A stretch of 64,000 bases of DNA from Erythrobacteraceae bacterium E2-1 Yellow Sea (GTDB lineage Bacteria > Pseudomonadota > Alphaproteobacteria > Sphingomonadales > Sphingomonadaceae). The stretch spans positions 372,001 to 436,000 of the forward strand of contig JADCLP010000001.1 in assembly GCA_014983025.1 (NCBI GenBank), in the 5' to 3' direction. The position numbers were made by a program, and so were the translations under genes. Of the stretch, positions 1 through 64,000 are shown one piece after another (positions within the stretch are counted from its first letter, which is position 1; each line of letters starts with the position of its first letter). The notes below the pieces were generated by a model. The model ran no database searches, had not been told where the DNA came from, and saw nothing but the letters and a program-made list of their open reading frames with translations.

Positions 1-2168
<2,168 letters not shown>

Positions 2169-2172
<4 letters not shown>

Positions 2173-2789
2173 ACGCAGCATCCTTCCGGACCGGCTTGAT
2201 CATCCTTACCCTGGCGTGGGTGGTGGCCCTCGTCCTGTCCGGCTGGCAACCCTATGACCGCGCGACCTGGTGGATGGAGGTGGCACCGGCACTGATTGCC
2301 CTGCCCATTCTTTGGGCCACGTCGCACCGTTTCCCGCTGACAACTCTGGCCATCACGCTCATAGCATTCCACGGGCTCGTCCTGATGTTGGGCGGCGCAT
2401 ATACCTATGCCCGCGTACCAATCGGCTTCACAATGCAGGATTGGCTCGATCTGGCGCGCAATCCCTATGACCGCTTCGGCCATTTCATGCAGGGCTTTGT
2501 CCCCGCCATCGTATTTCGGGAATTGCTGCTGCGGCTAAGCCTATTGCAGCGCGGCTGGCTCACCACAATTCTGATACTGGCCAGTTGTCTGGCGGTCAGC
2601 GCCACATATGAACTGATCGAATTTGGCGCAGCGATGGCGCTGGGTCAGGGAGCGGATGAATTCCTGGGCACTCAGGGCGACCCTTGGGACACGCAATGGG
2701 ACATGCTGATGTGCCTGATCGGTGCGGCAACGGCTTTGCTGACACTCAGCCGCCTGCATGACCGGCAATTAAGCCGGGTCACGCGCTAA
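2169..2789 (+). CDS. YjdF-family (DUF2238) inner-membrane protein
   Basis: This 206-residue polytopic membrane protein has about six hydrophobic segments. Conserved family motifs are YDRFGHFMQG near 98-107, an RE pair near 116-117, TYELIE near 144-149 and GTQGDPWDTQWDM near 164-176. The biochemical function of DUF2238 proteins is not established. The start is TTG, overlapping the cmk stop in TTGA, so it looks translationally coupled to cmk. It ends 2 nt before the stop of the convergent DUF418 gene. Its place between cmk and rpsA is unusual for an alphaproteobacterium. Confidence 0.85.
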
Positions 2790-2791
2790 GA

Positions 2792-3994
2792 TCAGGCACG
2801 CACAGCGCCAAGACGCATGGATTGGCGCTCTCCATAGGTCAGGCTTCGCCATACCCATTCGAGCGGACCGAAACGATACCGCGCCATCCACCATTTGCTG
2901 AACGCGATTTGAAACGCGAAGAAGGCAATGGCCAATCCCAGGCTCAGCGTTGCCCCCAGCCACGCCAACAGGCCCACACCAAAACCATAGATCGCAAACA
3001 GGTAGAAAAAGCTTTGCATCATGTAATTGGTCAAAGCCATCCGCCCGACCGCGCCAAGACCTGAAAGCAAGGTGTTAAACCGCCCGGCCAAATGCAATAA
3101 GACGATGGCAGATCCGTAACCGGCTGCCAGCATAAGTGTCGATGGTTGGTGAAGCAGCGCAGCGATCCATCGTGGCCCCAGTTCCAACACCCTGGAGACA
3201 GCGCCCGCCCCTTCAAGCAGCAAACCAAGCGGCAGGGCAATGCAGGCGATACGCAGGAATAGGTCACGATGGGCTGAAACATTGCCCAGCCACCCCTTGC
3301 GGAACACCCAGCTTCCCAGCAGGAACCGGCCAAGGATCTGCACCAGGAATGGCAGGATGACAGGCTTGGTCCACCATTCGGTGATCGTGCTCCGCACCAA
3401 TTCGGCGACATAGGCAGGATAGTCAGCCTGAAGGAACAATTTGCCACGAATGGCCACGCCCTCATCTATATAGACACCCCACCACCTATCGCCATTCCAC
3501 ACCAGCAAAGTGAACACATGAAGGGTTATCGTGCCCAGCACCGCCATTGGCAGGCCCACGAACAACAACGTCCGGGTTGACCAATTGCGGGTAAAAAATA
3601 GGACGAAGCCCATCAGGGCATAGGCATGCAGGATATCGCCAATCCACAGCATGAAAACATCGATCAGTCCGAATACCATCAGGATCGCGATCCGACGCAG
3701 GAATATGCTGGCAGGCGCGCCATTTGCCTCAAGCCGTGACATGATATTGGCAAAACCAAACCCGAACAGCAGGGAGAACAGGGCCTGCGCCTTGCCCGAC
3801 ATAAGCCACATCGAGGCAAAGCCAACCCATTTGTCGATCTGGGCAGTGGGCAGGTGATCCAACGCATCTTCGGGAAGGATCAAGCCCACATGTTCATACA
3901 GGTTCATCCATAACACGCCGAACAGCGCAAACCCGCGGATCGCATCGATCACTTCAATTCGATCACCGGCCGCGATTGGACTTCCTGATGCCAT
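2792..3994 (-). CDS. DUF418 domain-containing membrane protein (YeiB-like)
   Basis: This 400-residue protein with about ten hydrophobic segments begins IEVIDAIRGFALFGVLWMN, the typical opening of YeiB/DUF418 proteins; the C-terminal 160 residues form the DUF418 part (GRMALTNYMMQS near 320-331). Members are thought to be transport-related, but no substrate is known. A longer frame to 4210 exists, but the chosen ATG has AAGGGG just upstream and matches the family start. The gene faces against cmk-yjdF and is divergent from rpsA, so it is its own transcription unit inside the aroA-cmk-rpsA block. Confidence 0.88.
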   Translation of the reverse strand: MASGSPIAAGDRIEVIDAIRGFALFGVLWMNLYEHVGLILPEDALDHLPTAQIDKWVGFASMWLMSGKAQALFSLLFGFGFANIMSRLEANGAPASIFLRRIAILMVFGLIDVFMLWIGDILHAYALMGFVLFFTRNWSTRTLLFVGLPMAVLGTITLHVFTLLVWNGDRWWGVYIDEGVAIRGKLFLQADYPAYVAELVRSTITEWWTKPVILPFLVQILGRFLLGSWVFRKGWLGNVSAHRDLFLRIACIALPLGLLLEGAGAVSRVLELGPRWIAALLHQPSTLMLAAGYGSAIVLLHLAGRFNTLLSGLGAVGRMALTNYMMQSFFYLFAIYGFGVGLLAWLGATLSLGLAIAFFAFQIAFSKWWMARYRFGPLEWVWRSLTYGERQSMRLGAVRA

Positions 3995-4393
3995 AAACAC
4001 CCCTTCCCCAGCGCGACCGTGATGCTGATTGCGCCCATTTACGGGCTTTTGCAATCCTGTCCTACATCGTTGATAATGTGCATGTTCTCCTGATGGCCGG
4101 AAGATGTTCATCAGACCCGCGGGAATTGCGCTATTGGACACTGTTCCATGTGTTCCATCGCGTAGGATTTGCCGCGCTGCATATGGCCGCAAATTGCTTG
4201 CCTTTTGCATCGCTTTCGCCTAGGCGCGCGGCCGTTCTCGCAATCTTCTGGTTGAAAGAACCTCTGCGGTGACATTCGGTCCCACAGAGATGTCGGCCTC
4301 TTGCCCCGTTGGCCTGCGTAATGGTGCGCAGAGACGGGTAAAGACCCCGGACAACCGGTGGCCGGTAGCAAATGTGAACAGGAAACCATCCTT
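3995..4393. other. 399-nt divergent intergenic region: DUF418 and rpsA promoters, rpsA leader
   Basis: This gap holds the start region of the DUF418 gene on the minus strand and the rpsA promoter and leader on the plus strand. It contains the 30-nt dispersed repeat at 4141-4170 and a GC-rich stretch with CCGG repeats at about 4345-4370. Ribosome site AGGA lies 10 nt before the rpsA ATG. I found no convincing ORF or tRNA. A long leader would suit autogenous control by S1, but I see no specific element that shows it. Confidence 0.6.
4141..4170 (+). repeat. 30-nt dispersed repeat, copy 1
   Basis: The core TGTTCCATGTGTTCCATC is a 9-bp direct repeat (TGTTCCATG, TGTTCCATC) followed by G, one variable base, and GTAGGA. 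It matches the complement of 63588-63617 at 28 of 30 positions. This copy lies about 250 nt upstream of rpsA. It is either a second repeat family or a direct-repeat protein-binding site. Confidence 0.8.
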
Positions 4394-6100
4394 ATGACAA
4401 CTTCTGCCAACCCAACTCGCGCCGATTTTGAAGCGCTCCTTAACGAACAACTTGGTGGCGCAGGCGATGAAGGCTTTGAAGGCCGCGTCGTTAAAGGCAC
4501 CGTCACCGCAATCGAAAACGGCATGGCCGTTATCGACGTAGGCCTGAAGAGCGAAGGCCGTATCTCTCTGAAAGAATTTTCGCGTGGCGATGATGACCAC
4601 GGCCTTTCCGTTGGTAGCGAAGTTGAAGTCTTCGTTGACCGCGTTGAAAATGCCGATGGCGAAGCCATGCTCAGCCGTGACCGCGCCCGCCGCGAAGCTG
4701 CCTGGGACAAGCTGGAAAGCGAATTTGGCGAAGGCAAGCGCGTTGATGGCCGCATCTTTGGCCGTGTGAAGGGTGGCTTCACCGTCGATCTGGACGGTGC
4801 CGTGGCCTTCCTGCCCGGTTCGCAGGTCGATATCCGCCCCGTGCGCGATGTCACCCCGCTGATGGACGTTCCGCAGCCTTTCCAGATCCTGAAGATGGAC
4901 CGTCGCCGCGGCAATATCGTGGTTTCACGTCGTGCCGTTCTGGAAGAAACCCGTGCGGAACAGCGCAGCGAACTGATCGATCAGCTGAGCGAAGGCCAGG
5001 TTATCGATGGCGTTGTGAAGAACATCACCGATTACGGTGCATTCGTGGATCTGGGCGGCATTGACGGCCTGCTGCATGTCACCGACATGAGCTACAAGCG
5101 CGTCAACCACCCCAGCGAAGTCATCAATATCGGTGACACTGTGACCGTGCAGATCGTGCGCATCAATGAAGATACGCAGCGCATCAGCCTGGGCATGAAG
5201 CAGCTGGAAAGCGATCCATGGGATGGCGTGGCTGCGAAGTATCCTATCGGCATGAAGATGTCGGGTACCGTTACCAACATCACCGAATATGGTGCCTTTG
5301 TGGAAATCGAACCCGGCATCGAAGGCCTGGTCCACGTTTCCGAAATGAGCTGGACGAAGAAGAACGTTCACCCTGGCAAGATCGTTTCGACCAGCCAGGA
5401 AGTCGACGTTATCGTTCTGGAAGTCGATAGCGACAAGCGCCGCATTTCGCTCGGCCTCAAGCAGGCCCAACGCAATCCGTGGGAAGAATTTGCCGAAAAG
5501 CACCCGGTTGGCAGCGAAGTCGAAGGCGAAGTCAAGAACGCCACCGAATTCGGCCTGTTTATCGGGCTGGATGGCGATGTGGATGGCATGGTTCACATGT
5601 CCGACATCGCATGGGGCATTTCGGGTGAAGACGCCCTCGCCCTCCACCGCAAGGGTGAACAGGTCAAGGCTGTCGTTCTGGACGTTGACGTCGAAAAGGA
5701 ACGTATCAGCCTGGGCATGAAGCAGCTCGAAAAGGGCGCGCCTTCTGCCGCTGGTGCAGATTCCGGCTCGCTGCGCAAGAACCAGACGGTTACCGTCACG
5801 GTTCTCGAAGTGCGCGATGGCGGGCTGGAAGTTCAGGTTGGCGACGATGGTGCAACCGGCTTCATCAAGCGTTCGGACCTCGGCCGCGACCGCGACGAAC
5901 AGCGTCCTGATCGCTTCCAGGTTGGCAGCAAGGTTGACGCTATGGTCACCGGTTTCGACCGTTCGAAGAAGCCAAACTTCTCGATCAAGGCACGCCAGAT
6001 CGCAGAGGAAAAGGAAGCAGTCGCACAGTTCGGCTCATCCGACAGCGGCGCATCGCTGGGCGATATCCTGGGCGAAGCACTGAAGGGCAAGAGCGAGTAA
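4394..6100 (+). CDS. rpsA: 30S ribosomal protein S1
   Basis: S1 binds mRNA on the 30S subunit and helps start translation on structured messages. The 568-residue protein has six S1/OB-fold repeats at about 30-97, 115-181, 201-269, 286-356, 373-443 and 462-534, with repeated signatures such as DYGAFVDLG and RISLGMKQ. The order and length are those of full-size proteobacterial S1. ATG 4394 was chosen because translation from it matches the usual S1 N-terminus, with AGGA 10 nt before it; the frame is open 12 codons further upstream. The gene is followed by a strong terminator, so it is the end of its unit. Confidence 0.97.
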   Translation: MTTSANPTRADFEALLNEQLGGAGDEGFEGRVVKGTVTAIENGMAVIDVGLKSEGRISLKEFSRGDDDHGLSVGSEVEVFVDRVENADGEAMLSRDRARREAAWDKLESEFGEGKRVDGRIFGRVKGGFTVDLDGAVAFLPGSQVDIRPVRDVTPLMDVPQPFQILKMDRRRGNIVVSRRAVLEETRAEQRSELIDQLSEGQVIDGVVKNITDYGAFVDLGGIDGLLHVTDMSYKRVNHPSEVINIGDTVTVQIVRINEDTQRISLGMKQLESDPWDGVAAKYPIGMKMSGTVTNITEYGAFVEIEPGIEGLVHVSEMSWTKKNVHPGKIVSTSQEVDVIVLEVDSDKRRISLGLKQAQRNPWEEFAEKHPVGSEVEGEVKNATEFGLFIGLDGDVDGMVHMSDIAWGISGEDALALHRKGEQVKAVVLDVDVEKERISLGMKQLEKGAPSAAGADSGSLRKNQTVTVTVLEVRDGGLEVQVGDDGATGFIKRSDLGRDRDEQRPDRFQVGSKVDAMVTGFDRSKKPNFSIKARQIAEEKEAVAQFGSSDSGASLGDILGEALKGKSE

Positions 6101-6144
6101 TTGCTTACACCTTCCTCGATACCAGTCGGGGCATGAAATCTCGG

Positions 6145-6180
6145 AAAGGCCCGTTGCTTCAGTGCAGCGGGCCTTTTAAT
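6145..6180 (+). terminator. Rho-independent terminator of rpsA
   Basis: The stem pairs 6145-6157 with 6164-6176 (13 bp, one G-U pair) around a 6-nt loop. The arms read AAAGGCCCG and CGGGCCTTT, followed by TAAT. It lies 45 nt after the rpsA stop. Confidence 0.9.
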
Positions 6181-6208
6181 TTACGGCCATGTTACTAGAT
6201 TGATTGCC

Positions 6209-6964
6209 ATGCTTGAAATTCATCAATTCCCGTGCCTGTCCGATAATTACGGATATCTGATCCATGATCCCGCCAGCGGTGAAACCGCTGCAATCGATAC
6301 TCCCGACGATGCGGAATATCTGAAACAGGCGGCAGCCAAGGGCTGGAAAATAACTCAGATCTGGAACACGCATTGGCATCCCGACCATGCTGGAGGAAAC
6401 GAGGCAATCAAGGCCACGACAGGGGCCACAATCACTGCGCCTGCTGAAGTTGAAAAAACATCTCCTATAGACCGTGTGGTGAGCCATGGTGATGAAGTCG
6501 CGCTAGGCAATTCAACCGCACAGGTGATCGATGTGTCGGGCCACACCAACGGCCACATCGCCTTTTATTTGCCCGAGGCAGGCGTCGCCTTCGTAGGTGA
6601 TAGTGTGTTCGCGCTGGGCTGTGGCCGCATGTTTGAAGGGCAACCAGACCAGTTCTGGGCCAGCCTGCAACGTATCAAGGCGCTTCCAGCAGATACGACG
6701 CTTTATTGCGCGCATGAATATACGCAATCCAACGCGAAATTTGCACTGTATGCGGATCCAGACAATGCCGCCCTGCAAACCTATTCCGAAGAAATTGATG
6801 CTGCCCGCGCGCGTGGCGAACCGACAGTACCTATGTCACTGGCACGCGAATTGGCCACCAATCCCTTCCTGCGCGCGGATGACCCTGCAATTCAGGCCAA
6901 ATGGGGTGGCTCAACGCCTGTCGAAACATTTGCCGTTCTACGTGCTGCGAAAGACAATTTCTAA
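6209..6964 (+). CDS. gloB: Hydroxyacylglutathione hydrolase (glyoxalase II)
   Basis: GloB hydrolyses S-lactoylglutathione to D-lactate and glutathione, the second step of methylglyoxal detoxification. The 251-residue metallo-beta-lactamase-fold protein has the binuclear metal motif THWHPDH at 54-60, a further histidine in SGHTNGH, an aspartate in FVGDSVFALGCGR and CAHEYT; the C-terminal domain (about 165-251) carries the glutathione-binding residues of the family. A TTG three codons upstream is possible, but ATG 6209 fits the usual N-terminus. It stands alone between two terminators, convergent with the F0 operon. Confidence 0.95.
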   Translation: MLEIHQFPCLSDNYGYLIHDPASGETAAIDTPDDAEYLKQAAAKGWKITQIWNTHWHPDHAGGNEAIKATTGATITAPAEVEKTSPIDRVVSHGDEVALGNSTAQVIDVSGHTNGHIAFYLPEAGVAFVGDSVFALGCGRMFEGQPDQFWASLQRIKALPADTTLYCAHEYTQSNAKFALYADPDNAALQTYSEEIDAARARGEPTVPMSLARELATNPFLRADDPAIQAKWGGSTPVETFAVLRAAKDNF

Positions 6965-6993
6965 GCGCCCTGGCGTATTCTTACCCTGCCAAT

Positions 6994-7027
6994 AAAAAAC
7001 CCCCGCTCATGGCGGGGGCTTCTTTTT
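6994..7027. terminator. Bidirectional terminator between gloB and atpF
   Basis: The perfect 7-bp stem CCCCCGC (7000-7006) and GCGGGGG (7012-7018) has a 5-nt loop, A-run on the left and TTCTTTTT on the right. It can therefore serve gloB on the plus strand and the F0 operon on the minus strand. Confidence 0.9.
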
Positions 7028-7047
7028 CACAATCGAAAGGTAGCGGT

Positions 7048-7641
7048 TTAAATCCCGGCAATCACCTCATCGGCCAGCTTGCGATCTGCATCTGCATTGT
7101 GGCTGCTCGCAATAAGCTTGCCCGCTGCCGTGGTGGCCGCAGAAACCGCGCTGGCGCGCACTTCATCTACCGCATCGCGTTCAGCGGCAGCAATCTTGTC
7201 TTCTGCCATACGCTTGCGACGTTCAACCATCAGTTTGCTATCAGCCTCTGCCTTCTCAACAATGGCTTCCGCCTCACGCTGGGCATTTTCCATCATCGCT
7301 TCGGCATGCTTTTCAGCATCCTTCATCTTGGCGGCATATTCATCACGCAGGGCTTCTGCTTCAGAACGCAGGCTCTTCGCTTCATCAAGCTGCTGCTTGA
7401 TTGCGGCTATCTTGCTGTCGAGCCCACCAGCGATCAGCTTGGGAACACCCTTCCAAAGAAGGATGAGCAGAAAGGCCAGCATGGATACGCCAACCCAGCC
7501 ACCGGGCCCGAAGACAAAGCTCGGTCCTTCGGCATGACCACCATCATGCTGTACGGTCATGGCCGTGTGATTGGCCCCTTCCATCGCATGTTCCATTTCA
7601 GGATCATCCGTGGTGAAGAGCTCAGGCGGTTGTTCAGCCAT
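7048..7641 (-). CDS. atpF: F0F1 ATP synthase subunit b
   Basis: Subunit b forms the peripheral stalk that holds F1 against F0. The 197-residue protein has an unusual 45-residue N-terminal stretch rich in acidic, His and Gly residues before the single membrane segment (about 47-66), then a long Ala/Glu/Lys-rich coiled coil. It overlaps the end of the b' gene by 8 nt, the usual b'-b arrangement of phototrophs and alphaproteobacteria, and is the last gene of the F0 operon. Confidence 0.94.
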   Translation of the reverse strand: MAEQPPELFTTDDPEMEHAMEGANHTAMTVQHDGGHAEGPSFVFGPGGWVGVSMLAFLLILLWKGVPKLIAGGLDSKIAAIKQQLDEAKSLRSEAEALRDEYAAKMKDAEKHAEAMMENAQREAEAIVEKAEADSKLMVERRKRMAEDKIAAAERDAVDEVRASAVSAATTAAGKLIASSHNADADRKLADEVIAGI

Positions 7642-8128
7642 TGGCCAGGGCCTCCTTCACGGCAGCCTTTGCAGCTGCTGTATCCACTTTCGCGCCAGCC
7701 AGACGGGCGACGATATCCTGCGTCGCGTCGACAGCGACATCTTCAACTTCTGCCATGGCCGCACTGCGCGCTTCGGCGATGCGGGCTTCGGCCTCAGCCA
7801 GTTTCTTGTCGAGACGCTTCTGCGCCGCGGCAATCTTCTTCTCTGACGCGGCGGCCGCATCTGCCTTGGCCTTGGCGATCAGCCCCTGCGCAGCGGCGCG
7901 ATTGTCGTTCTCTCGCTTGCGCCAGATCTCTTCCCGTTCATCAGCTGCATCACGTGCAGCCTGAGCTGCAGCGAGATCGCTGGCGATCTGCTGGTCACGC
8001 ATGGCGATGGTATCCATCACCTTGGGCACCATACCACGGCCAATAAGGAAGAAGGTGATTCCGAAGAACACCACCAACCAGAAAAACTGGCTGGAATAGG
8101 TTTCAGCAAGCTGAGCTATCTGAGGCAT
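7634..8128 (-). CDS. atpF': F0F1 ATP synthase subunit b'
   Basis: This is the second, shorter stalk subunit (164 residues), which pairs with subunit b to make the heterodimeric stalk. It has one N-terminal membrane helix (about 13-33, FFWLVVFFGITFFLI) followed directly by an alanine- and charge-rich coiled coil to the end. It lies between atpE and atpF. The symbols atpG and atpX are also used for this gene. Confidence 0.93.
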   Translation of the reverse strand: MPQIAQLAETYSSQFFWLVVFFGITFFLIGRGMVPKVMDTIAMRDQQIASDLAAAQAARDAADEREEIWRKRENDNRAAAQGLIAKAKADAAAASEKKIAAAQKRLDKKLAEAEARIAEARSAAMAEVEDVAVDATQDIVARLAGAKVDTAAAKAAVKEALANG

Positions 8129-8207
8129 GCGTCAGTGTCCGATTGATCTTTTATAAAGGGCGTTGCCGACCAGCCCGAAAGCCGGCCGACACGCGAATAT
8201 CAGTTCG

Positions 8208-8435
8208 TCAGGCGACGAAGATCAGGATCATTGCAACGACGAATGCGAGCAGGCCCAGAAGTTCGGCGGCGGCGAAGCCGATGAACAGGCGACCCTGCTG
8301 GCCGTCAGCTGCACCCGGGTTGCGCAGTGCGCTTTCCAGGAACGAACCGAACACGTTACCCACGCCGATGGCGGCCATGCCGGCACCGATTGCTGCGAGG
8401 CCCGCACCAACGAGCTTTGCTGCTTCTGCGTCCAT
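8208..8435 (-). CDS. atpE: F0F1 ATP synthase subunit c
   Basis: Subunit c forms the proton-driven rotor ring. The 75-residue hairpin has a glycine-rich helix 1 (GAGMAAIGVG, 17-26), the polar loop ARNP-type segment LRNPGA (38-43) and helix 2 (about 50-74) with the proton-binding glutamate E58 in AAAELLG. ATG at 8433-8435 is preceded by AAAGGAG at good spacing. A longer open frame to 8582 overlaps atpB and is not the start. Confidence 0.96.
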   Translation of the reverse strand: MDAEAAKLVGAGLAAIGAGMAAIGVGNVFGSFLESALRNPGAADGQQGRLFIGFAAAELLGLLAFVVAMILIFVA

Positions 8436-8481
8436 TTGAAAAACTCCTTTAGGTAAAACTGTAGAAAATGAAGGACGAAAC

Positions 8482-9273
8482 TTAGTGAAGGTTCTCTGCG
8501 TCGTTGATGTAAAGCGACGAGAGAAGCGCGAAAACATATGCCTGGATGCCTGCCACCAGGATTTCCAGCGCGCAGATGGCAACCATCAGCACAAAGCTGG
8601 GAATACCAATAAACGCGCCCCAACCAGCCCCGGCAAGGTTCGAATCAATCACGAAGCTGGCCAGCACTTCCAACAGCACGTGGCCAGCCATCATGGCCAC
8701 GAACAGTCGCAGGCCCAGGCTGAAAGGACGGAACATGAAAGAAATCAGCTCGATCATGAAGATCAAAGGGATCATCGGCACTGGCGTACCATGCGGCACG
8801 AACAGGCTGAAGAAATGAAAGCCGTGCTTCCAGAAGCCCACCGCCAAGACGATCACAAAGGTCAGAATTGCCAAAAGGCCGGTAATCGTGAAATGCGATG
8901 TGAAAGTGAAAGCGTGAACACCCACCATGGCCAACGGCAGAGGCAGCAGACCCAGCAGGTTGGCGAACAGGATGAACATGAACAGGCTGAAGATATAGGG
9001 CACATATTTGCGCCCTTCCTTGCCAATGTTCGCTTCCAGCAAATCATCAATGAAGCCAGTGAAGAATTCCACCGCCATCTGCCAGCGGCCCGGAACAAGC
9101 TGGCGCTTCATACCGCCTGCGACAAAAACCCACAGTGCCACAGTGGCAAACAACATCCACAAAGCGGAATTGGTGAATGCGATATTATATCCCGCCAATT
9201 CCCAGTTTGCCGAACCGAACATCGGTTCAATCGTAAACTGGTGCATCGGATCGACTTTGCCTTCGGCTGCCAC
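8482..9273 (-). CDS. atpB: F0F1 ATP synthase subunit a
   Basis: Subunit a is the proton channel facing the c ring. The 263-residue protein has five to six membrane helices and the essential arginine in FSLGLRLFVAMMAGH (about 185-199); the C-terminal helix AGIQAYVFALLSSLYI is typical. It lies 46 nt upstream of atpE in the operon order I-B-E-b'-b. The F1 genes are not here, as expected for the split alphaproteobacterial arrangement. Confidence 0.96.
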   Translation of the reverse strand: MAAEGKVDPMHQFTIEPMFGSANWELAGYNIAFTNSALWMLFATVALWVFVAGGMKRQLVPGRWQMAVEFFTGFIDDLLEANIGKEGRKYVPYIFSLFMFILFANLLGLLPLPLAMVGVHAFTFTSHFTITGLLAILTFVIVLAVGFWKHGFHFFSLFVPHGTPVPMIPLIFMIELISFMFRPFSLGLRLFVAMMAGHVLLEVLASFVIDSNLAGAGWGAFIGIPSFVLMVAICALEILVAGIQAYVFALLSSLYINDAENLH

Positions 9274-9323
9274 GATCGCTTGGTCCCTAAACCTTTGTTA
9301 CAACGCCTGAAAACCTGGATCAG

Positions 9324-9656
9324 TTAATCACTGCCAGAATTTTCGGGCGGAGTATTTGCCGCACGAATAATGTTCCTGAAGGCAACCGCTATTCCAAGGA
9401 ACAGCATCACCAACAGACCCCATGGCGAAGTGCCGGCGAAATAATCAATTGATCCGCCAATCACCAAGCCGCCAAGAATCCCGCCAAGCAGATCAGTCAG
9501 TACCCGGTTGCCGCTGCGATAACTCGCATCAACCCCCTTCACCTGTGATCGGTTGCGTTCCTCTTCGCGCTCTTTCGCGGCTTTGAGCCGCGCTTCGAGC
9601 GCGTCGATTCGCGCATCCTCAGCAATGGATTCCCGCGCAGGTTTCTCGTCACTCAT
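9324..9656 (-). CDS. atpI: AtpZ/AtpI family protein
   Basis: AtpI is a small membrane protein thought to help assemble the c ring or take up magnesium for the ATP synthase. The 110-residue product has a charged N-terminal half (a short coiled coil with many Glu, Arg and Lys, about 10-40) and two membrane helices (about 54-74 and 79-97) that include the family motif AGTSPWGLLVML. The ATG at 9654-9656 follows GGAGG at good spacing; a longer frame upstream has no such site. It is the first gene of the F0 operon. Confidence 0.92.
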   Translation of the reverse strand: MSDEKPARESIAEDARIDALEARLKAAKEREEERNRSQVKGVDASYRSGNRVLTDLLGGILGGLVIGGSIDYFAGTSPWGLLVMLFLGIAVAFRNIIRAANTPPENSGSD

Positions 9657-9714
9657 GCCAGCCTCCTGAATAGAGAACGCAAGGCACGGGCAAGAGGTAC
9701 CCGCCCAGGGCGCC

Positions 9715-9733
9715 GCCCCCTTAGAAGGGGGGC
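9715..9733. terminator. GC-rich hairpin between ydbL and atpI
   Basis: GCCCCCTT (9715-9722) pairs with AAGGGGGGC (9725-9733) around a very short loop. No run of T follows on either strand, so whether it stops transcription from ydbHL or structures the atpI leader is open. Confidence 0.35.
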
Positions 9734-9823
9734 ATACCCAAGTCAACCGGCGTGGCAAGGGATTCAGCGGTTATTACGACCTAAGTACAAAGATAATGCA
9801 GCCTGCCCAGGGGTGCGCGAAAG

Positions 9824-10225
9824 TCACGGACAACGCGAATCACGCTGCGGTGCAGCATTGGTGCGCGTCTGCCAGCTGCCATCAGGTGCCTGATATTTTT
9901 CGCCAGGTTCGGTTTTCAGGATCAACTGACACCCGGCGGACAATGCATATTCTTCCAATGTGGCGTTATTTTCCTGCGCTTTTTGCGCATAGACAGCGCG
10001 GCGTTTGATATTGATGTCATTGACGATCCGGCGAAGATCGCCGGTTTCCGCCCCCACAACTCCAAGATAGCCGTCCATCTTCTCGCCGATCTGGCCCGCA
10101 GCACGGGCAGCAGAATAGGCCGGATCGCGCTGAGCCAATGCGGGCTCGGCAACTGCCATCAGCCCCAGAGCGGCAATGGCGCCAGCAAGGGCAAGCTTAC
10201 GGGTGAACTGGTTGGCCGTTTTCAT
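9824..10225 (-). CDS. ydbL: YdbL family protein (DUF1318)
   Basis: This 133-residue periplasmic protein has a signal peptide (about 1-32, ending ALAQ) and the DUF1318 core: GQIGEKMDGYLGV, then DLRRIVNDINIKRRAVYAQKA and a final region with two cysteines. In Escherichia coli YdbL acts with YdbH and YnbE, a system that supports lipid transport between inner and outer membrane. It begins 18 nt after ynbE in the same operon. ATG 10225 is chosen over one six codons upstream because the signal peptide then starts MKTANQFTRK. Confidence 0.88.
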   Translation of the reverse strand: MKTANQFTRKLALAGAIAALGLMAVAEPALAQRDPAYSAARAAGQIGEKMDGYLGVVGAETGDLRRIVNDINIKRRAVYAQKAQENNATLEEYALSAGCQLILKTEPGEKYQAPDGSWQTRTNAAPQRDSRCP

Positions 10226-10242
10226 AAGTCTGGTGCCTTCCA

Positions 10243-10443
10243 TCAGAAAATATCTGCATTCTCTTCAATCGTGTTGGCCGCATCTTCGGCCAAACGGTAA
10301 ATCACTTCCTGCCGGATGTTGATATTGAGCTCTATCACGATCGGCTTGTCAGGTGCTGAGACGTTAATGCAGCCGCCCAATCCCAATAAAGCCAACATCG
10401 TGACGGCACAAACCGCCCTTCCGGCCCCGCTCCGCTGCATCAT
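10243..10443 (-). CDS. ynbE: YnbE-like lipoprotein
   Basis: This small outer-membrane lipoprotein partners YdbH. From the chosen start it has 66 residues: a signal peptide MMQRSGAGRAVCAVTMLALL, a lipobox LGGC with the lipidated cysteine at 25, then a short mature part (IELNINIRQEVIYRLAEDA) typical of YnbE. The frame is open to 10518, where an ATGA overlap with the ydbH stop would add 25 residues and bury the signal sequence, so I prefer 10443; the exact start is uncertain. Confidence 0.82.
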   Translation of the reverse strand: MMQRSGAGRAVCAVTMLALLGLGGCINVSAPDKPIVIELNINIRQEVIYRLAEDAANTIEENADIF

Positions 10444-10514
10444 GCCCTGCCCCGCCTGCTCAATCATGGCGGGATGTGTGGCATTGCCGCATGGAACGGT
10501 CAATTCACTGGCTT

Positions 10515-13500
10515 TCATGGCATGCTCTCGCTTTCCTGGCGCTGAATGGCTGGTTCATCATTTGTGTCAGATTGGGGTGTACCGGGCGGCTTTGGCGCTG
10601 CCGCAGGCTGAAACCTCTTTCCATCATCGCGCATCAGGCCCAATTCGCGCGGGTCACGCACAAAGGCCGGGTCATACATGGATTTGAGGCTGGTAATCAG
10701 CTGGTAGAAAGGGGCGCGTATATTCACCCTGAATTGAAGTGGCAGTTTTGCGATCTGTTTCGTCACCAGATTGCTGGAGGCACCTGTACCCTGCCTGACC
10801 CCGTCAAATCTCACCTTAGTCACAATCTCGCCCGTCAGTGGCCCGTTCATTTCAATCTGCATCTGGTTGAAATCGAGTGAACGCAGGGACTGGAAGGCGA
10901 AATTGCCCATTGCTGACAGGTCTTCATAGGTGAGTTCACCAACGTAAGAGAGATTACCACCAGGAGGTCGTGAAATCAGCAAGCCGCCTTCAATCTTGCC
11001 ATTGCCCATTTCATCAAACACAATCGGCACAGTTCCATCAAATTTGCCACTGGCGGTGAGGTTGCCCAATTCCATAGTGGCAACGAATTCACCCGCATCC
11101 GCACCAATAATCTCGATGACATAGCGCCGTTCCTCACTCGCACCGATGTTCAGATTGACTGGGCGCAAGATCAGGCGTCCACCCATGAAAGGCCATTCGC
11201 CACCTTTCAAAGCAACAAATTGCGCATCGCGCAGGTCGAATGTCAGCTCGCCATCCAGCACTTCGATCCCCGGATTGATCGAACCGATATGGACTTTCTG
11301 ATCCGGCGCAGTGGTTAGATTGAGAAGGTCCGTAAACTCCACCGTGCCAAACGCCCCCTGGACCGGCCCGAATGCTGCCGCAAAATCCAGCCGGTCGCTG
11401 CTAATGCGGCCGGAACTGGTTATACCGGCATCATTCCAGTCTATCCGTCCACTGCCAGTGATCACACCATCTGCAAGCGCGATAACACCCTTGGCTAACA
11501 CACTCAGATCTTCTGGCTGGAGATCTTCATCAAAGCGCAGTTCATCCACAGCCAGATCGGCATGGCCAGTGCTGTTGGAGAGATTGTGGCGAATATCGGC
11601 GCGGGTCACCACACGGTCACTGGCCGGATGGCGCAAATTGGCCTGAGCAATGATGATGCTATCGGCCAAACTCAGAGTGGTGCCGCGCGCGGTCAATGGT
11701 TCGAAGCGTTGTGGATTGTTTCTGTCCAGCAGGCGGAATTGAGCCTGATTAAGGCTGAGAACATTGTCCTCATAGCTCCATGTCCCTGCGGCATTGGCAA
11801 TATCAAGTGGCACCGCAAACAGGCGCACATCCGCCTCGCTGAATGTGCCGCCTATAGATTCCCCCAAAGTGGCATCGAGGTTTGTCAGCACAAAACGGCT
11901 TTCCTCGCCCTTGGGCCCCAATGCCACCTCAATACTGCGCGCTGTGGCGTTACCCGGCCATGCGAAACCTATCGGGCCAGATTTCAGATCAATTGGTGTG
12001 CCTGCAAACTGGCCAGATACATCCAGCGTCGGGATGCCAGCGGCGATACGCAATCCCGCACGATCGCTGCGAATGATCGCACCGTCGCGTGGCGGGCAAA
12101 GTTTCACAATACGCTGGTCCAGCACAAGATCAGCCAAGGCCAGCTTACCAAAGCTGACATCTGCACAGCTACGCCAAAGCGACAGTCCCTGCACACTCGA
12201 CCAATTGCCGCGCACAGGCAGGCGCAAATCGCGTACCTCGCCCCCCGGCAGGGCACCGCTTGCCTCTATCCGCCCGCCGAATCCCAAGGCTCCACTTGGT
12301 TGCTGTGAAATTGCCAGCGCGGGAATTGCCAGTTCCGCATCGCCCGCACGGTATGGGTCCATCTCTATATTCAGGACAACGTCCGATCCCCTGCCCTGCT
12401 CCATCCGCCCGCGTATATGCGGCAGATCTGCCCCATCGCTTGCAAAACTGCCCGATATGCGCGGCCCACCCTCACCTTTCTGCACCACATGAAGTCGGGA
12501 TAACGACAGGATCAATGTGCCATTTGCGGTGCGCCATTGGGCATTGGGAATATTCAGGCTTTGCTCTTCTTTGTCATTGGATAATGCCAGCTCTGCCTTA
12601 AGCCCACTTCCCGGAACTGTTTGCGCCAACCCAGCCCGAAGTCGCGCGATCAATGGCGCGAACAGGGAACCCACTGCAGCTTGTTGCAATTCGGCCAATT
12701 GCCGGTCCGAATTATGGCCCAACTCTATCGCTTCACCGGATATTTGGGCATCCAGATCTAATTTCTGCGATGCAGCCCGAAAGCGCGCAGACCCAGCGGC
12801 ATTGATCTGGCCGAAGAGCATATAGGGCGTCTTGGTATCGGAAGCCTTCAGATCATAGCGTAGTTTGCCCTTCCCATCGCGCCAATCGAAGCTACCCTTG
12901 CCATCTAACTTTTCAGCGGTGGAAGCTGCTGCCAGCAAACGCTGCGCACCCAGGCCCACCTTGCCTTGCAGCCCGGCAAGGTCGGCATCACCCGTCACAT
13001 CAAGATCGGCATGCAATTGTGCCAGATTCAAAACAGCTTCACCGCAGGTCAGATCGCGCAGCCGCAAAGGTCCTGCAAATTGTGGCTTTCCTCTTGCTAC
13101 GCTGACTGCGCCCACCAGCACTGCATGAGTATCGCATCCTCCAGCGGTTAATTGCGGCGCCGCCACAGCCATCATACCCTTAAAGCCGTGATCAAGTTCT
13201 CCCTCACCCTTGGCCTTGATCCCGATCACACCCAGATCGCCGGTAATCACCGCTTGTCCGTCCATCAATGACAGATCGAGATCAGGCAATCCGGCATGAC
13301 CATCACTTTCAGCAAAAATCACCTTGTCCAAGATGCCGAAACTCAGCTGTCCATCGATATACCTGCCCCGCAGTCGGGGGCTGATAAGGCGCAAGTACCC
13401 TATCGTGGGCAACCCGAAACGTAAGCGCGGGGCAACTTCCAACCGTTCTATCGTCAGATCAGGATGCGCAGGGTCACCAATCACCAGATTTTGCAAGACC

Positions 13501-13727
13501 TGCCGGTCTGGATCGATCGATACGATTTCATATGTCGCTTCCAGCCCCATCTCGCGCAGCTGCGAATCGATCAGATCAGTGGCGATATCTTCACGCGTGC
13601 TCCACCCCAGCATAATGCCGCCGCCCAAAAGCATGCCGAAAGCCAGCAAAGCACGCGTTCGCTTGCGCCGCGGCCAGAACTTGCGCGATGGCGGGGGATT
13701 AAAATTTGGCTCTTCTGCGTCCGCCAT
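10515..13727 (-). CDS. ydbH: YdbH-like intermembrane lipid-transport protein (AsmA-like)
   Basis: This 1070-residue protein has a cytoplasmic arginine-rich N-terminus (KFWPRRKRTR), one membrane anchor (about 27-41) and a very long periplasmic part of beta-rich repeats typical of AsmA-like bridge proteins. The C-terminal third (GGEWPFMGGRLILRP near 895-909, then FDGTVPIVFDEMGNG near 943-957) carries the YdbH signature. Such proteins form a groove that spans the periplasm for phospholipids. The order ydbH-ynbE-ydbL is the same as in enterobacteria. It is divergent from radC, with 56 nt between the start codons. Confidence 0.88.
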   Translation of the reverse strand: MADAEEPNFNPPPSRKFWPRRKRTRALLAFGMLLGGGIMLGWSTREDIATDLIDSQLREMGLEATYEIVSIDPDRQVLQNLVIGDPAHPDLTIERLEVAPRLRFGLPTIGYLRLISPRLRGRYIDGQLSFGILDKVIFAESDGHAGLPDLDLSLMDGQAVITGDLGVIGIKAKGEGELDHGFKGMMAVAAPQLTAGGCDTHAVLVGAVSVARGKPQFAGPLRLRDLTCGEAVLNLAQLHADLDVTGDADLAGLQGKVGLGAQRLLAAASTAEKLDGKGSFDWRDGKGKLRYDLKASDTKTPYMLFGQINAAGSARFRAASQKLDLDAQISGEAIELGHNSDRQLAELQQAAVGSLFAPLIARLRAGLAQTVPGSGLKAELALSNDKEEQSLNIPNAQWRTANGTLILSLSRLHVVQKGEGGPRISGSFASDGADLPHIRGRMEQGRGSDVVLNIEMDPYRAGDAELAIPALAISQQPSGALGFGGRIEASGALPGGEVRDLRLPVRGNWSSVQGLSLWRSCADVSFGKLALADLVLDQRIVKLCPPRDGAIIRSDRAGLRIAAGIPTLDVSGQFAGTPIDLKSGPIGFAWPGNATARSIEVALGPKGEESRFVLTNLDATLGESIGGTFSEADVRLFAVPLDIANAAGTWSYEDNVLSLNQAQFRLLDRNNPQRFEPLTARGTTLSLADSIIIAQANLRHPASDRVVTRADIRHNLSNSTGHADLAVDELRFDEDLQPEDLSVLAKGVIALADGVITGSGRIDWNDAGITSSGRISSDRLDFAAAFGPVQGAFGTVEFTDLLNLTTAPDQKVHIGSINPGIEVLDGELTFDLRDAQFVALKGGEWPFMGGRLILRPVNLNIGASEERRYVIEIIGADAGEFVATMELGNLTASGKFDGTVPIVFDEMGNGKIEGGLLISRPPGGNLSYVGELTYEDLSAMGNFAFQSLRSLDFNQMQIEMNGPLTGEIVTKVRFDGVRQGTGASSNLVTKQIAKLPLQFRVNIRAPFYQLITSLKSMYDPAFVRDPRELGLMRDDGKRFQPAAAPKPPGTPQSDTNDEPAIQRQESESMP

Positions 13728-13783
13728 TTGCCCTTAGTCTTGCGCGCATCGCCAGCCAAAGGCAATGCTGCGTTTCTATCGTA

Positions 13784-14497
13784 ATGTCGGGGCAAAGCTT
13801 GCCGCAAGCTGAAGAAAAATCTGGTAAACATGCAGGCATGGGCCACCGCGCCCGCCTGCGCGAATGCCTGCTGAATGGCGGGGCAGAGGCGCTGGCTGAT
13901 TACGAATTGCTGGAATATCTCCTCTTCGCCAGCATCCGGCAGGGCGATACCAAACCGGTGGCAAAGGCGCTGATCAAGCATTTCGGGTCTCTCTCTGCCG
14001 TCCTCAATGCTGATCCCGGCGCATTGCAACAGGTTGATGGAGTGGGGGAAATCAGCGCAGCCGCACTGAAAAGTGTGTCACTCGCCGCTCGCCGCATGGC
14101 CCGTGGTGAAGTGCAGAACCGCCCCGTATTGGGCAGCTGGCAGGCGCTGCTGGATTATCTCGCCATTGATATGGCACATCTGACGGTGGAACGGGTGCGT
14201 GTGCTCTATCTCGACGCGCGCAACCGGCTGATAGACGATCATCATTTCGGCGACGGTTCGATTGATGAGGCAGCAATTCACCCACGTGAAGTGATCCGGC
14301 GCGCACTGGATGTGGGATCAAGCGCGTTGATCCTGGTTCACAACCACCCCAGCGGCAGCCCGGAACCCAGCCGCGCAGATATTCAGATCACCCGCCAGAT
14401 AGCTGAAGCAGGCCGATTGCTGGGCATCACCATCCATGACCATGTTATCATTGGGCGCGAAGGACATGTGAGTCTGAAGGCCAAGGGGTTGATCTGA
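13784..14497 (+). CDS. radC: RadC family JAMM/MPN-domain protein
   Basis: The 237-residue protein has an N-terminal helix-hairpin-helix part (DYELLEYLLFAS near 34-45, QQVDGVGEIS near 82-91) and a C-terminal JAMM metalloprotease-like domain with the metal site HNHPSGSPEPSRAD (near 186-199). RadC was once linked to DNA repair, but its enzymatic role is unproven. ATG 13784 gives the usual N-terminus; the open frame begins earlier but overlaps ydbH. It precedes purB by 54 nt. Confidence 0.93.
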   Translation: MSGQSLPQAEEKSGKHAGMGHRARLRECLLNGGAEALADYELLEYLLFASIRQGDTKPVAKALIKHFGSLSAVLNADPGALQQVDGVGEISAAALKSVSLAARRMARGEVQNRPVLGSWQALLDYLAIDMAHLTVERVRVLYLDARNRLIDDHHFGDGSIDEAAIHPREVIRRALDVGSSALILVHNHPSGSPEPSRADIQITRQIAEAGRLLGITIHDHVIIGREGHVSLKAKGLI

Positions 14498-14551
14498 ATC
14501 ACCATCACGCCTAGCCGCGCGGGCAATTGCAACACCTGTCCGGAGTCACCG

Positions 14552-15862
14552 ATGGTCCCCCGTTATGCCCGCCCTGCCATGACCGCGATTTGGGAACCCG
14601 AAGCGAAATATCGCATCTGGTTCGAGATTGAGGCACATGCCACGCAAAAGCTGGCCGATCTGGGCGTGGTGCCCGAAAGCGGGCCCAAGGCACTGTGGGA
14701 CTGGTGGGCGACGAATCCCAAGGTCGATGTGGAAGCGATCGATGCGAAGGAAGCCGTGCTTAAGCATGATGTTATCGCCTTCCTTGATTGGGTGGCGGAA
14801 CAAGTCGGGCCAGAGGCACGTTTTATGCATCAGGGCATGACCAGCTCCGACGTGCTCGACACCACACTGGCAGTGCAATTGTCGCGCGCGGCCGATTTGC
14901 TGCTGGAAGATCTCGATGGACTTTTGGCTGCAATCCGCCGCCGCGCGGAAGAGCATAAATACACCCCCACCATTGGCCGCAGCCACGGCATTCATGCCGA
15001 ACCCGTCACTTTCGGCCTGAAACTGGCGCAGGCCTATGCCGAATTTGACCGGTGCAAGAAGCGCCTGATCGCTGCGCGTGAAGAAATTGCCACCTGCGCT
15101 ATTTCCGGTGCGGTGGGCACTTTTGCCAATATCGATCCGCAGGTGGAAGAATATGTCGCGGAAAAGCTCGGCCTGACGGTAGAACCGGTTTCCACTCAAG
15201 TGATCCCGCGTGATCGCCACGCCATGTTCTTTTCCGTGCTGGCCGTCATTGCCAGTTCGATCGAGCGGCTGGCCGTTGAAATTCGCCACTTGCAGCGTAC
15301 CGAAGTGCTGGAGGCAGAGGAATATTTCGCACCCGGCCAGAAGGGTTCTTCGGCCATGCCACACAAGCGCAACCCGATCCTGACCGAAAACCTGACCGGG
15401 CAGGCACGCATGATCCGTTCATACGCCATGCCTGCACTGGAAAATGTCGCGCTGTGGCATGAACGCGATATTTCGCACTCCTCGGTTGAACGCTTCATCG
15501 GCCCTGATGCCACCATCACGCTGGATTTTGCGCTGGCGCGCCTGACCGGCGTGGTCGACAAACTGCTGGTCTATCCAGAACGGATGCAGAAAAACCTCGA
15601 CCGGATGGGCGGGCTGGTTCATTCGCAGCGCGTGCTGCTGGCCCTGACGCAGGCTGGGATCACGCGTGACAATGCCTATCGCCTGGTACAGCGCAATGCG
15701 ATGAAGGTGTGGGAATCGGATGGCGCGCTGTCTCTGCTCGACCTGCTCAAAGCTGACGAGGAAGTAACGGCCGCACTTTCAGAAGCCGTGCTGGAAGAAA
15801 AGTTCGACCTCGCCTATCACTTCAAGCATGTTGATACGATCTTCGCGCGGGTCTTTGGCTAG
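14552..15862 (+). CDS. purB: Adenylosuccinate lyase
   Basis: PurB cleaves SAICAR and adenylosuccinate, releasing fumarate, in purine synthesis. The 436-residue protein opens with MVPRYARPAM, has the HQGMTSSDVLDT segment (about 92-103), the SHGIHAEP segment (about 146-153) with a catalytic histidine, and the fumarase/aspartase family signature GSSAMPHKRNP (about 267-277) with its catalytic serine loop. Length and motifs are typical of the short bacterial type. Confidence 0.97.
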   Translation: MVPRYARPAMTAIWEPEAKYRIWFEIEAHATQKLADLGVVPESGPKALWDWWATNPKVDVEAIDAKEAVLKHDVIAFLDWVAEQVGPEARFMHQGMTSSDVLDTTLAVQLSRAADLLLEDLDGLLAAIRRRAEEHKYTPTIGRSHGIHAEPVTFGLKLAQAYAEFDRCKKRLIAAREEIATCAISGAVGTFANIDPQVEEYVAEKLGLTVEPVSTQVIPRDRHAMFFSVLAVIASSIERLAVEIRHLQRTEVLEAEEYFAPGQKGSSAMPHKRNPILTENLTGQARMIRSYAMPALENVALWHERDISHSSVERFIGPDATITLDFALARLTGVVDKLLVYPERMQKNLDRMGGLVHSQRVLLALTQAGITRDNAYRLVQRNAMKVWESDGALSLLDLLKADEEVTAALSEAVLEEKFDLAYHFKHVDTIFARVFG

Positions 15863-15922
15863 ACTCATCTGCAGAATCGCTTAGGTTTGGGCACTTACTC
15901 AAGCAAAGCGGGAGAAAATCAC

Positions 15923-16249
15923 ATGCAAATCGTGCGAACGGTCGTCTGGGTACTGATCCTGTTCGGGTTGCTGACCTTCTCCTTCTTCAATTGGGAGCCG
16001 GTGGCAGTCACCCTGTGGGGCGATCTGGTGCTGGAAACCAAGGTGCCGATGCTGGTGATCTTCTCTTTCCTACTGGGTCTGGTGCCCATGTGGCTGCTGC
16101 ACCGCACCGCCAAATGGCGGTTGGACCGGCGCATTCAATCTCTGGAAACAGCGGCGCGGTCCAATGCCCTGTCACGCCACGAGCCGACTTCGACGCCTGT
16201 GCCCTCCGCATCTGCCCCACTCACTCCATCTGAAGACAATCCTGCATGA
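15923..16249 (+). CDS. LapA domain-containing membrane protein (DUF1049)
   Basis: This 108-residue protein has two membrane segments (about 4-24 and 39-60) with the LapA-type motif FNWEPVAVTLWG between them, then a short basic coil and a Ser/Pro/Ala-rich tail. In enterobacteria the relative LapA works with LapB in lipopolysaccharide assembly, but this role is not shown here. The start follows GGGAGA at good spacing and its stop overlaps the pyrF start (ATGA), so it is coupled to pyrF, as often seen in alphaproteobacteria. Confidence 0.85.
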   Translation: MQIVRTVVWVLILFGLLTFSFFNWEPVAVTLWGDLVLETKVPMLVIFSFLLGLVPMWLLHRTAKWRLDRRIQSLETAARSNALSRHEPTSTPVPSASAPLTPSEDNPA

Positions 16250-16920
16250 GCAATCCGATTTACCTTGCACTTGATCTGCCCCAGATTGAACCTGCCAAGG
16301 CACTGCTGAACAAGGTGAAATCGCATATTGGCGGGGTGAAGCTGGGGATGGAATTCTTCTATCACCATGGGTACCATGGCGTGCATGAAATTGCCCATAT
16401 GGGCATTCCGATCTTCCTTGACCTGAAGCTGCATGACATCCCCAATACGGTGGCAGGCGCGATGCAGGCGATCCATGTGCTGGAACCTGCCATTGTCACT
16501 GTCCATGCCAGTGGCGGACGCGCGATGATGGAAGATGCCAAGGCGGCAGCAGCAGAAGGCTGCAAGGTGGTAGCGGTTACCATGCTCACCAGCCTGGATG
16601 AACGTGATCTGGTGCGCACCGGCGTTTCGGGCAGCGCGCATGATCAGGTTATGCGACTGGCTGATCTGGCTCAGGAAGCTGGGTTGGATGGCGTCGTGTG
16701 TTCGGGGCAGGAAGTGGGCGCGGTGCACAAGCGATGGAAGGATGGCTTTTTCGTCGTCCCCGGCCTGCGCCCTGGTGGCAAAGCAAGCGCCGACCAGAAG
16801 CGTGTCGTCACCCCGCGTCAGGCACGCGATGATGGTGCCAGCGTACTGGTGATTGGCCGCCCGATCAGCCGCGCGGATGATCCGTTGGAGGCCGCGCGCG
16901 CCATCGAAGCGACGCTTTAG
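16246..16920 (+). CDS. pyrF: Orotidine 5'-phosphate decarboxylase
   Basis: PyrF decarboxylates OMP to UMP, the last step of pyrimidine synthesis. The 224-residue TIM-barrel protein has the catalytic array DLKLHD at 59-64 (Asp59, Lys61, Asp64), VVPGLRPGG near 171-179 for phosphate and VIGRPIS near 203-209. It overlaps the lapA-like gene by 4 nt and is followed by trpF after 9 nt, the usual lapA-pyrF-trpF-trpB-trpA order in this group. Confidence 0.97.
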   Translation: MSNPIYLALDLPQIEPAKALLNKVKSHIGGVKLGMEFFYHHGYHGVHEIAHMGIPIFLDLKLHDIPNTVAGAMQAIHVLEPAIVTVHASGGRAMMEDAKAAAAEGCKVVAVTMLTSLDERDLVRTGVSGSAHDQVMRLADLAQEAGLDGVVCSGQEVGAVHKRWKDGFFVVPGLRPGGKASADQKRVVTPRQARDDGASVLVIGRPISRADDPLEAARAIEATL

Positions 16921-16929
16921 GCTTAGGCA

Positions 16930-17568
16930 ATGCCCATACAGATCAAGATTTGCGGGCTATCGACTCCTGAAACGCTCAAGGCCGCGATGGATGCGGGGGC
17001 AAGCCATGTCGGGTTGAATTTCTATCCGCCTTCGCCCCGTTATGTTTCGCCAGAACGCGCCGTTGAACTGGCTGCATTGGCTGGCAAGCGCGCGGGAAAG
17101 GTCGGCGTGTTCGTCAATGCCGATGATGAATTTCTTGGCGCGTCGATTGCAGCAGGCGCATTGGATGCAATCCAGCTGCATGGCGCAGAAACACCGCAAC
17201 GCGCTCGTGAAGTGCAATCCAAATTCGGCCTGCCGGTTTGGAAGGCCCTGGCTGTTTCTACTGCTGAGGATGTGGCCAAGGCTCGCGATTATGCCGATGC
17301 GGTCGATCTGATCCTGTTCGATGCCAGGACACCCAAGGGTGCTTTACCCGGTGGTATGGGCCTGTCCTTTGACTGGTCATTACTCAATGATAATCACGGC
17401 GCGACCCATTGGGGCCTTGCAGGTGGGCTTACCCCTACCAATGTAGGCGATGCGATCCGCGCTACGGGAGCAACGCTGGTCGACACTTCATCCGGTGTGG
17501 AAATTGCGCCGGGTGTAAAGGATGTGGACTTGATCCGCGCCTTCTGCAAAGCGGCGCTGAACAATTGA
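16930..17568 (+). CDS. trpF: Phosphoribosylanthranilate isomerase
   Basis: TrpF performs the Amadori rearrangement of phosphoribosylanthranilate in tryptophan synthesis. The 212-residue barrel opens with KICGL (catalytic Cys8), has NFYPPSPRY near 31-39, VGVFVN near 58-63, and LFDARTPKGALPGG near 124-137 with the catalytic aspartate; LAGGLTPTNV and DTSSGVE near the end bind phosphate. It lies between pyrF and a REP pair that separates it from trpB. Confidence 0.96.
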   Translation: MPIQIKICGLSTPETLKAAMDAGASHVGLNFYPPSPRYVSPERAVELAALAGKRAGKVGVFVNADDEFLGASIAAGALDAIQLHGAETPQRAREVQSKFGLPVWKALAVSTAEDVAKARDYADAVDLILFDARTPKGALPGGMGLSFDWSLLNDNHGATHWGLAGGLTPTNVGDAIRATGATLVDTSSGVEIAPGVKDVDLIRAFCKAALNN

Positions 17569-17586
17569 GTACCACTTCCGCACACC

Positions 17587-17650
17587 CCGAGCTTGTCGAA
17601 GGGTTGCAGTTCCTTATTAGCAAGGCAGGGCTTCGACAGGCTCAACTCGG
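17587..17650. repeat. Inverted REP pair between trpF and trpB
   Basis: CCGAGCTTGTCGAAG (17587-17601) faces CTTCGACAGG (17631-17640) and CTCGG (17646-17650), so the two can fold into a stem of 10 bp (one G-U pair) plus 5 bp, with an internal loop and a 29-nt terminal loop. This is the REP type common in sphingomonads, also present at 63657-63803. It fills nearly the whole 88-nt gap and ends 6 nt before the trpB start. Confidence 0.85.
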
Positions 17651-17656
17651 ACGGAT

Positions 17657-18877
17657 TTGATTTTGGAAACGAAACCCAACACATTTCGCAACCAGCCCGA
17701 TGATCGCGGGCATTTCGGCCAGTTTGGCGGGCGTTATGTTGCCGAAACGCTGATGCCGCTGATTCTGGATCTGGAACAGGCATACAAAACGGCCAAGGCA
17801 GACCCTGCTTTCAAGGCCGAGTTTGACGATCTGATGGAGCATTATGTTGGCCGCCCCAGCCCGCTCTATTTTGCTGAGCGACTGACAGAGGCGCTGGGTG
17901 GCGCACAAATCTGGTTCAAGCGTGAAGAGCTGAACCACACAGGTGCACACAAGATTAACAATTGCATCGGGCAGATCCTGCTCGCCATACGTATGGGCAA
18001 GACCAAGATTATTGCCGAAACCGGCGCGGGTCAGCATGGCGTGGCCACAGCCACCGTATGCGCACGCTTTGGCCTGCCTTGCACCATCTTCATGGGTGCA
18101 ACCGATGTGGAACGGCAAAAGCCCAATGTGTTCCGCATGAAACTGCTCGGCGCGGAAGTGATTCCTGTCACTAGCGGGGCTGCCACACTGAAGGATGCGA
18201 TGAATGAGGCGCTGCGCCACTGGGTCGCCAATGTGGAAGATACGTTCTACATCATCGGCACTGCGGCTGGTCCTCATCCCTACCCTGAACTGGTGCGCGA
18301 TTTCCAAAGCGTGATCGGCAAAGAAGCGCGTGCGCAATTGCTCAGCCGCACCGGGAAATTGCCCGACCTGCTGCTGGCGGCAGTCGGCGGCGGTTCCAAC
18401 GCCATCGGCCTGTTCCACCCTTTTCTGGATGATCCCGATGTCGAGATGATCGGCGTCGAGGCAGCAGGACATGGCATTGAAAGCGGCCAGCATGCCGCCA
18501 GCCTGAGCGGTGGTGTTCCCGGCGTGCTTCATGGCAACAAGACCTATCTTCTTCAGGATGATGACGGCCAGATTACCGAAGCGCATTCGATCAGTGCCGG
18601 GCTGGATTATCCCGGCATCGGCCCGGAACATAGCTGGCTGCATGAAATCGGCCGGGTGAAATATATGCCGATTACGGATGATGAAGCGCTGGAAGCGTTC
18701 CAGCTGACTTGCCGGTTGGAAGGGATCATCCCTGCCCTGGAAAGCGCACATGCTTTGGCCGCTCTACCACAGTTGGCCAAGCAATATCGTGACGATCAGA
18801 TTATTCTGGTGAATGTCTCTGGCCGCGGCGACAAAGACATTTTTACCGTTGCGGACGCGCTGGGAGTGGAGATGTGA
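17657..18877 (+). CDS. trpB: Tryptophan synthase beta chain
   Basis: TrpB condenses indole and serine to tryptophan with pyridoxal phosphate. The 406-residue protein has the PLP lysine K99 in [17 protein letters not shown] near 115-122 and the phosphate-binding [10 protein letters not shown] near 239-248. No ATG lies near the start; TTG 17657 and TTG 17663 are both possible, and the only ribosome-site-like sequence is GGACGGA at the edge of the REP element. Its stop overlaps the trpA start (GTGA). Confidence 0.95.
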
Positions 18878-19653
18878 GCCGCTTTTCAAACGCTTTTTCG
18901 CAAACACGTGCTGCGCTCGTCTGTTTCATCACCGCTGGCGATGGCGACACCGCGGCCAATCTTGATGCGTTGGTCGCAGGCGGTGCCGATGTAATCGAGC
19001 TGGGCATGCCCTTCACAGACCCTATGGCTGATGGCCCCGCCATTCAGCAGGCCAATCTGCGCAGTCTGGGTAAGGGCACTACCACGCGCGACGTATTGCT
19101 AATCGCCAATGAATTTCGCGCCCGCCACCCCAATGTGCCGCTTGTGCTGATGGGTTATGCCAACCCCATGATAGCACGTGGTGCGGAATGGTTTGCAGCA
19201 GAAGCAAAGGGTTGCGGTGTCGATGGCGTAATCTGCGTTGATATCCCGCCAGAGGAAGACCCCGATCTGGGCCCAGCCCTGCGCGCGCAAGGGATTGACC
19301 TGATCCGACTTGCCACCCCTACCACCGACCAGGCGCGCCTTCCAGCCGTGCTCAACGGATCAGGCGGCTTTGTCTATTATGTCTCTGTCGCGGGGATTAC
19401 CGGCAAACAACAGGCCGCGCAGGCGAGTATTGAGGATGCTGTGGCGAGGTTGAAAGCTGCGACAGACCTGCCCATTGCCGTGGGATTTGGTGTGCGGACG
19501 CCTGAACAGGCTGGTGCCATTGCCAAGGTGGCTGATGGTGTTGTGGTAGGCTCCGCCCTCGTCGATATCGTCGCCGAACACGGTACAAAAGCACCGGAAA
19601 AGCTGCGCGAACTCACCTCTGAGCTTGCTCAAGCAGTGCATAATGCGCGATAG
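18874..19653 (+). CDS. trpA: Tryptophan synthase alpha chain
   Basis: TrpA cleaves indole-3-glycerol phosphate and passes indole to TrpB through a tunnel. The 259-residue barrel has [18 protein letters not shown] (41-58), where Glu42 and Asp53 correspond to the catalytic pair E49/D60 of the Salmonella enzyme, and FGVRTPEQA near 205-213 for phosphate. The start is GTG within a GTGA overlap with the trpB stop, so the subunits are translationally coupled. Confidence 0.96.
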
Positions 19654-19662
19654 GGCAGCGTC

Positions 19663-20511
19663 ATGAGCTGGTTAACACGTGTTCGCAATTCGCTGGGCCT
19701 AAGCCCCAAGCGCGCCACAGAGAAGGATCTGTGGATCAAATGCCCTTCCTGCCAGGAAATGCTGTTTACGAAAGAATATCAGGAAAATCTGGCAGTCTGT
19801 CCGCGCTGCGACCATCACGGCCGCATTGGCGCTGATGAACGGTTGGCGCTGTTGTTGGATGAAGGTTTTGACCTGCTTGCACAGCCCCAGGTCAAAGAAG
19901 ATCCGCTGAAGTTCCGCGATACCAAGAAATATACTGACCGGCTGAAACAGGCACGCGCGAATAATCCGCATGAAGATGCGTTTTCAGTGGGTTCGGGCAC
20001 GATTGACGGGCATAATGCAGTCGTTGGCGTGCAGGATTTCAGCTTTATGGGCGGATCGATGGGCATGGCCGTTGGTATGGCCTTTTGCGCAGGTGCCGAA
20101 CGCGCGCTGTCCCGCAAATGTGCCTATGTGGTTTGCACGGCAGCCGGTGGCGCACGCATGCAGGAAGGCATCTTGTCACTTATGCAAATGCCCAGGGCCA
20201 CCGTGATGACGCGCCGTCTGCGCGAAGCTGGCCTGCCCTATATCGTTGTACTGACCGATCCGACCACGGGCGGCGTAACGGCCAGCTATGCGATGCTGGG
20301 CGATATCCATATTGCAGAACCGGGATGCCTGATCGGCTTTGCCGGACAGCGTGTGATCCAGGATACAATCCGCGAGAAACTGCCGGAAGGGTTCCAGCGC
20401 GCGGAATACCTGCACAAGCACGGTATGGTAGACATGGTGGTGCACCGTAAAGATCTGAAGGCACAGCTGGCAAACCTGCTGGACTTTCTTCAGCCGCGCG
20501 CCGCAGCCTGA
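19663..20511 (+). CDS. accD: Acetyl-CoA carboxylase, carboxyltransferase subunit beta
   Basis: AccD is half of the carboxyltransferase that makes malonyl-CoA. The 282-residue protein has the N-terminal zinc ribbon (Cys27, Cys30, Cys46, Cys49) and a crotonase-like core with GGSMGMAVG near 127-135 and GGARMQEG near 162-169. It sits 9 nt after trpA and 7 nt before folC; the trpBA-accD-folC order is common in proteobacteria. Confidence 0.97.
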
Positions 20512-20518
20512 TACAGTC

Positions 20519-21811
20519 ATGAAGGATTTCGGACGCTCGGACGATCCGCGCGTCCAGGCGCAGCTTGACAGGCTGGCAGCTTTGACTGTTCCACAGGGGC
20601 GGCTGGGGCTGGATACAATTCGCGCGTTGATGGAACGATTGGGCAATCCCCATCGCAAACTACCACCCGTTTTTCATGTAGCCGGAACCAATGGCAAAGG
20701 ATCAACTTGCGCTTTCCTGCGTGCCATTCTGGAGGCGGAGGGGTACCTAGTCCATGCAACCACCAGCCCGCATCTGGTGCGTTACAATGAACGTATCCGG
20801 CTAGCTGGTGAACTGATTTCGGACGCAGCATTGGCTGCGTTGTTGAAAGAGGTTCTCGATGCTGGAGAGGATCTGGCACCCAGCTTCTTCGAAGTCACCA
20901 TCGCCGCTGCCTTCCTCGCTTTCAGCCGCACATTCGCCCAAGCCTGCGTGGTTGAAGTGGGCCTTGGCGGTCGGTTTGACGCTACCAACATACTGGAACC
21001 AGACGTCCTTGCTGCATGCGGGATTGCCGCACTGGGAATTGACCACGAACGGTTCCTGCTTGCACCAGAGGATGGCGTACCAGAACAACCATTGGCCCGG
21101 ATCGCATTTGAAAAGGCAGGCATTGCCAAGCCCGGCGTCCCGCTGGTGTCGCTGGATTATCCGGCTGACGCGATGGAAGAAATTGTCAGTGCAGCCAACC
21201 GCATGAATGCCCCCCTAATGATGCGCGGTGATGGTTGGGATGCGTCAGTTGATGAAAGACTGACCTATCGTGACAGTAAAGGCGAGCTCACTCTTCCTCT
21301 CCCCAGCTTGCCCGGCCCGCATCAGCCTGAAAATGCTGCACTGGCCGTGGCTTTGCTGCGGCATCAGCACAAGGTTCAGGTTTCCGCACAGGCAATGGTG
21401 CAAGGCATCACCAGCGCCACATGGCCCGCGCGACTGCAAAAGCTAAATCCCGGTCCGCTTATCGGCGCGCGTGAGGTTTGGCTGGATGGCGGGCACAATC
21501 CCAATGCGGCCGCAACGCTGGCGCGCCATTTTTCCGGGCAGAATGTGCATCTGGTGATCGGCATGATTGCGGGGAAGGACCCGAGTGGTTTTATGGAAAC
21601 ATTGAACGATATTCCCGCCAGTATCACCGTAGTTCCTGTGCCCGGCCATGATTGGTTTGATGCGACCTACTTCGGAACTGATGCCGCCAGCGCGCCAGAT
21701 ACTCCAACAGCCCTCACCGCTCTGCCGGATGACGGCTTGCCCGTGCTGATCGCAGGCTCACTTTACCTGGCCGGCGAAGTCTTGCGGCTGAACGATGAGC
21801 TTCCCGATTAA
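20519..21811 (+). CDS. folC: Bifunctional folylpolyglutamate synthase / dihydrofolate synthase
   Basis: FolC adds glutamate to dihydropteroate and to folates using ATP. The 430-residue Mur-ligase-like protein has the P-loop GTNGKGST at 56-63, the omega-loop region TSPHLVRYNERI near 81-92, EVGLGGRFDATN near 147-158 and the C-terminal DGGHNPNA near 321-328. Its stop shares the palindrome TTAA (21808-21811) with the stop of the convergent ampG gene, so the two end on the same four bases. Confidence 0.95.
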   Translation: MKDFGRSDDPRVQAQLDRLAALTVPQGRLGLDTIRALMERLGNPHRKLPPVFHVAGTNGKGSTCAFLRAILEAEGYLVHATTSPHLVRYNERIRLAGELISDAALAALLKEVLDAGEDLAPSFFEVTIAAAFLAFSRTFAQACVVEVGLGGRFDATNILEPDVLAACGIAALGIDHERFLLAPEDGVPEQPLARIAFEKAGIAKPGVPLVSLDYPADAMEEIVSAANRMNAPLMMRGDGWDASVDERLTYRDSKGELTLPLPSLPGPHQPENAALAVALLRHQHKVQVSAQAMVQGITSATWPARLQKLNPGPLIGAREVWLDGGHNPNAAATLARHFSGQNVHLVIGMIAGKDPSGFMETLNDIPASITVVPVPGHDWFDATYFGTDAASAPDTPTALTALPDDGLPVLIAGSLYLAGEVLRLNDELPD

Positions 21812-23133
21812 GGTTGTTCCTTACCCGCCGTACCCATGGCCGCATCGACCAGCCCGGCACGCATCATCCACCAGAACAACACGATCCCCGGCAAGGCCAG
21901 AATTGTGGTGAGCAGGTAGAAATTGACGTAGCCCACCGCCTCTATCAGCGATCCCGCCGTCGTCCCGGTCAACAGGCGGCCCACTATACTCGCGCCTGCG
22001 CTGATCAGCGCATATTGCGCGGCGGTAAAGCGCAGATCGCATAGAGCAGAGAAATAGGCGACCACCACGACCCCGCCGTACCCGCTGGCGAAATTCTCAA
22101 ACCCGATTGCGCCAGCCATGCCCCAGTTGGAATGGCCCGCGGCCGCCAGTGCGGCAAAGCTGACATTGGAAATCGCCATCAGGATCAGCGCAATCAAAAC
22201 AGATCGTTTCAACCCCAGCTTGGCATAGATAATCCCGCCGACGAAAACGCCCACGATCAACGCCCAGAAACCCACACCCACATCGTAAAGCGCGATCTCA
22301 TCATTGCTGAAACCCAGATCATCAAACAGCAGGCGGAAGGTGAGATTGGCCAGCGTATCGCCGATCTTGTGAACCAGGATGAAGAGCAGCACCAGCCATG
22401 CACCTGACCGCTGGAAAAACTCCACAAATGGCCCGGCGATCGAAGCCCAGACTTCAGCAAAACCGCGCTTCGCATGGGTAACTGCATGCCTTGCAGGTTC
22501 GCCCAATATCAGCGCGGTCAGCATGGCGGGAAGCGCAAAGATCGCGCATACGGCATAAGCCCAATCCCAGCCCATGCGGCCAGCCACCACCAGCGCCAGA
22601 GCACCCGCCGCCGCTGCCCCGATACGCCAGCCATATTGGCTCATCCCTGAACCCGTGCCAAGTTGGTACGGCTTCAATGTCTCGATCCGATAAGCATCGA
22701 TCACAATGTCAAAAGTCGCCCCGGCCAGCCCCAGCAGAACTGCGGAGGTGGCAGTCCAAATGATGTCAGCCTTGGGATCAGCCAGCGCCAAATTGACCGT
22801 GGCAGCCATTACAAGCAATCCAGCCACGATCATCCAACTGACCCGCTGCCCCAACCGCCCCAGCAGTGGCAGGCGTGCACTGTCAATGATCCACGCCCAA
22901 AGCGGCTTCAGATTGTATACGAAGAAGGCCAGAGTAAAGGCAGTGATGGTCGATTTTTCAATGCCATCTTGCGCCAAGCGGGTCGTCAACGTCGCGGCAA
23001 GCAGCGCGAACGGAAAGCCGGATGAAACGCCCAAAAAGAACGCAGCCAGCGATTCCTTCTCAAGATAGGGTTTGAAGGAATCCCAAAGCCCGCGACGTTG
23101 TGCCGGAACGCTCTGCTCCATTCCTTCAGACAT
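21808..23133 (-). CDS. ampG: AmpG-family muropeptide MFS transporter
   Basis: AmpG-type permeases import GlcNAc-anhydroMurNAc peptides released from the cell wall for recycling. The 441-residue protein has 12 or more membrane segments and the family opening (FFLGVSSGFPFALLAATL near 32-49), followed by KPLWAWIIDS near 76-85 and FDIVIDAYRIE near 139-149. ATG 23133 follows GAGGA; a GTG five codons upstream is less likely. Substrate is inferred from family only. Confidence 0.85.
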   Translation of the reverse strand: MSEGMEQSVPAQRRGLWDSFKPYLEKESLAAFFLGVSSGFPFALLAATLTTRLAQDGIEKSTITAFTLAFFVYNLKPLWAWIIDSARLPLLGRLGQRVSWMIVAGLLVMAATVNLALADPKADIIWTATSAVLLGLAGATFDIVIDAYRIETLKPYQLGTGSGMSQYGWRIGAAAAGALALVVAGRMGWDWAYAVCAIFALPAMLTALILGEPARHAVTHAKRGFAEVWASIAGPFVEFFQRSGAWLVLLFILVHKIGDTLANLTFRLLFDDLGFSNDEIALYDVGVGFWALIVGVFVGGIIYAKLGLKRSVLIALILMAISNVSFAALAAAGHSNWGMAGAIGFENFASGYGGVVVVAYFSALCDLRFTAAQYALISAGASIVGRLLTGTTAGSLIEAVGYVNFYLLTTILALPGIVLFWWMMRAGLVDAAMGTAGKEQP

Positions 23134-23313
23134 AAAATTATTCCTCACATTAGGCCGGCGCAGACACTACCGGAAGAACATGGTAATAAGAACGCCATGT
23201 TGAATGTCGGCAAGCTAAAATCGCCACTTATCAGCTATTTTCCTGCTTCTGCATGCATCACCAACGTCGAACAGCGATTGCGCATGGCGTAAACAAGGCC
23301 TAACCCGCTGCTT

Positions 23314-24075
23314 ATGTCTGATGCCCCCCGCCCCGAAGGTGAGCGTATCGCCAAATTGCTTGCCAGGGCTGGCGTCGCTAGCCGGCGCGAAGTGGAACGC
23401 ATGATCGCCGATGGCCGTGTGGCAATTGGCGGGCTAGTGCTGGAAACCCCGGCGACCATTTTGAAGGATCTGTCTGGCGTTACAGTGGATGGCAAACCTG
23501 TCGCCAAGCCAGAGCCGACACGTCTTTTCGCTTTCAACAAGCCGACCGGGCTGCTCACTGCGGAAAGCGACCCCAAGGGACGCCCTACAATCTACACTGC
23601 TCTTCGCAATGCCCTGCCCAAAAAGACGCCCCGCCTTATGCCCGTTGGGCGGTTGGACATGAATACCGAAGGGCTGCTGTTGCTGACCAATGATGGCGAA
23701 TTGAAACGGCAGATGGAACTGCCTTCAAGCGGAATCCCTCGCACTTACCGCGCGCGGACCTTTGGCGATATCACTCAAGAACAGCTGGAAGATCTGATTG
23801 AGGGGATTGAAATTGACGGTATCCAATATGGCAACATCGATGCCAATCTGGAACGCAGCACTGGCCGCAATCAATGGATCGAAGTCACGATTACAGAGGG
23901 CAAAAACCGCGAAATTCGCCGGGTTCTGGAACATCTGGGCCTTCAGGTCAGCCGTTTGATCCGCACTGCCTATGGCCCATTTGAGCTGGAAGATCTGGCC
24001 CGTGGTGCAGTACGCGAAATACGCAGCCATGAATTGGGCCGTTTCCGTAGTCAGCTGAAAAACCACTTCAACTGA
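23314..24075 (+). CDS. RsuA/RluB-family rRNA pseudouridine synthase
   Basis: This 253-residue enzyme makes pseudouridine in rRNA (16S or 23S; not resolved here). It has an N-terminal S4 RNA-binding domain (about 9-60, LLARAGVASRREVERMI) and a catalytic domain with GRLDMNTEGLLLLTNDG near 112-128, where Asp115 is the nucleophile; EGKNREIRRVLEHLG follows near 192-206. The final base of its stop is the first base of the rsmD start (TGATG), so the pair is co-translated. Confidence 0.93.
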   Translation: MSDAPRPEGERIAKLLARAGVASRREVERMIADGRVAIGGLVLETPATILKDLSGVTVDGKPVAKPEPTRLFAFNKPTGLLTAESDPKGRPTIYTALRNALPKKTPRLMPVGRLDMNTEGLLLLTNDGELKRQMELPSSGIPRTYRARTFGDITQEQLEDLIEGIEIDGIQYGNIDANLERSTGRNQWIEVTITEGKNREIRRVLEHLGLQVSRLIRTAYGPFELEDLARGAVREIRSHELGRFRSQLKNHFN

Positions 24076-24614
24076 TGCGGGTTATTTCCGGCCAATGGCG
24101 CGGGCGTAAGCTGGCAGCGCCAAAAGGGGATGCAACCCGCCCCACAGCCGATCGCACACGCGAAACTCTGTTTTCCATGCTCACCAGCAGGCTTGGTTCT
24201 TTCGATGGGCTTTCTGTGGTTGACCTGTTTGCCGGATCTGGTGCGTTGGGTCTGGAGGCACTTTCACGCGGTGCAGCCAGTTGCCTTTTCGTGGAACAGG
24301 AAAAGTCTGCACAGGACGCTATCCTTGCCAATATCCGCACTTTGGGTGCATCTGGCACATCGCTTAACAAGGGGTCTGTCATGTCGCTTGGCCCCGTTCA
24401 GCAACCCTATGACCTGATCCTGCTCGATCCGCCATATGACACTGGCGCAGGCGCCGTGGCGCTGGACCGACTGCTGCGGCTAGGCTGGATTGGCGATGCG
24501 ACATGGATGGCAGTGGAAACTGGCGCAAAAGAGAGCGTGAATGTTGCAGGACTGGAAGTCGATGCCGAACGAAAGGTGGGCAAGGCCAAATTGACTCTGC
24601 TCACACGTGTCTAG
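24075..24614 (+). CDS. rsmD: 16S rRNA (guanine(966)-N(2))-methyltransferase
   Basis: RsmD methylates G966 of 16S rRNA in the 30S subunit. The 179-residue protein has the opening MRVISGQWRGRKL, RPTADRTRETLF near 22-33, SAM-binding DLFAGSGALGLEALSRGA (50-67) and the catalytic DPPY at 118-121. Length and motifs are normal for the family. Confidence 0.94.
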   Translation: MRVISGQWRGRKLAAPKGDATRPTADRTRETLFSMLTSRLGSFDGLSVVDLFAGSGALGLEALSRGAASCLFVEQEKSAQDAILANIRTLGASGTSLNKGSVMSLGPVQQPYDLILLDPPYDTGAGAVALDRLLRLGWIGDATWMAVETGAKESVNVAGLEVDAERKVGKAKLTLLTRV

Positions 24615-24651
24615 TCGATACAGATTGGCAGGGCTTGCGACACGCGCCGAT

Positions 24652-24666
24652 GTTCTCTAACTGTTC
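24652..24666 (+). promoter_or_regulatory. LexA (SOS) box upstream of uvrD
   Basis: GTTC (24652-24655), seven bases, GTTC (24663-24666): an exact match to the alphaproteobacterial LexA box GTTC-N7-GTTC. It ends 8 nt before the helicase start codon, so LexA bound here would block transcription or translation start. A second exact match lies upstream of recA. Confidence 0.8.
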
Positions 24667-24674
24667 ACATCTTC

Positions 24675-26984
24675 ATGAGTGACAACACCCCCCTCCCCAC
24701 CGCACCTGGAAAAGCGCCAGTTCCTGCCTATGCCCAGCGGCTGAATCCGCCCCAGCGTGAGGCAGTTCTGACCACGGAAGGGCCAGTACTGATGCTGGCA
24801 GGGGCCGGTACCGGTAAAACGGCGGCGCTAACTGCGCGGCTGGCACATCTTGTGGCAACTGGTCGCGCCTGGCCAAGCCAGATCCTGTGCGTGACCTTCA
24901 CCAATCGTGCCGCACGCGAAATGCGTGAACGGGTGGCAGGTCATTTGGGTGAGACGGTGGAAGGCATGCCGTGGCTGGGCACTTTCCATTCCATCTGCGC
25001 CAAAATGCTGCGACGCCATGCGGAACTGGTTGGACTGGAATCGAATTACACCATCATCGATACAGATGATCAGTTGCGGCTGCTGAAGCAGTTGATCACG
25101 GAAAATGATCTGGATGAAAAACGTTGGCCGGCACGCCAGCTGGCCGGATTGATAGATCGATGGAAGAATCGCGGCCTGAACCCGGATGATCTGGATGCGG
25201 TGGAGAATGAAGCTTACGCCAATGGTCGCGGCCAGCAATTCTATGACTTGTACCAAAAACGCCTCAAGGCGCTGAACGCCTGTGATTTTGGCGATCTGAT
25301 GCTGCATATGCTGAACATCTTTAGGCGAGAGCGGGATGTGCTGGAACGGTATCAGCAGCAGTTCCGCTATATTCTGGTGGACGAATATCAGGACACCAAC
25401 GCCGTCCAATATCTCTGGCTGCGGTTGCTGGCACAGGCGCACAAGAATATCTGCGTTGTCGGTGATGATGATCAATCCATCTATTCCTGGCGTGGGGCCG
25501 AAGTTGCCAATATCCTGAAGTTTGAAAAGGATTTCCCCGGCGCCAAAGTGGTCAAGCTGGAACAGAATTACCGTTCCACCCCGCATATTCTGGGCGCAGC
25601 ATCCGGCTTAATCCGCAGCAATAGCGAGCGGCTGGGCAAGACGCTTTGGACTGAACTGGACCATGGCGAAAAGCTGCGCGTTATCGGCGTATGGGATGCG
25701 CCTGAAGAAGCGCGCCGCGTGGGTGAAGAGATTGAGCGGTTGGAGCGCGAAGGTGCCTCGCTCAACCAAGTCGCCATTCTGGTGCGTGCGCAATATCAGA
25801 CGCGTGAATTTGAAGACCGGTTTATCCAGATCGGCATCAATTACCGCATCATTGGCGGTTTCCGTTTCTATGAACGCGCCGAAATCCGCGATGCCCTCGC
25901 CTATCTGCGGGTCATAGCCCAACCACAGGATGATCTGGCGTTTGAGCGGATATACAACCAGCCCAAGCGGGGGTTGGGTGCCAAGACGCTGGAAAAGATG
26001 CACCAGCACGCGCGGCGTACCGGCCTGCCGCTGGCCGCGGCATCGCTGCAACTGGCAAACAGCGATGAATTGCCCGTGCGTGCCGCAGGGACAATTGGTG
26101 GGATGATGCGGCAATTCCTGCATTGGCGCGAACAGGCAGAACTGATCACTCCGGCCGACCTGCTGCGTATGGTGCTGGACGAATGTGGCTATAATGAAAT
26201 GCTGCAGAAAGAACGCACGACAGAAAGCGCCGGTCGGCTTGAAAACCTGTCAGAACTCGCTCGTGCGATGGAAGAATATGAAACGCTGGGCGACTTTCTG
26301 GAGCATGTATCGCTCGTCATGGACAATGATGCAGCCAGTGATGAGGAAACCGTCACGATCATGACAATGCACGCAGCGAAGGGGCTGGAATTTGACCATG
26401 TCTTCCTGCCCGGCTGGGAAGAGGGTGTTTTCCCCAGCCAGCGCGCGCTGGATGAAGGCGGGCTGGCCAGCCTGGAAGAGGAACGCCGGCTTGCCTATGT
26501 CGCCATCACCCGCGCACGGCGGCGATGCACCATCCTGCATGCTGCCAATCGCCGCATATACGGCCAATGGACCAGTTCCATCCCAAGCCGCTTTATTGAG
26601 GAATTACCGGTCGAGCATATCGATCAGGAAACCACTCTCACAGGTGGCAAATCGCTGTGGCAGGCAAATTGGAGCGAGCAGGATGATCCCTTCGCACATG
26701 TCTCGCAAACCCGGCCAGACCGCAGCGGCAACCGCGGGCCAGGTTGGCAGCGCGCCCTATCCACCGGGTTTGAAACACGCCCCGCTCGCGTGAAGGAGAG
26801 CACCCGCAGTGTAGCCAGTTTTGCGGCCAAGCCACGCACTGATATTGCGCTGGGTCAGCGCGTGTTCCACGAAAAATTCGGCTATGGCGTGATCACCGAT
26901 CAGGAAGGTAACAAGCTGGAGATCGAGTTCGAACAGGCTGGAACGAAACGTGTGATCGACAGTTTCGTGAAGCTGGCAGAATAA
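24675..26984 (+). CDS. uvrD: UvrD/PcrA-type DNA helicase (superfamily 1)
   Basis: This ATP-dependent 3'-5' helicase acts in nucleotide-excision and mismatch repair. The 769-residue protein has the Q-motif LNPPQREAV near 23-31, Walker A AGAGTGKT at 42-49, the Walker B LVDEYQDTN near 235-243, DDQSIYSWRGA near 264-274 and, near the end of the motor, MTMHAAKGLEFDHVFLPG near 560-577 and ERRLAYVAITRAR. The C-terminal tail (VFHEKFGYGVITDQEG) is the small Tudor-like domain of PcrA/UvrD that contacts RNA polymerase. A LexA box sits just upstream. Confidence 0.95.
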   Translation: MSDNTPLPTAPGKAPVPAYAQRLNPPQREAVLTTEGPVLMLAGAGTGKTAALTARLAHLVATGRAWPSQILCVTFTNRAAREMRERVAGHLGETVEGMPWLGTFHSICAKMLRRHAELVGLESNYTIIDTDDQLRLLKQLITENDLDEKRWPARQLAGLIDRWKNRGLNPDDLDAVENEAYANGRGQQFYDLYQKRLKALNACDFGDLMLHMLNIFRRERDVLERYQQQFRYILVDEYQDTNAVQYLWLRLLAQAHKNICVVGDDDQSIYSWRGAEVANILKFEKDFPGAKVVKLEQNYRSTPHILGAASGLIRSNSERLGKTLWTELDHGEKLRVIGVWDAPEEARRVGEEIERLEREGASLNQVAILVRAQYQTREFEDRFIQIGINYRIIGGFRFYERAEIRDALAYLRVIAQPQDDLAFERIYNQPKRGLGAKTLEKMHQHARRTGLPLAAASLQLANSDELPVRAAGTIGGMMRQFLHWREQAELITPADLLRMVLDECGYNEMLQKERTTESAGRLENLSELARAMEEYETLGDFLEHVSLVMDNDAASDEETVTIMTMHAAKGLEFDHVFLPGWEEGVFPSQRALDEGGLASLEEERRLAYVAITRARRRCTILHAANRRIYGQWTSSIPSRFIEELPVEHIDQETTLTGGKSLWQANWSEQDDPFAHVSQTRPDRSGNRGPGWQRALSTGFETRPARVKESTRSVASFAAKPRTDIALGQRVFHEKFGYGVITDQEGNKLEIEFEQAGTKRVIDSFVKLAE

Positions 26985-27011
26985 CGAATTCGCACCTAGG
27001 TTCGGGTCAAC

Positions 27012-28058
27012 ATGTCCGCACGCCTCGTCCAGATATACCTGCCCGAAACCCATATCTCCCTTCTGGAGGAGATACTTCCACTCCATTCACGCAGATTCTG
27101 GCGCGAAACCGTACCCGGCGGGCAGGAGAAATATTGCTGCATTGTCCAGCAGCGTTACACTGAAAGGCTGTTACAGGATCTGGAACAAGCCTTCACTGCC
27201 GCACCTTCCTTCACCGCGATCGTAGAGCGATTGGAGGCGGTCGTTCCCCCGGTAGAGGAAACCGCTGAGACAGAACTGCCAGCCCGGTCTGAGGTGCCGC
27301 CACCGACAGCATTGGAACGGTTCTTCAGCCGTGATCGTCTCAGCACGGATGAGTTGTATGACGATATAGAGGAAAGCCTACATATTCGGCCCAGCTACCT
27401 GCTGACGGTGACATTGTCCGCCATTATTGCTGGCCTGGGCATGCACAGCGGGCAGGTGGCTGTAGTGATTGGGGCAATGATCATTGCGCCCCTGCTGGGG
27501 CCTACCATGGGTATTGCGCTGGCCGCGACAGTTGGGAACGGCAAGCTTGGTCGTCAGGCTGCAACTACGCTGGCGACTGGTTGCCTGTTCGCAGCGCTGG
27601 CCGGTTTTGCATTGGGCAATCTGATGACGATTGACCCGATGGCAACAGAATTGCGCAACCGCACGATTGTCCAGCCCGCAGATGTTGCGCTTGCCCTTGC
27701 CTGCGGTGCGGCGGGCGTCCTGGCCTTCAGCCGGGGTGCCTCCCTATCGCTGGTTGGCGTGATGATTGCCGTGGCATTGGTGCCACCGCTGACCGCTGCG
27801 GGTATGTACACTGGGGCCGGATTACCCGCAGCAGGGGGCAATGCCCTGTTTCTGTTCGCGGTCAATCTGGTCTGTGTGAATGTGGCAGGCATCGCCATGT
27901 TCCTGATCCAGGGCTTGCCACCCAAAAGCTGGCGCATGACCAGCGGGATATTGGCCATCTGGGCAGTGCTGCTGATAATACTCACTTCAATGATGGCGGG
28001 CCGGATTTTTTTCGGACTGGGTTCGCTGGAGACAATGATTGGCCATTTGACACCCTAG
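27012..28058 (+). CDS. DUF389 / TIGR00341 family membrane protein
   Basis: The 348-residue protein has a soluble N-terminal part (about 1-115) and a membrane domain with seven or so segments (about 122-345) that starts IRPSYLLTVTLSAIIAGLGM and contains IGAMIIAPLLGPTMGIALA, the DUF389 signature. No transport substrate or enzymatic activity is established for the family. It follows uvrD by 27 nt and ends 6 nt from the convergent helicase gene. Confidence 0.85.
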   Translation: MSARLVQIYLPETHISLLEEILPLHSRRFWRETVPGGQEKYCCIVQQRYTERLLQDLEQAFTAAPSFTAIVERLEAVVPPVEETAETELPARSEVPPPTALERFFSRDRLSTDELYDDIEESLHIRPSYLLTVTLSAIIAGLGMHSGQVAVVIGAMIIAPLLGPTMGIALAATVGNGKLGRQAATTLATGCLFAALAGFALGNLMTIDPMATELRNRTIVQPADVALALACGAAGVLAFSRGASLSLVGVMIAVALVPPLTAAGMYTGAGLPAAGGNALFLFAVNLVCVNVAGIAMFLIQGLPPKSWRMTSGILAIWAVLLIILTSMMAGRIFFGLGSLETMIGHLTP

Positions 28059-28064
28059 GGTCAA

Positions 28065-29426
28065 TTAAACGGCACTGATATCCAGGAAGCTGGGACGCGG
28101 GCCATTCCATTCCCCTGCGGGTACCGGTTCATCGTCATGGTCATCCCGACGACCGCGGCGTGCTTCAGGCCGTTCCTTGCGCGGCGCTTTTTCGCGACGT
28201 GGCCGCTCTGATCGATCATCGTCATCATCACGACGGCGTGATCGCTTCTCTTCGCGCGGTGCCTCTTCAACCTCAGCACTTGCCGCTTTCTCAACCAGCT
28301 CCACGCGAACATCGGATTTGCCGAACACGGGCACCTTTGCCCCTGTCAGCTTTTCAACATTGGCGATGGCTTCGGCATCTTCATCTGCGACAAAGGTGAA
28401 TGCGCGGCCTTTGGCGCCTGCCCGCCCTGTGCGGCCAATGCGGTGGACATAGTCATCCGGGTGCCACGGCGTATCGAAATTGAACACATGGCTTACACCC
28501 TTGATGTCCAACCCGCGCGCAGCAACGTCTGACGCCACCAGAATATTGATTTCACCGGCTTTGAACCGGGCCAGTTCCTTGAGCCGGTTGGCCTGGTCCA
28601 TGTCCCCATGGATTTCACCGCTGGAAAAACCGTGTCGTTGCAAGCTCGTATTGAGTTCGCGTACGGTAGTCTTGCGATTGGCAAAGATAATCGCGGTTTC
28701 AACATGATCATGCCGCAACAGCCAGCGCAGCGTTTCGCGTTTTTGGCGGTTGTTCACATTGATTTTGAAGGCGGTGATGTCCTTATTGGTGGATGCCGCA
28801 CGGCTCACCTCAATCCGTTTGGGATTGTTGAGGAATTTCTTGGACAGTTTTTCAATCGGCGGCGGCATTGTGGCCGAAAACAGCAATGTCTGGCGCGTTT
28901 CGGGCAGTTTGGAGCAAATGAATTCGATATCTGGGATGAACCCCATATCCAGCATCCGATCCGCTTCGTCGATAACCAGCAACTCGCAGCCATTCAGCAT
29001 TATTTTGCCACGCTCGAACAGATCCATCAGGCGCCCTGGTGTCGCGATCAATACGTCAACACCATCTGACAAAGCCTTGACCTGATCGCCCATCTGAACG
29101 CCGCCGATCAGCAGCGCCATCTTCAGATCGTGGTTCTTGCCGTATTTCTCGAAATTCTCTGCTACCTGTACCGCCAGTTCGCGGGTCGGTTCCAGAATAA
29201 GCGAACGCGGCATCAGTGCCCGGCGGCGGCCGTTCGCCAGCACATCGATCATCGGCAGCACGAAACTGGCTGTCTTGCCTGTACCCGTTTGGGCAATGCC
29301 GATCAGGTCCTTCATCATCAGGACGGCAGGAATCGCCTCTGTCTGAATGGGCGTGGGTGTGCTGTAACCGGCGGCTTCGACCGATTGGAGCAATTCTTCG
29401 GATAGGCCGAGATCGGCGAATGTCAT
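28065..29426 (-). CDS. rhlE: DEAD-box RNA helicase (RhlE-like)
   Basis: This ATP-dependent RNA helicase remodels RNA, probably in ribosome assembly or mRNA decay. The 453-residue protein has the Q motif YSTPTPIQTEAIP (21-33), Walker A AQTGTGKT at 45-52, PTRELAVQV, ATPGRL, VIDEADRMLDMGF, SAT and HRIGRTGRAG. After the core (about 375) comes a low-complexity tail with runs of Arg, Asp and Glu (RRRDDDDDR) ending in SFLDISAV. ATG 29426 is chosen over a TTG 12 codons upstream. Confidence 0.93.
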   Translation of the reverse strand: MTFADLGLSEELLQSVEAAGYSTPTPIQTEAIPAVLMMKDLIGIAQTGTGKTASFVLPMIDVLANGRRRALMPRSLILEPTRELAVQVAENFEKYGKNHDLKMALLIGGVQMGDQVKALSDGVDVLIATPGRLMDLFERGKIMLNGCELLVIDEADRMLDMGFIPDIEFICSKLPETRQTLLFSATMPPPIEKLSKKFLNNPKRIEVSRAASTNKDITAFKINVNNRQKRETLRWLLRHDHVETAIIFANRKTTVRELNTSLQRHGFSSGEIHGDMDQANRLKELARFKAGEINILVASDVAARGLDIKGVSHVFNFDTPWHPDDYVHRIGRTGRAGAKGRAFTFVADEDAEAIANVEKLTGAKVPVFGKSDVRVELVEKAASAEVEEAPREEKRSRRRDDDDDRSERPRREKAPRKERPEARRGRRDDHDDEPVPAGEWNGPRPSFLDISAV

Positions 29427-29564
29427 GCGTTCAAGAATTTCCGGGTTTAAACGGTGCAACAATTGCCCCGTGTTGTGCAGATGCGAAATATCACGCGCCA
29501 GCGCCGCGCCCTTTGCGAAAAAACCCGCCCAAAGTCAAGGAAACGCGTCTCAGTGACGCACAAT

Positions 29565-30131
29565 TCACGGTGCGACTGGCACCAATTCGCGCATCCGCTT
29601 CAACTCGCAATTGGCACCAGCGCGTGATTGCAGCTTGTCACGATCAACGCAAAGCTTCCCATCCTTGTTCTTTTCAAGATAGAAACCTGAATAGAAATCA
29701 CGCGCCAGACAGGCCTTTTCCAACCGCGCACTAACCACACGGTGATCGCGCAAATACAGCATCAGCTGGTTACCGCTACCCGTCTGCACACCGGCAATGT
29801 TGTGTATGGGCACGCATTTTTCCATCTTGCGTTCTTCAAACCTTTGCGGCGCGGGTGCCCGCGGTAATTCTGCCATCAGATTTTGGCGGCCAGCCGGTTC
29901 ACGTGGTGAGATTCGCACAACCACCCGACGTTCGATCCTCACCTGGTTCTGAATGGGATCATCATATGGCACCAGCAGGATTTCACGTATCGTTTCATCA
30001 GGACGAGCTTCATTTGCTGTCTCAATCAACAGCGAGGTATCTTCATTCGCCGCGTCATTCGACGGCAGGTCACTGCCGCTTAATGGAATGAGCAGGGCCA
30101 CGGGGGCAAGAAGGGCGAAAATTCCCGGCAT
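29565..30131 (-). CDS. Secreted protein of unknown function
   Basis: The 188-residue protein has a hydrophobic N-terminal signal (about 1-20) and a mature part with three cysteines (KCVPIHNIAGVQ, KACLARDFYSG, ANCELKRM) and a basic character (KDGKLCVDRDKLQSR). I recall similar proteins in other sphingomonads but know no function and no named domain. It is divergent from the FAD-linked oxidase gene and 102 nt from the end of its own frame to the helicase frame limit. Confidence 0.75.
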   Translation of the reverse strand: MPGIFALLAPVALLIPLSGSDLPSNDAANEDTSLLIETANEARPDETIREILLVPYDDPIQNQVRIERRVVVRISPREPAGRQNLMAELPRAPAPQRFEERKMEKCVPIHNIAGVQTGSGNQLMLYLRDHRVVSARLEKACLARDFYSGFYLEKNKDGKLCVDRDKLQSRAGANCELKRMRELVPVAP

Positions 30132-30278
30132 ATGGTGAAGCTGTCTTATCGATCCCTGATTGTAATTTTCATGTCTTGCCCCGCCTCTTAGCAGACAGAA
30201 TTGAATGCTGGCTTAACCTCTGGTCGCTCAGACGCAAGTGCTGGTCAGCCCGATGACAATTGTGCCATAGGCGCCAGA

Positions 30279-31727
30279 ATGAATGACGCAGCCGAATTTC
30301 TGATGCGAGTGGCCAAAGTTCTGGGCTCACGCGGCTTTACATCCGATGACGAGATAATCGATCCATGGCTGACCGATTGGCGCGGGCGGTATCATGGCAA
30401 TGTCTTGGGCATGGCTTCCCCCACCTCTACGCAGGAAGTATCTGATTTTGTTCGTTTGTGTAGCGAATTTGGCGTGCCAATCGTACCCCAAGGCGGCAAT
30501 AGCGGCATGTGCGGTGGGGCGACGCCAGATGACAGTGGGCATTCTGTGCTGCTTTCCCTGCGACGGATGAACCAGATCAGATCGCTTGACCCATTGTCCC
30601 GACAGGCAGTCTGTGACGCAGGCGTTGTTCTGCAGACATTGCACGAGGCTGCAGAAAAGAACGGCCTTCGCTTTCCGCTAACGTTGGGCGGCAAGGGTTC
30701 AGCAACTATCGGAGGTCTGATCTCAACCAATGCCGGCGGCACACAAGTGCTGCGCCACGGCACTATGCGCGCGCAGGTGCTGGGTATTGAGGCTGTTCTG
30801 GCAGATGGCAGCGTATTCAATGGCTTGGCAGCCTTGAAAAAGGACAATCGCGGTTTCGATCTCAAGCAATTGCTGATCGGTTCGGAGGGGACCCTGGGCA
30901 TCGTCACCGCTGCCACGCTGCGGCTTCTGCCTGCGATTGGTGGGCGCGTGGTGGCATGGGTTGGGCTGTCATCAATCCAGCAGGCACGTGAGCTGTTGCT
31001 CCATTGCGAGTCAGTCGCCGATGATGCGCTTGAAGGTTTCGAAATATTGCCCGCCCATTGCCTGGAATCGGTCCTGGCATATTCCCCCGCAGCGAGGGCA
31101 CCATTGTCGGGCGAACACGCATGGCATGCCCTTCTGGAATTCGTTGCAGGACCTGACCAGCTCGATCTTTTACCCACGCTGGTCGAGAAAGTGTTGGCAG
31201 GTGCAATGGAGCGTGAACTGGTGGAAGACGCGGTTCTTGCCAGCAATGAAGTCCAAGCCGAGGCATTCTGGCAATTAAGAGACGAAATTTCTCCTGCAGA
31301 ACGCGCCATAGGGCCGGCAATGCAGCACGATATTTCCGTTCCAGTCGAACGAATGGCCGACTTCGTCGAATTTGCTGTCCCTGCGGTTGAGAAACAATTT
31401 CCTGATACCAGAGCGGTTGCCTTTGGGCATTTGGGAGATGGCAACGTCCATTTCCACGTTCTTGCTCCACCGAATGCTGTACGCGGCGTATGGGAACTGG
31501 CCGATGGCAAGGCGATCAGTGCTTTGGTGCATGACTTGGTCACTGAATGGGACGGATCGATCAGTGCCGAACATGGCATTGGCCAGATGAAACGAGACGA
31601 ATTGGGCCGTTTGGGGGACCCTGTCGCTCTCGCCCTGATGCGAAATGTAAAGCAAGCCCTGGACCCACGGGGTATTCTCAACCCCGGGAAACTCGTGCCG
31701 CTTGCACCTGCTGACACGAACCACTAA
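30279..31727 (+). CDS. FAD-binding oxidoreductase (D-lactate / D-2-hydroxyglutarate dehydrogenase type)
   Basis: This 482-residue flavoprotein oxidises a D-2-hydroxy acid. It has a PCMH-type FAD-binding domain (about 40-220) with VPQGGNSGMCGGATPDDSG and GGLISTNAGGTQVLRHG, and a C-terminal FAD-oxidase domain with HLGDGNVHFHVL and SAEHGIGQMKRDE, both typical of the GlcD/D2HGDH group. The substrate cannot be read from the sequence; D-2-hydroxyglutarate or D-lactate are likely. ATG 30279 gives the usual N-terminus; the frame opens 26 codons earlier. Confidence 0.88.
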   Translation: MNDAAEFLMRVAKVLGSRGFTSDDEIIDPWLTDWRGRYHGNVLGMASPTSTQEVSDFVRLCSEFGVPIVPQGGNSGMCGGATPDDSGHSVLLSLRRMNQIRSLDPLSRQAVCDAGVVLQTLHEAAEKNGLRFPLTLGGKGSATIGGLISTNAGGTQVLRHGTMRAQVLGIEAVLADGSVFNGLAALKKDNRGFDLKQLLIGSEGTLGIVTAATLRLLPAIGGRVVAWVGLSSIQQARELLLHCESVADDALEGFEILPAHCLESVLAYSPAARAPLSGEHAWHALLEFVAGPDQLDLLPTLVEKVLAGAMERELVEDAVLASNEVQAEAFWQLRDEISPAERAIGPAMQHDISVPVERMADFVEFAVPAVEKQFPDTRAVAFGHLGDGNVHFHVLAPPNAVRGVWELADGKAISALVHDLVTEWDGSISAEHGIGQMKRDELGRLGDPVALALMRNVKQALDPRGILNPGKLVPLAPADTNH

Positions 31728-31801
31728 AGCGCTGGGCATTCGGGTAGCCATAGCTGCTCGCTATCAATTTCAAACAAGTTCACATTTTTCGGAGAGTATT
31801 C

Positions 31802-32581
31802 ATGGCCAGCGCGCCGCAGCCTACCCTGCCCCTGTTCTATAACGATCTTCTACCGCTCAACAGCCGCGACCACAAAACGTGGAGAAGCAAAACTTTCGAG
31901 AATGCACGCTTTCTTGACGGCACGCATGCCATCCCTTTGACGGTGGATGAATTTGTCGATGCGCAACGTTATTTCCCAATTGTGTTTACCGCAGGCGAAA
32001 ATCCCCTGCCGATTGCGCTTATGGGGCTGAACGAAGGGGTAAACACCTTCATCAAGGAAGATGGCCAGCTGGAAGAAGTGTACCTGCCGGCATATGCACG
32101 CCGGTATCCCTTCATGCTGGCCAAGCTGAGCCCTGAAAGCGAAGATTTGTCACTTTGCTTTGATCCCACAGCTCAGATTGTGGGCGAATTTGATGAAGGC
32201 AATGCACTGTTCAAAGAAGATGGCGGTGCCAGCGATCACACCAATGGCATTCTCGAATTCTGCCAGCGCTTTGAAGAATCAGGCCAGCGCACACGCATGT
32301 TCATGGAAGAGCTGGCAAAGCTTGATCTGCTGATGGATGGCGAAATCGCGATCACGCAGAATGATAATCCAGACAAGCCTTTCATCTATCGCGGCTTCCG
32401 TATGATTGATGAGAAGAAACTGCGAGAACTGCCTGCGGACAAGCTGGCAGATCTGAACAAAAACGGCTTGATCATGATGATTCATGCCCATCTGTTCTCG
32501 CTCAATCTGATGCGCGCATTGTTCGCACGACAGGTTCAGCAAGGTAAGATGCCCCAGCCTCAGGCAGCCTCTTCCAACTAA
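31802..32581 (+). CDS. SapC family protein
   Basis: This 259-residue protein matches the SapC family, first named from Campylobacter S-layer export loci, with the core features LNSRDHKTWR near the start, a variable acidic region (KEDGQLEEVYLPAYARRYPF), and GFRMIDEKKLRELP near the end. In sphingomonads and Caulobacter it often lies with TonB receptor genes, but no such gene is here and the function is unknown. There is no signal peptide. GGAGAG precedes the start at good spacing. Confidence 0.85.
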   Translation: MASAPQPTLPLFYNDLLPLNSRDHKTWRSKTFENARFLDGTHAIPLTVDEFVDAQRYFPIVFTAGENPLPIALMGLNEGVNTFIKEDGQLEEVYLPAYARRYPFMLAKLSPESEDLSLCFDPTAQIVGEFDEGNALFKEDGGASDHTNGILEFCQRFEESGQRTRMFMEELAKLDLLMDGEIAITQNDNPDKPFIYRGFRMIDEKKLRELPADKLADLNKNGLIMMIHAHLFSLNLMRALFARQVQQGKMPQPQAASSN

Positions 32582-32603
32582 TCCAATTGGTTGAGTGAAA
32601 ATA

Positions 32604-32641
32604 GTAATCGCAGAAAAGCTTGAATGCTTTGCTGCGATTAC
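32604..32641. promoter_or_regulatory. Long inverted repeat after sapC
   Basis: GTAATCGCAG (32604-32613) is perfectly complementary to CTGCGATTAC (32632-32641); inside it AAAGC (32615-32619) pairs with GCTTT (32626-32630) around TTGAAT. No T-run follows, so it is not a normal terminator. TTGAAT at its centre, 17 nt before TATCTA (32643-32648), could be the -35 of a promoter for the RNA downstream, which would make the repeat an operator. Confidence 0.6.
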
Positions 32642-32654
32642 CTATCTATGTGCT

Positions 32655-32764
32655 GTTCGGGCAAGCATCCCTCATGGCTTGTTCGGACTGTGCGCCCCCT
32701 TTGGGCGCATATCCTCCCTGAACCTTGGCCACCTCGTGCATATTGCACGGGGTGGTTTTTTATT
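32655..32764 (+). ncRNA. Candidate small RNA with terminator
   Basis: This region has no ORF but several hairpins in 110 nt: GCAAGC (about 32660-32665) with GCTTGT (about 32676-32681), whose loop is ATCCCTCATG; TGCGCCC with GGGCGCA (32691-32709); and a 12-bp terminator stem. C-rich unpaired stretches ATCCCTC and ATCCTCCC look like the anti-Shine-Dalgarno loops of alphaproteobacterial trans-acting sRNAs. The 5' end is inferred from a weak promoter match (TTGAAT, 17 nt, TATCTA). I do not recognise a known family. Confidence 0.5.
32729..32764 (+). terminator. Strong rho-independent terminator
   Basis: CCACCTCGTGCA (32729-32740) pairs with TGCACGGGGTGG (32744-32755) in 12 bp with one G-U pair and a TAT loop, followed by TTTTTTATT. 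It lies 148 nt after the sapC stop, more than expected for a sapC terminator alone, and overlaps the end of the convergent amidohydrolase gene. Confidence 0.9.
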
Positions 32765-33707
32765 CAGCAGCTAGGGAATAGCTGCTGCCCTGGCCCAAGC
32801 GTATTGTGACATCAGCCAATTCACGCACCAGACCTGCCAACATATTGGCAATGTTTGGCAATCCTGGCCCAGTTTCAGCCAGTGAATGATCAAGATATGT
32901 CGTGCGGCAAATCTCCATTTGCATTGCGTGCAGGCCACGCCGTGGGGCAGAATGGCGCTCCAATACATATCCACCTGAATATGGGCGGTTATGGGCATTG
33001 TGGCAGTGCTTGTTATCAAGATAATGCAAAGCACGTGCTGAAAGCATGTCATCGCAAGATGTGCCGAATCTATCCCCCAATACGAATTGTGGCGCTTGGT
33101 CCTGCCCAAATCGGCGTTTCAGTGGGGGCATGGAATGAATATCCAGCAGCAAGGCCGCGCCCCAGATGTCCCGTAATGCCTCCATCTCCTGCGCCAGAGC
33201 CTGATGATACGGGCGATGAATTCCTTCAAGCCTTGCCTCCAGTTCCCTTACTGAAGTCTGGCCGCGCCAGATTTCACCATGGGCGGGCAGCCTTCGTGGA
33301 ATAATCCCAAGCCCGCTTCGTGCGCGTCGATTCGCCTGCGAATGGCGCACAAAATTGCCCTGCACACCACTGACCATGTCCCAATCAACATCATCAGGCG
33401 CACGATTAAGGTCAATCATTGCGCGCGGGGCCTGTGCCACCAACAAGATGGCGCCCGTCTGCAACGCAACTTGCCGCGCCACTTCATCAACAAAGCGATC
33501 TTCCAGCCGCATACTGGCATAATCTGCACTGCGCATCTGGGCCAACACACTGCTGGGATATGCCCTGCCCGCATGAGGAACTGCGATGATGACGGGAATT
33601 GACGGTTCGTGCGGTGATTGCAAAGTAAAGGCTGGTCCTCTCCCCCCGGGGATCGCACCGCCAGTCATCAGCCGCGAATCGTTACCGTTTTCTGCGTTAA
33701 CCGTCAT
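32760..33707 (-). CDS. N-formylglutamate amidohydrolase family protein
   Basis: The 315-residue protein has the family layout: IIAVPHAGRAYP near 41-52, MRLEDRFVDEVA near 66-77, IDLNRAPDDVDWD near 98-110, LLDIHSMPP near 190-198 and HNRPYSGGYVLERH near 238-251, with His and Asp residues that should bind zinc. HutG-type members release formate or ammonia from N-formyl amino acids at the end of histidine breakdown, but no hut genes are nearby, so the substrate is uncertain. Confidence 0.87.
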   Translation of the reverse strand: MTVNAENGNDSRLMTGGAIPGGRGPAFTLQSPHEPSIPVIIAVPHAGRAYPSSVLAQMRSADYASMRLEDRFVDEVARQVALQTGAILLVAQAPRAMIDLNRAPDDVDWDMVSGVQGNFVRHSQANRRARSGLGIIPRRLPAHGEIWRGQTSVRELEARLEGIHRPYHQALAQEMEALRDIWGAALLLDIHSMPPLKRRFGQDQAPQFVLGDRFGTSCDDMLSARALHYLDNKHCHNAHNRPYSGGYVLERHSAPRRGLHAMQMEICRTTYLDHSLAETGPGLPNIANMLAGLVRELADVTIRLGQGSSYSLAAE

Positions 33708-33804
33708 AATTGACTTTGCTGCCCGCTCGGCAGGCCTGTGTCAAAGCGGGTCAACGCTATCCACGACAAAGATTTCTTAAACCATCTGCGGTAGAGATAC
33801 GCTT

Positions 33805-34194
33805 ATGAATCATATGTCGCCCCTGCGTATCCTTCTGGCCGAAGATGAAGAAGCAATGCGTTCCTATCTGGAGCGCGCTTTGACCAATGCCGGGTATGAG
33901 GTTGTTGCTGTTGACCGTGGCACAGCTGCTGCGCCCCTTCTGGAAGAACAGCATTTCGATCTTCTGCTTTCGGACATTGTCATGCCAGAAATGGACGGCA
34001 TTGAGTTGGCACAGCGTTGTGCAGAGGTCAGCCCAAGAACAAAGGTAATGTTCATTACCGGGTTTGCTGCCGTTTCGCTGCGCGCGAATGAGGAGCAACC
34101 ACGGGCAAAGGTGTTGTCAAAACCTTTCCATCTGCGCGATCTGGTGCTGGAAGTGGAACGCATGTTTGCTGGCCCGCAAGAGGTCAGCGTGTGA
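33805..34194 (+). CDS. cpdR: Cell-cycle response regulator CpdR
   Basis: CpdR is a single-domain receiver. In Caulobacter its unphosphorylated form directs ClpXP to the cell pole and primes degradation of CtrA; it is phosphorylated by the CckA-ChpT relay. The 129-residue protein has acidic AEDEE near 12-16, the phosphoacceptor D57 in LLSDIVMPEMDG, FITGFAAVSL near 83-92 and the conserved LSKPFHL with K106. Either ATG 33805 or ATG 33814 could be used. CckA lies 10 kb away in this window. Confidence 0.92.
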   Translation: MNHMSPLRILLAEDEEAMRSYLERALTNAGYEVVAVDRGTAAAPLLEEQHFDLLLSDIVMPEMDGIELAQRCAEVSPRTKVMFITGFAAVSLRANEEQPRAKVLSKPFHLRDLVLEVERMFAGPQEVSV

Positions 34195-34277
34195 TTTTTC
34201 CCGAATCGCTTGCACCATTGGAAAGTGCAAGTTAAAGGGCCGCCCTCCGCCAACGAAGGCGGCAGATCCGATGGTTC

Positions 34278-34352
34278 GGGCGTATAGCTCAGTGGTAGAG
34301 CACTATGTTGACATCGTAGGGGTCGCAAGTTCAATCCTTGCTACGCCCACCA
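34278..34352 (+). tRNA. tRNA-Val (anticodon GAC)
   Basis: A complete cloverleaf: acceptor GGGCGTA/TACGCCC, D-stem GCTC/GAGC, anticodon stem CTATG/CGTAG with loop TTGACAT (anticodon GAC at 34310-34312), T-stem GCAAG/CTTGC with loop TTCAATC, and encoded CCA at 34350-34352. It reads GUC and GUU valine codons. It lies alone between cpdR and icd. Confidence 0.97.
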
Positions 34353-34388
34353 TCGGTCCAGTTTTGCCAGTCAGTTAACAATACAGTT

Positions 34389-34402
34389 GAGCAATGTTGC
34401 TC
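34389..34402. promoter_or_regulatory. Short inverted repeat upstream of icd
   Basis: GAGCAA and TTGCTC flank TG. It lies 37 nt after the tRNA and 92 nt before icd. It could be an operator for icd, as GAGCAA-TTGCTC has the look of a dimer site, or chance. Confidence 0.3.
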
Positions 34403-34493
34403 CTGCGCGACTTTTGGCGACCTTGCACATAGCCCAACCTCTGCTATGTCGCGCCGCAACCAATAGAAAACATCCCCAGGACAGACAGCAATT

Positions 34494-35717
34494 ATGCAGA
34501 AAATTCAGGTTAAGAACCCGGTCGTCGAACTCGATGGCGATGAAATGACTCGCATCATCTGGCAATGGATCCGTGAACGTTTGATCCTGCCCTTTCTTGA
34601 TGTTGACCTGAAATATTACGATCTTTCGATTGAAAAGCGTGACGAGACGAATGATCAGATCACTGTCGATGCCGCCAATGCCATCAAGCAATATGGCGTG
34701 GGTGTAAAATGCGCCACGATCACACCAGATGAAGCGCGCGTTGAAGAATTCAACCTCAAGAAAATGTGGAAGAGCCCGAACGGCACGATCCGCAACATCC
34801 TGGGTGGTGTGGTGTTCCGTGAACCCATCGTGATTGATAATGTGCCGCGCCTGGTGCCAGGTTGGACCGATCCCATTGTTGTTGGCCGCCATGCATTCGG
34901 TGACCAATATCGCGCTACCGACACGTTGATCCCCGGCAAGGGCGAGTTGCGCCTCGTCTTCAAGGGCGAGGATGGTGAGGAAATCGACCTGAAGGTGTTC
35001 GATTTCCCTTCAAGCGGCGTTGCCATGGCAATGTACAATCTGGATGACTCCATCCGTGACTTTGCCCGCGCCAGTTTCAATTACGGCCTGAACCTTGGCT
35101 GGCCGGTATATCTGTCCACCAAGAACACGATCTTGAAGGCCTATGATGGCCGCTTCAAGGATCTGTTCCAGGAAGTGTTCGACACAGAAGGTTTTGCGGA
35201 AAAATTCAAAGCCGCCAACATCGTCTACGAACACCGCCTGATTGATGACATGGTGGCATCTGCCCTGAAGTGGAACGGCAAGTTTGTCTGGGCCTGCAAA
35301 AACTATGATGGCGACGTTCAGTCCGATACCGTTGCACAGGGCTTTGGCTCGCTGGGCTTGATGACATCAGTTCTGATGACGCCGGACGGCAAGACTGTGG
35401 AAGCAGAAGCCGCCCATGGCACCGTCACACGCCATTATCGCCAACACCAGCAGGGCAAGGCAACCAGCACCAACCCTATCGCCAGCATTTTCGCTTGGAC
35501 TCGTGGGCTGATGTATCGCGGCAAGTTTGATGAAACACCTGATGTGGTTCGCTTTGCCGAAACTCTGGAAAAAGTCTGCATCCAGACCGTTGAAAACGGC
35601 CAGATGACCAAGGATCTGGCGCTGCTGATCGGCCCTGAACAGAGCTGGCTGACCACAGAACAGTTCTTTGAAGCGATTGTGACCAATCTCGAAAAAGAAA
35701 TGGCTAACTGGGCATAA
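34494..35717 (+). CDS. icd: NADP-dependent isocitrate dehydrogenase (eukaryotic-like type)
   Basis: Icd oxidises isocitrate to 2-oxoglutarate in the TCA cycle, yielding NADPH. The 407-residue protein begins [21 protein letters not shown] and has [13 protein letters not shown] near 94-106 for substrate binding, [18 protein letters not shown] near 271-288 with the metal-binding aspartates, and [12 protein letters not shown] near 306-317 for NADP. These features are those of the subfamily shared with mitochondria, usual in alphaproteobacteria. A terminator follows. Confidence 0.97.
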
Positions 35718-35767
35718 GAAATCGCAGCCAATGCCTGTATCTGTTACGGGCAGTGCGCGGCATCAAC

Positions 35768-35804
35768 CGGGGCGCGGCGTCATTTGGCACCGCGCCCCGT
35801 TTTG
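35768..35804 (+). terminator. Terminator of icd
   Basis: The 10-bp perfect stem CGGGGCGCGG (35768-35777) and CCGCGCCCCG (35790-35799) has a 12-nt loop and is followed by TTTTG. It lies 50 nt after the icd stop. Confidence 0.88.
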
Positions 35805-35852
35805 CATCTGAAACGCTAATGTGCTGCTTTATAAGCAGACAAGGGAATCAAT

Positions 35853-37520
35853 GTGGCCAAACAGCTTTCTAAGAAACGTCCATCCGCGCGTGCCCAAGGC
35901 GAAAAGCTGGGCCAAGCACGGCTGATTGTGCGCCAGGCGATGATCAAGGACATTCGTGGCATCGCCGCATTGGTGCGGCGCACATATGATGATCTTCCTG
36001 CATACAAGCAGAGTGAAATTCGCGGCCAGATCAATAATTTTGCTGAAGGATGCTTTGTCGCCCTGCTGGATGAAACCATCGTGGGCTATTGCGCATCAAT
36101 GCAACTGCCCGAACCAGTTGTGTTTGCGCCGCATAACTGGGACGAAATTTCCGGCAATGGCTATGGCAGCAGGCATGATCCCACGGGTGACTGGCTCTAT
36201 GGCTATGAAATGTGCGTTGACCCCAAGGTACGTGGGGTTCGTATCGGCCGGCGTCTATATGAAGAGCGCCGGGCGCTGGCTGAAGAACGCGATCTGACAG
36301 GTATCATTTTTGGCGGGCGTATGCCTGGTTATTCCCGCGCCAGGCGTCGCAAAAACAATAGGGTAGAAAGCCCGCAGGATTACCTGGATCAGGTGCTGGC
36401 CGGTAAAATTCATGATCAGGTGCTGCGGTTTCAGCTAGCCAATGGTTTTGAACCCCAGGGCATCATGGAAAACTATCTGCCAGAAGATCGCCAGTCTGAT
36501 GGCAATGCCGTGCTGATGGTGTGGCGCAACCCCTATGTGGAGCGTGACCAGCCAATCAAAACCCGTATTCCGCGTGGGGTGGAATCAGTCCGTGTGGCGA
36601 CCTGCCAGCTACAGGCACGCGCAGTGAAGAACTATTCCGAGTTTCTGGGAGCAATCGAATATTTTGTCGATGTAGCAAGCGATTATGAGAGTGACTTCAT
36701 AGTATTTCCAGAATTGTTTACACTGATGTTGCTGAGCTTTGAGGAGAAGGAACTCTCTCCACTCGAAGCAATTGAGCGGCTTTCAGAATACACACCGCGG
36801 CTGAAGGCGGATATTTCCGAATTCGCCATGCGTTATAACATCAATATCATTGCAGGTTCCCATCCAACACGAATGGATGATGGAGACATTCACAATGTCG
36901 CCTATGTCTGCCTGCGCGATGGTGCAATCCATGAACAGGAAAAGATCCACCCCACCCCCAACGAACGATATTGGTGGAACATCAAAGGGGGTGACAGGAT
37001 AGATGTGATCCAGACGGATTGCGGGCCGATAGGTGTCCAGATCTGTTATGACAGCGAATTTCCTGAATTAAGCCGCAAGCTGGCTGATGAAGGCGCGCGC
37101 ATCATATTTGTACCCTTCTGCACGGATAGCCGCCAAGGTTATCTGCGTGTGCGTTATTGCGGGCAAGCGCGGGCGATTGAAAACCAGTGTTTCGTCGTGC
37201 TCAGCGGCAATGTCGGAAACTTGCCCAATGTGGCGAATATGGACATCCAATATGCGCAAAGCTGCATTCTGACACCGTGTGATTTCCCCTTTGCCCGCGA
37301 TGGGATTGCTGCTGAAGCCAGTGAAAATGTCGAAACGCTGACGATCAGTGATATCAATCTGGCGGATCTCAGCTGGGCACGTGCAGAGGGAACCGTGCGC
37401 AATCTGGCAGACCGCCGTTTTGACCTTTACCGCATCGAATGGGATGAGGAAGGCGACCATCCCGGTCGCACCCGACCACGCGCGCAACCACTGGGCCCGC
37501 ATACAGTAGGTGGCGGATGA
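35853..37520 (+). CDS. GNAT acetyltransferase fused to carbon-nitrogen hydrolase
   Basis: This 555-residue protein joins two domains. Residues about 23-225 form a GNAT fold (acetyl-CoA loop region DPKVRGVRIGRRLYEERR near 123-140). Residues about 245-530 form a nitrilase-like amidase with the triad E287 (FPELFT), K364 (EKIHPTPNE) and C398 (QICYDSEFPE). Such fusions are known in databases, but the natural substrate is not. It could acetylate and deamidate related metabolites. The start is GTG with AAGGGA 7 nt before; an ATG two bases upstream is out of frame. Confidence 0.9.
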   Translation: MAKQLSKKRPSARAQGEKLGQARLIVRQAMIKDIRGIAALVRRTYDDLPAYKQSEIRGQINNFAEGCFVALLDETIVGYCASMQLPEPVVFAPHNWDEISGNGYGSRHDPTGDWLYGYEMCVDPKVRGVRIGRRLYEERRALAEERDLTGIIFGGRMPGYSRARRRKNNRVESPQDYLDQVLAGKIHDQVLRFQLANGFEPQGIMENYLPEDRQSDGNAVLMVWRNPYVERDQPIKTRIPRGVESVRVATCQLQARAVKNYSEFLGAIEYFVDVASDYESDFIVFPELFTLMLLSFEEKELSPLEAIERLSEYTPRLKADISEFAMRYNINIIAGSHPTRMDDGDIHNVAYVCLRDGAIHEQEKIHPTPNERYWWNIKGGDRIDVIQTDCGPIGVQICYDSEFPELSRKLADEGARIIFVPFCTDSRQGYLRVRYCGQARAIENQCFVVLSGNVGNLPNVANMDIQYAQSCILTPCDFPFARDGIAAEASENVETLTISDINLADLSWARAEGTVRNLADRRFDLYRIEWDEEGDHPGRTRPRAQPLGPHTVGGG

Positions 37521-37570
37521 GTGTAATTGGGCTGGTGACATGTTGTTGAGCGGGCGCTAACCCCATAAAA

Positions 37571-39340
37571 ATGGCTGGTGAAATCTCCCACTCCCCTATG
37601 CTGTCCGATGCGCTGGTTATTCTGGGCGCAGCGGGCTTGGTTATCCCGATATTCACCCGCTTTCGCATCACCCCTGTCATCGGTTTCATCCTCATTGGGA
37701 TAGCTGTGGGGCCATTTGGCCTGGGCAAGCTGGTGTTTGAATACCCCTGGCTGGGACACATAACCATTTCCGATCCTGAAGGGTTGGAGCCATTTGCCGA
37801 ATTCGGCATCATCCTGCTTCTGTTCACCATCGGGCTGGAACTGTCATTCAACCGTTTGTGGCAATTGCGGCGTCTCGTGTTCGGCTTGGGTGCAATGGAA
37901 TTGATGACCATTGGTACTTCGATTGCGGTGGTTCTGTCGATGATGGGGCAATATTGGACCGGGGCGATGGCGTTGGGCTTTGCCCTTGCCTTTTCCTCTA
38001 CCGCCATTGTGCTACCAATTTCCGGGACGAAATCCCCTGTTGGCCGTGCCGCTCTCTCCATGCTGCTGTTCGAAGATATCATGATCGTGCCGATCGTCTT
38101 CATCCTTGGCGCCATGGCCCCCTATGCGCAGGATGAAGGTTGGGAAGGGCTTGTCGGCACATTGTGGCAAGGCGGATTGGTTGTTGTGGCACTACTGGTG
38201 CTGGGCCGTATCGCCTTGCCGCGACTGTTTGCCCAGGCAGCACGCACCAAGAGCCCTGAACTGTTTCTGGCGGCATCGCTGCTTGTGGTTATGGGGGCAA
38301 GCCTGGCCACTGCGGCCACGGGTCTGTCGCCCATTGTTGGCGCATTGATCGCAGGCCTGCTGATTGCAGAGACCGAATATCACTCTGAGGTTGAAGGTAT
38401 TATCGACCCTTTCAAAGGGCTGGCGTTGGGTATTTTCCTCATCACCGTCGGGATGAGCATCGACTTGATGACCATTTGGGATAATCTTGGCTCCATCCTG
38501 CTGGCAGTTGTGCTGGTTTTGACCTTCAAGGCCCTCGTCACTGGCATTCTTTTGCGGCTGATGGGCGCACGGCGCAGCACAGCAGCAGAAACGGGCGTGC
38601 TTATGGCCAGCCCCAGCGAAACCACGCTGATTGTCTTGGCTGCCGCCAGCAGTGCTCTCTTGATTCAGCCGGGAACGGCACAATTCTGGCAAATTGTGAC
38701 CGCTATTGGGTTGACAGTCACACCGCTTCTGGCCCGGTTGGGCAGAGTCATCGCACGCCGCGTGGAACCAGCACCGGAATTGCCTGACGGAGATGCTGGC
38801 GAAGCACGCGTTATCATTGTGGGTTCTGGCCGTGTTGGACTGCTGGTTGCTGATATGCTGGATGCGCATGCCAAACCCTATGTCGCGATCGATTCTGATG
38901 CAGATATGATCCAATGGGCAAAACGCCGCGGCTATCGCGCCACTTTTGGGGACGCAGCAAGGGGTGATGCCCTGGCTCGACTGGGAATCGAAAACGCACT
39001 GGCTGTGGTACTAACCATGGACGAGCCTGTGCTGGCCCAGCGCCTGGTCAGCAAGTTCCGCCATACCTACCCAAATCTGCTGATTGTGGCCCGTGCGCGT
39101 GATACAGAGCATGCTGCTGCCCTATATCGCGCCGGGGCCAGTCATGCGGTACCTGAAACGCTGGAAAGCTCGCTGCAGCTATCAGAAGCTGTGCTGGTCG
39201 ATATTGGCGTGGCTATGGGGCCCGTTATAGCCTCCATCCATGAAAAGCGCGATGAATACCGTGCCAAGATAGAGCAAGAAGGCGCGCTGGATTACAAGCC
39301 CAAGCTGCGTACCAGTACACTGGAACCTGAAAAGCTTTAG
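37571..39340 (+). CDS. Monovalent cation:proton antiporter-2 family protein (KefB/YbaL-like)
   Basis: The 589-residue protein has a CPA2 membrane domain (about 12-395, 12-13 segments; FAEFGIILLLFTIGLELSF near 76-94 and a glycine-rich SPIVGALIAGLLIAET near 254-269) and a cytoplasmic TrkA-N domain (about 413-530) starting VIIVGSGRVGLLVADML, the NAD-binding loop. It probably exchanges potassium for protons. The C-terminal part resembles YbaL more than the glutathione-gated KefC, and no KefF/KefG partner is adjacent. Confidence 0.9.
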   Translation: MAGEISHSPMLSDALVILGAAGLVIPIFTRFRITPVIGFILIGIAVGPFGLGKLVFEYPWLGHITISDPEGLEPFAEFGIILLLFTIGLELSFNRLWQLRRLVFGLGAMELMTIGTSIAVVLSMMGQYWTGAMALGFALAFSSTAIVLPISGTKSPVGRAALSMLLFEDIMIVPIVFILGAMAPYAQDEGWEGLVGTLWQGGLVVVALLVLGRIALPRLFAQAARTKSPELFLAASLLVVMGASLATAATGLSPIVGALIAGLLIAETEYHSEVEGIIDPFKGLALGIFLITVGMSIDLMTIWDNLGSILLAVVLVLTFKALVTGILLRLMGARRSTAAETGVLMASPSETTLIVLAAASSALLIQPGTAQFWQIVTAIGLTVTPLLARLGRVIARRVEPAPELPDGDAGEARVIIVGSGRVGLLVADMLDAHAKPYVAIDSDADMIQWAKRRGYRATFGDAARGDALARLGIENALAVVLTMDEPVLAQRLVSKFRHTYPNLLIVARARDTEHAAALYRAGASHAVPETLESSLQLSEAVLVDIGVAMGPVIASIHEKRDEYRAKIEQEGALDYKPKLRTSTLEPEKL

Positions 39341-39371
39341 CCGCGCGTGGTTGCAGGGTCAGTTGGTAATC

Positions 39372-42032
39372 TCAGGCCTTGGCCAGCGCATCTTTCACAG
39401 CAGCAATCGCGGCATCAGCCTGACTGCCATCAGGACCACCGCCCTGAGCCATGTCTGCACGGCCACCGCCACCCTTACCACCCAAAGTTTCAACGCCAAT
39501 ACGAACCAGATCAACTGCGCTGAAACGATCGGTCAGATCATCGGTCACGGCAACAGCGCAGGCAGCCTTGCCATCGTTAACCGCCACAATGGCCGCTATA
39601 CCTGATCCCATGCGCTGTTTCGCCTCGTCCAGAAGAGGGCGCAGTTCCTTGGGATTGAGACCTTCCAGCACCTGACCGGAGAATGTGACTCCAGAAATCT
39701 CTTCATCAGCCAACTGGGCGGCACCACCAACAGCGCCGCCGCCCAGAGCCAATGCCTTCTTTGCCTCAGCAAGTTCTTTTTCCAATCGTTTGCGTTCATC
39801 CAGCAACGCAACGATACGTCCGGGCACTTCTTCCGGTGTTGCGCGAACAGCACTTGCCGCTGCTTTCAACGCCTCTTCCCGGTCCACCAGCCATTGTCGT
39901 GCCGCCTCACCGGTCAGCGCCTCTATCCGGCGCACGCCCGATGATACTGCACCTTCAGAAATAATGCGGAACAGGCCGATATCGCCTGTGGCACGCACAT
40001 GGGTTCCACCGCACAGCTCAACCGAATAGTTGCGACCGCCTTCGCCCTTGCGCCCCATGGAAAGGACGCGAACTTCATCGCCATATTTTTCACCGAACAG
40101 CGCCATTGCGCCTGCTTCAATCGCATCTTCCGGGCTCATCAGCGTGGTCGCGACCGCTTCATTGGCGCGAATTTCGGCATTCACCTCCGCCTCGATGGCG
40201 GCAATATCCTCAACCGAAAGCGGCTTTGGATGCGAAAAGTCAAAGCGGAACCGGTCATCCGATACCAGCGAACCCTTCTGCGTAACATGGTCACCCAGGC
40301 GATTTCGCAAGGCAGCATGGGCCAGATGGGTGGCTGAATGGTTGGCGCGGATATTGTTGCGCCTTTCGACATTAACCTGCAGCGAAACCGTGTCGCCCCG
40401 CTTGATTTCGCCAGCTGTGATATGCGCCTTGTGCGTATGAAGGCGCCCTAGCGGCTTGGACGTATCCGCTACATTGGCTGCAAAACCGCCAGGCGTTGTG
40501 ATCATGCCAGCATCACCTGATTGACCACCACTTTCGCCATAAAACGGTGTCTGATTGGTCAGGATGATCACGTCATCGCCGGCAGAAGCAGACTGCACTT
40601 CCTGCCCATCCTTCACCAGTGCAACAACGCTGCCCTCACCACTCGTCGCTGTATAGCCGGTAAATTCCGTCGCACCTTCACGTTCGGCAATGTCAAACCA
40701 GACCTCGTCCGAAGCGGCATCACCAGAACCTTTCCAAGCGGCACGAGCGGCCGCTTTCTGCCGTTCCATAGCCGCATCAAAACCGCTGCGATCAACATTG
40801 ATCCCGCGTGGGCGTAGTGCATCTTCGGTCAAATCATAGGGGAAGCCATATGTGTCATAAAGCTTGAATGCCGTTTCGCCGTCCAGTTCCCCGCCCTCAC
40901 CCATATTGGCAGTGGCGTCATCAAGCAGACGCAGGCCTTTTTCCAGCGTCTTGCGGAATTGCGTTTCCTCACGCTCCAGCACTTCCTGGATCAATGCCTG
41001 ACCACGCGCCAATTCGGGATAGGCCTGCCCCATTTCCATCACCAGGGCTGGAACAAGGCGATGCATCAGCGGTTCCTGCGCGCCCAGCAGATGGGCATGG
41101 CGCATTGCGCGGCGCATGATACGGCGCAGCACATATCCGCGCCCTTCATTGGAAGGCAAAACGCCATCGGCCATCAGGAAACTGGTTGAGCGTAAATGAT
41201 CGGCTATCACGCGATGGCTGGCCCGCTGATCGCCCGCTGCCGGCACTCCTGTCAGGTTTTCACTGGCAGCAATCAGGGCTTTAAAAGTGTCGGTGTCATA
41301 ATTGTCATGCACACCTTGCATCACAGCCGCGATACGTTCCAACCCCATGCCGGTGTCGATAGAGGGCTTGGGCAGTTCACCTGTGATTTCATCCGCAGTC
41401 TGTTCATACTGCATGAAAACCAGGTTCCAGATCTCTACGAAACGGTCGCCATCTTCCTCCGGGCTTCCCGGTGGGCCACCCCAAATATGATCGCCATGAT
41501 CATAGAAAATTTCCGAACATGGCCCACATGGCCCGTCTGAACCCATGGCCCAAAAATTATCCTTGGTCGGGATCCGGATGATCCGCTGTTCCGGCAGGCC
41601 GCTAATCTTGCGCCAGAGATCGAATGCTTCATCATCCGTATGATAGACGGTGGCGGTCAGCCGATCTGCCGGGATACCCCACTCCTTGGTCAGCAGCGTC
41701 CAGGCGTGAACAATAGCCTGTTCCTTGAAATAATCGCCAAAGCTGAAATTCCCCAACATCTCGAAAAATGTGTGGTGACGTGCGGTGTAGCCGACATTGT
41801 CGAGATCATTGTGCTTACCACCTGCGCGGACACATTTCTGTGAACTGGTCGCACGCGGGGCAGGCGGCATTTCCAAGCCGGTAAACGCATTCTTGAACGG
41901 CACCATGCCCGCATTAACGAACATAAGCGTCGGGTCATTATAGGGCACCAGTGGCGCGCTGGAAATTTCGGCGTGATCAGCCCCCCCGAAATAATCGAGG
42001 AATGAGCGGCGGATTTCATTGGTCGACGTCAT
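39372..42032 (-). CDS. alaS: Alanyl-tRNA synthetase
   Basis: AlaS charges tRNA-Ala. The 886-residue protein is of normal length: catalytic core (about 1-440; [36 protein letters not shown]), editing domain with the zinc set [12 protein letters not shown] (HxxxH, near 565-576) and CGGTHV (near 675-680), and a C-terminal Ala-rich part with [16 protein letters not shown] near 856-871. It overlaps no neighbour and is read on the minus strand after the methyltransferase gene with a 50-nt gap. Confidence 0.97.
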
Positions 42033-42082
42033 GCAGCGCAGTTAGGGCGTCAGAACGCCGCCGACAAGCCGCAAGCTTGCCT

Positions 42083-42928
42083 TCATCCCGCCAGAGCACG
42101 CACAATCCACATACCCGCAGGCATGGAAACCACTCCATCGGCCAGATTTCGCACCGCCAGAGCTTCCAAACCCCGCATAATCCGGTTGCGCAGCGTATCA
42201 TCCGATTCCGCCAAAATACGAGCTGCTGGCCCGATTCGCTGGAAATACTCCAATGTATCCGCCACCGGATCAGGCCCGTCACCAGCAATCATCCGCACAT
42301 CTACCGGTTCGAAAGAAATATCTCGCCAACCGGCTGCAGAAAGGATCGACCGAACCCATTCCTGATCAGCAAAAGCAAACGGGCCCGGCGCATGTGGATC
42401 GGGCACAATATCCGCCGGTGGCAACAACGCACCCACTTCGGTGAAGAAGGGACTGAACTTTGGTGCACGGAAACATGAAAATACCAAGCGCGCAGCGGGT
42501 GCGGCAAGCGCATGAAGATTTCCGAAAGCCGCAGGCGGGTCATCAAAAAACATCACGCCATGGCGTGACACCAGCAAATCAGGTGCGGTGGCGGACGCAC
42601 CCCGCCATTCTGCCGCATTGGCAAGTTCGAAAGAAATATTGTCATTACCGGTTGCGCGCTCGCGGGCCGTCGCCACAAGATCAGGCGAAACATCCACTCC
42701 GCAGATCCGTGCCTGAGGGTTGCGTTGTGCCAGACACAGGGAAATTTCTCCCGCGCCGCAACCAATATCCAGCACGTTATCAAAAGGCTGATCAGCCATT
42801 GCATCAATCAACAGCGGTGTGAAATTGGCAAAGCTTTTATCGGTGCGCTGCCATTCACGCGCCCAGCTTTGGCCAACCCTGCCCTGCCATTCACCAATAT
42901 CGGTCACCGAACTCTCCACCTTTCGCAT
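42083..42928 (-). CDS. Class I SAM-dependent methyltransferase
   Basis: The 281-residue protein has the SAM-binding motif VLDIGCGAGEISLCLA near 53-68 and VDVSPDLVATARERA near 79-93. Substrate is unknown; the full-length Methyltransf domain and lack of targeting signals suggest a soluble enzyme. The ATG at 42926-42928 is chosen; a GTG five codons upstream is also possible and neither has a good ribosome site. It lies between alaS and recA, all on the minus strand. Confidence 0.8.
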   Translation of the reverse strand: MRKVESSVTDIGEWQGRVGQSWAREWQRTDKSFANFTPLLIDAMADQPFDNVLDIGCGAGEISLCLAQRNPQARICGVDVSPDLVATARERATGNDNISFELANAAEWRGASATAPDLLVSRHGVMFFDDPPAAFGNLHALAAPAARLVFSCFRAPKFSPFFTEVGALLPPADIVPDPHAPGPFAFADQEWVRSILSAAGWRDISFEPVDVRMIAGDGPDPVADTLEYFQRIGPAARILAESDDTLRNRIMRGLEALAVRNLADGVVSMPAGMWIVRALAG

Positions 42929-42983
42929 TGCAGCACTGGTCACATGTCATCTGCGACACAACCAGCTTATGGTGATCAATATA

Positions 42984-43034
42984 CAAAAGAAAAGCCGACG
43001 CGGGTCTGTGGGGTAGACTCCAGCGCCGGCTTCA
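42984..43034 (-). terminator. Terminator of recA
   Basis: Read on the minus strand, GAAGCCGGCG pairs with CGCGTCGGCTTT with a small bulge across a 21-nt loop, followed by TCTTTTG. It lies 40 nt after the recA stop. Confidence 0.75.
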
Positions 43035-43074
43035 CATTTTTCCGGGCAGCAATTGCGCCCGCTTGAGGAATGAA

Positions 43075-44133
43075 TCAGTCTTCCGCGTCCGGGCCCGTCA
43101 TCATTTCCTCGGCGACTGCGTCGATGCGGCCGCGGATGGCGGCTTCCAACTTGTCGCAAACTTCAGGGTTATCTTTCAGATACTGCTTGGCATTTTCGCG
43201 GCCCTGGCCAATCCGAATGCTGTCATAGGAAAACCAGCTACCCGATTTTTCGACAATCCCGGCCTTCACGCCCAGATCCAGAATTTCGCCAATCTTGGAA
43301 ATCCCCTCACCATACATGATGTCAAATTCGACCTGTTTAAATGGCGGGGCCACCTTGTTCTTCACCACTTTCACGCGGGTGGTGTTGCCAACAATGTCGT
43401 CCCGATCCTTGATCTGCCCGGTACGACGAATGTCGAGACGGACCGAAGCATAGAATTTCAGCGCATTGCCGCCCGTAGTTGTTTCAGGGTTGCCGTACAT
43501 CACGCCAATCTTCATGCGCAGCTGGTTGATGAAGATCACCATGCATTTGGAACGGTTGATGGAACCAGTCAGTTTGCGCAGGCTCTGTGACATCAGGCGC
43601 GCCTGCAGGCCAACATGAGAGTCGCCCATCTCGCCTTCGATTTCAGCCCGCGGCACCAGTGCGGCAACCGAGTCCACCACCAGCACATCAATCGCATTGG
43701 AACGCACCAGCGTATCGGTAATTTCCAGTGCCTGCTCGCCCGTATCGGGCTGCGACACAATCAATTCATCAATATCGACGCCCAGCTTCTTGGCATAGAC
43801 CGGGTCCAGCGCATGTTCGGCATCGACAAAAGCAGCGGTGCCACCATTCTTCTGCGCTTCGGCAATTACATGCAGCGCCAGCGTGGTCTTGCCCGAACTT
43901 TCCGGCCCATAAACCTCGATCACGCGCCCTTTGGGCAAACCGCCGATACCCAGCGCAATATCCAGCCCCAACGACCCGGTCGAAATCGATTCGACATTCA
44001 TCGTTTCCTTGGAGCCCAGCTTCATCGCCGAGCCTTTACCAAAGGCCCGGTCAATCTGGGCGAGCGCGGCTTCAAGCGCCTTCTGACGATCCACGGAGTT
44101 TTCCTTTTCTACCAACTTGAGACTGGCCGTCAT
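43075..44133 (-). CDS. recA: Recombinase RecA
   Basis: RecA forms the filament on single-stranded DNA for homologous recombination and triggers LexA self-cleavage. The 352-residue protein has Walker A GPESSGKT at 76-83, the EALEIADTLVRS-type segment and [23 protein letters not shown] near 150-172 with Walker B, and the L2 loop [20 protein letters not shown] near 212-231. The acidic tail (GPDAED) is normal. A LexA box lies about 86 nt upstream and a terminator follows. Confidence 0.98.
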
Positions 44134-44218
44134 CGCATGACCTCCTTCGCTTGCCTAGGGTTACAATCCGTTTATCGACGGCCCCTATTGGAGATCATGT
44201 ATCGCATTTGTTCTCATA

Positions 44219-44233
44219 GAACAAGTAGGGAAC
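44219..44233 (-). promoter_or_regulatory. LexA (SOS) box upstream of recA
   Basis: On the minus strand this reads GTTC, seven bases, GTTC, an exact match to the alphaproteobacterial LexA box. The half-site GAAC at 44219-44222 is also part of a GTTC-TCATA-GAAC palindrome (44210-44222). It lies 86 nt upstream of the recA start. Confidence 0.82.
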
Positions 44234-44252
44234 GAAATTTTTTTCCTACGTC

Positions 44253-46706
44253 CTATTCTGCCTGTGCTGCACGCAGCACACGCGACACGGCATCGCCAAT
44301 TTCCTGCACGCTGAACGGCTTGGCGATGAAGTGCATATTGGGAATGTCGATTTCCCTGCGCAGCTGTTCTTCGGCATAGCCAGACATGAACAACACAGGG
44401 ATCGTGGGTTTCAGCTTACGTATCGCGCGCGCCATGCTGGGCCCATCCATACCAGGCATGACCACATCGCTGACGATCAGGTCAAATTCGCCGCCACCCT
44501 CAATCTCTGCCAGCCCCTCTTCCCCATCGGCGCAGGCTGTGACGGTATAGCCAGCACGGGCCAGCGCACGATCAGCCACCGCGCGAACCATATCCTCATC
44601 CTCCACCAGAAGGATGCGCCCACCGCCAGACCATTCACGCACAGGCTCAGGCGCGGGCGTCTTGGCCCGTTCGGGCATCTGCCCACGGTGGACGGGCAGA
44701 TAAATCGTGAAACGCGCACCCGTGGGCCGACCATCGGTACCATCAATATTGTCAGCAAAGATAAACCCGCCCGATTGCTTGACGATACCATAGCAGGTGG
44801 AAAGCCCCAGCCCGGTGCCCTTGCCTTGTTCCTTCGTGGTAAAGAAGGGTTCGAACAGCTTGCTGAGCGCATCGGGCGGAATGCCGCCACCGTTATCCTC
44901 TACGATAAGGACAGTATAATCCTCTGCCGGGAGTATGTTGGAGCCCATTTTCTGCACTTCAGAGGCAGCCAGCCGTCTGGTGGAGAGGGTGATTGTACCA
45001 ACACCATCCTCGCCGCTTGACTGGATAGCGTCGCGCGCATTGACAGCCAGGTTCATGATCACCTGTTCCAGCTGCTGTGGATCGGCGCGAACCGGGCCCA
45101 GGTTACGATCGTGCCGGACACGATAATCGATTTTTTCACCCAGAAGCCGTTTAATCAACGGCCCCACTTCGCTCACCACATCAGGCAGTTGCAGGATTTC
45201 CGGGCGCAGGGTTTGCTGGCGTGAGAAAGCCAGCAATTGCCGTGTCAGCGATGCGGCACGGTTCGAATTGGCGCGGATCTGCTGGATATCATCATAATCA
45301 CTGTCACCCGGCGTATGCCGCAACAGCATCAGATCACATGTGCCGATAATCGCAGTCAGTACATTGTTGAAATCATGCGCGACGCCGCCTGCGAGCTGGC
45401 CAACAGCCTGCATTTTGGTGGCCTGTGCAACCTGACGTTTGAGACGTGTCTCCTCCGTCGAATCCGCCAAGCTCAACAGCACTGCAGCCTCTCCCAACCC
45501 GCGCACACCTGCCAGCCCCAGAGAAACGGGTTCATCGGGCCGTGAAAGCAGGCGGATCGCCGTATCGCCGCTGGTCGCCGGACCGCGCCCATGGCGACGC
45601 ACCGCATCGGACAGGGCAGCCTTATCCTCTTTCACAACCAAATCGGTGGGGAATGCAGGCAGCCCCTGCCCTTCCCGATCGATCGAACGCAGGAATGCAT
45701 CATTCCCGAACAGGAAGCGCCCATCGCGGTCTGTCATGGCCAGTCCCAGGGGCAATTGCGCCAATAATGCCTCCAGCTGGGCAACACCCGCTTGGGAAGC
45801 TCCATCCCATCCACTGCCAATACCGACACCGCTATCTACCAGCAGCATAAGTGACCGTGCATCACTCGGACCAGACACCAAACCAGTATCAGCATCTTCC
45901 AACGGTATATGGATCAGAGTTTGCGGTGTACCCGCACGCCCTTCGCGCGCGAAATATATCCGCTCGCGCTCATCAGCTCGTAGGAAGGACACAAAATCCT
46001 GACCTGCCAGTGTTGCCTCGGCATCACCCGCAGCACGTTCGGCAAAGCCGGCGCTGACGCTCTTGATGACACCATCAGGTGCCGTAATCGCCGCCTCGAT
46101 CCCGCCACGTGTCAACATACGGCCAAATGCGCCCGTAACATCGAATTCCGCCAACGTGTCAGATTGTACAGCTTCTTCAGGGGCAAAGCGCCAGATCAGG
46201 AAATCTTCCGCCCGACCAGCGCGTTCTACATTGATTTTCCATTTGGCCACATCACCGTCTGCAGAGCGCGTGATCTCTGCGCCCGCTGTGCCTTCGCGGA
46301 GCGCGGTACGCGCCAGGCGGGTGAGCACCTCAATCTCGCTCGTCCCCCATGACAGATTGGGCGGCGCAGTCCGTACACCAAACCATTCGGCAAAAGCGTG
46401 GTTGGCACATGTTAGACGGTTCGCGCGGTCTGTGATGGCAATTGCCAGTCCCGGTTGCTGGATAGCAGCAACAGTCACTGACCAATCCGGGACAATATCG
46501 ACTTCGGCACTGGTGCTGGTCCGCATTCTGGCAATTGCGCCTGCCCCCAGCAAAAGAGTGATGATGCCCAACAGGAAGATGATCGGAACGATCGCCTGCC
46601 CCGTCGCCAGCCATAAAACTCCGGCGCTTGCCACCATGGCCAAACCGATAATGCCCAGCAACAATGCCGGACGCGGTGCCGTACCCCCCCCTAACGCCGC
46701 CTTCAT
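44253..46706 (-). CDS. cckA: Hybrid sensor histidine kinase CckA
   Basis: CckA is the cell-cycle kinase that phosphorylates CtrA and CpdR through ChpT. The 817-residue protein has two N-terminal membrane helices (about 14-58), PAS-like regions (about 78-415, with ITDRANRLTCANHAF and MTDRDGRFLFGNDAF), a HisKA domain with H444 in GGVAHDFNN, an ATPase domain (IVEDNGGGIPPDALSKLF) and a C-terminal receiver with D747 in VSDVVMPGMDG. The ATGA overlap with the DUF2062 gene upstream indicates co-translation. Confidence 0.93.
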   Translation of the reverse strand: MKAALGGGTAPRPALLLGIIGLAMVASAGVLWLATGQAIVPIIFLLGIITLLLGAGAIARMRTSTSAEVDIVPDWSVTVAAIQQPGLAIAITDRANRLTCANHAFAEWFGVRTAPPNLSWGTSEIEVLTRLARTALREGTAGAEITRSADGDVAKWKINVERAGRAEDFLIWRFAPEEAVQSDTLAEFDVTGAFGRMLTRGGIEAAITAPDGVIKSVSAGFAERAAGDAEATLAGQDFVSFLRADERERIYFAREGRAGTPQTLIHIPLEDADTGLVSGPSDARSLMLLVDSGVGIGSGWDGASQAGVAQLEALLAQLPLGLAMTDRDGRFLFGNDAFLRSIDREGQGLPAFPTDLVVKEDKAALSDAVRRHGRGPATSGDTAIRLLSRPDEPVSLGLAGVRGLGEAAVLLSLADSTEETRLKRQVAQATKMQAVGQLAGGVAHDFNNVLTAIIGTCDLMLLRHTPGDSDYDDIQQIRANSNRAASLTRQLLAFSRQQTLRPEILQLPDVVSEVGPLIKRLLGEKIDYRVRHDRNLGPVRADPQQLEQVIMNLAVNARDAIQSSGEDGVGTITLSTRRLAASEVQKMGSNILPAEDYTVLIVEDNGGGIPPDALSKLFEPFFTTKEQGKGTGLGLSTCYGIVKQSGGFIFADNIDGTDGRPTGARFTIYLPVHRGQMPERAKTPAPEPVREWSGGGRILLVEDEDMVRAVADRALARAGYTVTACADGEEGLAEIEGGGEFDLIVSDVVMPGMDGPSMARAIRKLKPTIPVLFMSGYAEEQLRREIDIPNMHFIAKPFSVQEIGDAVSRVLRAAQAE

Positions 46707-47308
46707 TGCCGATCCACCTTCAGCCGTTGATCCAGCCGTTCCTCCATCCCCCGCAGCCGCCGTGAGCGGCGGCGCGCAACCATAACGCGCCAGATCATAC
46801 TGGAAGCCACATAACCTACTGCCGAGCCAACGACTGCCAGCACGATAAAGCCGAAAATGGTGACGAGCACAGTCACGCCCGCGCCTTCGAAAATCTCGAC
46901 CAGCCAGACCCAGCGACCGCTTTCAATCTCGGACTGGGCAGCACCGCCAGTTGTGACAGTATCGATCTTGAGCAGGAACCCGCCAAGGCGGTTGGCAACG
47001 ATCGCCCAGAAGGGAAAGGTGAATGGGTTGGTGATGAATGTCACCAATACTGACAAAGGCACATTGGCGCGAGCAGGAAGGGCAAGAAAGGCAGCCAGGA
47101 ATATCTGCCCCACCGGGATAATGAAACCGGCGAATACCCCCAATGCCACCCCACGCGGGACAGATCGACGGGTAAAACGCCACAATTCCGGCGTTAGGAA
47201 CCGATGGGCGATAGGCGCAAGATAGCGATTGCGCGCCAATTCATCGCGCGCAGGCATGTAAGAACGGATCTTGTCCGCCAACCAGGTCTTGGATCGCTTG
47301 CTGCTCAT
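46703..47308 (-). CDS. DUF2062 domain-containing membrane protein
   Basis: The 201-residue protein has three membrane segments and the DUF2062 signature (RSVPRGVALGVFAGFIIPVGQIFLA near 48-72, then FITNPFTFPFWAI near 90-102), plus basic ends. Its role is unknown. It overlaps the start of cckA by 4 nt, an association seen in this group and perhaps linked to polar or membrane placement of CckA; that is inference only. Confidence 0.86.
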   Translation of the reverse strand: MSSKRSKTWLADKIRSYMPARDELARNRYLAPIAHRFLTPELWRFTRRSVPRGVALGVFAGFIIPVGQIFLAAFLALPARANVPLSVLVTFITNPFTFPFWAIVANRLGGFLLKIDTVTTGGAAQSEIESGRWVWLVEIFEGAGVTVLVTIFGFIVLAVVGSAVGYVASSMIWRVMVARRRSRRLRGMEERLDQRLKVDRQ

Positions 47309-47438
47309 GTCACGCGGGACGCATTGCGCCCGTCCTCAGTAATTCGCAAGTGCGATGAAAGGATTATCGGCAAGCTGTTTATCATGGTCGATCAGGATAG
47401 TGATATCGTCTGACTAAGGGGTGAATTCACCTTGGTGA

Positions 47439-47921
47439 TCAACCCTTTTCACGCATCAGACGCGCCTTGTCGCGCTTCCAGTCGCGTTCCTTGATCGATT
47501 GTCGTTTGTCATGCGCCTGCTTGCCCTTTGCCAGCGCCAGTTCAACCTTGGCGCGACCGGTCTTGTTGAAATAGATCGACAACGGGACCAGGGTCATTCC
47601 CTTGCGCTCAACGGCGCCGAACAGCTTGTCAATCTCGCGCGCATTCAACAGCAATTTGCGTGGGCGACGCGGTTCATGATTCAGCCTGTTACCATGGCTA
47701 TATTCCGGGATATTGGCATTGATCAGCCACACCTGGCCATCGCGTACTTCGGCATAGCTTTCGGCAATGGTTGCCTCACCGGCACGCAAAGCCTTCACCT
47801 CTGTACCCTGCAGGGCCAAACCCGCCTCAAACTTGTCCTCGATCGCATAATCAAACCGCGCGCGACGATTTTCCGCGACGATCTTCTGTTTGTCGAAAGT
47901 TTCAGGTTTGGGACGAGCCAT
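47439..47921 (-). CDS. smpB: SsrA-binding protein
   Basis: SmpB binds tmRNA and brings it to stalled ribosomes. The 160-residue protein has [21 protein letters not shown] near 13-33, [10 protein letters not shown] near 39-48, the [20 protein letters not shown] segment near 73-92 and a basic tail ([17 protein letters not shown]) that reaches into the decoding site. It follows dapA by 44 nt. Confidence 0.97.
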
Positions 47922-47965
47922 GCGCGGCCATGTAGGTGCGGCTGCAAGAAAAGAAAAGCCGCGCC

Positions 47966-48856
47966 TTATGTCGCGCCAAGCAATCCGGCATTAACCAGCG
48001 CCGCATCCACCGCCTTGCGCGCGGTTTCGCTGCATTCCGTCAGCGGCAGGCGCACGCCCGGTTCCATCCAGTCATGAATGCGGCTGAGCGCATATTTGAC
48101 CGGTGCAGGGCTGGAATCGGAAAACATCGCGTAATGAAGCGGATAGAGCAGATCGTTCAGGCGCCGCGCCTCCACCAGATCATTGGCGGCTATGGCAGAC
48201 TGAAATTGTGCGCATAATTCAGGCGCTGCATTGGCGGTGACAGAAATACAGCCCCGGCCACCAGCGGCAGAATGGGGCAGCCACAATTCATCATCGCCGC
48301 ACAATTGGCAGAATTCCTTGCCCAATCCCATACGATGATCGGTTACGCGGGACAGATCGCCACTGGCATCCTTGATCGCCACTATCTGGCCAGGATAACG
48401 CTTGACCAGTTCAATCACAGTTTCCGGCAACAGATCGGTCACGGTGCGCCCCGGCACATTATACAGCACGATCGGCAGATCGCTGTGTTCAGCCAGATAG
48501 CTGAAATGAGCGATCAAACCTGCCTGGCTTGGGCGATTATAATATGGTGCCACACACAAAGCGGCTGCTGCACCGGCTTTACGTGAAAAGTTCATATGCA
48601 GCAGCGCATTTTGCGTATCATTGCTGCCGCAACCGGCAATCACAGGAACGCGTCCAGCGGTCTGTTCAATACAGACTTCGATCACGCGATGATGTTCGGC
48701 ATTGGACAGAGTCGATGCCTCACCTGTCGTACCGCAAGGTACCAGAGCAGAACTTCCCTGTTCGATTTGCCAATCGACCAGCTTTCGAAAAGCCGACTCA
48801 TCAAACGATCCATCGCGAAAAGGAGTCACCAGAGCGGGAATCGAGCCAGAAAACAT
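47966..48856 (-). CDS. dapA: 4-hydroxy-tetrahydrodipicolinate synthase
   Basis: DapA condenses pyruvate and aspartate semialdehyde in lysine and peptidoglycan synthesis. The 296-residue barrel has GTTGE at 42-46, the catalytic tyrosine Y132 in YNVPGRT and the Schiff-base lysine K162 in [12 protein letters not shown] 48856 is chosen; the frame is open eight codons upstream. It is divergent from the lytic transglycosylase gene. Confidence 0.95.
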
Positions 48857-48957
48857 TGCCGTTTTGCCTTTCAAGACCAACTATACCCATGATATTAGGG
48901 TAAAACCCTGCAATTACGCAGGTTCGTTCAGCGCCTGATAAGGAGCAGACAGGCAGT

Positions 48958-50928
48958 ATGTCCAGCATGCATCGCAGACTAACAGGCAAACCTTTGAAAA
49001 GTCTCGCCCTGCTGGGCGCAAGTGCGCTCGCCTTTTCCGCGCCCTTGGCATCTGAGGAAATGACCGCAGCCGATCAGGCACGGGTGCAAATGGTGGCGCA
49101 GCAACCGCGCCAAATGGGGCAAGCGATTGACCGCTGGCAATTTCTGGTCGGAAATGATCGGCTGAGCTTTACCGATTATGCCGGATTTGTCCTTGCCTAC
49201 CCCGGTTTCCCGCAGGAAAGCCGCCTCAGAACCAGGGCGGAAGATGCGCTGGACAATGAAGCACCTTCTACAGAAGCGATGGTTGGCTTTTTTGACCGCA
49301 ACCCCCCGCTGACAAATTCAGGCCGCGCACGCTATGCGCTGGCGCTATCCGCCATGGGGCGCCCCGAAGCGGCCGATATGGCACGGCAGGCATGGCGTGG
49401 CGGCGAAATGAGCGGAACGGCGGAAGCCTATATCTCTGGCCTTTATGGTTCGCGGTTTACTCAAGACGATCATGATACGCGTATGGATGCGTTATTGTGG
49501 CATAGCGATGCAGAGGGTGCACGGCGCCAGTTAAGCAAGGTCTCTCCCGCCAGGCGCAAACTCTTTGCAGCACGCCTGCAACTGGTTGAAAACGCAATTC
49601 CGGCAGGCGAACAGCTGGAGATCGAGCGTGAGGATTTGTCCGATCCGGGTCTGGCCTACAATCTGGCGCGCCATTACCGCAAGAACCAGAAATTGCCGCA
49701 AGCAATCGATACGCTGACCAGTCATCCACGCTTCACCTCCCTGCCATTCGATGCAGAAGATATGATCAGCGAAATGCTGGTGATCGCGCGCGGCTCGGGT
49801 TCACAACCTGCAGCCAGGATTGCAGCCTCTGCAGATCAATTGTTTGAACCAGCTACCGACATCAGCCAGCTCGCCTATAAATTGCGCGATGACTACACAT
49901 CGTTGATGTGGTTGGGCGGCACCAAGGCGCTGTGGAATCTGGGCGATGGCAAGCAAGCCGCCCCTCTGTTCTATCGTTATGGCGCTGCGGCACGGACACC
50001 GCAGACCAGATCCAAGGGTTTTTACTGGGCGGGCCTTGCCAGCCAGCGCGCTGGCGACAATTCAGAAGCTCGGCGTTACTGGGAAATGGCCGCTGAATAT
50101 CCAGACCGGTTTTATGGCATGCTGGCATTGGAAAAACTGGGGCGCCCCATCCCTGCTCTCACTGGCCGAGCAGCCGAACAGATCACACAAGAACAGCGCG
50201 CAGCATTTAACGAAGCACCATTGACCAAGGCCGTGCGTGAGGTTGCCAAAGGTGCTTCCTGGCGGACGGGCATCCAATTCTATCGTGCGATTTCAGATCA
50301 GGCAGAAAGCAAGGCTGAACATCTGATGGTGGCAGATCTGGCGGCGCAGACGGGGCGGCGCGATCTGGCAGTCAACCTGGCGGATTCGGCGCAAGAACAC
50401 GGTTATGACGGGTTCACTGCTATCGGCTACCCCGTGATGGAAACACCGCCCGGCACTTATTGGACCATGGTCCATGCCATCACCCGGCAGGAAAGCCAAT
50501 TTGCCCAAAACGCCATCAGCCATGCAGGGGCACGCGGATTGATGCAGCTGATGCCGGGAACCGCGCGCGAGCAGGCCGGCAAGCTGGGCATGAATTACAT
50601 GTCAGCCGATTTGATCGACAGCCCCAGTTACAACGTCCAGCTTGGCAGCGCCTATTTCGAACGGATGCTGTCTTACTACAACGGGTCTTACCCGCTGGCG
50701 GTTGCCGCCTATAATGCGGGACCGGGCAATGTGAACAAATGGCTGCGCGCCAATGGCGATCCGCGTACCGGCGCTGTCGACTGGCTGAACTGGATCGAAC
50801 AGATCCCGATTTATGAAACGAAGAATTACGTCCAGCGCGTGCTGGAAAACGCTGCCGTTTACGAACAGCTTTACCCGGACAAGGCGCCTTACGGAAAACC
50901 ACGCCAGGTCTCTTCTTTCCTGCGCTGA
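48958..50928 (+). CDS. slt: Soluble lytic murein transglycosylase (Slt family)
   Basis: This periplasmic enzyme cuts glycan strands between MurNAc and GlcNAc, forming the anhydro product imported by AmpG-type permeases (an ampG gene is at 21.8 kb). The 656-residue protein has a signal peptide (about 1-32), a long alpha-helical U-shaped domain (about 40-480) and the catalytic SLT domain (about 495-625) with E512 in RQESQFAQNAISHAGARGLM and AYNAGPGNV near 583-591. Length matches Slt70 of enterobacteria. Confidence 0.93.
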   Translation: MSSMHRRLTGKPLKSLALLGASALAFSAPLASEEMTAADQARVQMVAQQPRQMGQAIDRWQFLVGNDRLSFTDYAGFVLAYPGFPQESRLRTRAEDALDNEAPSTEAMVGFFDRNPPLTNSGRARYALALSAMGRPEAADMARQAWRGGEMSGTAEAYISGLYGSRFTQDDHDTRMDALLWHSDAEGARRQLSKVSPARRKLFAARLQLVENAIPAGEQLEIEREDLSDPGLAYNLARHYRKNQKLPQAIDTLTSHPRFTSLPFDAEDMISEMLVIARGSGSQPAARIAASADQLFEPATDISQLAYKLRDDYTSLMWLGGTKALWNLGDGKQAAPLFYRYGAAARTPQTRSKGFYWAGLASQRAGDNSEARRYWEMAAEYPDRFYGMLALEKLGRPIPALTGRAAEQITQEQRAAFNEAPLTKAVREVAKGASWRTGIQFYRAISDQAESKAEHLMVADLAAQTGRRDLAVNLADSAQEHGYDGFTAIGYPVMETPPGTYWTMVHAITRQESQFAQNAISHAGARGLMQLMPGTAREQAGKLGMNYMSADLIDSPSYNVQLGSAYFERMLSYYNGSYPLAVAAYNAGPGNVNKWLRANGDPRTGAVDWLNWIEQIPIYETKNYVQRVLENAAVYEQLYPDKAPYGKPRQVSSFLR

Positions 50929-50952
50929 TCTTTATGCGCTAAGCCGTAATCT

Positions 50953-51432
50953 GTGAAACCTGTATCCGATCCCATATCGCCCAGCGGCATGGCCGCGTTG
51001 AAGGCGCGCTATGACCATTTGCTTGGCACTGAACGCCCGGAAATCGTCGAAATCGTCAGCTGGGCAGCGGGCAATGGCGACCGCAGCGAAAATGGCGACT
51101 ATCTCTACGGCCGCAAACGTATGCGGGAAATAGACCGTGAACTTGCGCATCTTGCCAGACGCATGAAGGCTCTGCGCGTGGTCGATCCAATTGAACAGCC
51201 CGACAAGAGCCGCGCATTTTTCGGTGCCCAGGTCACGCTGGCGGATGAGGATGATAACGAAAAGTGCGTTACGCTGGTCGGCGATGATGAACAGGACGCC
51301 AGTAACGGGCGGATTGGCTGGTCATCCCCCCTCGCCCGCGCCATTCGTGGGGCCAGCGTTGGGGATTTGCGGACTGTGCGCCTTCCATCTGGCGTCAAGG
51401 AATGGGAAGTGGTTGCGATCCATTATGCTTGA
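50953..51432 (+). CDS. greB: Transcription elongation factor GreB
   Basis: GreB enters the secondary channel of RNA polymerase and makes it cut backtracked RNA. The 159-residue protein has the coiled-coil N-terminus with acidic tip residues in NGDRSENGDYLYG near 37-49 and the C-terminal FKBP-like domain ending RLPSGVKEWEVVAIHYA. The start is GTG. Its end overlaps the next gene by 8 nt. Confidence 0.9.
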   Translation: MKPVSDPISPSGMAALKARYDHLLGTERPEIVEIVSWAAGNGDRSENGDYLYGRKRMREIDRELAHLARRMKALRVVDPIEQPDKSRAFFGAQVTLADEDDNEKCVTLVGDDEQDASNGRIGWSSPLARAIRGASVGDLRTVRLPSGVKEWEVVAIHYA

Positions 51433-51931
51433 CCTGCCACGCCCTGCTTACGCTTTCGCCCTTCTCGTAATGATCACCGCTGCGCCACTGGCTGCAAAGG
51501 ATAGCCTGGGTGTCTATGCTGGCTGGGCCGCATTTCGCGATTCCAAAGGGCCGCGTTGCTATGCCATTGCCAAGGCGGAAACGAACGCACGCAGCCGTGA
51601 CTTCACACCTTATGCCACCGTCAGCAATTGGCCCACCCAAAAGCTGCGCGGCCAGTTCCATATCCGCCTGTCACGCAAGCTGGCTGCACGCCCAGGCATC
51701 AGCCTACGTGTTGGAACACGCAGCTTTTCTCTTACCGGCGGTGATGGCGATGCCTGGGCACGTGATACGGCGATGGATGCCGCCATTATCGCTGCCATAC
51801 GGTCTGCCAGCAGCATGACAGTGTATGCCAGCGATGCACGCGGGCGTCGCTTCTCAAATGTCTACCTGTTGCAAGGCGCAGCAACAGCCATAGATGCGGC
51901 AACACTGGCTTGCGCCAAAGCCACGCGCTAG
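51425..51931 (+). CDS. Secreted IalB-like protein of unknown function
   Basis: The 168-residue protein has a signal peptide (about 1-24, MLDLPRPAYAFALLVMITA) and a mature part with GVYAGWAAFRDSKGPRCYAIA, RGQFHIRLSRK and AIIAAIRSASSMTV, ending in LACAKATR. I recall it as a sphingomonad protein that resembles the invasion-associated-locus-B group; that is weak, so the function is open. Its start codon lies within the last codons of greB. Confidence 0.72.
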   Translation: MLDLPRPAYAFALLVMITAAPLAAKDSLGVYAGWAAFRDSKGPRCYAIAKAETNARSRDFTPYATVSNWPTQKLRGQFHIRLSRKLAARPGISLRVGTRSFSLTGGDGDAWARDTAMDAAIIAAIRSASSMTVYASDARGRRFSNVYLLQGAATAIDAATLACAKATR

Positions 51932-51971
51932 CTAGCCAAAGCGATTAGCTGCCCCTATATGCGCGGCCTCC

Positions 51972-53225
51972 ATGGCCATTACACAACTCATGACAATTCC
52001 CGGACAGATCGATCCGGTTCCCGTCGCCCGCGACATCACGCCGCGCGCTGATGGGCGTGTGGACTTGCTGGGCCTGCCCAAGGACCGCATTCGTGACCTG
52101 TTTGAACAGGCCGGGCTTGACCAGAAGCAGGCCAAGCTGCGCGCCAAGCAGGTATTCCACTGGATCTATCACCGCGGTGTAACAGATTTTGAGGCGATGA
52201 CAGATATCGCCAAGACCATGCGTCCCTGGCTGACCGAACGTTTCGTGATCGGGCGGCCTGAAGTAGTGGAAGCGCAGCACAGCACAGACGGAACACGCAA
52301 ATGGCTGTTGCAGACGGCTGACGGTCATGATTTCGAGATGGTGTTCATCCCTGATGCGGATCGCGGCACCTTGTGCGTGTCCAGCCAGGTGGGCTGCACG
52401 CTGAATTGCCGTTTCTGCCACACCGGCACAATGAAGCTGGTGCGCAATCTGACCCCCGGAGAAATCGTGGGCCAGGTGATGCTGGCACGCGATGCGCTGG
52501 GCGAATGGCCCAAGGGTAGCATGGCCGGGCTGGATGAGGCAGAGGATAGCGCGCATTACAGTTCTGACGGTCGCCTGCTGACCAATATCGTGATGATGGG
52601 CATGGGCGAACCGCTGTATAATTTCGATAATGTCCGTGATGCGCTGAAGCTGGTGATGGATGGCGACGGGCTTGCCCTTTCCAAGCGCCGTATCACGCTC
52701 TCCACCAGCGGCGTTGTGCCGATGATGGCGCAGTGTGGCGAGGAAATAGGAGTAAACCTTGCTGTTTCTCTCCATGCCGTGACCAAGGATATTCGTGACG
52801 AAATCGTCCCGATCAACAAGAAATACGGGATTGAAGAACTGTTGCAGGCCTGCGCCGATTATCCGGGTGCATCAAATGCGCGGCGTATCACCTTTGAATA
52901 TGTCATGTTGAAGGACAAGAATGACAGCGATGAAGATGCGCTGGAACTTGTCCGCCTGATCAAACAATTCAAGCTGCCGGCCAAGGTCAATCTGATCCCA
53001 TTCAATCCCTGGCCGGGTGCTGTCTATGAATGCTCCACACCTGAGCAGATCAAGCGCTTTTCCGACATTGTATTCGAACATGGCATCAGCGCACCGGTGC
53101 GCACCCCGCGCGGACGTGATATTGATGCAGCATGCGGACAGCTGAAAACAGCGGCGGAAAAGAAAAGCCGCGCCCAACGTGATCGAGAAGCAGCAGAGGC
53201 TGCCGCTGGTGACAGCGCGTCATGA
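51972..53225 (+). CDS. rlmN: Dual-specificity RNA methyltransferase RlmN
   Basis: RlmN adds a methyl to C2 of A2503 in 23S rRNA and A37 in tRNA by radical-SAM chemistry. The 417-residue protein has the N-terminal accessory domain (about 30-100), the radical-SAM cluster C142-x3-C146-x2-C149, [13 protein letters not shown] near 211-223 and VSLHAVT near 265-271. A further conserved cysteine (C135) precedes the cluster. The C-terminal tail after 385 is Ala/Lys-rich. The stop overlaps the MOSC gene start. Confidence 0.95.
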
Positions 53226-53869
53226 GCTGGGAAGTGACGGCATTGACGGCCGGCCGCAAAGTGGATTTTCGCGACGGCGAAAGAAGCGCCATCGCCAAAT
53301 GGCCCATCGCTGGCACGGTGCATGTCGGCACACTGGCTTTGGGTGAAGACCAGCAGGCGGACAGCGTCAATCATGGCGGGCCGGATATGGCCGTGCACCA
53401 ATATCCGGCTGATCATATGGAATTCTGGCGCGCGGCTATTGGTGATCATCCGCTGCTGAATGAACCCGGCGCTTTCGGTTCCAACCTGTATGTCACAGGC
53501 CTGCTGGAAGATGATGTTTTTCTGGGCGACCGGTTTCGTTTGGGCACTGCTGTTCTGGAAGTGTGCCAGCCGCGCAAACCCTGCTGGAAAATCGAACATC
53601 GTTTTGACCAGAAAGGCATGGTTGCCAAAATCCTTGGCAGTGGACGTTGTGGCTGGTTCTACCGTGTTATCGAAGAGGGTGAGGCAAAAGCTGGCGACAT
53701 GCTGGAGCGCATCAGCCGCGGTGACACCGAATGGTCTATCCGCACCATGTTCGATGCATTGTGGGGTATCTCCACGCCGCAGGACAAGCAACTGCTGGCC
53801 AAGCTGGCGGCACATGAGTTGCTGCCAGAAAAACTGCGCGCCAAGATTCTGCCCCTGATCGAAAGCTGA
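53222..53869 (+). CDS. MOSC domain-containing protein (YiiM-like)
   Basis: The 215-residue protein has the MOSC fold core: [18 protein letters not shown] near 52-69, [15 protein letters not shown] near 83-97 and a cysteine pair in [16 protein letters not shown] near 115-130. Such proteins may transfer sulfur or act on N-hydroxylated substrates with molybdenum cofactor, but no activity is proven. It starts with ATG in an ATGA overlap with rlmN. Confidence 0.87.
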
Positions 53870-53873
53870 TTTC

Positions 53874-54725
53874 TCAGCCGAGGGCTGGCAACGCCGCGCC
53901 GCGCGCAATCGTGCAGCTACGCCCGCCTATCCAGGTCCGCCCATCTTCATCCCTTGTGCAGCTGATGTGCCCATCAGCGCCCACTTTCTGCCCTTGCCCC
54001 GCCATATAGCGGCCTTCGGCAAGCCCCGATGCAAACAAGTGCAAAGCTACACCAGCATTGAAGCTGCCCGTCACCGGGTCTTCTACCAGATTACCATGCT
54101 GGTTGGCGAAGAAGGCACGCAATTCCCAATCCACCCCTTCACCGCCACCAACAGGACCAGCCAGCCCAACATCTGTACCGGGCACAGCCTTGCTCATGGG
54201 TTGTGCATCCAGCACATCCTGCGCCGATTTCAATCGCAGCAATTGCCAGTTGGGGCCGTTGGAAACATGCACGGCCTCTACCACAGACGCAGGGTCAACT
54301 CCTGCCACCAGAATGGCGTCTGTAAGTTCTGCACTGCTCAAGGGACCGGATTTGATCAGCGGCGGCGCGGCAAAAGCCAGCTCATCCCCATTTTGGCGAA
54401 TATCGACCAGACCCACGCCGCATTCCTGCACCACCACGCCTTCACTCTGCGGCACACCCCCCGCCTCCAGCCAGGCATGGCAGCTCCCCAGAGTTGGATG
54501 CCCGGCAAAGGGCAATTCGCCTGCCGGATAAAAGATACGCACGCGGTAATCCGCAGTCGGATCGCTAGGCGGCAGCAGAAATGTCGTCTCCGAAAAACCC
54601 AACCATTGCGTCAATTGCAACATCTGTGCATCGGACAAGCAATCTGCAGCATGAACCACGCCCAGCGGATTTCCGGCAAAAGGTCTGGCCCCGAACACAT
54701 CCACCAAATCCAGTCTCAATGGCAT
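53874..54725 (-). CDS. PhzF family isomerase-like protein
   Basis: The 283-residue protein matches PhzF: VDVFGARPFAGNPLGVV near 8-24, the catalytic glutamate E46 in GFSETTF, FYPAGELPFAGHPTLG near 65-80 and DPVTGSFNAG near 215-224. Homologues act as isomerases in phenazine synthesis or as proteins of unknown role; no phenazine genes are near, so the substrate is unknown. It is convergent with the MOSC gene with 4 nt between. Confidence 0.88.
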   Translation of the reverse strand: MPLRLDLVDVFGARPFAGNPLGVVHAADCLSDAQMLQLTQWLGFSETTFLLPPSDPTADYRVRIFYPAGELPFAGHPTLGSCHAWLEAGGVPQSEGVVVQECGVGLVDIRQNGDELAFAAPPLIKSGPLSSAELTDAILVAGVDPASVVEAVHVSNGPNWQLLRLKSAQDVLDAQPMSKAVPGTDVGLAGPVGGGEGVDWELRAFFANQHGNLVEDPVTGSFNAGVALHLFASGLAEGRYMAGQGQKVGADGHISCTRDEDGRTWIGGRSCTIARGAALPALG

Positions 54726-54867
54726 AATGTTTCCTTATCTCACCGCACACCCTGCACGGGCCAACTATGGATATCCTCTTAACCCAGATCGTTCATCTGA
54801 GGTTGCAGTAATAACGTGCTATGACCACAGGTGATTGCTGTGAATAGTCCCATGGAGGATTGAAAAC

Positions 54868-55254
54868 ATGAAAAAGCTCGCACTGGCATTTGCCGCTTCG
54901 ACCATGACCTTTACCGGACTGGCCATTTCGGCCCCGGCAGCGGCCGATCCGCCTGCGCACGCCCCAGCGTATGGCAAACGCGCCAAGGATCACGCCATTT
55001 ACGATACGCGCGGCTATTACATCACTCCACGCCGGATTACGCGTGACAGCTATATGTGGCGCGGCAAAGATGGCAAATATTACTGCAAGCGCGACAATGG
55101 CACGACAGGTCTGGTAATTGGCGCAGGTGTTGGCGCACTGGCAGGCCATGAACTGGCTGGCCGTGGCGACAAGACTTTGGGCGCTATACTGGGCGGTGCA
55201 GTTGGTGCAGTAATCGGCAGAGAGATTGACCGTGGCAGCCTCAGCTGCCGCTAA
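54868..55254 (+). CDS. Glycine-zipper 2TM domain protein
   Basis: The 128-residue protein has a signal peptide (about 1-27, ending in AAADP), a Tyr/Arg/Lys-rich middle (YYITPRRITRDSYMWRGKDG) and a C-terminal glycine-zipper region (VIGAGVGALAGHELA, GAILGGAVGAVIGREI, 87-121), so it probably inserts in the outer membrane or periplasm. The function is unknown; related genes are often stress-induced. A terminator follows. Confidence 0.82.
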   Translation: MKKLALAFAASTMTFTGLAISAPAAADPPAHAPAYGKRAKDHAIYDTRGYYITPRRITRDSYMWRGKDGKYYCKRDNGTTGLVIGAGVGALAGHELAGRGDKTLGAILGGAVGAVIGREIDRGSLSCR

Positions 55255-55280
55255 CAAAGTGAACCGATCAATTGCTGAAT

Positions 55281-55319
55281 AAGAAAGGGCTGCATCCTGA
55301 TGGATGTGGCCCTTTCTTC
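55281..55319 (+). terminator. Terminator after the glycine-zipper gene
   Basis: AAGAAAGGGC (55281-55290) pairs with GCCCTTTCTT (55309-55318), extended inward by two wobbles and CATCC/GGATG around TGAT: a 17-bp stem. The 3' arm itself ends in a T-rich stretch. Confidence 0.8.
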
Positions 55320-55347
55320 ATGCGTAAGGATATGCTCCAACCGACGC

Positions 55348-56115
55348 ATGAACAACCCAACGATTCTGGTTACCGGTGGATCGGCCCGTATTGGTGCGGC
55401 AATCATCCGCGCCTTTGCCGCCGATGGTTGGCATGTGGTGATCCATTACGGACATTCGGATGAGGAAGCCAATGCGCTTGCAGCGACACTCCCTTCCGCA
55501 GAGATAGTAAAATGCGACCTTCTGGATGGCGATGCGGCAGTAGAAATGGTGCATGATCTGGCCACGCGCCTGACGGATTGGCGCGTGTTGGTAAACTGCG
55601 CATCGATTTTTCATCCTGATGATGTAACCAAGCTGGATCCCGCGACGAATGCACAGGCAATGCAGGTTAACGCCGTCACCCCTACGCGCATGGCACAAGC
55701 CTATCTGGAACAGGCACATTCCACCGCCGGTCGCTGCGTTATTCAGGTGACTGATCAGAAGCTGGAAAACCCCAACCCTGATTTCTTCAGCTACACGATG
55801 AGCAAGCATGCATTCGCTTCCACCATCCCCATGCTGGCGATGGGTGCGGCCAATGAGAATGATCGTGTCTATGGCCTGGCACCTGGGGCCATTCTGCCAA
55901 GCCATGACCAGAACGAGGAAGAAACAGAGCTATCACACCGCCTCAACCCATTAAGGCGCAAGACCGGGGTTGACGAGGTGGCAAAAGCTGCACTGTTCCT
56001 CTCACAGGGTCACGCACGCAGTGGGGAGACATTGTTCATCGACAGCGGGCAGCACCTGCTCCACCAACCACGAGACGTGATTTATCTGGCACGCCAGATT
56101 GCGAGCGGGGCATGA
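55348..56115 (+). CDS. SDR family oxidoreductase (FolM/pteridine-reductase-like)
   Basis: The 255-residue short-chain reductase has the TGGSARIG dinucleotide loop at 9-16, where the Arg after SA is typical of NADPH-using pteridine reductases (FolM, PTR1), NCASIF near 89-94, and the catalytic YTMSK near 150-154. FolM reduces dihydromonapterin or dihydrofolate. ATG 55348 is chosen over an earlier in-frame ATG because it follows the terminator and gives a standard N-terminus. It overlaps the cytochrome gene by 4 nt. Confidence 0.8.
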   Translation: MNNPTILVTGGSARIGAAIIRAFAADGWHVVIHYGHSDEEANALAATLPSAEIVKCDLLDGDAAVEMVHDLATRLTDWRVLVNCASIFHPDDVTKLDPATNAQAMQVNAVTPTRMAQAYLEQAHSTAGRCVIQVTDQKLENPNPDFFSYTMSKHAFASTIPMLAMGAANENDRVYGLAPGAILPSHDQNEEETELSHRLNPLRRKTGVDEVAKAALFLSQGHARSGETLFIDSGQHLLHQPRDVIYLARQIASGA

Positions 56116-56774
56116 AAAAGCACGCCCTCTCCACACGGCTATGGCACTGGCTCAATCTCGTCTGCGTGGTGGTGCTGTTCATGTCAGGCCTCAACATCTC
56201 CAACGCGCACCGCTTCCTTTATTGGGGTGAAACCGGTTCTGATCCGGCAGAAGCACTCTTTGCCGTAATCCGCTTCCCCGGCTGGGCCACCATACCGGGC
56301 TATTACAACCTGGCCCTGGCACGTGACTGGCATTTGCTGATGGCCTGGCCCTTTGCTTTTGGTCTCGCCTTCATGTGGCTCGCCATGCTGGTAAACCGCC
56401 ACTTTACACGCGATCTGATGACAACACGGCGCGAATGGCGCCCGTCTGCGATCTGGCGCGATGTAGTGGATCATCTGAAACTGAATTTTGATCATGAAGG
56501 GGCCAAGTTCAATTTCCTGCAAAAGCTTGCCTATGGCATTGTGTTGGGCGTGTTCTTGCCATTGATGGTGTTTACCGGACTTGCGATCAGCCCCGGGTTT
56601 GAACCTGCAGCCCCATGGCTTGTGGATCTATTCGCTGGGCGTCAGAGTGCGCGCACGATCCACTTCATCACTGCCTGGGCAATATTCGGCTTTTTCGTCG
56701 TGCATATTGTGCTGGTTCTGCTGTCAAAACCCGTTCGACAAATCCGGGATATGATTACGGGAGGTGAGGCATGA
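56112..56774 (+). CDS. Cytochrome b561-type membrane protein
   Basis: The 220-residue protein has four to five membrane segments with histidines placed to bind heme: H12 in RLWHWLN, one in ARDWHLLMAWPF near 75-86, and HFITAWAIFGFFVVHIVLVL near 181-200. It resembles the cytochrome b subunits that reduce periplasmic molybdoenzymes (MsrQ-like role). It starts in an ATGA overlap with the SDR gene and overlaps the molybdoenzyme gene by 4 nt, which ties it to both. Confidence 0.87.
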   Translation: MKKHALSTRLWHWLNLVCVVVLFMSGLNISNAHRFLYWGETGSDPAEALFAVIRFPGWATIPGYYNLALARDWHLLMAWPFAFGLAFMWLAMLVNRHFTRDLMTTRREWRPSAIWRDVVDHLKLNFDHEGAKFNFLQKLAYGIVLGVFLPLMVFTGLAISPGFEPAAPWLVDLFAGRQSARTIHFITAWAIFGFFVVHIVLVLLSKPVRQIRDMITGGEA

Positions 56775-57511
56775 AGCGGCGCATGGCCCTGGCAGGAATG
56801 GCTGCGCTTATTACGGGCGCCTGCTCCAAAATCTCCAAAAGCGAGACCGGCAGCAAATTGCTCGGCGCTGCCGATGATTGGCATCGCAAGGCCCATCGCG
56901 CATTGGCGGGCAAGCAGGGGCTGGCCAAGGAATATAGCCGTGCAGATCTGTCGCCCAACTTCCGGGGCAATGGCTCGCAGACAGTAGATAGCGACTTTTA
57001 TCGCGCGCAACTGGTCAATGGTTTTGCCGATTGGCGGTTGGAGGTTCGCGGGTTGGTGGAAACGCCGCTCTCACTCTCGCTCGACAATATCCGTCGCCTG
57101 CCGCAACGTACCCAGATTACACGGCATGATTGCGTGGAGGGGTGGAGCGCGATTGGTGAATGGACTGGCGTACAGCTGGGCCTGCTGCTGGATGCAGCAG
57201 GTGTGCGGCCCGAAGCCAATTTCATCGTCTTTCGCTGCGCCGACAACTACAAGGGAAGTGACTATTACGAAAGCGTCGACATGGTCGAAGCTTACCATGC
57301 GCAAACCATTGTCGCCCACATGCTGAATGGTGAGGCGCTGCCAGAAAAGAACGGTGCGCCTCTGCGAATGCGGATTGAACGCCAGCTGGGCTACAAACAC
57401 GCCAAATACCTGACTGCAATCGAAGCGGTTTCTTCTCTCGATGAAATCGGCAAAGGCAAAGGCGGTTATTGGGAAGATACGACCGGATACCAGTGGTATG
57501 CCGGGGTTTAA
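56771..57511 (+). CDS. Sulfite-oxidase-like molybdopterin-dependent oxidoreductase
   Basis: The 246-residue protein has the sulfite-oxidase fold with the molybdenum-ligand cysteine C121 in RHDCVEGWS, and a C-terminal GYKHAKYLTAIEAVSSL. The N-terminus (KRRMALAGM, then TGAC) carries an arginine pair like a Tat signal and a lipoprotein-like cysteine C18, so it is probably exported folded with its cofactor and anchored to a membrane. By analogy to MsrPQ, electrons would come from the cytochrome encoded just upstream. The substrate is unknown. Confidence 0.85.
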   Translation: MKRRMALAGMAALITGACSKISKSETGSKLLGAADDWHRKAHRALAGKQGLAKEYSRADLSPNFRGNGSQTVDSDFYRAQLVNGFADWRLEVRGLVETPLSLSLDNIRRLPQRTQITRHDCVEGWSAIGEWTGVQLGLLLDAAGVRPEANFIVFRCADNYKGSDYYESVDMVEAYHAQTIVAHMLNGEALPEKNGAPLRMRIERQLGYKHAKYLTAIEAVSSLDEIGKGKGGYWEDTTGYQWYAGV

Positions 57512-57612
57512 AGGCCCGCACAAAGGTAACCAGCCCGATTGCGCGATTGACTCCCCTTCCCATGCAACGCAGTCTGTAACCCGACATTGAAGAGAGGGGT
57601 ACAGCAACAGAT

Positions 57613-58917
57613 ATGTGGTTGCTTGATAAATTATTGGCGCGCGTCATTCACACCGGCCATTTGGTGATCACGAATTATGACGGAAAAACCTATGAATATG
57701 GCGCACCAGCAGCAGATGGCGCACCTCCGCTCAGCCTGAAACTCACCCATCGCAAGGCGGCAGCACATATTGCCCGCTATCCGCAATTGGGAGCTGGTGA
57801 AGCATTCATGTGGGGTTGGCTGGTGGTGGAGGAACCGCATGACATCCGCGATCTGATCCTGCTTTTCACACAAAACTCCAAGCGTATTGGTGACAAGGCA
57901 ATCCAATCACAGGGATTGGCCCGCAAACTGGCGCAAAAGGCGATTGCAAAACTGGATGGTATCAATCTGCGCGGCAGCGCGCGCAAAAATGCCGAACACA
58001 CATATAATCTGACCCGCGAGCTTTATGAGCGGTTTCTGGATGAAGATCGCCAATATACCATGGCATATTACCATGGCGATCCGGCCACCACATCCCTTGA
58101 ACAGGCGCAGATGGACAAGAAGGCGCACCTAGCCGCCAAGCTTTATCTGGAACCCGGCAAGTGCGAGGGCATGCGTGTGCTGGACATTGGTTGTGGCTGG
58201 GGTGGCTTTGCACTCTACCTGAACCAGATGTACGGTGTGGAAGTATTGGGTGTAGCGCTGGCGCCCGATCAGATTGCTTTCTGCAAGGAACGGGCAAAGG
58301 CCGCAGGCGTTTCTGACAAAGTCAAATTCGCACTGATGGATTATCGCGATGTTCAGGGGAAATTTGACCGGATCAGCTCTGTCGGCCTGCTCGAACACGT
58401 GGGCACAATCCATTACCCAGAATTCTTCAACCACACATTCGAATTGCTGGCCGATGACGGGGTGATGATATCGCATTGTTGCGGTCGTGCCGGCCCACCC
58501 GGACATACGGATGCCTGGACCCGCAAGTATATCTTTCCCGGAGGTTATATCCCGGCATTGAGTGAGCTGGTGAAGGAAAGCGAGAAAGCTGGCTGGCAGG
58601 TTATGGATGTGGAAGCCATGCGGTTCCATTACAGCCACACTTTGGAAGAATGGTACAACCGGACCGTGATACATCGTGAGGAAATCACCCGCATGTATGA
58701 CGACGTGTTTTACCGCATGTGGCTGTTCTATCTCGCTGGCGCCGAGCAAAGTTTCCGCCATGGCGGGATGGTCAATTGGCAGCTGCAATATGTGAAGGAC
58801 CGTGCCGCCATCCCGATGACACGCGACTATATAGGGGAAGAATCCGCTCGTCTCCGCGACATGGGGGAAGTGCCCCGCTGGCGGTTTGACCCTGAACTGA
58901 AAGAGGCTGCTGAGTGA
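57613..58917 (+). CDS. Cyclopropane-fatty-acyl-phospholipid synthase family protein (first copy)
   Basis: This 434-residue SAM-dependent enzyme adds a methylene or methyl group to unsaturated phospholipid chains. It has the N-terminal lipid-binding part (about 1-160, AGEAFMWGWLVVEE near 61-74), the SAM loop VLDIGCGWGGFALYL near 191-205, GLLEHVGTIHYPEF near 258-271 and HTLEEWYNRT near 338-347 (catalytic region). It differs from the second copy by having HCCGR where that has HTIGR. ATG 57613 follows GAGAGGGG. Confidence 0.9.
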   Translation: MWLLDKLLARVIHTGHLVITNYDGKTYEYGAPAADGAPPLSLKLTHRKAAAHIARYPQLGAGEAFMWGWLVVEEPHDIRDLILLFTQNSKRIGDKAIQSQGLARKLAQKAIAKLDGINLRGSARKNAEHTYNLTRELYERFLDEDRQYTMAYYHGDPATTSLEQAQMDKKAHLAAKLYLEPGKCEGMRVLDIGCGWGGFALYLNQMYGVEVLGVALAPDQIAFCKERAKAAGVSDKVKFALMDYRDVQGKFDRISSVGLLEHVGTIHYPEFFNHTFELLADDGVMISHCCGRAGPPGHTDAWTRKYIFPGGYIPALSELVKESEKAGWQVMDVEAMRFHYSHTLEEWYNRTVIHREEITRMYDDVFYRMWLFYLAGAEQSFRHGGMVNWQLQYVKDRAAIPMTRDYIGEESARLRDMGEVPRWRFDPELKEAAE

Positions 58918-60158
58918 GCAACCCGCTGATCGATCGCTTCCTCGGGTCGGTCATCAAACAGGGCCGCCTTACCCTCACGCTTGCCTCAGGTGCGCAGCAT
59001 GAACTGGGCACCAGCACGCCCGGTTTCCCCGAAGTCGCCATCCGCTTTACAGATGCGCGCGTACCGCGGGACATATTGCTCGATCCTCGCTTGGGTGCGG
59101 GCGAAGCATATATGGACGGCCGCATTGTGATTGAGCAGGGCGACATCATGCAGCTGGTACAATTGCTGCGGATGAACCGCCCATGGGATCGGGGCGGCAC
59201 CCTGCGCGCACCATCCCCAATGCGGCGTTTGCGTGACTGGACGAAATTCATCGCCACATCGTTCAACAAAGCCGCATCATCACGCCGTAATGTCGCGCAT
59301 CATTACGATATCGGTAATGCGCTCTACCAACTGATGCTGGATGCGGAGCACATGCAATATAGCTGCGCTTATTGGCCGCGTGACGATATGACTTTGGCGC
59401 AGGCGCAAGAGGCGAAGCTGGCGCATATCGCCGCCAAACTGGCGCTGGAACCAGGCCAGCATGTGTTAGACATTGGCTGTGGCTGGGGTGGCATGGCAAT
59501 CTATCTCGCCAGAAATTTCAATGTCCGGGTACGTGGGATCACACTAAGCTCAGAACAACTCGAACTCGCTCAACAGCGGGCGAAAGCGGCAGGCGTTGCT
59601 GAGAAGGTGACATTCGAACTGGTCGATTACCGCGATCTTGCTGCTCGCGGTGAAACCTATGATCGCATTGTCTCTGTTGGCATGTTCGAACATGTCGGTC
59701 GGCCGCAGTTTGAAACCTTCTTCCGGTGCTGCGCCAATCTTCTGACCGATGACGGGGTCATGCTACTCCATACGATCGGGAGATTCGGTGGACCCGGTAA
59801 AACTGACGCTTTCACCGCCAAATACATCTTCCCCGGCGGCTATATCCCTGCGCTTTCCGAAACATTGGCCGCATCGGAAAAAGCGCGGTTGATACACACC
59901 GACGTCGAAACGCTGCGCATCCATTATGCCAAGACCATCCGCCAGTGGTATGCCAATTGCGAAGCCAATCGGGATGCGATCATCGCCATGTTCGATGAAC
60001 GCTTTTATCGCATGTGGACCTTCTATCTGGCGGGCGCGAGCAGCGTGTTTGAATATGGTGGCATGGGCAATTACCAGATTCAGTTCACCCGCAATCGCCA
60101 TGCCTTGCCGTTGACGCGCGATTACATTGAGGCTGGTGAACACGCTCTGTTGAACTGA
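58914..60158 (+). CDS. Cyclopropane-fatty-acyl-phospholipid synthase family protein (second copy)
   Basis: The 414-residue protein has the same domain order as its upstream neighbour: LGAGEAYMDGRIVIEQGDIMQL near 60-81, VLDIGCGWGGMAIYLA near 183-198, GMFEHVGRPQFETFF near 258-272 and HTIGR near 287-291. The HTIGR and FEHVG segments are those of known CFA synthases. It starts with GTG in a GTGA overlap with the first copy. The two copies may act as a pair or on different lipids. Confidence 0.92.
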   Translation: MSNPLIDRFLGSVIKQGRLTLTLASGAQHELGTSTPGFPEVAIRFTDARVPRDILLDPRLGAGEAYMDGRIVIEQGDIMQLVQLLRMNRPWDRGGTLRAPSPMRRLRDWTKFIATSFNKAASSRRNVAHHYDIGNALYQLMLDAEHMQYSCAYWPRDDMTLAQAQEAKLAHIAAKLALEPGQHVLDIGCGWGGMAIYLARNFNVRVRGITLSSEQLELAQQRAKAAGVAEKVTFELVDYRDLAARGETYDRIVSVGMFEHVGRPQFETFFRCCANLLTDDGVMLLHTIGRFGGPGKTDAFTAKYIFPGGYIPALSETLAASEKARLIHTDVETLRIHYAKTIRQWYANCEANRDAIIAMFDERFYRMWTFYLAGASSVFEYGGMGNYQIQFTRNRHALPLTRDYIEAGEHALLN

Positions 60159-60242
60159 GCAAACAGCTTTCGTCTCAATCGAAACAATTGCCCCGCGGCC
60201 CTGCGCCTGTTAGGCGCGCCGGCGAATCTGCGGAGCGAATGA

Positions 60243-61460
<1,218 letters not shown>

Positions 61461-61710
61461 TTTTAGCGGCGATTGACTTCACAAAATCGGTTAATTCAGC
61501 ATAGCCTAGAGGCGGCACCGCAAAATTGCGGTGGGCCGTTGACTTATCCACTCTCCTCCACAGCTGATCTGCGGAAAAGTGGAAAACTCGATCTTGTCAG
61601 ACTTGAACGACTCGCTCTTCAGGCGCAGTCTTTGTGTGTCGGAAGGGAAAGAAACCTCTCCACAAATACAGGCTCAAGGGTCTGAATTTGCTGAGAATTT
61701 CATGAACATC
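61461..61710. other. First part of the 757-nt argG-rlpA gap, little recognised
   Basis: The first 250 nt have one stem (CACCGCA 61516-61522 with TGCGGTG 61527-61533, extended by GGC/GCC) and two TTGACT hexamers (61473-61478, 61539-61544), neither with a good -10 at 17 nt. A TTATCCACT at 61544-61552 resembles a DnaA box but is single. No ORF is convincing. Confidence 0.5.
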
Positions 61711-61717
61711 CGATACG

Positions 61718-61837
61718 GTGGATACTGTCCACGCGGTCTTTGAGACCGGGCATGCAGAAGGTTTCGACCAGAAGCAAGTGCGGTTGTTTGAGGAGAACGC
61801 GATTGCTGATCTACCGTTAAGGCCGGACATCCGGTGA
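61718..61837 (+). CDS. Possible 39-codon ORF (speculative)
   Basis: The frame from GTG 61718 reads DTVHAVFETGHAEGF and ends LPLRPDIR at a TGA. No ribosome site precedes it and a stop lies five codons upstream. It ends in a GTGA overlap with the next small frame, the usual sign of coupling. It lies across hairpins of the candidate RNA, so the absence of stops may be chance. Confidence 0.2.
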   Translation: MDTVHAVFETGHAEGFDQKQVRLFEENAIADLPLRPDIR

Positions 61838-62010
61838 ACGATTGTGGAAAGAAAAAGCTTCGGCTGGATCTGGACGCGTTAGATCGGGAACCATCAAAGG
61901 ATGATCGGTCACGGTACCGCTGGAAAGCAGGTACGGCATGGAAGGACTTCGGTCCAGAAAAGTCGAAGCCGCTGGAAGACGGAACCGGATGCCGGTGCGA
62001 GCGCCGGTGA
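61834..62010 (+). CDS. Possible 58-codon ORF (speculative)
   Basis: The frame from GTG 61834 begins NDCGKKKLRLDLDALDRE, is highly charged, and ends GCRCERR. Arginine codons are mostly CGG and third-position GC is about 58%, lower than I would expect for genes here that favour CGC. This argues against coding. It overlaps the preceding small frame by GTGA. Confidence 0.2.
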   Translation: MNDCGKKKLRLDLDALDREPSKDDRSRYRWKAGTAWKDFGPEKSKPLEDGTGCRCERR

Positions 62011-62100
62011 AGAACCTCCCAATCCGTTGGGAGATGACACATCGGGCGCCAAGCGCTTCTCATCGGTTCGCCTGACGAGAAGACCACGCGCTGGTGAGAG

Positions 62101-62131
62101 TGGGGTCGACAGCTTGCTGTCGGCCCCATTT
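62101..62131 (+). terminator. Terminator-like stem at the end of the structured region
   Basis: A 12-bp stem (62101-62112 with 62117-62128, one G-U pair) has the loop CTTG and is followed by TTTGCATTTG. It lies 90 nt before rlpA and would end a transcript that starts in the argG-rlpA gap. Confidence 0.7.
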
Positions 62132-62217
62132 GCATTTGCGCCATGCCGGTTTCTTTCCCGGATGAGCGGCCTCTACCGCAATTGCCCCTATTTATCCCTT
62201 TCCCGTATAAGCCCTGC

Positions 62218-62736
62218 ATGGACAGGAGCATGCACCTGCGCCCGGTCAGGCTTTCAGCCGCCGCGCTGATGATCGCCACGCTTGGCGCATCAGCGTCATT
62301 CGCTGGCCTGCCTGCCGAGGCGGTAGAGGGCGATTTCATATCCGGTTTTGACCATTTGGCGCGGCCCGCCCTGCCATCTGAGGCGGAGGAAGGCGCGGTC
62401 GACATTTCCGCGATAGAGCCGCCCATCCAGCCCGCCACGCAAACTCTTGGCAGCGGGATGGCATCCTTTTACGGGCGCCGTTTTGCCGGGCGCCCCACCG
62501 CCAGTGGTGAGGCATTTGACCCTACCCAGTTGACCGCTGCGCATCGCACCCTGCCCTTTGGCAGCCTGGTCCGCGTTACCAACCCGCGCAATGGCCGCTC
62601 TGTCGTGGTCCGCATCAATGACCGCGGGCCGTTCCATGGCAGACGCGTGATTGACCTGAGCCGCGCCGCGGCAGAGGAAATCGGCATCGTGCAATCAGGC
62701 CATGGCAGGGTGGAGCTGGAACTGCTCGAGGATTGA
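62218..62736 (+). CDS. rlpA: Septal ring lytic transglycosylase / RlpA family lipoprotein-like protein
   Basis: RlpA binds or cuts denuded glycan strands at the division septum. The 172-residue protein has a signal peptide (about 1-30, no clear lipobox) and the double-psi barrel: GMASFYGRRFAGRPTASGE near 81-99, LTAAHRTLPFGSLVRVTN near 105-122 and VVRINDRGPFHGRRVIDLS near 129-147, with the catalytic-type HxD arrangement. It has no SPOR domain, so it is the short form. The start (62218 or 62230) is uncertain. Confidence 0.88.
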   Translation: MDRSMHLRPVRLSAAALMIATLGASASFAGLPAEAVEGDFISGFDHLARPALPSEAEEGAVDISAIEPPIQPATQTLGSGMASFYGRRFAGRPTASGEAFDPTQLTAAHRTLPFGSLVRVTNPRNGRSVVVRINDRGPFHGRRVIDLSRAAAEEIGIVQSGHGRVELELLED

Positions 62737-62766
62737 GCGCCCCAGCCCAGCCCCAGCCCCGCATGA

Positions 62767-63216
62767 TCAATCGTTCAACTGGCCGCGGATCGCCCCTTCC
62801 GGAAATTCGGCGGTGTGGACATTGACGTAATATTTCGCCTTGTTCTTGGCGATTTTCTTCAACAGCGCCGGATCAACATCCACGCACACATCATCACCTT
62901 CATCGCCCATCAGCTGCAGCGTCACCACCGGCGGGCCATTTTTGCCCACGGCCCCTTCATGCAGATGCGCGGCGGTCACTTCATCCAGCCCATCAACCTC
63001 CAGCATATAGCACATGCGCCCGGCTTCCAGGTCCAGTTCGGCAGAGAAATCGCCTGCCGCATCATCGCCTGCACCCTTGCTCACTTCCTGTTCGCCAAAC
63101 AGGCTGGTGCCGATGTAATCATTATTATCCTGCGCCATTGCGGGCATCACGCTGCCTGCAAAACCCGCCACCAAACCGCACGCCACAACTGTTGCAAAAC
63201 CAACGCGCAATCTCAT
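62767..63216 (-). CDS. CHRD domain-containing secreted protein
   Basis: The 149-residue protein has a signal peptide (about 1-29, ending AMAQD) and one CHRD domain: EVTAAHLHEGAVGKNGPPVVTL near 77-98 and KAKYYVNVHTAEFPEGAIRGQL near 126-147. Four CHRD repeats make up chordin in animals; the bacterial function is unknown. ATG 63216 follows GGAGAG. It is convergent with rlpA. Confidence 0.88.
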   Translation of the reverse strand: MRLRVGFATVVACGLVAGFAGSVMPAMAQDNNDYIGTSLFGEQEVSKGAGDDAAGDFSAELDLEAGRMCYMLEVDGLDEVTAAHLHEGAVGKNGPPVVTLQLMGDEGDDVCVDVDPALLKKIAKNKAKYYVNVHTAEFPEGAIRGQLND

Positions 63217-63303
63217 CTTTGCTCTCCTGCGGGCCGAACATGGCCCAGGCTGCGATTTACGCCTGTTGCGTGAGTCGGAGAAGCAGGATTCGCACATGGC
63301 CCG

Positions 63304-64000
63304 CTATGATGGCGCGAGAGCGGATTCCAGCGCCGCGTCCAGCGCCTCTTCACTGGTGATCAGCCACCATTCGGGCAGGTCCGCCTCAAACGCCTCGATC
63401 TGCAATTCCTCGATAAAGCCGGTGGTATCGCCCAGCTGATAGGGGGTCTGCACACCACGCGGCCGCGCATCCCACATGCGGTTGAGCCGGTTGCCAAACC
63501 ACTGGCAATCCGCCTGCGTCAGCGCGTGCTCCGGCCCATTGCACAGCCCCCCGCATTGAGGGCACGGGTCGGGTATTGGTGTTGAAGAAGTCCTACCCGA
63601 TGGAACACATGGAACAGGGTTATGATCGGGATTTTCAGATGGGCAATCCGCTCGTACTTCGACAGGCTCAGCATGAGCGGATTTATGTGCACACCCCCGC
63701 TCACCTTGAGCCTGTTCCCCTTCCCGCTTACCCTGAGCCTGTCCCCCTTCCCGCTCACCCTGAGCCTGTCCCCCTTCCCGCTCACCCTGAGCCTGTCGAA
63801 GGGTAGGAACAGAGTCCAGTTCCTCCCCCCGTTGCAGGGCCTCGATCTGGTCATCCAGCGCGGCCAGCGCGCCCGCCACATCGCCACGCTCGGCCAGTCT
63901 GTCGAGCCGCGCCAGATGCGCGAGCAACAGCCTGTCGGAATAGCGGCGCCGCACCGCCACCTCCTCCCCATGATAGAACACCGCCTCCTCCCACCCGTTC
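63304..64000 (-). CDS. Partial protein of unknown function, with REP-derived insertion
   Basis: The reading frame runs from 63304 to the window edge and continues beyond it (the edge codons read NGWEEAV before FYHGEEVAVRRRYSDRLLLAHLARLDRLAE). An N-terminal part like small-terminase or helix-turn-helix proteins is followed by a linker of four 9-residue repeats (QAQGEREGG-type) and a cysteine-bearing PCPQCGGLCNGPEH segment, ending DAALESALAPS. The linker is DNA of an inserted REP array plus a 30-nt repeat (63588-63803) translated in frame. Not recognised beyond that. Confidence 0.7.
   Translation of the reverse strand, partial: NGWEEAVFYHGEEVAVRRRYSDRLLLAHLARLDRLAERGDVAGALAALDDQIEALQRGEELDSVPTLRQAQGEREGGQAQGEREGGQAQGKREGEQAQGERGCAHKSAHAEPVEVRADCPSENPDHNPVPCVPSGRTSSTPIPDPCPQCGGLCNGPEHALTQADCQWFGNRLNRMWDARPRGVQTPYQLGDTTGFIEELQIEAFEADLPEWWLITSEEALDAALESALAPS
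63588..63617 (-). repeat. 30-nt dispersed repeat, copy 2
   Basis: On the minus strand this matches 4141-4170 at 28 of 30 positions, with the same 9-bp direct repeat core TGTTCCATG-TGTTCCATC. It lies inside the coding frame of the last gene, beside the REP array. Confidence 0.8.
63657..63803. repeat. REP pair flanking a 27-bp tandem array
   Basis: CTTCGACAGGCTCAG (63657-63671) is the exact inverse of CTGAGCCTGTCGAAG (63787-63801). Between them, and including the second, lie four copies of a 27-bp unit with period marks at 63699, 63726, 63753 and 63780. The unit is derived from the REP half CACCCTGAGCCTG. Each unit is nine codons in the minus-strand frame. Confidence 0.9.

Follow-up and report, generated by a model that had tools for sequence, protein, structure and literature searches.

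What lies between argG and the rlpA-family gene downstream of it in this alphaproteobacterial DNA (the window, a stretch of 64,000 nucleotides)? A preliminary description of the window had seen no standard gene there and proposed an independent, undescribed long structured RNA at 61711-62131. Re-inspection likewise found the gap without any standard gene. The length given earlier for the gap, 757 nt, stands if rlpA starts at the ATG at 62218, but the first rlpA ATG (62143) reduces it to 682 nt. The 5′ boundary had been placed wrongly: conservation begins at about 61524 and the predicted transcript at about 61638, and both the promoter and the first ~70 nt of the RNA had been overlooked. The start of the RNA is estimated from spacing only, at 6-8 nt after the −10 box, and its end is set at the terminal hairpin. 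Beyond rlpA, the minus strand at 62767-63297 encodes a 176-amino-acid, secreted-looking protein without an NCBIfam match, relatives of which occur in 13 of 61 compared loci (the window's own two loci counted). Further on, a run of near-identical, REP-like CCCGCTCACCCTGAGCCTGTC units lies at 63650-63815 within a predicted minus-strand open reading frame, adjoined by a palindrome-like GACAGGCTCAG/CTGAGCCTGTC.

Features of the argG–rlpA interval and its flanks, in window coordinates
Feature	Position	Strand	Details
argG, upstream neighbour	60243..61460	+	TIGR00032 and NF001770 above cut-off
Upstream regulatory DNA, DnaA-box-like array	61524..61602	+	TTATCCAC 61544-61551; second TCCAC 61557-61561; inverted GTGGAAAA 61579-61586
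Predicted promoter core	61603..61631	+	−35 TTGAAC 61603-61608, 17-nt spacer, −10 CAGTCT 61626-61631
GACTC (= GANTC, CcrM methylation site) in promoter spacer	61609..61613	+	GANTC in 68/82 copies
Predicted ncRNA, ~495 nt	~61638..62131	+	covariation, GU:AC asymmetry, fold z-score, no Rfam match
Long-arm domain	61716..61816	+	helices 61716-61723/61809-61816, 61732-61741/61792-61801, 61744-61755/61774-61785; UUCG hairpin 61760-61769
Variable-interior domain	61821..61910	+	closing helix 61821-61825/61906-61910; helices 13-15 of 30-row structure
Third domain with UUCG hairpin 61944-61955	61911..61988	+	closed near 61913-61915/61984-61986
3′ junction	61990..62097	+	61991-61999/62087-62095, 62001-62009/62040-62049; hairpins 62016-62033 and 62056-62082
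Terminal GC-rich hairpin and weak U-tract	62098..62131	+	paired in 80-82/82 rows at every pair
rlpA-family gene, downstream neighbour	62143..62736	+	TIGR00413 above cut-off

To assess the structure we examined 97 loci, in 85 of which both ends were recognised by motif. From these, L032 and L036 were removed and L024 and L008 were dropped as identical copies, by which two genomes were left out; with the window added, the main alignment comprises 82 rows. Because rows were picked partly by the 5′ box (up to three substitutions) and the terminal hairpin, the conservation of these two motifs is partly built in. Covariation was scored by a G-test with average-product correction and compared with null alignments simulated along the same tree. 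In the 82 rows the five highest-scoring column pairs beat all 20 tree nulls, and with 100 nulls three of the five were surpassed by none, one by a single null and one by two. All five fall in nested helices; lower down the list, helix pairs are mixed with non-pairing columns. When helices were slid through 17 registers, 13 of the 15 named helices scored highest in the true one (S1:S4 narrowly, 28.0 versus 26.5), with hairpin S1:S2 second and the 5′ box 'stem' fifth. The preliminary description had itself treated stems that do not covary as grounds for abandoning its reading; across the 82 aligned copies the nested helices do covary.

A separate alignment of 30 close rows was scored with its RNAalifold structure, which derives from the same rows: 88.8% of cells are paired, 68 of 144 pairs have changed on both sides, and the covariation score is 0.262, against 0.152 ± 0.004 across 500 shuffles, with slid registers giving 0.075 or less. 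When these 30 genus-level rows are scored by themselves, the tree null is exceeded by no individual pair (best E ~1). The helices contain 978 G-U but 170 A-C combinations, an asymmetry that identifies plus as the transcribed strand.

The stretch 61700-62140 folds at −181 kcal/mol on the plus strand (z = −4.98), which none of 100 dinucleotide shuffles equalled; the minus strand of the same stretch has z = −3.80. Five perfect, non-overlapping hairpin stems of at least 5 bp are present, compared with an average of 1.95 ± 1.29 after dinucleotide shuffling, where 14 of 300 shuffled sequences had as many as five. The UUCG-type tetraloops are also there, at three positions (loop 61763-61766 and, read from the letters, CUUCGG at 61858-61863 and 61947-61952). 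A terminator-like stem does close the hairpin series, but with 14 pairs (62098-62111 with 62118-62131) rather than 12. The figure of at least ten hairpins was, by our own reading, an overcount: local hairpins in this stretch number about seven or eight in the consensus, and further stems are arms of long-range helices.

Support is spread over the domains listed in the table. In the long-arm domain, column pair 199-296 reaches G 82.9 with 0 of 100 nulls better; pairs 201-294, 198-297 and 220-277 also rank high and are surpassed in 34, 80 and 67 of 100 nulls, respectively. Helix Pe of the variable-interior domain comes first of 17 registers. Pair 430-437 of the third domain attains G 87.4, again with 0 of 100 nulls better, and is a standard pair in 75% of rows. 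The 3′ junction contributes pairs 547-573 and 548-572, surpassed by one and two of 100 nulls, and pair 545-575, which no null of 100 betters, yet whose two columns form standard pairs in just 59% of rows. Four similar GC-rich segments (S1-S4) between 61991 and 62095 permit two mutually exclusive pairings, S1:S4 with S2:S3 or S1:S2 with S3:S4, and both show compensatory changes, most clearly S2:S3, where column pair 492-531 is U-A in 61 and C-G in 15 of 81. Since S3:S4 ranks first in register beside S2:S3, it is possible that the 3′ junction acts as a switch between the two pairings. Neither pairing takes in the terminal hairpin, which is probably a terminator; most copies cap it with a GNRA tetraloop, the window with CUUG. 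A scan of the element for T-tract terminators found none, the U-tract being weak.

Composition of the RNA was examined over 113 copies. CUUCGG occurs 231 times against 20 expected and CGGAA 425 times against 175 (2.4 times the shuffled frequency), and the copies read as hairpins with stable loops joined by CGGAA-rich linkers. GGA is mildly enriched (2015 versus 1641 ± 35 in dinucleotide shuffles) and GGAG is depleted (291 versus 487 expected, 0.60 of the dinucleotide expectation); to judge from these letters, the RNA seems to avoid ribosome-binding motifs. In the same copies CTCC is depleted to 0.48 of the dinucleotide expectation and GGAA is enriched.

We then asked whether the RNA belongs to a known family. 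Rfam, which includes the OLE, GOLLD and ROOL families, was searched with cmscan (Rfam 15) over window positions 60500-63500; the best score within the element was 19.4 bits, against a gathering threshold of 70, and there was no match at E ≤ 10 above 19.4 bits. Nothing comes near threshold. RNase P RNA was rejected as a candidate, the RF00010 match (311.5 bits) lying on another contig (G000:C29:93984-94386). Six distant loci yielded two Rfam matches, both below threshold and both outside the RNA copies. Among sub-threshold matches, PrrB_RsmZ (24.6 bits, E 0.032) fell at L387:1911-2047, upstream of and outside the RNA copy, and BjrC68 fell outside the copy at L337. Among the matches listed in open-access PMC, there was no description of such an RNA in sphingomonads. 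By word search, the main text of two recent genome-wide ncRNA surveys does not mention Erythrobacter, and one names Sphingomonas only for an odc1 motif. Covariation, wide conservation (below) and the lack of an Rfam match thus support the proposal of an independent, undescribed long structured ncRNA, and we are nearly certain that this is a real, new and widely conserved structured RNA gene.

How might such a gene be expressed? Immediately upstream of the predicted RNA start, the aligned copies share a promoter-like frame, TTG-N20-CAnnnT, which played no part in choosing them: TTG is present in 81 of 82, CAnnnT in all 82 and CAnYYT in 76, and the frame is 29 nt long in 80 copies and 30 nt in two. 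All 11 loci dropped from the alignment for an unrecognised end motif have TTG-N20-CAnnnT as well. A hexamer scan tuned to E. coli-type promoters found none in the element, the −10 of which begins with CA rather than TA, unlike the E. coli-type hexamer. GANTC falls in the promoter interval in 68 of 82 copies and is absent from it in 14, compared with 0-8 of 82 in other 29-column intervals and at most 29 of 82 for other palindromic five-letter patterns in the promoter interval; these rows are related copies, not independent events. Outside the alignment, GANTC occurs within the frame in all 13 genomes available (the 11 loci with unrecognised ends and the two genomes dropped as duplicates). Across the window the site is under-represented, with 82 occurrences (1.28 per kb) against 241 expected from base composition, and CTNAG is as rare (85). 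Its place in the spacer varies by lineage, early as GACTC or GAATC or late as GATTC, which indicates that evolution has retained the site but not its exact place. We conclude that the GANTC promoter is very probably under selection.

GANTC is the methylation site of CcrM, and GcrA is reported (PMC8116508) to prefer promoters with methylated GANTC. According to PMC7987155, the GcrA site is a palindrome, and shifting it moderately should have little effect. The gcrA gene is present in 37 of 38 genomes, carriers and non-carriers of the element alike, the sole miss being a genome that is 84% complete.

Upstream of the promoter lies an array of boxes, direct and inverted, at fixed spacing. The second TCCAC sits 10 bp downstream of TTATCCAC. 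Of the 82 aligned copies, themselves picked partly by this box, 62 have TTATCCAC letter for letter; it occurs once in the 64-kb window and not at all in 400 kb sampled from a relative. The boxes have high sequence information but do not covary (sum score 3.3, fifth among 17 registers), which fits DNA signals; an RNA stem between TTATCCAC and its inverted copy was rejected because the two vary independently. Copies from other genera carry TTATCCACA, which we take to be the DnaA box; DnaA-like boxes in the clade mostly end in C or T, not the classical A. MraZ, considered as a binder of a GTGGA-N5-GTGGA repeat, was rejected, since MraZ (PF02381) is found in none of three genomes.

An array of this kind raises the question of whether the element is a replication origin. 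We rejected this by hand inspection of parS, which marks the origin region: of 22 genomes, 14 could be worked out, and in these 0.29-0.41 of the chromosome separates parS from the element. Two of the other eight have no site, two have scattered sites, and the sites of four fell outside the matches listed. No TTATCCACA cluster was found within ~60 kb of parS in three genomes. GC skew over 20 sampled stretches of one genome was noisy, with a sign change near, not at, the element. One genome of the same genus (G031) has 47 parS-consensus matches with at most one mismatch scattered over its contig 1, where the other 21 genomes have 0-3; five exact parS sites lie at 482-487 kb in it.

The element is widespread in one family. 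A nucleotide search found it in 32 of 61 genomes (our own included), all of the same genus, and in none of 24 from other families; with a relative's copy as query, matches extended to 73 of 249 family genomes and 32 of 96 genera. Over the 30-row genus set it is colinear across ~620 bp. A covariance model of the 3′ domain (R1) matched 125 of the family's 397 genomes, from 33 of the 96 genera sampled, at E ≤ 1e-7 (hand count), once per genome, and the preliminary description's worry that the gap might be conserved in close strains alone is thereby answered. Carriers among the matches listed in a pattern scan include Erythrobacter, Qipengyuania, Altererythrobacter, Croceicoccus, Porphyrobacter, Tsuneonella and kin. 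The terminal-hairpin pattern picked out at least 80 loci; of the 80 listed, 78 carry the 3′ domain at 68 bits or more, two of these 78 being cut by the locus end. The other two, L133 and L187, lie outside the clade (a Myxococcota MAG contig and a Pseudoclavibacter) and score below 30 bits with the covariance model. Plasmids searched gave no match to the element, and one virus contig fits the terminator pattern with no covariance-model match there.

Within this clade the surroundings are nearly constant: argG is upstream in 98 of 101 loci (a set in which our own genome and two others are present twice), and rlpA follows on the same strand in 97 of those 98. From 40 genomes without a nucleotide match, one per genus, we inspected the 12 whose argG is most similar. 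Divergent copies are present in three (L243, L245 and L248); in eight, argG and rlpA are near each other but the element is missing, and one (L244) has neither the element nor rlpA within reach. In an argG tree with rough bootstrap support, a clade of 106 rows consists of 96 carriers and 10 non-carriers, with nine changes in all. The RNA is therefore dispensable in those ten genomes or has moved; as the gene can sit elsewhere, we speak of absence from the site, not of loss.

That the gene does sit elsewhere is evident in more distant genera, where conservation reaches further still by promoter and terminal hairpin. We fetched 16 weak covariance-model loci (E 1e-6 to 1e-3) and two strong ones. 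By the 5′ box array and terminal hairpin, nine of the 16 are distant copies (genera g98, g97, g117, g74 and g111). Six (L340-L343, L345 and L346) have no box array, lie in or at the ends of open reading frames and are read as chance matches; L339 (G295) was assigned to neither group. Because some weak matches read as chance, the tally of 172 of 397 family genomes at weak E is not a count of carriers. GANTC is present in the promoter region of all 11 distant copies (nine weak and two strong), which were not chosen for it and two of which are near-identical.

A pattern joining the box to TTG-N3-4-GACTC occurs in 86 of the order's 396 genomes (84 of 313 from the family and two of 83 from other families; hand count), against six of 396 for a backward-pattern control; it misses copies with GAATC or GATTC, such as that of G137. 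In 16 of 20 fetched pattern loci a terminal hairpin of the same kind follows within 800 nt downstream of the promoter. No such hairpin was found upstream or on the opposite strand of any of the 20, nor in any of 300 random pieces. Among the four loci that lack it, G098 has a hairpin of the same form in other letters. These 20 loci add nothing to the GANTC count, having been chosen by GACTC. A −10 of the form xAnnnT, which was no selection criterion, lies at a spacer of 16-18 in 27 of the 29 testable copies among the 20 and the 11, two being without a −35 match. Neighbours differ by genus, with a helicase-like gene in g98 and an EVE-like open reading frame in g97 (names from our own reading of the frames), and the estimated RNA length is 260-770 nt. 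That this promoter, followed by a terminal hairpin of the same kind, recurs at different loci in different genera argues that the element is an independent unit.

On this basis we consider it likely that the element is a free-standing, structured ncRNA gene of ~0.5 kb with its own promoter, timed by DnaA and GcrA-CcrM and acting in trans through its conserved fold. Transcription would run on the plus strand from the predicted promoter to the terminal hairpin. DnaA and methylation-dependent GcrA would fix the cell-cycle phase in which it takes place; the GANTC site, the reported preference of GcrA and the DnaA-box-like repeats together make timed transcription the likeliest form of control, and the RNA is probably cell-cycle timed. 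Whatever its target, the RNA would most likely bind through its 3′ junction and terminal hairpin, both strongly conserved, with the middle arms kept mainly in shape. A more far-reaching version, which we offer tentatively and would put at somewhat under an even chance, is of a Sphingomonadaceae family-wide RNA whose promoter joins DnaA boxes to the CcrM/GcrA methylation switch, such that passage of the replication fork turns the gene on; the RNA would then be a clocked structural component, perhaps with two pairings in its 3′ junction, and a cell-cycle RNA of a kind not yet described.

Other readings must be weighed against this one. An ornate RNA of the OLE, GOLLD or ROOL sort, self-assembling or serving as a protein scaffold and timed only incidentally, seems unlikely to us: the size, the multi-arm long-range structure and the combination of GNRA and UUCG loops would suit it, but the element is without an Rfam match and its GANTC constraint points to timed expression, for which that reading has no need. 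Less probable again is a cis-acting element, which could belong to rlpA as a long leader or attenuator, or to argG as a structured 3′ UTR. The near-constant neighbours and the alternative 3′ pairings, which could form a switch, speak for it. Against it, other genera have the gene beside other genes with the same promoter and terminal hairpin, the argG–rlpA pair persists without the element in eight of the 12 genomes inspected, and the terminal hairpin lies outside both alternative pairings. The CsrB/RsmZ family consists of hairpin arrays with GGA motifs and a terminator, and the preliminary description had pointed to GGA triplets in loops; a sponge of that type would titrate a CsrA-like protein through them. 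Hairpins with GGA(A)-rich linkers recall such an RNA, but the enrichment of GGA is mild, GGAG is depleted and neither the window's element nor the six distant copies hold a CsrB/RsmZ match; CsrA (PF02599) was found in none of 29 genomes, carriers included, while the E. coli, B. subtilis and T. maritima controls matched. A CsrA sponge is refuted in the genomes tested and, taken generally, very improbable.

We give slightly less credence to a DNA element, whether a replication origin or a DnaA-titrating locus such as datA. The regularly spaced boxes and the TTATCCACA boxes of other genera are what it would predict, but the ~500 nt downstream of them covary as RNA helices with G-U far exceeding A-C, the promoter hexamers are conserved and the distance from parS is large. 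The chance that the locus is a protein-coding gene, or that its conservation is a spurious effect of lying beside argG, is negligible. Minus-strand open stretches are long (median longest 110-130 codons versus 74-76 in shuffles), but only 605 of 3822 gap runs in the 82-row alignment have a length divisible by three, and base changes are compensatory.

The free-standing RNA gene that we favour can be approached experimentally. To our knowledge, large structured bacterial RNAs are few, and the regulation and partner of many are unknown. Here the promoter is readable, with GANTC in a near-constant −35/−10 frame beside DnaA-box-like repeats, and so predicts both the timing of the RNA and the regulators to remove. 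Deletion looks feasible, given that the gene is single-copy at E ≤ 1e-7 and absent from the site in some members of the clade. Cell-cycle ncRNAs of alphaproteobacteria are represented by few cases among the literature matches listed.

The RNA described here differs from CsrB/RsmZ in that CsrA was found in none of the 29 genomes tested and that constraint falls on long-range helices. With OLE, GOLLD and ROOL, which form homo-oligomers according to PMC12286853, it has in common that these are long, highly structured bacterial RNAs; it differs in having no Rfam match and a cell-cycle-type promoter. Its promoter resembles GcrA/CcrM-controlled promoters, as portrayed in PMC7987155 and PMC8116508, in carrying GANTC and in the shifts of its position, and differs in that the target of the predicted control is an ncRNA gene. 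EcpR1 of Sinorhizobium meliloti, a stress-induced trans-sRNA reported to modulate cell cycle regulation (PMC4414408), is likewise an alphaproteobacterial RNA tied to the cell cycle; it is set apart by its induction under stress and its rhizobial host. CcnA of Caulobacter crescentus, according to PMC8959179, is a cell-cycle-regulated ncRNA tied to CtrA and GcrA; it is located within the replication origin, with CtrA as its presumed activator. The two share their setting, as cell-cycle ncRNAs of alphaproteobacteria with a link to GcrA, if our reading of the promoter is right; set against that description, the sphingomonad RNA stands apart by its position far from parS, its GANTC promoter and its multi-domain fold of ~500 nt.
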